Shown piece after piece: positions 1 to 42,501 of a stretch of 42,501 nucleotides of DNA (positions are counted from its first letter, which is position 1; the number at the start of each line of letters is the position of its first letter). A program made the translations under genes and the position numbers. The stretch comes from Sterolibacterium sp. (GTDB lineage: Bacteria; Pseudomonadota; Gammaproteobacteria; Burkholderiales; Rhodocyclaceae), in NCBI GenBank assembly GCA_018061005.1, contig JAGOVA010000022.1, positions 1 through 42,501 of the forward strand, given 5' to 3'. The notes under the pieces were generated by a model, which ran no database searches, was not told the origin of the DNA, and saw only the letters and a program-made list of their open reading frames with translations.

Positions 1-5
1 ATTAC

Positions 6-95
6 TGGCGGAGAGGGCGGGATTCGAACCCGCGTTAGGCTTACACCTAAACACGCTTTCCAGGCGTGCGACTTAAACCGCTCATCCACCTCTCC
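6..95 (-). tRNA. tRNA-Ser (anticodon GGA)
   Basis: Read on the minus strand, a 90-nt tRNA with encoded CCA. The acceptor stem GGAGAGG pairs with CCTCTCC, followed by discriminator G and CCA. The anticodon stem CACGC/GCGTG encloses the loop CTGGAAA, giving anticodon GGA at 59-61 (reads UCC/UCU serine codons). The T arm carries GGTTCGAATCC. A long variable arm (about GTTTAGGTGTAAGCCTAAC) marks it as a class II tRNA, as expected for serine. An extended -10 element lies 13 bases upstream of the 5' end. Confidence 0.97.
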
Positions 96-108
96 GCGTA
101 AGCCGCAC

Positions 109-143
109 ATTCTAGCATAAAGACCCTGTGTGATTGCTAGAAT
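109..143. promoter_or_regulatory. Palindrome with two divergent extended -10 elements (tRNA-Ser and cob operon)
   Basis: The 9-bp sequence ATTCTAGCA (109-117) is repeated inverted as TGCTAGAAT (135-143), 17 bases apart. TGCTAGAAT is an extended -10 element (TGn + TAGAAT), so each strand carries one. The minus copy sits 13 bases before the tRNA-Ser 5' end and the plus copy about 37 bases before the cobU ATG. No good -35 hexamer is visible for either. The layout supports divergent promoters. It also argues against a cobU start at GTG 130, which would lie inside the promoter. Confidence 0.6.
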
Positions 144-180
144 TACCCGTTTTGGACACGGCTCAGTCGTTCAACCTTCC

Positions 181-699
181 ATGCAGACCCTGATTCTTGG
201 CGGCGTACGCTCGGGTAAGAGCCGACTGGCTGAACAGATGGCGCAGCGCAGCGCTTGCCCTGTCACCTACATTGCCACGGCTGATGCGGGCGATGGGGAA
301 ATGGCGACGCGTATTGCCCATCATCGCGCCGCACGTCCGGCGAACTGGCTCACGGTCGAAGCACCGGTTTCGCTGGCGGCTACGCTCAAACACCATGCGT
401 CGCCGGGTCGCCTGTTGCTGGTCGATTGCCTGACCCTGTGGCTCACCAACCTGCTGCTGGCAGCCGACCCGGACAGCCTGCAACGCGAGCGGGCAGCTTT
501 GCTCGATGTGCTGCCGAAGCTGCCGGGAGAACTCATCCTGGTCAGCAATGAAACCGGCATGGGCATCGTGCCACTCGGTGAATTGACGCGCCGTTATTGC
601 GACGAAGCCGGCTGGCTGCATCAAGACATCGCTGCACAGGTCGAACGCGTCATCCTGACCATCGCCGGATTACCGCATTATCTGAAAGGAACCCCATGA
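181..699 (+). CDS. cobU: Adenosylcobinamide kinase / adenosylcobinamide-phosphate guanylyltransferase
   Basis: Bifunctional cytoplasmic enzyme of late cobalamin synthesis. It phosphorylates adenosylcobinamide and transfers GMP to give AdoCbi-GDP. The 172-residue protein has the P-loop GGVRSGKS at residues 7-14, then the HHRAARP.NW segment corresponding to the guanylate-attachment region, and [14 protein letters not shown] and [11 protein letters not shown], all typical of CobU/CobP. The frame is open back to GTG 130, but ATG 181 gives the family N-terminus ([14 protein letters not shown]) and lies downstream of the proposed -10. The Shine-Dalgarno is weak. Its stop overlaps the cobT ATG (ATGA), so it is the first gene of a coupled cobUTCS operon. 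Confidence 0.95.
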
Positions 700-1772
700 A
701 ACCCGACTGGCTCGACACCCCGCTCCACCCGCTGGATACCGCCATGGCCGATGCCGCGCGTGCGCGGCAAAATCAGCTCACCAAGCCGCCCGGCGCACTG
801 GGTGAGCTGGAAGAAATTGCTATACGGCTGGCCGCCATGCAGTCTTGTGTACGCCCCCGCCTCGATGCCATCCGCATCGCCGTATTTGCCGCCGATCATG
901 GCATTTGCGCGGAAGGTATTTCAGCCTTCCCGCAAGCCGTGACCGGCGAAATGATCAAGAATTTTGCGCGCGGCGGCGCTGCCATCAGCGTACTGGCACG
1001 GCAACTGGGCGCACTACTTGAAGTCATCGACCTGGGCACTGCGACCGGGTTGCGCGATGTGCCCGGCGTGCTGCACCGGCCCATTGCGGCAGGTACCGCC
1101 AATTTCGCCCATGTACCTGCGATGACGGCCGCGCAATGCGCCCTTGCCCTTGATGCCGGGCGCGCCGCCATCGCACGGGCGGTGCAACAGGGCACGCAGC
1201 TCTTCATTGGCGGTGAAATGGGTATCGGCAACACTACCGCTGCGGCGGCGCTGGCCTGTGCGCTGCTGAACGAAGCCCCTGAACGGCTGGCCGGCCCCGG
1301 TACTGGGCTGGATCGTCACGGCGTCAGCCACAAGGCGCACGTCATTGGCCGCGCGCTGGAACTACACCGCGCCGCAGTACAAAGCCCTTTTGAAGCTCTG
1401 CGCCATCTGGGTGGTTTTGAAATCGCCGCGTTGAGTGGTGCCTACATCGCCGCAGCGCAAGCCGGCCTGCCGGTACTGATCGACGGCTTTATCACCACCG
1501 CCGCCGCACTCACCGCCGAACGACTGCATCCCGGTGTATCGGCCTGGTTCTTCTATGGTCACGGCTCGGCGGAGCCCGGCCATGCCCATCTGCTGGCCGC
1601 ATTGAATGCGCGCCCCTTGCTGTCGCTGGGGATGCGCCTGGGCGAAGCCAGCGGTGCGGCCGTTGCCGCGCCCTTGCTGCGTCTAGCCTGCCAGTTGCAT
1701 GATGGGATGGCAACCTTTGCCGAAGCCGCGGTGTCTCAAGCGCCGGAAATACACAATAGCAGCGCAGCATGA
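696..1772 (+). CDS. cobT: Nicotinate-nucleotide--dimethylbenzimidazole phosphoribosyltransferase
   Basis: Makes alpha-ribazole 5'-phosphate from nicotinate mononucleotide and dimethylbenzimidazole for the lower ligand of cobalamin. The protein has 358 residues, the usual length. Recognisable blocks are [12 protein letters not shown] near the N-terminus, [17 protein letters not shown] in the middle, and [10 protein letters not shown] near the C-terminus. In the last, the Glu corresponds to the catalytic Glu of the LGEGTGA motif, with GT replaced by AS. The start ATG 696 overlaps the cobU stop and follows GAAAGGA. Its own stop overlaps the cobC ATG. The context is nucleotide-loop assembly; no dimethylbenzimidazole-synthesis gene is present in the window. 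Confidence 0.96.
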
Positions 1773-2374
1773 GCATTACCCTGTTACGCCACGGTGCGAC
1801 GAGTGCTTGCATCAGCGGGGTCTTGCGCGGTCGGCGAGATGATCCGCTGACGGAAGAAGGTTGGCAGCAGATGCGCGCGGCCACAGCTACTCACCTGCAT
1901 CCCACGCACCCAGAAACCGACGCATGGCAGACCATCATCAGCTCACCGCTGATCCGCTGCGCGGCGTTTGCCCGAGAACTCGCGCAGGCACGCGGCCTGC
2001 CGCTTCACGTTGACGATCGGCTGAGCGAACTCGACTTCGGTGCCTGGGAAGGACGGCGTTTGGATGAACTGATGCAGGACGCAGAGGACAAAGAAACCTT
2101 GCGGCGTTTCTGGGAAAATCCCTGGCAACAGCCACCGCCGCAAGGAGAAACCCTGACGGCCTTTGAATCGCGCATCCGGGCGGCCTGGCAAAGCCTGCTG
2201 ACCCAACATGCCGGCCAGCGCGTCCTCGTCATCACCCACGGCGGTGTCATCCGCCTGCTGCTCTGTGCCGCACGCGGTCTGCCGCGTCATCAGTTATTGC
2301 AGATCGAAGTGGCAAATGCCTCGCTGCATACCCTGGCGGCACACCCCCTGCCCTCATTGTGCGACGATGAATAA
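1769..2374 (+). CDS. cobC: Alpha-ribazole phosphatase (histidine phosphatase family)
   Basis: A 201-residue histidine phosphatase. It starts with the LLRHG signature (R7, H8), and has a second catalytic region [13 protein letters not shown] and a C-terminal THGGVIR. The location between cobT and cobS, with 4-base and 8-base overlaps, argues for removal of the 5'-phosphate from alpha-ribazole phosphate or from cobalamin phosphate. From sequence alone the family is broad, so the specific name rests on operon context. A second paralogue of the same superfamily lies at 23862-24500 in an unrelated operon. Confidence 0.9.
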
Positions 2375-3137
2375 CCCCTTGCGTCTGCTGGTCATCGCCC
2401 TGCAATTTCTGACCCGCCTGCCGATCGCACTGCGCATGCCACCGGGCGATATCGAAGTCGGCCGTTCGCTGCTCTGCTATCCGCTGGTAGGACTGCTGAT
2501 TGGCGGCCTGCTAACGGGGCTGGCTCTGCTCTGCCGAGGGCACCTCCCGCCCCTGCCTGCGGCCGCGCTGCTGCTGACGGTCTGGGTTGGTATTCATGGG
2601 GGGTTACACCTCGACGGCCTGGCCGACAGTGCCGATGCCTGGGCTGGCAGCCGGGGCGAAGCCGCGCGCGCACTGGCGATCATGAAAGACCCGAACTGCG
2701 GGCCATTGGGCGTGGTGATGATCGTGATCGTCCTGCTGCTCAAGTTTTCCGCGCTGGCCAGCCTGCTGACGGCGACCACAGCCGGGCACCCCGCACCACT
2801 GTTCATTGCCCCCCTGCTCATCGCGCCAGTATTGGGTCGCCTGGTGCTGCTGCCGCTGTTGATGACCACTGATTATGTGCGCGCCCAAGGTCTGGGCAGT
2901 GCCATGCACGCCCATCTGCCCCATCGGGCGGCCTGGCTGCTGATCGCCACCATCGTCTGGGGCATATTCTGGCTGCAAGGGGAGCGCGCCCTGCTGCCTT
3001 GTCTCTTGGCACTGTTCAGCTTCATCGCGCTGCGCTGGCTGATGCGCCGTGTGATCGGCGGCATGACGGGTGATACGGCAGGCGCAACGGTGGAGATTGT
3101 GGAAGCTGCCGTGCTGCTGGGCTGCCTGTGGCAATGA
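2367..3137 (+). CDS. cobS: Adenosylcobinamide-GDP ribazoletransferase (cobalamin synthase)
   Basis: Integral membrane enzyme that joins AdoCbi-GDP to alpha-ribazole (phosphate) to finish cobalamin. The 256-residue protein has several hydrophobic segments, the N-terminal FLTRLP motif, the GGLHLDGLADSADAW signature around residue 75-90 with its acidic residues, and the C-terminal GGMTGDTAGA motif. The open frame runs upstream inside cobC, but ATG 2367, overlapping the cobC stop by 8 bases, gives the family N-terminus ([19 protein letters not shown]). It ends only 3 bases before the convergent stop of the membrane protein at 3141, so no separate terminator fits between them. Confidence 0.96.
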   Translation: MNNPLRLLVIALQFLTRLPIALRMPPGDIEVGRSLLCYPLVGLLIGGLLTGLALLCRGHLPPLPAAALLLTVWVGIHGGLHLDGLADSADAWAGSRGEAARALAIMKDPNCGPLGVVMIVIVLLLKFSALASLLTATTAGHPAPLFIAPLLIAPVLGRLVLLPLLMTTDYVRAQGLGSAMHAHLPHRAAWLLIATIVWGIFWLQGERALLPCLLALFSFIALRWLMRRVIGGMTGDTAGATVEIVEAAVLLGCLWQ

Positions 3138-3140
3138 TTC

Positions 3141-4919
3141 TTACATCGCCTGATTCGTGCGATTCGTACGAATCACCAGGCTACCGCCCACAGCAGGCAG
3201 CTGCGCCGGAACAAACTGCTTGTTCTGCCATTCCATGACTTCATAACGATCCAACTCACCCGGTTTGAAACGATAACGGATGCCGGTGGGGTTACCCGCC
3301 GTCGAGACCGCCAGCACCTCGATGACAACCCCTTCGTAATGCACGACTTCACCGGGAGCAAAACCATAGGTGGGCAGGCGCAAGCTCGACAAACCTTCAG
3401 GCTGCGTCACCTGTAAGACCAGCGTATCCGCAGCGGGGCGCGTCAGGGTGTACGGCGTCAGGCTCTCGGCCAGGGCAAATATCTGGTGGATCGCAGGCAC
3501 CGGGCGGCTGGGCGCGCTCCCCAGTGAAAACGCCTTATCCTTGAGCAATGGAAAGGTCACATCCGTAATGTAGTTGTTGCATGACAGCAGCAAGACATGA
3601 CGATCCTGACCCACCGCGTTCGGCAGTTTCACCACCTGCGTATCCCATTGTCGATCGAGCAATTCCAAAGCCTGTCCGTGCACCAAATAAAGCAGTGGAC
3701 TGAGCCATAAATGCAGAACCAGCATCAGCCCGAGAAAGAGCTGGCTATAACGCCGCTCATGCAAGCCGAAATGTCCCTGCCGGTATTCATGCACATAGAG
3801 TGCCAGCAAGCCTGTCGCACCAAAGCCGACATACCAGAGTACGCGGCTGACCATGGTGATACCACTCAGGGGCAATAACGCAATCAACATACCCAGCGCG
3901 TAAAAACGGGCGGCTGCCGAGTTTCGCAGCAAGGGCCAGAAGAACCAGCCCAGCAGACCGACCAGCACCAGCACATAGAGCAGCGTGGGATACAAGGCCA
4001 GCGCACGCGCTGGCGGCACTTCAAGCAAGCCAAGAACTTCGGCGGGTGGCGGAAAGAACTGGCTGGCCAGATAGGCCGGTGCGCGGAACAGCATTTCCTG
4101 CACGAACAGCAGCGGGTTGTGTCCAGGATCTATATAGAAACCCGGCCCGAAAGTGCCATACCCGCCCTGCCGCCAGAAACTGAGATAGGCCACGCCAACT
4201 ACGCCATACGGCAGCAAACGCAGGAAACGCTGCCCCCAGCGTTCGCGGGAAATAAACAGCTCATAGGCCAGCAGGTAACCGCTGATCGCCAGCGCCGACT
4301 CCCCCGCCATCAAGGCCAGCGCAAACAGCAAAGCCGCCACCAGCCGCTGGCCGGTAAATGCGGCGCGATGACAATACAAACAGAGCAAACCGCACATCAG
4401 GCTGAGCAACACATTACGATTACACAGCCAGGCCACGGCACCGCCATGCGGGGCATCCAGCGCAAACAGCACCACGGCCAGACCGGCAGCCCAGGCGGCG
4501 GGCATGAACGTGCGGTAGAGCAGCCCCGCCACCGCGACCAGCGCGCCATACCAGAGTACCGAATGCAGATGCATCAGCCAGAGGGTGTTGGGAAACAGCG
4601 CGTAATCGAAGCGCGTCAGCCAGGCGGCCAACGGGCGAAAGAAAACGATGCGGGTCTCCGGATGTAACCACCACGGCAGTTCGCCGGAAGGAATCAGCGA
4701 CTCGCCATAGCCGAAGTTGTCAAAGATGTTGGTGTCACCCGTCAGCAGCTTGATGCGCTGGGCGTAATCATCGAGGTAAATCCCGTTGAACAGCATCGGC
4801 AACGAGATGAGCACCGCCAGTAGGACGGCGATAAGGAGGATGTCGCGCCGCTCAAAAACAGCGTCCTTGCCCGCCAGCAAGCGGCTGACCAAAGCGGATT
4901 CAGTGCGGGGAGCGTTCAT
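3141..4919 (-). CDS. Polytopic membrane protein, GT-C glycosyltransferase-like, function unknown
   Basis: A 592-residue protein not assigned to a named family. After a short cytoplasmic N-terminus there is a transmembrane helix (about 27-47), followed by an extracytoplasmic loop that opens with YLDDY (D50, D51). About nine further hydrophobic segments reach to about residue 420. The last 160 residues are soluble and beta-rich in appearance. An acidic pair just after helix 1 is the hallmark of GT-C enzymes such as PMT/ArnT-type transferases that use lipid-linked sugars, so transfer of a sugar at the periplasmic face is a reasonable inference, not a demonstration. It may instead be a membrane protein of unrelated role. 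It is convergent with cobS and precedes no obvious polysaccharide genes. SD GGAA lies 6 bases from the ATG. Confidence 0.75.
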   Translation of the reverse strand: MNAPRTESALVSRLLAGKDAVFERRDILLIAVLLAVLISLPMLFNGIYLDDYAQRIKLLTGDTNIFDNFGYGESLIPSGELPWWLHPETRIVFFRPLAAWLTRFDYALFPNTLWLMHLHSVLWYGALVAVAGLLYRTFMPAAWAAGLAVVLFALDAPHGGAVAWLCNRNVLLSLMCGLLCLYCHRAAFTGQRLVAALLFALALMAGESALAISGYLLAYELFISRERWGQRFLRLLPYGVVGVAYLSFWRQGGYGTFGPGFYIDPGHNPLLFVQEMLFRAPAYLASQFFPPPAEVLGLLEVPPARALALYPTLLYVLVLVGLLGWFFWPLLRNSAAARFYALGMLIALLPLSGITMVSRVLWYVGFGATGLLALYVHEYRQGHFGLHERRYSQLFLGLMLVLHLWLSPLLYLVHGQALELLDRQWDTQVVKLPNAVGQDRHVLLLSCNNYITDVTFPLLKDKAFSLGSAPSRPVPAIHQIFALAESLTPYTLTRPAADTLVLQVTQPEGLSSLRLPTYGFAPGEVVHYEGVVIEVLAVSTAGNPTGIRYRFKPGELDRYEVMEWQNKQFVPAQLPAVGGSLVIRTNRTNQAM

Positions 4920-4989
4920 GGCAGGTTCCGTGACTTTCGGGCAGCTTGGATAACGTGGACAGCGCGGACTACAAAGGGAACCTGCGATT

Positions 4990-7900
4990 TTACGATGTCA
5001 CCACGGGGTTTTTCACGGGATTTTCCACGCTCTCGGTCACACTATTGGTCACCCCGGCACGCCGATAACGCTGCCACCACGCGCTGCCCCAGGCGACAAA
5101 TTCATCGACATAGGAGAAAGCCACAGGAATCACCAGCAGGCTGAGGAAAGTCGAGGTAATCAGCCCGCCGATGACCACAATGGCCATCGGCGCGCGGAAA
5201 CTCGGGTCGGTACCGATGCCCAGCGCGATCGGCAACATGCCCGCGCCCATCGCGATGGTGGTCATGATGATCGGCCGGGCGCGCTTGAGACAGGCATCGA
5301 TCAGCGCCTGACGCCGCTCCATGCCGTAATCACGCCGCGCCACAATGGCGTAATCGATCAGCAGGATGGAATTTTTTGTGGCGATCCCCATCAGCATGAT
5401 CATGCCGATCATCGACGGCATCGAAATGGCCTTCTGCGTAACGAACAGGGCAATGAACGCCCCCGGAATCGACAACACCAGCGCCATCAGAATCGTCACC
5501 GGCTGGATGAAATCCTTGAACAGCAGCACCAACACCACATAAATACACAGGATGCCCGCCACCATCGCCAGGGTAAAGCCCTGATACAGCTCGGCCATCG
5601 ATTCGGCATCGCCCACCGTGGTCTGCGTGATGCCAGACGGCAGATTCCGCACGCTGGGCATTGCCAGCACGGCTTTTTCGATATCGCCCAGCGGCTGGCC
5701 ATTGAGCTCGATTTCGAAGTTGATATTACGCAAACGGTCATAACGGTCGATCTCGGCCGGGCCACCGCCGATGGTCATGCTGGCGACATTGGCCAGCATG
5801 ACCGGGCCGTTCTTGCCGGGCAGACGCAAACGCTCAATCTGCGAAAGATCGGCACGCGCCCCCAGCGGCAAACGAACCACAATCGGAATCTGGCGTTGCG
5901 ACAGGTTCAGCTTGGCCAGTGCCTGATCGTAATCTCCTGCCGTCGCCACCCGCACGGTGTCGGCAATATCGGCCGCCGTGACCCCGGCATCGGCCATGCG
6001 CGCAGAATCCGGTTTGATGAGCAATTCCGGACGCACCAGGCTGGCACTGGAAATGATGCTGCCCACGCCCGGCAGGGTACGCAACTCAGCCTCCACCTTG
6101 CGTGCCTGCTGCGACAACAAGGCACTATGCTCGCTGGCCAGAACCAGGGTGTATTTTTCCGCAGCCGAACCCAGCCCCACTTTAATCTGCACACCGGGGA
6201 TTGCTTTCAGGGCTTCGCGGATTTCGCGTTCGATCGTCTGTTTGGAAACCCCATGGCGTTCTTCACGCGGCGTGAGGTTGAGGGTCAGCGTTGCCTTGCG
6301 AACTTCGGCCGCACCGCCTGGCATGAAGGGGTCACTGCCCGATTTGCCGCCACCAATGGCGGTGTACACCATCTTCACATGAGGATTGCGTTGCAGCACC
6401 GCGCGCGCTGCTTCGGCCGTTTTGAACATGTCTTGATAGGTACTGCCCGGCGACAGGGACAGATGCACCTGCGACTGGGAAAAATCATCCGGCGGGATAA
6501 AACCTGCCGGCAGCAACGGCACCAAAGCGAAGGAACCAATCAGGAAACCGCCCGTCACCAGCAAGGTGGTCACCCGATGGCGCAGACAGGCTTCCACCCA
6601 GGTGCCATACACGCCCAGCCAGCGCGGCTCCACCAGGGCATGCGTGATCGGCTTCATCATGTAGGCCGCCATCATCGGCGTGAGCATGCGCGCCACCACC
6701 AGCGAGAGAAACACCGCGATCGCCGCCGTCCAGCCAAACTGCACAAAGAACTTGCCGGGCAGGCCGCCCATGAAGGCCGTGGGCAAAAACACGGCAATCA
6801 GGGTGAAGGTAGTGGCGATCACAGCCAGGCCGATTTCATCGGCGGCTTCCATCGCAGCCTGCATCGGTGTCTTGCCCTGCGCGAGATGGCGGACGATGTT
6901 TTCGATTTCGACAATCGCATCATCGACCAGAATACCGATCACCAATGACATCGACAGCATGCTGACAATGCTGATCGTAAACCCCAGTTGGTGGATGATG
7001 GCGAAGGTCGGGATGATCGACAGCGGCAAGGCCGTGGCGGAAATGAAAGTCGCCCGCGCATCGCGCAGGAACAGCCAGACAACGATCACGGCAAGAATGG
7101 CACCCTCGATCAGCAGTTTCATCGAGCCTTCGTAGTTATCCACCACCGGATCGACGAAATTGAAGGCTTCGGTGATTTCAATATCGGCATGTTCGGCTTT
7201 GAGTTGTGCCAGCTTCTCGCGCACATGCTGTGTCACCGTCACCGCACCGATCCCCCGACTGCGCGTGATCTCAAAGCCCACCACCGGTTGGCCATTGAGC
7301 AATGCGCCACTGCGTCGCTCGGCCACGGTATCGGTCACTCGCGCCACTTCATCGAGACGCACATGACGACCCGAAGCCAGCGGAATTTGCAGTGCTGCCA
7401 GTTCACTGGCACTGGCCACCGTGGCCACGGTACGCACCGTCTGCTCGGCGCCGCCGATGTCGGTCTGTCCGCCCGAGGCTTCCTGCTGCACACGCCGCAA
7501 CTGGCGTGAAATCTCGGCGGCCGTCGCGTTCAGTGCCAGCATGCGCGCCGGATCAAGCTCCACCCGCACTTCACGCGTCACCCCGCCCACGCGCGACACC
7601 GCCCCCACGCCTTTCGCACTGAGCAGCCGCTTGGCCACGACATGATCGACAAACCACGACAAGGCTTCATCATCCATGCGTTTTGACGCGACGGTGTAAG
7701 TCAGAATCGGGCTGCCGGCCAGATCGAGTTTCTCGATCACCGGATCCTTGAGATCGCCGGGCAGATCGGCGCGGATGCGCCCCACCGCAGCGCGCACGTC
7801 ATCGACGGCCTCCTGCGGCGGCTTTTCCAGACGGAATTCGGCGGTCACAATGGCCGTGCCATCCTGCACATGGGTGTACAGATGCTTGAGGCCGCGCAAG

Positions 7901-8118
7901 CCCGCCAGCGTATTTTCGATCTTGCGCGCCACCTCGGTTTCCATCTGCGAAGGGGCAGCGCCCGGCAGCGCGGCGGTCACCAGCACCGTGGGCAGTTCGA
8001 CATCGGGAAACTGCTGGATCTCCATCGCGCGGAAAGACACGATGCCGGCCAGCGTCAGCATCAGGAACAGCAGGATGGCCGGAATGGGATTGCGGATCGA
8101 CCAGGCGGAAACATTCAT
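4990..8118 (-). CDS. RND family efflux transporter, permease subunit (AcrB/MexB-like)
   Basis: Inner-membrane proton-driven RND permease of 1042 residues, full length for the HAE/AcrB group. Visible features are an N-terminal helix with the usual start (W.IRNPI), a large periplasmic loop, transmembrane block with GILVDDAIVEIENI (D399 and D400, the TM4 proton-relay pair), a second periplasmic loop, and the C-terminal block with GIATKNSILLIDYA (the Lys of TM10). The ATG at 8118 has SD GGAG at 7 bases. It lies 16 bases downstream of the membrane fusion protein gene, in the same unit. No outer-membrane channel gene or regulator is nearby, so the pump probably borrows a TolC-type channel. Substrate unknown. 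Confidence 0.94.
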   Translation of the reverse strand: MNVSAWSIRNPIPAILLFLMLTLAGIVSFRAMEIQQFPDVELPTVLVTAALPGAAPSQMETEVARKIENTLAGLRGLKHLYTHVQDGTAIVTAEFRLEKPPQEAVDDVRAAVGRIRADLPGDLKDPVIEKLDLAGSPILTYTVASKRMDDEALSWFVDHVVAKRLLSAKGVGAVSRVGGVTREVRVELDPARMLALNATAAEISRQLRRVQQEASGGQTDIGGAEQTVRTVATVASASELAALQIPLASGRHVRLDEVARVTDTVAERRSGALLNGQPVVGFEITRSRGIGAVTVTQHVREKLAQLKAEHADIEITEAFNFVDPVVDNYEGSMKLLIEGAILAVIVVWLFLRDARATFISATALPLSIIPTFAIIHQLGFTISIVSMLSMSLVIGILVDDAIVEIENIVRHLAQGKTPMQAAMEAADEIGLAVIATTFTLIAVFLPTAFMGGLPGKFFVQFGWTAAIAVFLSLVVARMLTPMMAAYMMKPITHALVEPRWLGVYGTWVEACLRHRVTTLLVTGGFLIGSFALVPLLPAGFIPPDDFSQSQVHLSLSPGSTYQDMFKTAEAARAVLQRNPHVKMVYTAIGGGKSGSDPFMPGGAAEVRKATLTLNLTPREERHGVSKQTIEREIREALKAIPGVQIKVGLGSAAEKYTLVLASEHSALLSQQARKVEAELRTLPGVGSIISSASLVRPELLIKPDSARMADAGVTAADIADTVRVATAGDYDQALAKLNLSQRQIPIVVRLPLGARADLSQIERLRLPGKNGPVMLANVASMTIGGGPAEIDRYDRLRNINFEIELNGQPLGDIEKAVLAMPSVRNLPSGITQTTVGDAESMAELYQGFTLAMVAGILCIYVVLVLLFKDFIQPVTILMALVLSIPGAFIALFVTQKAISMPSMIGMIMLMGIATKNSILLIDYAIVARRDYGMERRQALIDACLKRARPIIMTTIAMGAGMLPIALGIGTDPSFRAPMAIVVIGGLITSTFLSLLVIPVAFSYVDEFVAWGSAWWQRYRRAGVTNSVTESVENPVKNPVVTS

Positions 8119-8134
8119 GGGATGGCTCCGTGTC

Positions 8135-9298
8135 TCAGTGTGCTGCAGTTACGGCTGAGGCTGCAGCCACCACGGCCACCCCATCGCCATCGGCCAGAAA
8201 ACCCGCGCCTGTATCGACGACCCGCTCGCCAGAGGCCAGCCCCTCGACGATTTCAATCCGATCACCCATGCGTCGCCCGGTTTTAACGCGCTTTTGTAAG
8301 GCGCGCACCGGCTCGCCCGCCACCACAAACACATAGGAATAGCCCTCACGCAGCACCACGGCGGCGGCCGGGATCGTCAATGCCACGGCCTGCCCGGTAT
8401 CAATCTGGCCGCGCGCGAACATGCCAGCGCGCAAATCTTCGCCCGCTGGCAGGTCGATATACACAATCCCATTGCGCGTGCGTGGATCGACACTCGGCGC
8501 CACATTGCGCACCTGGCCATGCACCACCTCGCCATCCGCCAATTCCACCTGCGCGGCCACGCCCGGCTTGATGCGCGCCAACTGCACTGCGGGTGCTTCA
8601 GCATGCCACTCGATACGGCCACCGCGAATCAGCCGGAACAGCTCCTGCCCGGGCTGGGTCAGCGAACCGACCACCGCACTGCGCCCGGAGATGACCCCAT
8701 CATCGGGCGCGGTCACACTCGCCTTGGCCACATGCAGCTGTGCCAGACGCAGCCGTGCACGCGCCGCCGCCAGGCGGGCATCGGTCGCCCGCTCGGTGGT
8801 GACATACTGCCCCTGGGTCTGCACGCTGTAAAAACCTTTGTCACGCAAGGTTTGCGCCCGTTCGGCATTGCCGCGCGCCTCGCTGCTCACCGCCTCCAGT
8901 TCACGCACCACGGCAGCGGCTTCATCCTGCTCATTGGCCACGGTATCCTCGGCGATCCGCGCCAGCACCTGATGCTTGCGTACCCGGTCGCCCACCTGCA
9001 CCAGCACCTCGCTGATCCGGTAATACGGCAATTCCGCACCGACCACCGCCTCCTGCCAGGCCACCACATTGCCATCCAGCGACAAACGCTGCGGCCAGTT
9101 TTCCTCATGCGGCAAAGTCACGGTCACCGTCAGTGCCGGTTTGAGCGTCGCGGCTGACGCGGTCTTGTCGCCCTCATGTGCCGCTGTCGCCGCATCGCGG
9201 GTCATCCACCAGCCCGCCACAATGAGACCCAGCAGCAACAGCCACCAGCCCAGTTTGCCCGGAGCCCGCATCCCACCGCCCAGATTGACCAACGCCAT
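8135..9298 (-). CDS. RND efflux membrane fusion protein (periplasmic adaptor)
   Basis: A 387-residue periplasmic adaptor. One N-terminal membrane anchor (about residues 15-33) is followed by a barrel-sandwich/lipoyl half (VVAWQEAVVGAELPYYRI), an alpha-hairpin rich in Ala, Arg and Glu (about 125-185), the second lipoyl half (VTAPDDGVISGRSAVVG) and a C-terminal beta-barrel and membrane-proximal domain. GTG 9304 is possible, but ATG 9298 is preferred because GAGGGG lies 5 bases upstream of it and only a base or so from the GTG. It forms a two-gene unit with the RND permease. The leader carries an inverted repeat directly before the SD and an octamer array, so regulation at this leader is likely. 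Confidence 0.93.
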   Translation of the reverse strand: MALVNLGGGMRAPGKLGWWLLLLGLIVAGWWMTRDAATAAHEGDKTASAATLKPALTVTVTLPHEENWPQRLSLDGNVVAWQEAVVGAELPYYRISEVLVQVGDRVRKHQVLARIAEDTVANEQDEAAAVVRELEAVSSEARGNAERAQTLRDKGFYSVQTQGQYVTTERATDARLAAARARLRLAQLHVAKASVTAPDDGVISGRSAVVGSLTQPGQELFRLIRGGRIEWHAEAPAVQLARIKPGVAAQVELADGEVVHGQVRNVAPSVDPRTRNGIVYIDLPAGEDLRAGMFARGQIDTGQAVALTIPAAAVVLREGYSYVFVVAGEPVRALQKRVKTGRRMGDRIEIVEGLASGERVVDTGAGFLADGDGVAVVAAASAVTAAH

Positions 9299-9311
9299 GA
9301 CCACCCCTCAC

Positions 9312-9336
9312 GCAATGTCCTCACGGCGGACATTGC
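9312..9336. promoter_or_regulatory. 9-bp inverted repeat in the efflux operon leader
   Basis: GCAATGTCC (9312-9320) and GGACATTGC (9328-9336) are perfect inverted repeats separated by 7 bases. The element ends 3 bases before the Shine-Dalgarno of the membrane fusion gene. As DNA it has the size of a TetR-type operator; as RNA it would be a 9-bp hairpin beside the ribosome site. Sequence alone does not separate the two. Confidence 0.5.
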
Positions 9337-9347
9337 CCGGGACGATA

Positions 9348-9379
9348 TTGACGACTTGACTACTCAACGATTTGACGAC
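9348..9379. repeat. Four tandem 8-bp units (TTGACGAC-like)
   Basis: Four consecutive octamers, TTGACGAC, TTGACTAC, TCAACGAT and TTGACGAC, stand in perfect 8-base register. Units 1 and 4 are identical, unit 2 differs at one base and unit 3 at three. They lie between the candidate -10 and the inverted repeat upstream of the membrane fusion gene. This could be a regulator array or a chance micro-repeat. Confidence 0.5.
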
Positions 9380-9433
9380 CCACGCCCGAATGCGACGCCA
9401 TTCAGCACGGCCACACTGGGTCGCCGATTCGAC

Positions 9434-9439
9434 ATTATA
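9434..9439 (-). promoter_or_regulatory. Candidate -10 (TATAAT) for the efflux operon
   Basis: The minus strand reads TATAAT here, about 135 bases before the membrane fusion gene start. No convincing -35 hexamer stands at 16-18 bases. If used, it gives a leader of about 130 nt containing the octamer array and the inverted repeat. The 193-base gap 9299-9491 holds no gene. Confidence 0.35.
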
Positions 9440-9491
9440 CCCGGGCAGCAGGCATTCTCACCGAGCAGGCCGCCAGATTTCGGCGCGCAAT

Positions 9492-11597
<2,106 letters not shown>

Positions 11598-12059
11598 TTA
11601 TTTGGTCTTGCGCCTGGAAACATGAAAATCAATGTCGGCTTCGAACACCAAGCCCCCTGCTGCATCAAAAACCCGCACAGGAACCACCACACTGCCGTCA
11701 TGAATCGCCGCTGCGTCGAGCTGACACTGGCCGCTGAGCGGCCCGCGCGCGCGGGCACGGTAGCGCACCTGCATCCCCTGCGGTATCCAGCGCAAATCCG
11801 CTGGCATCAGCGAATCAATGACCAGCCCGCCACACAACTCGGCCAGATTGCACAGCGCAATCGCATGCACCGTGCCGATGTGGTTATGCACCGCGCGCCG
11901 ATCCGCCATCCGCACCTCAACCTGGCCGCGCCGGTATTCCGCCACATAAGGACGAATACTGGCGAAATACGGCGCACGCCAGCCCACTCCCTGACTAAAC
12001 AGCCAACGCCCTAAAGGCAGATGGCGCAGCTTTTCATAAGGCGCAAGAAAAGAACTCAT
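11598..12059 (-). CDS. Hotdog-fold thioesterase-like protein (DUF4442 type)
   Basis: A 153-residue protein resembling DUF4442/PaaI-like hotdog proteins. Points of likeness are LGRWLFSQGVGWRAPYFASI near the N-terminus, NHIGTVHAIALCNLAE as the central helix with the conserved Asn-His, and a final beta-hairpin (VFDAAGGLVFEADIDFHVSRR). ATG codons at 12065 and 12059 are both possible. GGA is 2 bases from the first and 8 bases from the second, so 12059 is preferred; the open frame back to 12110 lacks a ribosome site. Its place beside fadH and opposite a GMC oxidoreductase suggests acyl-CoA hydrolysis in lipid breakdown, which is inference. Confidence 0.75.
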   Translation of the reverse strand: MSSFLAPYEKLRHLPLGRWLFSQGVGWRAPYFASIRPYVAEYRRGQVEVRMADRRAVHNHIGTVHAIALCNLAELCGGLVIDSLMPADLRWIPQGMQVRYRARARGPLSGQCQLDAAAIHDGSVVVPVRVFDAAGGLVFEADIDFHVSRRKTK

Positions 12060-12112
12060 GGACATATTCCGAAAAATTATTAGCAAACCAGAATTGCGCG
12101 TTTCAAACATAT

Positions 12113-12126
12113 CAAACGACCGTTTG
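12113..12126. promoter_or_regulatory. PsrA/FadR-like palindrome CAAACGACCGTTTG
   Basis: CAAACG-AC-CGTTTG is a perfect 6-bp inverted repeat with a 2-base centre. It matches the published PsrA consensus of the form (G/C)AAAC-N2-4-GTTT(G/C). It lies in the AT-rich 158-base gap between the divergent thioesterase-fadH unit and the GMC gene. It partly overlaps a weak candidate plus-strand promoter (TTGTCG at 12124-12129, 16 bases, TAAATT at 12146-12151), so a bound repressor could block the GMC promoter. No regulator gene is in the window. Confidence 0.5.
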
Positions 12127-12217
12127 TCGCTTAGTATCTGTTTTATAAATTATTTTTTCAAGTATCAAAACCATGTTTATACTCAATGCCGTCATGACAG
12201 CCTGAGCGGAGGGAGCA

Positions 12218-13882
12218 ATGCAACACGTTTCTGAGTATGACCATGATTACATTGTCATCGGTTCCGGCTTCGGTGGCAGTGTTTCCGCCTTACGGCTGAC
12301 GGAAAAGGGGTACTCGGTCGGCGTGATGGAAATGGGGCGACGCTGGAATGCGGAGAATCTGCCGAAAACCAACTGGTCGCTGGCCAACTGGCTGTGGCTT
12401 CCGCAGGTCGGGCTGCGGGGTTTCTTCAACATCAGTCTGTTCAAACGGATCATCGTGCTGCATGGCAATGCCGTGGGCGGCGGCTCCATCACTTATGCGA
12501 GCGTGCTGCTGGTGCCGCCCGATCGCGCCTGGGAACAAGGCAGCTGGGTGGGGCTTAATGACTGGAAGGCGGTAATGCCCGCGCATTACGCGACGGCGCA
12601 GAGCATGCTGGGGGTGACTAAAAACCGCCTGCTGGGGCCCGCTGACCATCGCTTGCGTGAGATGGCCAGTCACATCGGCGTGGAAAATTCCTTTTACACC
12701 ACCCGCGTGGGCATTTATTTTGGCCAGGAAGGCGATGCCCCGGGCACGACCCGCCCTGATCCCTATTTCAGCGGTGCGGGCCCTTCACGTTCGGCCTGCA
12801 TCGGCTGCGGCGGCTGCATGGTGGGTTGCCAGCACAACGCCAAAAATACACTGGACAGAAATTATCTGTATCTGGCTGAACAAGGCGGTGCGCGGGTGTA
12901 TGAGGAAACCCGCGTCGTCGATGTCCGGCCGCTCAATGGCCAGAGCGACGGAGCGGCGGGTTATGAAGTCACCACCATTTCCAGCCGCTGGGGGCTGTGG
13001 CACAAGAAAACGCGCCATACCTGCCGGGGCGTGGTGTTTTCCGGCTCTTCACTGGGCACGCAAAGTCTGCTGTTCCGGCTGAAGCAGGACGGCGCGCTGC
13101 CGCATATTTCCGCAGCATTGGGTAAAAAAGTCCGCACCAATGCCGAGTCGCTGATCGGCGTGCGCTTTCCCGGCAGCCCGGTCGATTTATCGACCGGCGT
13201 GGCAATCGGTTCGGGCATTCATATTGATCAGCACACGCATATCGAAGCCACGCGCTATCCGGCGGGGTCGGATGCGATGGGGCTGCTCAGCACCCTGATG
13301 GCCACCGGCTGGCCACGTTGGCCTGGGCTGCGCCCGCTGGACTGGCTGCTGACCCTGCTGAAATCGCTGCTGACCCACCCGTGGCGCACGCTGCGTCTGC
13401 TCTGGCCGGTCGGTTATGCCCGTGAAACCATGATTTTTCTGTGCATGCAGACCCTCGAAGGCCATCTCGACATGCAGCTCAAACGCCCCTGGTATTGGCC
13501 GTTTTCCCGTCTGCTGGTGGCCGAAGGCGAGCCAATTCCGGTGTCCATCCCCGCCGCCAACGCGTTTGCCCAGGCAGCCGCAGCAGCCACTGGCGGCATT
13601 CCCACCAATTTTGCGCCCGAGGTTTTTCTCAACATCCCCGCCACCGCGCACTGTATGGGCGGGGCGGCCATGGGTCGCAACCGGCAGGAAGGCGTATGCG
13701 ACGGCAAGAACCGGATTTTTGGCTACCGCAACCTGTACATCTGCGACGGCGCGATGCTGGGCGGCAATCTGGGGGTCAACCCCAGCCTCACCATCACGGC
13801 ACTGAGCGAACATGCCATGAGCCATATTCCACCCGCCCACGCGCAACGCTGGGATGCGACGGGCGTAGAAGCGGGCGGATGA
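12218..13882 (+). CDS. GMC family oxidoreductase, cholesterol-oxidase-like (ChoD type)
   Basis: FAD enzyme of 554 residues oxidising an alcohol, probably a long-chain or sterol-type substrate. Visible are the N-terminal FAD motif IGSGFGG (14-20), GNAVGGGS (83-90), and the C-terminal block with H478 in the HCMGG segment and N521 in GNLGVNPS, the counterparts of the GMC catalytic His/Asn pair. Between the halves is a four-cysteine cluster C194-x2-C197-x2-C200-x3-C204 followed by NAKNTL, a feature of the ChoD-like branch and of Fe-S ligand shape. There is no secretion signal. SD GGAGGGAG gives a firm start at 12218. It is transcribed away from the thioesterase-fadH unit. The substrate is not known. 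Confidence 0.85.
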   Translation: MQHVSEYDHDYIVIGSGFGGSVSALRLTEKGYSVGVMEMGRRWNAENLPKTNWSLANWLWLPQVGLRGFFNISLFKRIIVLHGNAVGGGSITYASVLLVPPDRAWEQGSWVGLNDWKAVMPAHYATAQSMLGVTKNRLLGPADHRLREMASHIGVENSFYTTRVGIYFGQEGDAPGTTRPDPYFSGAGPSRSACIGCGGCMVGCQHNAKNTLDRNYLYLAEQGGARVYEETRVVDVRPLNGQSDGAAGYEVTTISSRWGLWHKKTRHTCRGVVFSGSSLGTQSLLFRLKQDGALPHISAALGKKVRTNAESLIGVRFPGSPVDLSTGVAIGSGIHIDQHTHIEATRYPAGSDAMGLLSTLMATGWPRWPGLRPLDWLLTLLKSLLTHPWRTLRLLWPVGYARETMIFLCMQTLEGHLDMQLKRPWYWPFSRLLVAEGEPIPVSIPAANAFAQAAAAATGGIPTNFAPEVFLNIPATAHCMGGAAMGRNRQEGVCDGKNRIFGYRNLYICDGAMLGGNLGVNPSLTITALSEHAMSHIPPAHAQRWDATGVEAGG

Positions 13883-13918
13883 TCTGACGCGCTGCGCTGC
13901 TTCGCTTCGTTATGTCTC

Positions 13919-15844
13919 CTATGTCTCCTGCACTTTCAGGGAAATCACCCGCGCCGGTTTTTTTGCCCGGCCGATGACATGCATTTCGCAGGCCTTGCAG
14001 TCAAACTGCAAGGTCAGACGCTCACTGCCGTTGATGAGCGTCATCGGCTCGGCCTTGATGCCCTTGATCTGCCAGTCCTTGGCCTCTTTGGGGCACAGGT
14101 TGAACGAATAGCGCAGGCAGTGCTTGGTGATCATGAGCGAAACTTCGCCCGGGGTACGATTGGCCTCGTACGCCTCGGCGATCAGTTCAACCCCATGTTT
14201 TTTGTAGAACGCGCGGGCTTGTGCATTGAACACGTTGCCCAGATAGGTTAGCGCCCTTTCTGGATACGCTACCGGCGGCTCGACCGCTGCGGCGCGCTGC
14301 AGGCGTGGCCGTGCCGCTTCTCGAGCCGCCACCAGCGCGCTGATGGCATCGCGGCGCAATGCATTGATCTGCGAAGCTGGAACAAAACAGGGTGAATCGA
14401 TGTCGATCCGTGTGGCGACAAAATCGGTGCTACCCAGTTTGCCCAGATGGGTTTTCAGTGTCGCCACCGCCTGTTCACGATCGCGCGCCGCCGCACATGA
14501 GGCCGGCTGGGACAGCGTGACATTCACGCCATCCGCATCGGTCAGGCTCAGACTCAGGGTATGGGTTAGGGTTGGAGTCGATGCGTCGTCGCTGGCAGTC
14601 AGCCACATCTCCAACCCGATCCGTCGTTCGGCAGAATCTTTTTCCAGCGCGCGTTCAAACGCCTGATCGCGGTTACGGTAAAGCGTCAGCCCCGGCTTGA
14701 GATCATCCGGCATCTCGTTGGGCCACAGTCGCTGGCCGCGGGCGATGTTGATCCGCATGCCCACCCGTTTATTCGCGCCCTTGTTGCTGGCCGGCTGATA
14801 GCTGAGGCCATCGCCATTGCTCAGTTCGATATCGCCATCAATCTCGAACCAGTCCGCCCCGATGCGGGTGACCGCGCCGATCGGTTCCCCGGAAAACTTG
14901 GGCGTTTCAAACGCGCCGATATCCGGCTTGCGCCCCTGCACGAAATAATCGGTCGTCCCCCGGTTGAAGGTTTTTTCCGGCTGCGGCGTAAACAGGTGCT
15001 GCACGTGTCCTGAAGAGGCTGCGCGATAGCCAGAGGTTGCACTCATGAATGCGTCCAGCAACTGTCGATAATGCGCGACAGCATTCTTGACGTAAGCCAT
15101 GTCCTTATACCGCCCTTCGATCTTGAAGGAATGGATCCCGGCCTCGATCAGCGCGTGCAGATTGGCACTCTGGTCGTTATCTTTCACCGAGAGCAGATGC
15201 TGGTCATAGGCCACAATACGCCCCCGCGTGTCTTCCAGCGTGTAGGGCAGCCGACAGGCCTGCGAACACTCGCCGCGATTGGCACTGCGGCCACTATGGG
15301 CATGACTGATGTAACACTGCCCGGAAAAAGCCACACACAGCGCACCATGGATGAAAAACTCCAGCGTGCAACGCGCCGGATCGGTCGCCTGCCGCACCTG
15401 GCGGATTTCTTCCAGCGTCAGTTCGCGTGCCAGCACGATCTGCGAAAAACCCACGTCCTGCAAAAAACGCGCTTTCTCGGGCGTGCGGATGTCGCACTGG
15501 GTACTGGCATGCAGCTGGATGGGTGGCAGATCAACGGCCAGCAGCCCCATGTCCTGCACGATCAGTGCATCCACGCCCAGCTCGTGCAGTTGCCAGGCCA
15601 GCTGCCGCGCTGTTTCAAGTTCCGCATCATCGAGGATGGTGTTGAAAGCCACCAGAATTTTCGCGTGAAAACGATGTGCGTAAGTCACCAGCCGTGCGAT
15701 GTCGGCCAGCGAATTGCCTGCCCCAGCACGCGCGCCAAAGGCCGGGCCACCGATGTATACGGCATCGGCACCATGACGAATGGCTTCGATACCGATCCCG
15801 GCATCACGAGCGGGCGCCAGAAGTTCAAGGAATTGAGTTTGCAT
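13919..15844 (-). CDS. rlhA: U32 family protein, RlhA-type (23S rRNA C2501 hydroxylation)
   Basis: A 641-residue long-form U32 protein. The N-terminal half is a barrel-like domain with LLAPARDAGIGIEAI.HGADAVYIGG and the U32 signature EFFIHGALC. Four cysteines (C170, C177, C193, C197 in GQC and GECSQAC) are the probable Fe-S ligands. The C-terminal half (about 330-641) fits the additional domain of E. coli RlhA/YdcP, with further cysteines near the end (KHCLRYSFNLCPKE and FDCKACEMH). RlhA hydroxylates C2501 of 23S rRNA, so tRNA or rRNA modification is likely, not proteolysis. Starts at 15856 and 15844 are both possible and neither has an SD; 15844 gives the usual N-terminus. The stop is doubled by a 9-bp tandem repeat. 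Confidence 0.83.
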   Translation of the reverse strand: MQTQFLELLAPARDAGIGIEAIRHGADAVYIGGPAFGARAGAGNSLADIARLVTYAHRFHAKILVAFNTILDDAELETARQLAWQLHELGVDALIVQDMGLLAVDLPPIQLHASTQCDIRTPEKARFLQDVGFSQIVLARELTLEEIRQVRQATDPARCTLEFFIHGALCVAFSGQCYISHAHSGRSANRGECSQACRLPYTLEDTRGRIVAYDQHLLSVKDNDQSANLHALIEAGIHSFKIEGRYKDMAYVKNAVAHYRQLLDAFMSATSGYRAASSGHVQHLFTPQPEKTFNRGTTDYFVQGRKPDIGAFETPKFSGEPIGAVTRIGADWFEIDGDIELSNGDGLSYQPASNKGANKRVGMRINIARGQRLWPNEMPDDLKPGLTLYRNRDQAFERALEKDSAERRIGLEMWLTASDDASTPTLTHTLSLSLTDADGVNVTLSQPASCAAARDREQAVATLKTHLGKLGSTDFVATRIDIDSPCFVPASQINALRRDAISALVAAREAARPRLQRAAAVEPPVAYPERALTYLGNVFNAQARAFYKKHGVELIAEAYEANRTPGEVSLMITKHCLRYSFNLCPKEAKDWQIKGIKAEPMTLINGSERLTLQFDCKACEMHVIGRAKKPARVISLKVQET

Positions 15845-15898
15845 GGGGGGAACCATCAGGAATAGAGTGACATTTTATCGTGCCTGACGGGTACAGCC

Positions 15899-17554
15899 AT
15901 GCTCAAATTGATCGTCCACCTCATTCCGCAACGTTATCTGGCTTGGGCGCTGTGCACACTGCTGGCTCTGGTTTTTCTGCTCGCTGCCAGCCAGGCGGCT
16001 TACTGGCTCATTCCTGCACTGTTTTGTGGGCTGCTCAGTCTGGTCGGCCTGTTCGATTACCTGCAGCCCCATCAGGCAATCCGCCGGAATTACCCGCTGC
16101 TCGCGCACTTTCGCTTTTTTTTCGAATACATCCGCCCTGAAATGCGCCAGTATTTCGTCGAATCCGAATCCGAAGAACTGCCCTTCTCCCGCGCCCAGCG
16201 TTCCATTGTCTATCAACGTTCGAAACAGGCCGCCGACAAACGTCCGTTCGGCACGCTGCTCGATGTGTATAGCACTCATTACGAATGGATCAACCATTCC
16301 ATCGCCCCGGCGCGTATCGACAGCCATGATTTCCGCATCCGCATCGGCGGTGCGGCCTGCAGCCAGCCGTATTCCGCCAGCGTGTTCAACATTTCAGCGA
16401 TGAGTTTTGGCGCGCTCTCGGCCAACGCCATCCAGGCACTCAATGCCGGCGCACAGCGCGGCGACTTTTATCACGATACGGGCGAAGGCTCCATCTCACG
16501 CTACCACCGCATGCACGGCGGCGATCTGGTCTGGGAAGTGGCCAGTGGCTATTTTGGCTGCCGCGATGCCCAGGGGCGTTTCGATGCCGACCAATTTGCC
16601 GCCCAGGCATGTCTGCCGCAAGTGAAAATGATCGAGATCAAGCTCTCGCAAGGTGCCAAACCTGGCCACGGCGGTGTGTTGCCGACAGCCAAGGTCACCC
16701 CGGAAATTGCCGAAGCACGCGGCGTGCCGCTGGGTCAGGACTGCGTTTCCCCTGCCACACATTCGGCCTTCTCGACCCCACTCGAACTGATGGAGTTTGT
16801 CGCCCGTCTGCGTGAACTCTCGGGCGGCAAACCGGTCGGCATCAAACTCGCCATCGGTCATCCCTGGGAATGGTTTGCCATCGTCAAGGCCATGCTGGCC
16901 AGCGGCATCACGCCGGATTTCATCGTGGTGGATGGCGGCGAAGGCGGTACGGGCGCAGCACCGCTGGAATTCACCGATCACGTCGGCGCACCCCTGCGCG
17001 ACGCGCTGATGCTGGTGCACAACACCCTGGTCGGCGTGAATCTGCGCGACACCATCCGTATCGGCGTGGCCGGCAAGATCATCACCGCCTTTGATATGGC
17101 GCGCATCATGGCGATGGGGGCGGACTGGTGCAATGCGGCACGCGGCTTCATGTTTGCCCTCGGCTGCCTGCAGGCACGCGTCTGTCATACCGGCGACTGC
17201 CCCACGGGGGTCACCACGCAAGATCCACAGCGCATGCGCGCGCTCGATGTCACCGACAAAACCTTGCGTGTCCAGCAGTTTCACCAGAACACACTGATGG
17301 CACTCAAGGAACTGCTCAGCGCGGCGGGTCTGCAGCATCCCGATGAGCTCAGCCCGCGCCACGTGATCCGCCGCGTCTCAGAAACCGAAGTGCAATCCCT
17401 GGCGACCCTGCACCGCTGGTCTCAGCCCGGTGAACTGCTCGACCCATCCCGCCGCCCGGAACACGTCCTCTTCCGCACGTTCTGGGCGGCGGCCACGCCG
17501 GAGAGTTTCAGCATCCCGACCACATTGATGGCACACCATGAAGCCGCACCATGA
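15899..17554 (+). CDS. Membrane-anchored FMN-binding glutamate-synthase-like protein
   Basis: A 551-residue protein. Two N-terminal hydrophobic helices (about 13-52) anchor it, and the rest is the FMN-binding barrel domain of glutamate synthase large subunits. Key parts are NISAMSFGALS (164-174), KPGHGGVLP (254-262), DGGEGGTGAAP (345-355) and the Fe-S cysteines C423, C429 and C434 in CLQARVC.TGDCPTGV. The glutaminase domain is absent, so it cannot be a normal GOGAT. The family (often annotated FMN-binding glutamate synthase family protein) has no settled function. It is divergent from rlhA over 54 bases. The SD is weak (GACGGG). An electron-transfer or amino-group role is speculation. Confidence 0.85.
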   Translation: MLKLIVHLIPQRYLAWALCTLLALVFLLAASQAAYWLIPALFCGLLSLVGLFDYLQPHQAIRRNYPLLAHFRFFFEYIRPEMRQYFVESESEELPFSRAQRSIVYQRSKQAADKRPFGTLLDVYSTHYEWINHSIAPARIDSHDFRIRIGGAACSQPYSASVFNISAMSFGALSANAIQALNAGAQRGDFYHDTGEGSISRYHRMHGGDLVWEVASGYFGCRDAQGRFDADQFAAQACLPQVKMIEIKLSQGAKPGHGGVLPTAKVTPEIAEARGVPLGQDCVSPATHSAFSTPLELMEFVARLRELSGGKPVGIKLAIGHPWEWFAIVKAMLASGITPDFIVVDGGEGGTGAAPLEFTDHVGAPLRDALMLVHNTLVGVNLRDTIRIGVAGKIITAFDMARIMAMGADWCNAARGFMFALGCLQARVCHTGDCPTGVTTQDPQRMRALDVTDKTLRVQQFHQNTLMALKELLSAAGLQHPDELSPRHVIRRVSETEVQSLATLHRWSQPGELLDPSRRPEHVLFRTFWAAATPESFSIPTTLMAHHEAAP

Positions 17555-17592
17555 AGACAGGCGGTGGCGCACGGTGGCACTGAAGATAGTGC

Positions 17593-18234
17593 TCAGACCA
17601 ACCCCAGTGTGCGCGCCTGCAAAGCAGCTTCGGCACGCGAAGAAATGTTCAGCTTGCGATAGATATTCTTGACATGGTCGCCCGCCGTATGCCGCGAAAT
17701 ATGCAGTTTTTCGGCAATTTCAGCCAGCCGGATGCCCTGCGCCAGCCAGCCCAGCACTTCACGTTCACGAGGCGTCAGCGGATTTTCGCTGTCAGGCGGG
17801 TTTTCTTCCGTGAGCTGAAAGTGACGCATGAGACGCCGGGCAATGGCGGGCGATAACGGCGGCTGCCCATCGACGATTCCGCCCAACTGACGTTCCAGTT
17901 GTTCGCGTGACTGCTCCTTGAGCAGGTAGCCTTGCGCGCCCGCCCGCAAGGCGGGAAACAGATGGGCATCATCATCAAAAATGCTGGCCACCACGATCAG
18001 GCAGGCCGGGTGGCTTTGCGCCAGAGCTGCAATCAGCTCCGTGCCATGGCCATCCGGCAAGGCCAGATCAATCAGTGCCAGATCATAAAAACTGCCGGGC
18101 TGTGCCAGCAGAAGATGCGCTGCCGCCAGTGAGGCCGCCTTCTCAAGACGAATCTCGGGGAAAACGTGGCTCGCGACCTCGCCCAGCAGATCGCGTGCGG
18201 CAGGAACGTCATCGAGGATCAATGCAGATTTCAT
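17593..18234 (-). CDS. NarL/FixJ-type response regulator
   Basis: A 213-residue two-component regulator. The receiver domain (about 1-118) keeps the acidic pair D8/D9, phosphoacceptor D56 in LIDLALPDGHG, S84 in the Thr/Ser position and K106. The C-terminal LuxR-type helix-turn-helix (about 150-213) reads LTPREREVLGWLAQG...IA..L.IS..T...H..NIY.KL. Its ATG overlaps the kinase stop by 4 bases, so the two are co-translated and are surely cognate partners. Targets are unknown; the operon includes no obvious effector other than peptide deformylase and a nucleoside phosphorylase. Confidence 0.93.
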   Translation of the reverse strand: MKSALILDDVPAARDLLGEVASHVFPEIRLEKAASLAAAHLLLAQPGSFYDLALIDLALPDGHGTELIAALAQSHPACLIVVASIFDDDAHLFPALRAGAQGYLLKEQSREQLERQLGGIVDGQPPLSPAIARRLMRHFQLTEENPPDSENPLTPREREVLGWLAQGIRLAEIAEKLHISRHTAGDHVKNIYRKLNISSRAEAALQARTLGLV

Positions 18235-20444
18235 GAAATATCCAGTGATTGTAGCGGCAGGCTCACGGTCAGACGCAGCCCGTGACCGGCGGCCGCCACC
18301 GTCATCTGCAAACGCCCGCCCAGTTCATCCAGGCGATGCTGCATGCTGGCCAGTCCATAGCCCTCCTCCGGCAAGAACGCCTCCGTCGCCTGCCCGTCGT
18401 CTTCAATGACCAGCTGCAAACCGTCGCGTTCGAGCGTTTGCCACACGCGAATCCGCCGGGCAGCGGCATGCCGGAGTGCATTGCTGATGGCTTCACGCAG
18501 AACGCGTTCCAGCATGGCCTTGGCGCGCGCACTCAGGCAATACCCGGACAGGTCTTCCGCCTGTTGCCAGTGCAGCACCACCGCAGCCGCTTCGCAGCGT
18601 GATTCGATCTCAGCCCGCCAGTCGGCCAGCGCATCGCCCAGCGGTTTGGGCTGCATTTCCAGCGCGCCCAGCGTGGTACGCAAATCCTGGATGGCGGCAC
18701 GCGCCAGTTCGGCCTCCTGGGGGTCACGCAGGCGGTGGGTCAGGGTCAGCAGACGTGCGCCGATGTCGTCGTGCATGTCGCGGGCGATGCGGCTGCGCTC
18801 TTGTACCACGCCACGCTCATAGGCCTCACGCCCGCGATCTGCCTCGTTCATCAGATGGCACAGTGAGGTCATGAATTCAACATCCTGCGCACCAAACAAA
18901 CGGCGTCCACCATCGGCGTAATGCAGGCGGCGTGCGGCCAGACGACCACAGGCGGGGACATGCAGCAGCAGTCCATCCGCCGAAACTTCCACATGGCTCA
19001 CCCGATTCACCCGATTCACTCCGCCCGGCTGTTCAGCGTGCAGGGTGAGCGGCGCATACACTTCTTGTAACAGGTGATCCCAGCCCTGCTCCCGTGCATC
19101 GGCGACGGCGGCAAAAGCAATCTGGCTCAATGCCGGTAACACCGCATCGAATGAAAACCTGCGGGTGCCACGCCAGCGCCGCCAGAGCCATTGTCGAACA
19201 GGAAAATACAGCCAGCCGGCGACAAACAATGCCAGCCCGAGTGACAAGTCCTGACGCAAGCCCAGCATCCAGATCATCAGGACATCCATGCCGATCACCA
19301 GCAGCGCACCCGCCACCCAGAGCAGGATGCGATACGCCCACTCATCCAGTTCAAAAAGACGATAACGCCGCACACCCAGTGCCAGCCCGAAGTACATGAT
19401 GAGAAAGTAGCCAAAGGAATAGCCTTGCGACACGGGCGGGAACAAGCCCAGCATGCTGGCACCTGCCGTGGTAAACACAAACAGGCCGCAACCGACTACC
19501 ACAGAGAGAATCAGCCAGCGTAAAGCCGCGCGATCCGCCGGTTCATGACGGCTTTTGCGCCATTGCAGGAAGGCACAGAAAATCGCCAGTATGAGTTCCA
19601 GCATCACCGGCCAACGCGAGCCGACATCCTGATCGGGGGCAATCTGCCACGCATCCGCCAGCCACCAGCCACCGAAGACCAGCGGCAGCCACAGCAAGGT
19701 GCGCGGCTTGACCAGGCGTTGCGGGTAGCAGAGGAAAAGACCCACCAGCGCGCAGCCGAACATGAACGCGCCCAGATGATTGAGCGCGGCCAACGTACGG
19801 AACAGATCACCCGGCAACGCCAGCTCACGCGTGCTGTACACCGCAGCGGGCAAGGTGAACAACGGAAACATCAGCCCGGTCAGCGCCAGCATGCGCGCGC
19901 CCCAGTCTTGCGGACGCAGGCTGTACACCCAGGCCGCAATCAGGAATCCGGCGCTCCCCGTCAGTAACTGAAACCAGAATACAGCGGGCAGACTGCTCAG
20001 CGGACGTGGCCGCGGAACCACCGACAGAACCTGCTCACGGCCATCCGCAGCCTGCCAAACTAATTGCAGCGGCGTTTGCAACAAGGCATCAAGCTGCGTC
20101 TGCCGCGCATAGAACGCCTGCATCTGCGGGTAAGTATCGAAGAAATCCGGTTCTTCGATCAGATCGTCGCCCTGTAAATCCATGACGCCCCCAGAAACAG
20201 GCGATCGCAGCCGCAAAACCCGTGCGTGGGCAGGTACGTGGGCAGATGAGCCCAACGCCTGAGCCGACCCCGGCACTGCCGTCGCCAGCAGCCCCACGCC
20301 AGCGGGATCTTCGGACACCGGCTGCCACTGTAGCCCCAGCCAAGGGGCGCGCAAGGCCAGACCCGTGGCGGTCGCAGCGGCAAGCAACATAAACAGCAGG
20401 GCAACCAGCAATCCTTGCACCGGGCTCCACTGACGCGCCATCAT
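18231..20444 (-). CDS. Membrane sensor histidine kinase (HisKA_3 type)
   Basis: A 737-residue kinase. Helix 1 (10-30) is followed by a periplasmic region of about 120 residues, including a stretch that looks PDZ-like (VSEDPAGVGLLATAVPGSAQ...LRSPVSGG). Then come about seven to eight membrane helices (155-420), a GAF-like linker (about 430-535), the dimerisation/phosphoacceptor helix ERSRIARDMHDDIGARLL with H558, and an ATPase domain with N655 in the N box, DDG at 682-684 and G695/G697 in the G box. An in-frame 9-base duplication encodes VNRVNR near residue 476-481. ATG 20444 or 20441 could start it; SD is poor. It lies 33 bases downstream of the deformylase gene. Confidence 0.9.
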   Translation of the reverse strand: MMARQWSPVQGLLVALLFMLLAAATATGLALRAPWLGLQWQPVSEDPAGVGLLATAVPGSAQALGSSAHVPAHARVLRLRSPVSGGVMDLQGDDLIEEPDFFDTYPQMQAFYARQTQLDALLQTPLQLVWQAADGREQVLSVVPRPRPLSSLPAVFWFQLLTGSAGFLIAAWVYSLRPQDWGARMLALTGLMFPLFTLPAAVYSTRELALPGDLFRTLAALNHLGAFMFGCALVGLFLCYPQRLVKPRTLLWLPLVFGGWWLADAWQIAPDQDVGSRWPVMLELILAIFCAFLQWRKSRHEPADRAALRWLILSVVVGCGLFVFTTAGASMLGLFPPVSQGYSFGYFLIMYFGLALGVRRYRLFELDEWAYRILLWVAGALLVIGMDVLMIWMLGLRQDLSLGLALFVAGWLYFPVRQWLWRRWRGTRRFSFDAVLPALSQIAFAAVADAREQGWDHLLQEVYAPLTLHAEQPGGVNRVNRVSHVEVSADGLLLHVPACGRLAARRLHYADGGRRLFGAQDVEFMTSLCHLMNEADRGREAYERGVVQERSRIARDMHDDIGARLLTLTHRLRDPQEAELARAAIQDLRTTLGALEMQPKPLGDALADWRAEIESRCEAAAVVLHWQQAEDLSGYCLSARAKAMLERVLREAISNALRHAAARRIRVWQTLERDGLQLVIEDDGQATEAFLPEEGYGLASMQHRLDELGGRLQMTVAAAGHGLRLTVSLPLQSLDIS

Positions 20445-20477
20445 CCTGTTTTGTCCTATTTTCCTTGTTTCGTCCGG

Positions 20478-21014
20478 TCAATCTTCGCCAGAGGCCGCCG
20501 CCCCTTGGCCAGGCAGCGCATCGACGAAACCAAAACGGCGGAAATCGGTGATCCGCATCGGGTAAAGCAGGCCATCGAGATGGTCGCATTCATGCTGTAC
20601 AACCCGCGCATGAAAGCCCTCGACACGACGCTCGAACAGCTGACCCATCGCATCACAGCCTGAATAATGCAGGTGTTGCCAGCGCGGCACCACGCCCCGC
20701 AGCCCGGGCAGGGACAAGCAGCCCTCCCAGTCATCGGCCTGCGCATCGCCCATCGGGGTCAGCAGCGGGTTGATCAGTACGGTTTCCGGCACGGCTGCGG
20801 CATCGGGATAACGCGCGCTATGCTCGAAGCCAAAGATCACCACGCGCAGCGACACGCCGATCTGCGGCGCGGCCAGCCCCACGCCCCCCAGATGCCGCAT
20901 GGTGTCACGCATGTCGGCCAGCAAGGCATGCAACGCCGGTGTATCGAATTCAAGGACGGGATGCGCGATCTGCAACAGACGCGCGTCTCCCATGTGCAGC
21001 AGCGGACGAATCAT
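20478..21014 (-). CDS. def: Peptide deformylase
   Basis: Removes the N-formyl group from nascent proteins. The 178-residue protein keeps all three motifs: [10 protein letters not shown] (44-53), EGCLS with metal ligand C99, and QHECDHLDG with H141, E142 and H145. The gene does not stand beside fmt, the usual neighbour. Instead it lies 34 bases downstream of the methylthioinosine phosphorylase gene and 33 bases upstream of a sensor kinase. It could therefore be a second deformylase; whether a fmt-linked copy exists cannot be told from the window. Confidence 0.94.
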
Positions 21015-21048
21015 AAGGCAGGCGCAGGGGAAGGCTTAGGGTGCTAGC

Positions 21049-21801
21049 TTAGGGGCAGTGAGCTGAAACACAAAGATGTTCGATGACGCTGCGGACGCTG
21101 ACCATCGCATTCTGCAGCACCCCTTCGAGCAGATCGAAGGAAATCGCCTGGGCACTGTCGCCGCGCCCCGCCGCCCAGTTGGCGACCACCGAAATAGCCG
21201 CGTAAGGCACTTCAGCTTCGCGGGCGAGCGCGGCTTCCGGCATACCGGTCATGCCAACGACATCGGCCCCATCGCGCTCGAAACGATTGATTTCCGCAGC
21301 CGTTTCCAGACGCGGCCCTTGTGACACGGCATACACCGCCGCATTGCCGACCTGGACAGCCGCCCGCGCTGCGGCGGACAGCAGTTGCTGGCGCAGACCT
21401 TCATCGTAGGGCTGGGTGAAATCGATATGCACCACCGGCGCATCCTGTTCGTCGTAAAACGACGTGATCCGCCCGGAGGTGTAATCGATCAGCTGATGCG
21501 GAACCACCAGCGAGCCCGGCGCGAGATCTGCGCGTATGCCGCCCACCGATGCAACCGACACGATGCGCGTGGCTTCAGCGGCCTGCACCAGCGCCCAGAT
21601 GTTGGCACGGTAATTGACGCGATGCGGCGGGATGGTATGACCAAAACCGTGACGCGCCAGAAACACCACTTCCTGATTGCCGACACGCCCGAAAGTCAGC
21701 GCACCGGAGGGCTCGCCATACGGCGTACGCACCACTTTCTGATGAGAAACGTCAAGACTGGAGAGTTGCGTAAGGCCGCTGCCGCCGATGATTGCCAACA
21801 T
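21049..21801 (-). CDS. S-methyl-5'-thioinosine (methylthioadenosine-type) phosphorylase
   Basis: A 250-residue PNP/MTAP superfamily phosphorylase of the methionine and purine salvage route. It splits methylthio-nucleosides to a base and methylthioribose-1-phosphate. Motifs are GGSGLTQL at the N-terminus, ARHGFGHTIPPHRVNYRANIWAL, and VVGMTGMPEAALAREAEVPYA near residue 180-200. The GMTGMPEA form and the taxon favour the S-methyl-5'-thioinosine enzyme known from Pseudomonas, but MTA or general purine phosphorylase activity is possible. The frame is open far upstream into typA, but ATG 21801 gives the family N-terminus (MLAIIGGSGL). It heads a four-gene unit with def, the sensor kinase and the regulator. 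Confidence 0.88.
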   Translation of the reverse strand: MLAIIGGSGLTQLSSLDVSHQKVVRTPYGEPSGALTFGRVGNQEVVFLARHGFGHTIPPHRVNYRANIWALVQAAEATRIVSVASVGGIRADLAPGSLVVPHQLIDYTSGRITSFYDEQDAPVVHIDFTQPYDEGLRQQLLSAAARAAVQVGNAAVYAVSQGPRLETAAEINRFERDGADVVGMTGMPEAALAREAEVPYAAISVVANWAAGRGDSAQAISFDLLEGVLQNAMVSVRSVIEHLCVSAHCP

Positions 21802-21887
21802 GATGAGCGCACTGGAAATGAAGTGAGCTTCGATTGTAGCAGCCTCATTCCATGTCGGCGCATACTCACGGCCAACAAAAGGTATCG

Positions 21888-21896
21888 TGCTATAAT
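21888..21896 (+). promoter_or_regulatory. Extended -10 promoter (TGCTATAAT) for typA
   Basis: TGC followed by the perfect hexamer TATAAT (21891-21896) makes an extended -10 element 37 bases before the typA ATG. No -35 hexamer is evident, which such promoters can do without. The region 21802-21933 separates typA from the divergent phosphorylase operon. Confidence 0.65.
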
Positions 21897-21933
21897 TTCG
21901 CCCTTTTTCCCTTTGCCTACACGGTCTTATTCC

Positions 21934-23751
21934 ATGTCCCGCGCCATCCGCAACATCGCTATCATCGCCCACGTCGACCACGGCAAAACCACGCTCGTCG
22001 ATCAGCTCCTGCGTCAATCCGGCACGTTTGCCGCCCACCAGCAGCTTTCCGAACGGGTGATGGACTCGAACGACCTGGAAAAAGAACGCGGCATTACGAT
22101 TCTCGCCAAAAACTGCGCGATCGACTACGAAGGCACGCACATCAACATCATCGATACCCCGGGTCACGCCGACTTCGGCGGCGAAGTCGAGCGCGTGCTA
22201 TCGATGGTCGATAGCTGCCTGCTGCTGGTGGATGCCGTTGAAGGGCCGATGCCGCAAACCCGTTTCGTCACCCGCAAGGCGCTGGCACTGGGATTGAAAC
22301 CGATTGTCGTCATCAACAAGATCGACCGCCCCGGCTCACGGCCGGACTGGGTGATCAACCAGACTTTCGACCTGTTCGACAAGCTTGGCGCAAACGAAGA
22401 ACAGCTGGATTTCCCGGTGGTCTACGCCTCCGCACTGAACGGTTTCGCCATGCTCGATGCCAGCCAGCCGGGCACCGACATGCGCCCGCTGTTCGATGCC
22501 ATCCTCGAACACGTCCCGCAACCCAAGGTGGATGCCGAAGCACCGTTGCAACTGCAAATCTGCTCGCTGGATTACTCCAGTTACGTCGGCCGGATCGGCA
22601 TCGGCCGGATTACCCAGGGTCGCCTCAAGCAAGGCCAGGAAGTCGCGGTGATGTACGGCGACGAAGCACGTGGCAAAGCCCGAATCAACCAAATTCTCGT
22701 CTTCAAAGGGCTGGAACGCGAGCAGACCACGCAGGCCGAAGCCGGCGACATCGTGCTGATTACCGGGATCGAACAGGTTGGCATTGGTGTGACGATCTGC
22801 GAAACGGACAAGATCGTCGCGCTGCCTCCGCTCAAGGTTGACGAGCCGACGCTGACCATCAATTTCCAGGTCAATACCTCGCCCTTCGCTGGCAAGGAAG
22901 GCAAATTTGTCACCAGCCGCCAGATTCGTGAACGTCTCACCAAAGAACTGCTCGCCAACGTCGCGCTGCGTGTGGAAGATACCGACGATGCCGATGTGTT
23001 CCTGGTTTCCGGCCGGGGTGAGTTGCACCTAACCATTTTGCTGGAGAACATGCGCCGTGAAGGTTACGAAATGGCCGTTTCCCGGCCGCGCGTGATTTTC
23101 AAGGACATCGATGGCGTGAAAAGCGAGCCTTACGAACTGCTCACCGTCGATGTCGAAGAAAACCATCAGGGCGCGGTGATGGAAGAACTCGGCCGTCGCC
23201 GGGGTGAACTGCAAGACATGCAACCGGACGGCAAAGGGCGTGTGCGGATTGAATACCGCATCCCGGCGCGTGGCCTGATCGGTTTCCAGGGCGAATTCCT
23301 GACGCTGACGCGCGGTACCGGCATGGCCAGCCATATTTTTGACGATTATGGCCCGATGGCTGGCGACATGGCGGAACGGCGCAATGGCGTGCTGATTTCA
23401 CAGGAAAACGGCATGGCAGTCGCCTATGCCCTCTGGAAGCTGCAGGATCGTGGCCGCATGTTTGCTTCGCACGGTGACCAAGTTTACGAAGGCATGATCA
23501 TCGGCATCCACAGCCGCGACAACGACCTCGTGGTCAACCCGATCAAGGGCAAGCAGCTCACCAACGTGCGCGCTTCGGGAACGGACGAAGCCGTGCGCCT
23601 CGTGCCGCCCGTGCAGCTCACGCTTGAATCCGCCGTTGAATTCATTGCGGATGACGAACTGGTTGAAATCACGCCGAAGTCGATCCGCCTGCGTAAACGT
23701 TACCTCACGGAAAACGATCGCAAACGCATGAGCCGCGCTGCGGCGGCCTGA
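21934..23751 (+). CDS. typA: Ribosome-associated GTPase TypA/BipA
   Basis: Translational GTPase of 605 residues that binds ribosomes and helps growth under stress and cold. The start is ATG 21934 ([20 protein letters not shown]), which carries the G1 P-loop; the frame upstream is open but unrelated. Other G motifs are [14 protein letters not shown] (G3) and NKIDR (G4). The C-terminal TypA-specific part contains [18 protein letters not shown] and the [15 protein letters not shown] region. It follows an extended -10 promoter and is monocistronic. It ends convergent to the histidine phosphatase gene, with an unusual C8/G8 hairpin between them. Confidence 0.97.
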
Positions 23752-23764
23752 TAAAGGCTTTTTG

Positions 23765-23823
23765 CCCCCCCCGTTCATGCTGACGCAACGGCGCGCTGCC
23801 GTGCGTTGGGATGGTGGGGGGGG
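23765..23823. other. Long hairpin closed by C8/G8 tracts
   Basis: Eight C (23765-23772) and eight G (23816-23823) face each other across 43 bases. Inside is a second stem, ACGC(A)ACGGC (83-92 of this block) with GCCGTGCGT around a GCGCT loop. It occupies most of the 110-base gap between the convergent typA and histidine phosphatase genes. Neither strand has a T-run after the stem, so it is not a standard intrinsic terminator. Confidence 0.55.
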
Positions 23824-23861
23824 TTACATCACACACATCAGCACCGCCAGGCGTTTGATGC

Positions 23862-24500
23862 CTAACCGCCTAGTGCCTGAATCCGCCCTTCATGGCTGAC
23901 TTCCAGCCATAAACACTCCCCGTTTTTCGGCTTCACGCCCAGCATCGCGCTGCGCGGCAAGCCCCGGATGTGGCGCGTCAGCACATCGAGCACCCAGCCA
24001 TGGCTGATGACCAGCAAACAGCCATCGGCCGATGCTGCCGTAACCCTTACGCCCCTTGCAATTCCTGCGATTTCTTCGAGTGCCGCCAGCACACGCACGG
24101 CGAACGTATCCATGGTTTCGCCCCCTTCAAAATCGGTGGCCGGATTACGCTTGAGTATCTGTTGCAACAGCACCGGATTCAATTCAGCCAGTTCACTTTT
24201 GGGCACACCCTGAATGATGCCGAAATGCCGTTCCTTGAGCCCGTCATGACATTGCGGCGCAGGCAAACCCCACTGTGCGGCAATGATCTGTGCGGTTTCC
24301 AGCGCGCGTATCAGCGGGCTGCTCCAGACCTGGATAAAACCGCAGCCGCAACCACTATCCGCACGTTGTGTCAGCAGTTGTACCGACATTTCACGTGCCT
24401 GCCTGCGTCCTTCGTCGTTGATCAGCACATCGCTCCAGCCCTGCAAAATGCCTGCGGCATTCCAGTCGGTTTCACCGTGACGTGCCAGACACAGTTTCAT
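23862..24500 (-). CDS. Histidine phosphatase family protein (phosphoglycerate mutase-like)
   Basis: A 212-residue enzyme of the phosphoglycerate mutase/acid phosphatase superfamily. It has the LARHGETDWN signature (R7, H8, E10), GILQGWSDVLINDEG, the second-site KERHFGIIQG and the C-terminal VISHGWVLDVL His. These fit GpmB/CobC-like phosphatases; the substrate is not identifiable. The start is ATG 24500, which removes an unsupported 17-residue extension into hpt. It is the last gene of the smc-zipA-ligA-galU-hpt unit and begins 8 bases after the hpt stop. Confidence 0.88.
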   Translation of the reverse strand: MKLCLARHGETDWNAAGILQGWSDVLINDEGRRQAREMSVQLLTQRADSGCGCGFIQVWSSPLIRALETAQIIAAQWGLPAPQCHDGLKERHFGIIQGVPKSELAELNPVLLQQILKRNPATDFEGGETMDTFAVRVLAALEEIAGIARGVRVTAASADGCLLVISHGWVLDVLTRHIRGLPRSAMLGVKPKNGECLWLEVSHEGRIQALGG

Positions 24501-24508
24501 GGGCGGTT

Positions 24509-25050
24509 TCACATGCCTTTGACCGCATAAATACAGGGCAAATTGCGCCATGCCCCTTCGACATCCATGCCGCAGCCAAAAACATAGCGATTGGGCAGGC
24601 TTACGCCGACAAAATCAGCGGTAATCGGTTTGGCGCGCCCCAATACCTTGTCGGCCAATACGGCGGTCACGACGTCTGCCGCACCATTGGCCAGCAGACG
24701 TTCCCGGATAGCCGCCAGCGTAATGCCTTCATCGAGGATGTCATCGAGCAGCAACACGGTACGCCCGGCCAGGCTGGCATGGGTATCCTTGACCCAGTTG
24801 ATCTCACTGCCGCTGGTTTTGTTGCCATAACGCGAAGCGTGGACATAATCACATTCGAGCGGAAAGGCCAGATGCGGGATGAGCTGGCCGGCAAAAACCA
24901 CCGCACCGCCCATCACTGTGACCACCAGTGGATGAGCATCTGCCAGACGCGCACCGATCTGGGCGGCAAGCCGGATAATCGCGGCCTGGATTTCGTCAGC
25001 CGAACAGATCAGGTCGGCTTCATTGAAAACACGCCGCGCCTGCTCGGGTG

Positions 25051-25054
<4 letters not shown>
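24509..25054 (-). CDS. hpt: Hypoxanthine-guanine phosphoribosyltransferase
   Basis: Purine salvage enzyme of 181 residues converting hypoxanthine or guanine with PRPP to IMP or GMP. It has the flexible-loop segment [12 protein letters not shown] and the PRPP-binding motif [14 protein letters not shown], then [18 protein letters not shown] with the aromatic base-stacking site. A much longer open frame runs upstream inside galU, but ATG 25054, overlapping the galU stop by 4 bases, gives a normal family length and N-terminus ([15 protein letters not shown]). It may act with the upstream operon only through shared transcription. Confidence 0.93.
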
Positions 25055-29411
<4,357 letters not shown>

Positions 29412-29412
<1 letters not shown>

Positions 29413-32400
29413 CAGACATTCCCTCCATCCACACCTTCAGTCATGCGTAGTGCTTCTTCCATATCAACCTCGACCACGCGGGAAACGCCCTGCTCCTGCA
29501 TGGTGACACCCACCAGTTGCTCGGCCATTTCCATGGCGATCTTGTTGTGACTGATGAAAAGAAACTGCGTTTGTGCCGACATCCGTTTGACCATATGACA
29601 AAAGCGTTCGGTATTGGTGTCGTCCAGCGGCGCATCCACCTCATCCAGCAGACAAAACGGTGCCGGGTTGAGCTGGAACATGGCGAACACCAGTGCCGTG
29701 GCCGTCAGTGCCTTCTCACCCCCCGAGAGCAGCTGGATGCTGCTGTTCTTCTTGCCCGGCGGCTGCGCCATGACTTGCACGCCGGAATCGAGAATTTCTT
29801 CACCGGTGATGATCAGCCGCGCTTCGCCCCCACCAAACAGCTGCGGGAACAGAATGCCAAACTGACGATTGACGGTGTCATAGGTTTGTTGCAGCTGCTC
29901 GCGTGTTTCGCCATCGATGCGCCGTATCGCATCCTCCAGCGTGCCGATGGCCTGGTTGAGATCGGCCGACTGGGCATCGAGAAAGCCCTTGCGCTCACGC
30001 GCCGTTTCCAGCTCTTCCAGTGCCGCCAGATTGACCGGCCCGAGTGCCTCGATCGCCTGTAGCAGACGGGTGATTTCAGCCTGCATCACGCTTTCACGCA
30101 GATTCGGCGTTTGTTCAAGCTCCGCCAGCAACGGGGTTTCATCCGCCTCGCCATGCACGTTGGCCTCAGCCAGCCGCTGGGTGTATTGCTCCTCGTTGAG
30201 CTGCGCTGCCTGCGCCTTCAGACGCAGATCGTTGATGCGATCACGCAACGGATGCAGCCCCTGCTCCAGACGCAGGCGATCCTCATCAAGCCCGCGCAGT
30301 GCGGCGGCCGCCACTTCCAGCGCATCCCGCCGCCCTGCCAGCAAGGCCTCGCGCTCCTGCCGCCCGGCCAGCGCGCCCTGCAAACGATCCTGCTGTGCGG
30401 CATCGCTGATGTGGCTGCGCTCCTCTTCTGCCGTCAGTTTCTGTTCGGCAATGCGTTCGAGTTGCTGACGTGCGGTTTCACGCGCCCGGGCGTTGTCTTC
30501 AAGTTTGCCCGCGCACTCACGTTCGGTAAAACGAACTTCCTGCGCTTCACGCGCCAGCGTCTGCTCCTGGTTGCGTGCCTCGCGCAAGGCCGATTCACGC
30601 ACGTTCAAGGCGGCCATCGCCTCCTCCAGGCGGGCACGCGCGAGGTCAAGACGTTCGCTGCAATCCGCGCCCTCCTCCTCGGCACGCATCATGCCCATGC
30701 GCTCGTTTTCTTCACCCGCATTGATTTCCGCCAGATCACGGTCGATCTGGCTGGCACGCTCTTCAAAACGAGCCTGCGCCTGCGCGAGCTTGAGCGCGTC
30801 GACCTGGGCGGCATGTGCGCGATTCTGCGCGTCCTGCACGCTACGACGGGTGGTGGTCAGCTGCTGCTGGGCATCCGCCAGCTCGCGTTCCGCCTCACTC
30901 TGCGCCTCGCGTGCCAGCGCTTCATCCTGGGTGCGCTGCTCCAGCAAGGCTGCCAGTTCCTCAAGCTCACGCTGACGTTCGATGACCCCATGCGTGCGGA
31001 CATCGGGCACATACAGCACCAGCCCCCGCCGCGACAGCAGATGTCCTTCACGATTGACCCAGGCCTGCCCATCGGCAAGAGGCTGCGTGGCCAGACCCGC
31101 CAGGTCATCGCTCACCCGGACATCGGCCAGCCATTCGTCGAGCACCCCCGCCAGCGCGGCATCGTCACAACGCACCCGTGCGCGCAGACTCTCTGCCGCC
31201 GGTGCGGAGGAAGCGACTGGCGAATTCCCGGCATCCGGCAACACCAGGGCAAACAGCACCGGAGCAGGCTCGAGCAATGCTTGTGCGGCGGTTTCGCGAC
31301 TGGTGGCGAGCGCGGCCAGTCGCTCACGCAACACGGCTTCAACGGCGGTTTCCCAGCCCGGCTCGACCTGGATCGAACGCCACAACGGTGCGGCCTGTGT
31401 CAGCCCACGCTGCGCCAGCCATTCAGCCAGTTTTTCAGCCCCGCCGTTTTTTTCAACGCGACGCTGCAACTGTTGCAGGGCATCATGCCGGGCGCGGGTT
31501 TCCGCCAAGGCGCGATGCGTCTGTTGCATCCGCTCCCGCGCAGCCCGCTGCTGTTGCTCCAGCCCCGGCACACGCGCCTGCCACTCGGCCAGCTGATCCT
31601 GCTGCAACGCCAGTGCTTCTTCAGCAACTGCCTGCGCCTCCTGGCTGGCGGCCAGGCGCAGCGGATCGGGCTGACCCAACTGCATCCGCTCGATATCGAG
31701 CCGCGCCCGGCGCTGGGCGTAATTTTCCAACGCGCGCAAGGCATGGCTGCGATTGGCATCGCCTAACCGCACCCCTTGCTCGGCTTCATTCACCGCATGA
31801 CGCGCAGCAGAAACCGTTTCGCCCGCATGGCGTACCGCATCTTCCGCCTGTGGCAGCCGCCCGGCGGCTTCTTCGTGACGCGCCACACTGGTCTCGGCAC
31901 GCATTTGGGCGTTATCGAGCAGCGACTGCCAGCGTTCCGCCTCGGTATCCAGACCGACAATCTGCGTTTTCCAGTGCGCGTCTTCGGTGGTCAGCTGGAT
32001 CAAACGGGCTTCGAGCTTCTGACGTGAATCGCGCATGTGAGCGATTTCCGCCTCCAGACGACTGACTTCCGCATTCGCGGTATACATTTCCCCCTGCGCG
32101 GCGTGCAGCGCATCGCTGGCGGCAAAATGTTCGCTGCGCGAGGCTTCAAGACGCGCCTCCAGCTCACGCAGCTGCGCTGTTTCGGCATCAAGACGCAAGG
32201 CACTTTTCTCGACTTCCTGAACCAGCCGCTGGTGATCCGCACGCGCATCATTGCGTTTCTTCAGCCACAGCAACTGCTGACGCCGGTCGTGGCGTGCCTT
32301 GAGATCATGATACTGGCGAGCGATCTCGGCCTGGCCTTCAAGGCGGCCGACCTGACCTTCCAGTTCGTTGCGGATATCTTCAAGACGCAGCAGATTCTCG

Positions 32401-32963
32401 CGGGCATCGGAAAGCCGGTTTTCGGTCTCGCGGCGACGTTCCTTGTACTTGGTTACGCCCGCTGCTTCTTCGAGGAACATCCGCAGCTCTTCAGGCTTGG
32501 CCTCGATGATGCGCGAGATCATGCCCTGTTCAATGATGGCGTAAGCACGCGGCCCCAGCCCCGTACCGAGGAACACGTCGATCACATCGCGCCGCCGCAC
32601 CTGCAGATTATTCAGGTAATAGCTGGAATTCCCGTCGCGGTCGAGCACCCGTTTGACGGCGATTTCGGCGTATTGCGACCATTGGCCGGCGGCACGCCCC
32701 AACGCATTATCGAAAACCAGCTCGACACTGGCACGCCCTACGGGCTTGCGTGAGCCGGAACCATTGAAAATGACATCCTGCATCGACTCGCCGCGCAGCG
32801 CGGTGGCTTTCGACTCACCCAGCACCCAGCGCACGGCGTCGATGATATTGGATTTGCCACAGCCATTCGGGCCGACAACACCCACCAGCTGCCCCGGCAC
32901 CAGCACCGTGGTGGGATCGACAAATGATTTGAAACCGGCAAGTTTGAGCTTGGTCAGGCGCAC
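29412..32963 (-). CDS. smc: Chromosome partition protein SMC
   Basis: ATPase of chromosome condensation and segregation, about 1183 residues. The N-terminal head has Walker A GPNGCGKSN (about 31-39). Two long coiled coils rich in Ala, Arg, Glu and Gln surround a hinge near residue 510-670. The C-terminal head has the ABC signature LLSGGEKALTATAL and Walker B CLLDEVDAPLDD. The frame is open back to TTG 33026, but GTG 32963 gives the universal SMC N-terminus (MRLTKLKLAGFKSFVDPT); it lacks an SD. It heads the smc-zipA-ligA-galU-hpt-phosphatase unit and is divergent from queF. ScpA and ScpB are not in the window. Confidence 0.97.
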
Positions 32964-33043
32964 GGCAGATTTTTGTGAGAAGTCAGGGGCAGCCTTCCAG
33001 AAAGAGCCAATCAACCAATCAGCCAATCCGGACGGAATCGCCC

Positions 33044-33051
33044 ATTATAAT
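33044..33051. promoter_or_regulatory. Palindromic -10 (ATTATAAT) between smc and queF
   Basis: The octamer ATTATAAT is its own reverse complement, so TATAAT reads on both strands (33046-33051 plus, 33044-33049 minus). It lies in the middle of the 153-base divergent gap, 66 bases before the queF ATG and 81 bases before the smc GTG. No good -35 is visible on either side. Confidence 0.35.
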
Positions 33052-33116
33052 GAAAACCCTGTCGTCAGCCGCTGCACACGCTGGCATTGCCCACTCTTTC
33101 TTCCTATTCCATCGCC

Positions 33117-33536
33117 ATGCCCAGCCTACCTGTCAAAACCCTGGAAACCTTTGCCAATCCGGCAACCCATCGAGACTATCAGATCCACATGGAAATCCCT
33201 GAATTCACCTGCCTGTGCCCGAAAACCGGCCAGCCGGATTTCGCCACACTGATCCTCGACTATGTGCCGGACAAACTCTGCGTGGAACTGAAAAGCCTCA
33301 AGCTCTATAGCTGGAGCTTCCGCGAAGAAGGCCATTTTCACGAGGATGTCACCAACCGCATCCTCGACGACCTCGCCAAAACCCTGAAACCGCGCTACCT
33401 GCGTCTGACCGCCAAGTTCTATGTACGTGGCGGCATCTTCACCAACGTCGTAGCCGAGCATCGAAAAAAAGGCTGGACACCCGCACCCCGGGTGGATCTG
33501 GCAAATTTCGACACACAGTCAAACACGCGGGGCTGA
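33117..33536 (+). CDS. queF: NADPH-dependent 7-cyano-7-deazaguanine reductase (preQ1 synthase)
   Basis: Reduces preQ0 to preQ1 in queuosine tRNA-modification. The short-form, 139-residue protein keeps catalytic C34 and D41 in [13 protein letters not shown], and the QueF motif [20 protein letters not shown] around residue 57-76. ATG 33117 gives the family N-terminus; an upstream Met at 33087 is less likely. It is monocistronic and divergent from smc. I see no preQ1 riboswitch in the short leader. Confidence 0.95.
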
Positions 33537-33617
33537 GTCTTTTTGAGATAAATCCTGGCTTACCCGAAACAGGCAAAATGCCGTTGCAGCACCCGTCGAA
33601 TCATGGATAATTAACTT

Positions 33618-33681
33618 GCCGGTAAATTCTCACCGGCTGAGCAGAACATTTCACTGAGTTCGCTGATACAGCTGTCAGCGA
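33618..33681 (+). other. Two hairpins in the methyltransferase leader
   Basis: The 174-base gap after queF holds two inverted repeats. The first is GCCGGT (33618-33623) with ACCGGC (33632-33637). The second is TCGCTGA (33660-33666) with TCAGCGA (33675-33681). Both have 8-base loops. They precede the SD of the methyltransferase by about 60 and 15 bases. They could be RNA structures or binding sites. They do not match a riboswitch pattern that I know. Confidence 0.45.
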
Positions 33682-33710
33682 TCATTCATCCTCATTCCAG
33701 GAGACCACAC

Positions 33711-34508
33711 ATGAGCAACGGCATTGGGTTGAACGAAGTCAAGGCGGTGTATAACGGAGCCGAAGGTGATTTATGGGAGCTGATCATGGGTCACCAGATC
33801 CATATTGGCGGCTTTCAGTCATCGATGGATCTTTCCGAACGTGCCGCGATCAGTGGTGCGCCGCATGGCATAGACCTTTGCAGCTGCAATGGCGCAGGCA
33901 TGCGCTTCCTGACCCGCTTTCGCAATGTTGCCCGGATGACGGGCGTTGATGCCTCGATCACAGTGATCGAGCGTGGTCGCCAGCGCTGCATCGAGGAAGG
34001 TCTAGGAGATCGGATTGAGTTTATCCATGCCGATGTCACACAAAGCGGCCTTGCCGATGCCACTGCCGATTTTATCTGGGGTGAAGATGCCTGGTGCTAT
34101 GTCGTCGACAAACCCGCCCTGATTCACGAAGCGGCACGCCTCGTCAAACCCGGTGGCACCATCGCCTTCACCGACTGGGTGCAGGGTTCGGTCGCCATGT
34201 CCGCCGAAGAAAGCCACCGCTTTCTGGCCTTCATGAAATTCCCCAATGTCGAGTCGATTCCCGGGTACACCCAACTGCTCCAGAGCAATGGTTGCCAGGT
34301 GATTGAGGCCAGCGACACCGGACGTTTCGACCCCTACGTCGATCTTTACCTGAACATGGTCGACAAACAACTGACCTATGACGCACTGCGCATACTCAAC
34401 TTCGACACGGCCATGCTGAGTGCCGTTGCTGCAGAAATGATGTTCCTCAGCCAACTGGCCAAAGCCGGCAAGATCGCCCAAGGGCGATTCATCGCCAAAA
34501 AGTCTTGA
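33711..34508 (+). CDS. Class I SAM-dependent methyltransferase (sarcosine/dimethylglycine methyltransferase-like)
   Basis: A 265-residue methyltransferase. An N-terminal segment with WELIMGHQIHIGGF resembles the substrate-side start of glycine/sarcosine/dimethylglycine N-methyltransferases. Motif I is unusual, GIDLCSCNGAGM at 53-64 in place of the common DxGxGxG. The rest includes a VTGVDAS acidic strand, HADVTQ, WGEDAWCYVVDKPALIHEAARLVKPGG (post-motif) and GRFIAKKS at the end. The substrate is not assured; N-methylation of a small amine is an inference. SD AGGAG is 8 bases from the ATG. It is followed after 63 bases by an SMR exporter gene, possibly in the same unit. Confidence 0.8.
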   Translation: MSNGIGLNEVKAVYNGAEGDLWELIMGHQIHIGGFQSSMDLSERAAISGAPHGIDLCSCNGAGMRFLTRFRNVARMTGVDASITVIERGRQRCIEEGLGDRIEFIHADVTQSGLADATADFIWGEDAWCYVVDKPALIHEAARLVKPGGTIAFTDWVQGSVAMSAEESHRFLAFMKFPNVESIPGYTQLLQSNGCQVIEASDTGRFDPYVDLYLNMVDKQLTYDALRILNFDTAMLSAVAAEMMFLSQLAKAGKIAQGRFIAKKS

Positions 34509-34571
34509 CCTTTGTTTCGCACCGCCCACCACTTCAAGCGTGGGCGGTGCATTTCACCGCTCGAGATCCTT

Positions 34572-34901
34572 ATGCACTGGCTCTATCTGTTTGCGGCAAT
34601 CGCCTTCGAAGTTTCCGGCACCACCTGCATGAAGCTCTCCGAAGGCTTCACCCGGCCGTGGCCCTCGGTCGGCATTTTCGTTTTTTACTGCCTGAGCATC
34701 GTCAACCTGACTCTGGCCGTCAAAACAATTGAAATCAGCGTTGCCTACGCCATCTGGTCGGCGGTTGGCATTGCCGTCATTGCCAGCATAGGGGTCATTT
34801 TCTTTCACGAACAACACACGCCGATGCGCCTGTTTTTTCTTGCCGTCATCATCATCGGCGTAATCGGCCTCAATCTCAGCGGCAGCCAAACGGGCGTTTG
34901 A
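34572..34901 (+). CDS. Small multidrug resistance (SMR) family transporter, EmrE-like
   Basis: Four-helix inner-membrane antiporter of 109 residues. E13 in FEVSGTTCMKLSEGFTR.WPS corresponds to the essential Glu14 of EmrE, and the rest shows YAIWSAVGI and the C-terminal GVIGLNLS helix. Sequence is closer to the EmrE subtype than to guanidinium exporters (Gdx/SugE), in my reading. EmrE-type proteins export quaternary ammonium compounds. The start at 34572 follows family length; a longer frame from 34512 has no support. It lies between the methyltransferase and fabI. Confidence 0.9.
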   Translation: MHWLYLFAAIAFEVSGTTCMKLSEGFTRPWPSVGIFVFYCLSIVNLTLAVKTIEISVAYAIWSAVGIAVIASIGVIFFHEQHTPMRLFFLAVIIIGVIGLNLSGSQTGV

Positions 34902-34927
34902 CAAGGCTTTTCAGCATTTTCATCCGC

Positions 34928-34933
34928 TATAAT
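34928..34933 (+). promoter_or_regulatory. Candidate -10 (TATAAT) for fabI
   Basis: A perfect TATAAT stands 29 bases before the fabI ATG. A perfect TTGACA lies at 34898-34903 but 24 bases away, too far for a normal pair. A weak TTTTCA is 14 bases away. A promoter here is plausible, with no fitting -35. Confidence 0.4.
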
Positions 34934-34962
34934 CGGTGGGTTGAATTACACGGGAACACAAC

Positions 34963-35760
34963 ATGGGTTTTCTTTCCGGCAAGCGCATCCTCATCACCGG
35001 CCTGCTTTCCAACCGCTCGATCGCCTACGGCATCGCCCAGGCCATGCACCGTGAAGGTGCTGAACTCGCCTTCACCTACCAGAGTGACCGCGTACAGGAT
35101 CGCGTCGCCAAACTGGCCGCCGACTTTGGCAAACCGCTGCTCTTTCCCTGCGATGTCGCCGAAGACGCACAAATCGACGCGCTGTTTGCCGGTATCACCC
35201 AGCAATGGGGCTCTCTTGACGGCCTCGTCCATTCGATTGCTTACGCGCCCAACGAAGCCCTGGAAGGCGATTTCCTCGACGGCATCTCGCGTGAAGCCTT
35301 CCGCATCGCGCACGACGTGTCTGCCTACAGCTTCCCGGCACTGGCCAAAGGCGCGCGTCCGCTGATGAAAGATCGCCACGGTGCATTGCTTGCCCTGAGC
35401 TACCTGGGTGCCATACGCACCATGCCCAACTACAACATCATGGGGCTGGCCAAAGCCAGCCTGGAAGCCTCGGTGCGTTACATGGCCGCCAGCCTCGGCC
35501 CGGAAGGCACGCGCGTCAATGCCATTTCAGCAGGCCCGATCAAGACTCTGGCCGCCTCCGGCATCGGCAGCTTCGGCAAACTGCTTTCCTACAACTCGCA
35601 CCACGCACCGCTGCGCCGCAATGTCACCATCGAAGAAGTCGGCAATGCCGCCGCCTTCCTCTGCTCCGACCTGGCCAGCGGCATCACGGGTGAAATCATG
35701 TTTGTTGATGGGGGTTTCAATACCACTGCCCTGGGGAATGCGGATCCGATGGCAAACTGA
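34963..35760 (+). CDS. fabI: Enoyl-[acyl-carrier-protein] reductase (NADH)
   Basis: Reduces enoyl-ACP in the last step of fatty acid elongation. The 265-residue protein follows E. coli FabI closely: [13 protein letters not shown] start, catalytic Y147/Y157/K164 (E. coli Tyr146, Tyr156, Lys163) in [18 protein letters not shown], and [17 protein letters not shown]. Position 93 is Ala where E. coli has Gly93, a site where changes lower triclosan sensitivity in E. coli, though Ala is native in other FabI. SD GGGAA. A strong terminator follows about 60 bases downstream. Confidence 0.97.
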
Positions 35761-35820
35761 GCTGAGTTGTTACGTTGATGCGTTGATGCGTTGAAACCTT
35801 GATTGCATCATTCTGACGCA

Positions 35821-35856
35821 CGACAAAAAGCCCGCTTTCGAGCGGGCTTTTTGTCG
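35821..35856. terminator. Strong bidirectional intrinsic terminator
   Basis: Two perfect 16-bp arms (35821-35836 and 35841-35856) surround a TTCG tetraloop. The GC-rich inner part AGCCCGCT is flanked by A5/T5 tracts, so it works for fabI on the plus strand and for ppiD on the minus strand. The gap 35761-35907 otherwise holds only a short CGTTGATG tandem (35773-35788). Confidence 0.93.
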
Positions 35857-35907
35857 GCTTAACTACAGAATTCCACAGAACCCCACAGAATCAAGCACGC
35901 ATCAAAA

Positions 35908-37812
35908 TCACGGCTTTTCCTTGTTTTCCAGCAGGCTCTTGTTGATTTCAGCCGGGAATTTCCCCCGCAAGGCCGCCAGCCATGCAGAGAACTCCTCTTC
36001 TGCGACGATCCGTGCGTAGTTCTGCCGCAAGCGCTGGGTCAAGGCTTCGTTACCCGCACTGACCTCATAAGGCTTCACCTGACTGATGCGATACAGCGCA
36101 TAGCTGCCATCAGGTTGCGTCAAGCCAGCGTAAGCGGGCAGATGCGCCACAGGCGTCTTGAAAATGGCACGCAGGGCATCCGCAGGCAGTTTACCTGCCT
36201 CGGCACGACTCACATTCTGTGCCGCACCCCATTCCGTGGTGACTGACTCACCTTTGCTCAGCCTGGCCAAACGCTGCTCGCCGTCCTTCTGTGCAAGTTT
36301 GCTGGCTTCATCGTGAACCAGACGTTTTTCTATGGCCGGTTTGACCGACTCGAAAGACATCTGTTTGGCAGGCATATGCTCCAGCACACGCGCCGCCAGC
36401 AGGGTATTCGGTGCGACCTCAATGGCCTCGGTGTTGCGCTTGTTCTTGATCGCATCATCGCCATACAGTGCGCCGATCAATTTTGCATTGGCCAGCAGGC
36501 CGGTATTGCCGCTACGTCCCAGCCAGGCACTTTGCTGAATGGGGAGGTTAAACTTCTCCGCCGCAGGCTTGAGACTGTCGGACTGCTCATACACCGTGTT
36601 GGTAAACGATTCGGCCAGTTCACTATATTTCTTGACGGCTGCCTGACGCTTGAGATCCGCCGCAATCTCGTTCTTCACTTCGGCCAAAGGCCGGACTTGC
36701 CCGCCCTTTTCACCAGTGAGGCGGATGATGTGAAAACCAAAGTCCGAGCGTACCAGCCCGCTGATTTCATTCGACTTGAGTGCGAAAGCCGCGTCCTCGA
36801 AAGGCTTGACCATCGCCCCACGCATGAACCAGCCCAAATCCCCCCCCTTCGATGCCGAACCAGGATCCTGCGAGTTTTCTTTGGCCAGGCGGGCGAAATC
36901 TGCTGGCGTGCGTTTCACCTGAGCCAGCAGCGTCTCAGCCTGGGTCTGCGCGGCTTTCACCGCGGCTTCAGGCGCATCCTTGGCCACCGTAATGAGGATA
37001 TGGCTGGCCTGCCGTTCTTCCTTTGTATGGTAATGCGCGATGTTCTTCTGATAGGTATCGGCAACTTCCTTGTCACTGACCACCATCTGCCCGGCCAGCG
37101 CATCCTGGCTAAGAAGCAGATATTCAGCGCGCAATTGCTCCGGGGTTTCGAAAAGCTTGGGATTGGCGTCGTAGAATTTCTTCGCGGCATCATCCGCCAG
37201 TTTGACCTGTGCATTGAATTGCTCAGGCTTGACCTGGGTTACGCTAACCTCACGAACCTCCTGCAGTGCCGCCAGCCAACGGTCTGCCGAAGCATGCGCC
37301 GGGATACCCCCTTCACGCACCGCCGAAACCACCTGTTGCAGTGAAATTTCCTGACGCAGCCGACGCTCGAATTCCTGTGAGCTCATGCCCTGCCCGGCCA
37401 CAAAGGCATCATAACGGGCACGAGAAAACTTGCCGTCGTCCTGAAAGGCCGGGACGTTTTGTATGGCCTCACCCAACTGGGCATCGCCAATGAGCAGGCC
37501 CGATTTGCTGGCATATTGCGTCAGTACGCGCTGAGTGACGAGATTATCGAGGACAGCGCGACGCATTTCAGGCGTATCCAGCATCCCTGCCGGCAATTCA
37601 CGACCAAACTGCTGACGCAGGCGATCCTGCTGATCACGCAACGACTGCTGGAATTCCTGCTGTGAAATCCTGGCGGAGCCGACACTGGCAATCACATCAG
37701 CGCCACCACTTTTGCCCACGAAGGACTCGATACCAAAAAATGCAAACGGCAAGGTAATCAACACAAGGAAACCTTGAACCACCTTGCGATTATTATGAAT
37801 GTAATCAAACAT
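35908..37812 (-). CDS. ppiD: PpiD-type periplasmic folding chaperone with SurA/parvulin domain
   Basis: Membrane-anchored folding factor of 634 residues at the periplasmic side of the Sec translocon. One N-terminal helix (about 12-29) after [15 protein letters not shown], the usual PpiD start, is followed by a SurA_N-type helical part (about 40-185) and a parvulin PPIase domain (about 266-365, with ASHILI, GGDLGWF and FGFHIIRL). A second helical/PPIase-remnant C-terminal half follows. GTG 37836 would add eight residues; ATG 37812 is preferred by family. It lies downstream of hupB, a known gene order, and ends at the shared terminator. Confidence 0.92.
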
Positions 37813-37900
37813 GGAATATTGGATGCGTGGTTGCACAAAAGCGTGGATGCGAGCGGAAGGCTGACAACGGAATCAGGCTTTCCCCAGGGAAACGGGAATT

Positions 37901-37952
37901 CTAAAAGAAAACACGCGCCGAGGGTTGCCTTGCGGCGGTTCTGGGCGCGTGT
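37901..37952 (-). terminator. Intrinsic terminator after hupB
   Basis: On the minus strand, arms ACACGCGCC and GGCGCGTGT (37911-37919, 37944-37952; 9 bp, 24-base loop) are followed by TTTTCTTTTAG. This fits a terminator for hupB ahead of the ppiD gene. Confidence 0.65.
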
Positions 37953-37957
37953 CTTTC

Positions 37958-37981
37958 GGATGGTGGCACTACGCACCATCC
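37958..37981. other. Second stem-loop between hupB and ppiD
   Basis: GGATGGTG (37958-37965) and CACCATCC (37974-37981) form an 8-bp stem with an 8-base loop, 15 bases after the hupB stop. There is no T-run of its own. It may add stability to the hupB 3' end. No tRNA is present in this gap, unlike some relatives. Confidence 0.45.
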
Positions 37982-37996
37982 AAGGCGGTAGCAGCG

Positions 37997-38296
37997 TTAT
38001 TTCTTGGCTGCGGCCTTTTTCTTGCCAGCAACGGCGGACTTGAATGCAGCACCTGCCTTGAACTTCGGCACGGTGGTTGCTGCAATTTTGAGTTCCTTGC
38101 CGGTTTGCGGGTTGCGGCCTGTGCGCGCAGCGCGCTTCGAGGAACCGAAAGTGCCGAAACCGATCAAGGTGACCGTTTCCCCCTTGGCAACCACCTTGGT
38201 GATTGCTGCCAGAATTGCATCCAGTGCGTTGCCTGCTGCAGCCTTGCTGATGTCAGCTTCTTTTGCCGCGACTTCAATGAGTTCAGACTTGTTCAT
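37997..38296 (-). CDS. hupB: DNA-binding protein HU (beta type)
   Basis: Nucleoid protein of 99 residues. It has the HU fold start [20 protein letters not shown], the [28 protein letters not shown] arm with the DNA-intercalating Pro-containing RNPQTG, and a Lys/Ala-rich C-terminal tail typical of betaproteobacterial HU. The start at 38296 has SD AAGGAA; a longer frame from 38350 is not supported. It stands downstream of the torD-like gene but has its own promoter. Confidence 0.97.
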
Positions 38297-38371
38297 GGAT
38301 ATTCCTTTTAATTGTTTGAAAACCCTGCCTGTAAGCGCCAGTGTGATCACCCATGAGGTGATGGCTTGATG

Positions 38372-38401
38372 ATTTTAACCCTGCCTTTAACGTTATGACA
38401 A
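38372..38401 (-). promoter_or_regulatory. Sigma70-type promoter for hupB
   Basis: On the minus strand TTGTCA (38396-38401, 5/6), 18 bases, and TAAAAT (38372-38377, 5/6). This gives a leader of about 65 nt before hupB. It separates hupB from the upstream molybdoenzyme operon. The rest of the gap 38297-38480 holds only a weak GTTTTTT/AAAAAAC stem (38435-38461). Confidence 0.6.
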
Positions 38402-38480
38402 TGCACAAAGCGTGAAATACAGGGGTAAAACGGAGTTTTTTATGCTGCCATCCCAAAAAACAGTCTATCGTCGGCCAAGG

Positions 38481-39272
38481 TCAATGTGACGACGGGGCTT
38501 TTCGGTGCAGGGTGATCGGAATGGGTGCCCCCTGGCCGACCATCCCCTGTGCCATACCTGATGCGGAATGACCCTCCTCACTTTCCGGCGGCTCCGGATG
38601 CGGTTGCGGTGGCGGCAGATGCGCCACCTTGTTTTCCAGCAGACGCTGCTCATGACATATGAATTGCGCCATCAATTCGCCCATCGCCCGATAATAAGCC
38701 GGTGCCTTCTGATCCTTGAGCTTGTTGGCCAGATCAGGAACCCAGCTCGCTGGATGACGGTTGATGAAATCACGTTGCGCACGAATGAAATCATCCGGCG
38801 TTTCGTTCGTGGCAAGGGCTTCGAGCTCATGGAAGATCAGGTAATGCATGAACTCGAATTGCGTACTCAGATGGTCGGGCAATTCGTTTGCTTCGGTTCC
38901 GGCGGCGGTCAGACCAAAGTAGTTATAGAAACGCACCAGTTCTTCAAGCAGCCCCATGCGGGCATCGCCCTTGGCCGCACCGCTGTTGAGCGAACACGGC
39001 GGGCCATCCGTACCGCCGACATCGAACAGACGGGTAAATTCAACGGAAAGCTCATCGGTCTCACCCGCCTGCGCCAGCGCGTCCCAGTCAATCGCCTTTT
39101 CCAGTTCGGGGTGAATGGCACAGAAGGTCTCACGCGCCTGGCGGGCAATGTCGCCCGCACGAATCAGGTCGGTGAGCTCGCCTTCCGGATACTCCATCGC
39201 GGCCGCCAGAAAGCCATACGCCTGGCTGCGCTTCTGGTCGATGCTTTCTGCTGCTGTGTTTGCATTGCTCAT
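38481..39272 (-). CDS. TorD/DmsD-family chaperone for the molybdoenzyme
   Basis: Cytoplasmic redox-enzyme maturation chaperone (263 residues) that would bind the Tat signal and help cofactor loading of the catalytic subunit encoded just upstream. It is mostly helical. It has FTRLFDVGG.DGPP (79-92), where family members usually have LF..GPP, and the signature ELPDHLSTQFEFM (130-142). The last 47 residues (about 217-263) are a Pro/Glu/His/Gly-rich tail (LPPPQPHPEPPE...) not usual for the fold. It is in the place of the D gene of clr/ser/ddh operons. A terminator-like hairpin separates it from the catalytic gene. Confidence 0.88.
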   Translation of the reverse strand: MSNANTAAESIDQKRSQAYGFLAAAMEYPEGELTDLIRAGDIARQARETFCAIHPELEKAIDWDALAQAGETDELSVEFTRLFDVGGTDGPPCSLNSGAAKGDARMGLLEELVRFYNYFGLTAAGTEANELPDHLSTQFEFMHYLIFHELEALATNETPDDFIRAQRDFINRHPASWVPDLANKLKDQKAPAYYRAMGELMAQFICHEQRLLENKVAHLPPPQPHPEPPESEEGHSASGMAQGMVGQGAPIPITLHRKAPSSH

Positions 39273-39292
39273 TGGTCTATACCCATCCCATC

Positions 39293-39322
39293 AAAAAGAA
39301 TGACGCGGAACAAACCGCGTCA
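39293..39322 (-). terminator. Terminator-like hairpin between catalytic subunit and chaperone genes
   Basis: On the minus strand TGACGCGG (39322-39315), a 6-base loop and CCGCGTCA (39308-39301) make a perfect 8-bp GC-rich stem, followed by TTCTTTTTGA (39300-39291). It sits 20 bases before the chaperone ATG and 99 bases after the catalytic gene stop. It looks like an intercistronic attenuator lowering chaperone expression. Confidence 0.7.
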
Positions 39323-39421
39323 AAACCTGCTGTCATGTTGTCACATGGCGGACAAGAGCTGCATGATACCGCAGACCTTGCCCGGCAAAACCCAGAATGG
39401 GGAGTTCAGTCAGCCACAGAC

Positions 39422-42307
39422 TCAGACCTTGGCGACATCGAGCGCCGCCCCATGGGGAACGTGGCTGGGACCGCCGTAGAACATGCGATAGTGCAGCTGG
39501 CTGTAGCCTCCGGCCAGATGCAATGCCTTCCAGGGGGCTTCCACCGGCTCCTGCTGACCCTTCCAGTTCTTGAACTGGAAGGGCTCCCAGGCGTGATACA
39601 TGATTACTTCACCCGGCGCACAGATGGCGGCGACCTTGACCATGCACTCGAAAGCACCGTGGTCGTTGAACACCTTGACCATGTCACCATCCTTGATGCC
39701 CCGCGCGTCCGTGTCCTTCGGATTCATCCAGCAGGCGGGCTGGCCGCGCTGCAGGCGCAACAGCAATTTGACATCGCGCCAGATGGAGTGAATCGACCAG
39801 CGGTTGTGTCCCCCGGCAAAACGCAAGGGATACTTGCTGGCGTGCATCGGTGACTCTTTATGACAGGGCAAAGCCTCGCCGCCTTCGATGAACCAGGGAT
39901 GATCGATATAAAACTGCATACGTCCGGTGAGCGTCGGCCAAGAGGACTTCTTCTCGATCATGTCGCGATGCGCCCAGTGCGTATCCTTCGGGTCGTAATC
40001 TGAATAATTCTGGTTGATGATGCCCGGCCGCGCACTGGCGATCACCGGCACAGCCCCCATATCCAGTGCTTCACGGCCGGTACGCGCCGCCACGCTGGGG
40101 CTCTTCTCGAAAATCTCGTCCATGAAGCGCATCGGATCTTCCGGATCCAGCGGATCAAACTTGCCGTGATCGGTGTGATGGTCGTACACCTTGGTCAGAT
40201 CGAGGGGCTTATCGTGCCAGCCCCGCACCGGGCCGATATTGCGCGCCTTGGCCCGTTCGGAAATCAGCTTGCTCATGCGTCCGAAAATTTCCCATTCATT
40301 CTTGGACTCACCCAGAGGCTCCGTCGCCTTGTCCGAACAGATGACATAAGGCACATAGGTCACGGCATACTTGATCCCCACCTTCTCGTAATAGGCGGCG
40401 GCTGGCAACACATAATCGGCAAACATACACGATGTCGTCATCTTGAAATTAACACCGACGATGATGTCCAGCTTGGGCCACAGATGTTTCTTGGCAATCT
40501 CCGGTGAAGGCCAGCGACGCAGCATGTTGCAACCCGTGAAGATATAGGCCTTGGGCGAGCGATCCTCACGCGGCGAAACCTTGATCCAGCCCTTGTCAAT
40601 CGACTCACGCAAATAAGAAGACAGATCGCGCGGCAAGGTCTTGTCCTGCAGATGGGGCTTGTCCCACAACTCTTTGTAGCCGCCATGCACATAAAGGAAG
40701 ACCATCAACGGTGTCCAGCCCTGCTTGTTGCTGACGTAAGTGTAGACATCCTCGTAATCACGCGGCGACATGCCCCGCACGGCCTTGGGAATCAGCTTGA
40801 TTTTTTCCATAGGCGTGAGCGCGCCATCATTCAGTGCCCCCAACCCTTCCAGCCACCACCAGCTCATCACCTTGATACCGCCACCCTGTTTTCCTTGGTT
40901 GCCGGTCAGATCCATCAGCAACGCCATGGCGCGCTGGAACAGGTCGCTGTGATAGTGCTTGCAAGCCCCCCAGGAGGCATAAATCATCGAGCTTTTCGCC
41001 TGCGCCATTTCACGCGCAAAGGCACGAATGACGTTCGGATGAACATCGCTGATTTTGGACGACAGTTCGGGCGTGAACTCTTTGTCCAGCTTGGCCTTCA
41101 GTTTGTCGAAAACAGTTTCGCATTCCACCGTGGAACCATCGGCCAGCTTGACCTGACGCGTCCCCGACAGTGCCGGCTTGAGGCTACCCAGCTTGAGGCT
41201 GCGCCCCCCGTCGCCGTCACCCATACAACCCGGCGCAATGACAATCTTGTTCGTGGCCTCGTCCCAGAAATACAGGCCATTCTCGTCACCGCCCTTGACC
41301 ACCTCATTGGCACGCAGGAAACGCTGGTTATCCTTGCGAACCAGAAAGGGGAAATCGGTCTGTTCAAGAACGTAATCCAGCTTGTAGAGTTTTTCTTGAA
41401 TGATGTATTGCGCCGCCGCCAACCCAAATGCCGGATCGCTTTCCGGGCGCAGCTTCACCCACATGTCAGCATGCACCGTCGAGGGGCTGAGATCGGGCGA
41501 AATCACACACATTTTGGCACCACGATAACGTGCCTCATGCATGAAATGCGCTTCAGGGATCTTGGTATAAATCGGATTACCGACCCAGATCACGATGAAA
41601 TCCGACAGATACCAGTCATCGGCCGAGCCTTCGGAGTTAAACATCCCCCAGGTCTGCACCAGACCCATCGGCATGTCGGACACCCCGGCCCAGGAGTCCA
41701 TCTGCGTACAGTTCATGGCTTCGGTAAACCGCACGTCCCCCGCCGTTTCCGGGCCAAACCCGCCATTGGTCGTACCATCGTCAAAAATAATGGACTCGGT
41801 CCCCTGATCCACGGCCACATCAATCAGCTTGTCGCAGATGTCGTTGAGTGCTTCATCCCATGAAATCCGTTTCCACTTGCCTTCGCCCCGCTCACCCACA
41901 CGCTTCAGCGGATACTTGAGACGCGATTCAGATACCTGCAAGGTGGTGTAGCACGCCCCCTTCTGGCAGCCACGCGGATTCATGTCCGGCACATCGGCGC
42001 GATGCGGCTCATAAATGGCGTTCTGTTCCTCGCGCCAGGCAATGCCATCGCGCACGTACACATCCCATGAACAGGCATCGCCACAGTTGGCGCGGGTGTG
42101 CGTCCCCTTGACGATCTTGTCCCACTTCCATTTCTCACGCCAGAGGTCGGAGTAATCGTTGTACTTGATTTTCTTGGCCAGCGTTTTCGGCTTCAACGCC
42201 GGGCCAGCCTTGATGGATGCAGGCGTTTTCGGCTTCAGGCTGTAAAGACCCAAGCCAGCGGCTGCGACGGCAGAGCCGACGATAAAATTACGACGGGATA
42301 CTTGCAT
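39422..42307 (-). CDS. Type II DMSO-reductase-family molybdoenzyme, catalytic subunit (Tat-exported)
   Basis: Periplasmic molybdopterin enzyme of 961 residues in the NarG/ClrA/SerA/DdhA/EbdA/NxrA group. It has a Tat signal (SRRNFIVGSAV, residues 4-14), the FS0 [4Fe-4S] site H70-x4-C75-x3-C79-x34-C114, and the family block WREEQNAIYEPHRADVPDMNPRGCQKGAC. The likely molybdenum ligand is D231 in SADDWYLSDF, matching the NarG Asp. C-terminal MoCo binding includes the MNPKDTDARGIKDGDMVKVFNDHG segment. SD AGGAG. Reduction of chlorate, selenate or nitrate, or oxidation of DMS or a hydrocarbon/sterol, are all possible; the sequence does not decide. The chaperone follows; an unidentified gene precedes by 65 bases. 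Confidence 0.9.
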   Translation of the reverse strand: MQVSRRNFIVGSAVAAAGLGLYSLKPKTPASIKAGPALKPKTLAKKIKYNDYSDLWREKWKWDKIVKGTHTRANCGDACSWDVYVRDGIAWREEQNAIYEPHRADVPDMNPRGCQKGACYTTLQVSESRLKYPLKRVGERGEGKWKRISWDEALNDICDKLIDVAVDQGTESIIFDDGTTNGGFGPETAGDVRFTEAMNCTQMDSWAGVSDMPMGLVQTWGMFNSEGSADDWYLSDFIVIWVGNPIYTKIPEAHFMHEARYRGAKMCVISPDLSPSTVHADMWVKLRPESDPAFGLAAAQYIIQEKLYKLDYVLEQTDFPFLVRKDNQRFLRANEVVKGGDENGLYFWDEATNKIVIAPGCMGDGDGGRSLKLGSLKPALSGTRQVKLADGSTVECETVFDKLKAKLDKEFTPELSSKISDVHPNVIRAFAREMAQAKSSMIYASWGACKHYHSDLFQRAMALLMDLTGNQGKQGGGIKVMSWWWLEGLGALNDGALTPMEKIKLIPKAVRGMSPRDYEDVYTYVSNKQGWTPLMVFLYVHGGYKELWDKPHLQDKTLPRDLSSYLRESIDKGWIKVSPREDRSPKAYIFTGCNMLRRWPSPEIAKKHLWPKLDIIVGVNFKMTTSCMFADYVLPAAAYYEKVGIKYAVTYVPYVICSDKATEPLGESKNEWEIFGRMSKLISERAKARNIGPVRGWHDKPLDLTKVYDHHTDHGKFDPLDPEDPMRFMDEIFEKSPSVAARTGREALDMGAVPVIASARPGIINQNYSDYDPKDTHWAHRDMIEKKSSWPTLTGRMQFYIDHPWFIEGGEALPCHKESPMHASKYPLRFAGGHNRWSIHSIWRDVKLLLRLQRGQPACWMNPKDTDARGIKDGDMVKVFNDHGAFECMVKVAAICAPGEVIMYHAWEPFQFKNWKGQQEPVEAPWKALHLAGGYSQLHYRMFYGGPSHVPHGAALDVAKV

Positions 42308-42372
42308 GATTGATACTCTCCTGTCAGTCAGTATTCTTTTGGTAGATCATTTTCATTCCGAAAATCCGCTGT

Positions 42373-42501
42373 TCAAGCCCAGCTCAGCGACTGCGGATTG
42401 ACATCAAAGCCGCCGAACATGTCGTTCCAGCGATAGGCGATGAGTAGATCCATCAGTTCAGACTTGCCGCCCTTGCGGACTTTCTCGCGTTCTTCCTTGA
42501 G
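42373..42501 (-). CDS. Partial gene: C-terminal 42 residues of the gene upstream of the molybdoenzyme
   Basis: The window edge cuts this frame. Visible is a 42-residue C-terminus, charged at first (LKEEREKVRKGG) then with an aromatic segment YRWNDMFGGFDVNPQSLSWA and a TGA stop at 42373-42375. The stop lies 65 bases before the catalytic subunit start, so the two are probably co-transcribed. It could be the Fe-S beta subunit, a heme-b gamma subunit or an accessory protein. No cysteine or haem motif is in the visible part, so no assignment is made. Confidence 0.7.
   Translation of the reverse strand, partial: LKEEREKVRKGGKSELMDLLIAYRWNDMFGGFDVNPQSLSWA

Follow-up and report, generated by a model that had tools for sequence, protein, structure and literature searches.

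A gene cluster at the right edge of a Sterolibacterium contig raises the question of whether it represents a new kind of operon in the type II DMSO reductase family. The window, meaning the whole stretch of DNA that was analyzed, is the entire contig C33 and is 42,501 bases long. The ser, clr and ddh operons have the order ABDC, with the beta subunit gene directly after the catalytic gene, and the beta gene also follows alpha in the ethylbenzene dehydrogenase (EbDH) operon. The window differs from all of these, and from the selenate, chlorate and DMS enzymes (ser, clr, ddh) in particular, in having the chaperone gene after alpha and the beta gene before it. A preliminary description of the sequence compared the cluster with the clr, ser, ddh and ebd operons and described a gene X preceding the catalytic gene; the comparison omitted the branch of the sterol C25 hydroxylase S25DH. 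We searched 41 genomes, its own and 40 relatives. Among them is G002 (3.1 Mb, 4 contigs, 99% complete), which belongs to the same genus and carries a matching locus, L175. The features of the cluster in the window are as follows.

42375..42501, no strand: 127 bp identical to the start of contig C104; assembly break, most simply at a repeated gamma-beta unit
42501-42373, minus strand: 3' end of the beta (Fe-S) subunit gene (gene X), 42 codons plus stop; the ORF enters from the right edge
42307-39422, minus strand: catalytic alpha subunit, S25DH4 alpha4 orthologue, 961 aa, protein P0001; Tat-type N-terminus, with D211, K450, H70, C75, C79 and C114 kept
39421-39273, minus strand: intergenic gap from alpha to the chaperone, containing an inverted repeat with a T-rich tail and a 22-nt stretch, both also in L175
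39272-38481, minus strand: TorD-like dedicated chaperone SdhD (delta), 263 aa; matches TIGR03482 and PF02613; 194/262 residues identical to the L175 chaperone

Transcription proceeds from the beta tail through alpha to the chaperone, all on the minus strand. The coordinates in the preliminary description, with the catalytic gene at 42307..39422(-), the TorD-like gene at 39272..38481(-) and an upstream ORF cut by the right edge, were correct.

The truncated upstream gene and the contig break

The 42 residues of gene X align with the end of NF042979, the model for the beta subunit of ethylbenzene dehydrogenase (E = 1.8e-8, positions 315-351 of 354), and with the end of TIGR03478 (E = 1.3e-4). 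Because X matches the ends of both models, it is the beta subunit, and the NF042979 match rules out a novel gene. What had been described as an additional gene preceding alpha is the last 42 residues of beta. The ending of X is the same as that of the L175 beta gene, and the DNA is 89% identical over 125 bases.

The final 127 bp of the window recur unchanged as the opening 127 bp of contig C104, on which a different alpha gene comes after this same beta tail. When the L175 gamma protein was compared with the window's own genome, its first 36 residues (61% identity) were found where contig C95 ends and where contig C25 begins, and these two contig ends share 127 identical bases. A full beta gene and the window's gamma gene were not found in the search of the draft assembly, which holds only the ends: the beta tail in the window and the gamma 5' ends at the ends of C95 and C25. 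The simplest reading is that two near-identical gamma-beta units were collapsed by the assembler and are absent from the draft, with entry from C95 and C25 and exit to C104 and the window. Contig C33 thus probably ends inside beta because the genome carries two such units. Since C95, and not C25, matches the upstream flank of the alpha3 locus of G002 (L176), C25 is the likely left neighbor of the window. The contig ends suggest that the window's own gamma and full beta genes lie just upstream of alpha. The beta and gamma genes had been expected upstream, in agreement with X being the beta tail and with the gamma-beta pair upstream of alpha in L175. Near-identical gamma-beta pairs break draft assemblies, so that operons can look oddly arranged.

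One candidate for the missing gamma subunit, an EB_dh protein on contig C64, was rejected, as it is a stand-alone 319-aa ORF that gave no match in the search with gamma4. The ORFs beside it read as a putative uroporphyrinogen methyltransferase and cytochromes. A search with PF09459 is no test of gamma absence, because it also missed the gamma gene on contig C81.

The alpha and chaperone genes and their counterpart in G002

The assignment to the type II DMSO reductase family holds, as P0001 matches the alpha subunit model TIGR03479 over nearly its full length (910.1 bits, short of the curated 984.75-bit cut-off). A Tat signal is detected by TIGR01409 (19.5 bits; cut-off 16.7), while a second Tat model, PF10518, gives 19.8 bits, below its cut-off of 22.7. 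D211 and K450 occur at the same numbers as those given for S25DH in the available text of PMC6153880, in which Asp211 is the Mo ligand and Lys450 its partner. H70, C75, C79 and C114, which we take to be the Fe-S (FS0) ligands of alpha, are identical in all 15 alphas compared. Thus, the Asp ligand and four presumed FS0 ligands are kept, as the preliminary description had stated. Position 450 is Lys in 10 of the 15 alphas and Arg in the other five, which are the S26DH-type ones.

Could the enzyme be a respiratory reductase for selenate, chlorate or perchlorate, or an alkylbenzene dehydrogenase? It belongs to the same type II family, and EbdA and PcrA are the best solved relatives of P0001, led by the EbDH alpha subunit (2ivf, 548 bits). 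However, P0001 does not reach the EbdA equivalog model NF042978, scoring 616.7 bits against a cut-off of 2000, and EbdA falls in a different branch of a tree that has PcrA as outgroup and lacks ClrA, SerA and DdhA. In addition, the sterol pathway is represented in the window's own genome by an AcmB-like protein and by S26DH-like alphas. We consider such an enzyme very improbable.

The chaperone falls short of the cut-off for TIGR03482, the type II chaperone family (133.5 against 152.3 bits), and exceeds that for PF02613 (70.6 against 22.2 bits). It is 74% identical to the L175 chaperone; the available text of PMC7411048 names the S25DH chaperone gene SdhD (delta4). The chaperone gene does come after the catalytic gene, as first described, with a gap of 149 nt between them. 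This gap contains an inverted repeat, GACGCGG...CCGCGTC, with a T-rich tail (39321-39302), and the hairpin is also present in L175. A 22-nt stretch (39402-39381, minus strand) is identical in L175 and was absent elsewhere among the 20 sequences searched. Together, the gap features span 39301-39402 (minus) in the window and 8912-9026 in L175. This conserved gap may reduce transcription that continues past alpha into the chaperone gene. A scan for promoters (4 found; mean 2.1, sd 1.6) and terminators (5 found; mean 3.8, sd 2.1) gave numbers near chance.

AcmB of G002 and PDB 7p18 agree at 561 of 561 residues; the latter is AcmB of S. denitrificans Chol-1 according to the available text of PMC9736390, and we take G002 to be S. 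denitrificans. G002 has eight alphas of this type, as does S. denitrificans in the accessible parts of PMC6153880 and PMC6016249. At L175, gamma (4169-4822), beta (4927-5952), alpha (6010-8895) and the chaperone (9050-9856) are on one strand, with gamma and beta together taking up about 1.8 kb, and the L175 alpha is 92% identical to that of the window.

We assigned alpha numbers in G002 through identity values. The L178 alpha is 82% identical to L177, 74% to L176 and 72% to L175, and the values published for alpha2, alpha3 and alpha4 against alpha1 are 82, 74 and 72% (PMC6153880, accessible text). With L177 as the reference (for which a later start codon was used than in the ORF list), the values are 82, 74 and 71%, which makes the distinction between alpha1 and alpha2 less certain. 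G002 has two gamma-beta copies that agree at 99.9% over 1779 aligned nt, or at 99.8% over all 1784 without gaps, and copies 3 and 4 are described as almost identical (99%) in the available part of PMC6016249. The same text gives consecutive tags for S25DH4: SDENCHOL_20204 (27-kDa band), SDENCHOL_20205 (37-kDa band) and SDENCHOL_20206 (alpha). Because the L175 identities, the gamma-beta copies, the consecutive tags and SdhD all fit the published S25DH4, the window alpha is taken as the alpha4 orthologue.

We are highly confident that the window carries the right-hand part of a gamma-beta-alpha-delta S25DH4 cluster from a Sterolibacterium species other than S. denitrificans; the gene identities, the orthology, the cofactor residues and the gene order in the relative are shown by the analysis. 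Like S25DH4 of S. denitrificans (alpha4 beta4 gamma4, SDENCHOL_20206/20205/20204, plus SdhD), for which the G002 locus stands, the cluster has beta directly upstream of alpha and the chaperone directly downstream, and it shares the Mo and Fe-S residues. It differs in that the draft assembly lacks gamma and most of beta and in that the flanking DNA beyond the cluster has no match in the stretches compared. The window genome is not S. denitrificans itself, as its AcmB-like protein is only 82% identical to G002 AcmB. The idea that the gene order is unusual for this enzyme is not supported, as gamma-beta-alpha-chaperone is found at L175 and agrees with the consecutive S25DH4 tags.

Placement of alpha and the reaction proposed

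The preliminary description had named firm placement in a characterized clade as a finding that would count against its idea. We built a tree of 117 rows, comprising seven alphas of the window's own genome, eight of G002, EbdA, PcrA and 100 alpha ORFs. The 100 ORFs (850-1100 aa, excluding shorter fragments and longer fusions) came from 79 loci, which correspond to the 80 best among 340 confirmed stretches. The tree was inferred by a quick search, with no bootstrap and with PcrA set as outgroup. In this tree, which does not include ClrA, SerA, DdhA or NxrA, P0001 is firmly within a characterized clade: it pairs with the L175 alpha (SH-aLRT 100), is joined next by L039 (100), and lies in a clade of 13 rows (SH-aLRT 100) that also includes G002's four S25DH-type alphas. 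The branch of EbdA is long, and EbdA and the window row are among seven rows flagged for residue composition.

These data bear on the proposal that the operon is of a new kind, having a novel gene X and acting on an unknown substrate. The absence of beta after the catalytic gene, where the operons first compared have it, and the fact that the window stops inside X speak for this proposal. It is contradicted by the match of X to beta, by the same cluster in G002 and by the characterized clade, and we give it virtually no chance. Nor does the substrate appear open and possibly novel, since alpha belongs to the S25DH1-4 clade and substrates of S25DH4 are published. S25DH1-3 of S. denitrificans are in the same clade as the window alpha (69-72% identity), but they are other alphas, two of which in G002 (L177, L178) have no gamma-beta or chaperone genes nearby.

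The best account, by analogy with S25DH4, is that the window enzyme would be a periplasmic alpha-beta-gamma complex for the water-dependent C25 hydroxylation of 4-en-3-one sterols. In the accessible text of PMC6016249, S25DH4 hydroxylates plant and animal sterols with water and without oxygen, and the recombinant enzyme converts beta-sitost-, campest- and cholest-4-en-3-one. Expression of S25DH1-4 in Thauera aromatica K172 is published. The activity, substrates and electron path proposed here draw on the available parts of PMC6016249 and PMC6153880 and on the 92% identity. SdhD would help insert the Mo-bis-MGD cofactor into alpha, and the Tat signal carried by alpha would direct export of the complex to the periplasm. 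In that compartment, the Mo(VI)=O center, with Asp211 as ligand, would abstract a hydride or H atom at C25 of the 4-en-3-one sterol and deliver a water-derived hydroxyl in return. Electrons would pass from the Fe-S cluster of alpha to the Fe-S clusters of beta, then to heme b of gamma and on to cytochrome c.

It is unlikely that this S25DH-type enzyme has acquired a different sterol, or other isoprenoid, substrate since its lineage separated from S. denitrificans alpha4. The window alpha differs from alpha4 at 8% of residues, and S25DH1-4 differ in sterol preference at 72-82% identity in the accessible parts of PMC6016249 and PMC6153880. However, the window and L175 alphas are mutually nearest rows in the tree (path 0.089), and their cofactor residues are the same. 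With C25 hydroxylation of 4-en-3-one sterols as the preferred reading, a candidate for a new enzyme is removed, and the gene set is closely equivalent to that of a sterol hydroxylase that is already characterized. The window adds a second species with the S25DH4 cluster, a small addition to a known system.

Gene order in relatives and other sterol genes

We counted gene orders for 17 alphas in a wider 26-row clade around P0001, at loci from the best 80 of 340 stretches. Within this set, gamma-beta lies directly upstream of four alphas and upstream with another alpha in between for six; no beta was found upstream of the remaining seven, four of which have more than 2.5 kb of upstream sequence. 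Beta was downstream in none of these 17 (within 7 kb, same strand), where downstream sequence is short at some loci (2 bases at L052, 437 at L047). In G002, gamma-beta is directly upstream of alpha at L175 and L176, alpha stands alone at L177 and L178, and the gamma-beta-alpha-chaperone order recurs at L181, which is more distant. At the S26DH-type loci L179 and L180, the order is alpha-beta-gamma. Because beta is upstream in 10/17 and downstream in 0/17 of the alphas from the best 80 of 340 stretches, and L175, L176 and L181 of G002 have gamma-beta upstream as well, the window order is ordinary in the S25DH branch. In G001, which also belongs to the genus, the chaperone gene lies between two S25DH-type alphas (L182, 150-7733), with a 42-residue alpha tail left before the second; we read this as alphas and chaperone being shuffled between species.

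The window's own genome has two S26DH-type alphas and five S25DH-type alphas, one of which, on C96, is cut by the contig end; short alpha fragments occur at the starts of C16 and C125. The fifth S25DH-type alpha (L026, 3423-6317), the second gene on C104, follows the alpha3 orthologue in tandem. It keeps the Mo and Fe-S residues; among the S25DH-type alphas of G002, it shares 75-76% identity with three and 70% with the fourth. By identities and tree, it has no orthologue in G002, and it has no partner in the tree from G001 or G003, which are only 88% and 84% complete. It is possible, if doubtful, that this species has a wider sterol hydroxylase set than S. denitrificans, with five S25DH-type alphas sharing apparently two gamma-beta pairs. 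The second C104 alpha, lacking a G002 counterpart, may then take a sterol that S25DH1-4 refuse, and the alpha4 orthologue in the window may have shifted in preference too. The 92% identical alpha4 and the extra alpha are natural variants of enzymes already explored for making 25-hydroxyvitamin D3.

Contig C16 (L004) starts and ends with the same 127 bp, which is also the start of C125 (L028, first 190 bases), and an alpha with 93% identity is cut short by the end of C96 (L027). The pattern suggests that alpha1/alpha2-type genes recently formed a tandem pair, which the assembler then broke.

S26DH1-3, the steroid C26 dehydrogenases, share superfamily and pathway with the window alpha and are represented on C81. 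They differ in their 37-38% identity to it, in Arg at position 450 and in the order alpha-beta-gamma. The C81 cluster (L029, 5466-13950) reads alpha-beta-gamma-delta-alpha, and its alphas are 91% and 84% identical to G002 alphas.

Elsewhere in the window, CobT- and CobS-like cobalamin genes and an RND efflux pair were identified by Pfam at 597-3137 (+) and 4990-9304 (-). A 554-aa GMC-type flavoprotein (PF05199) is encoded at 12218-13882 (+). Among solved structures, it comes closest to cholesterol oxidases (1coy, E = 2.9e-21, a weak and mainly C-terminal match), and it is perhaps another sterol enzyme in the window.
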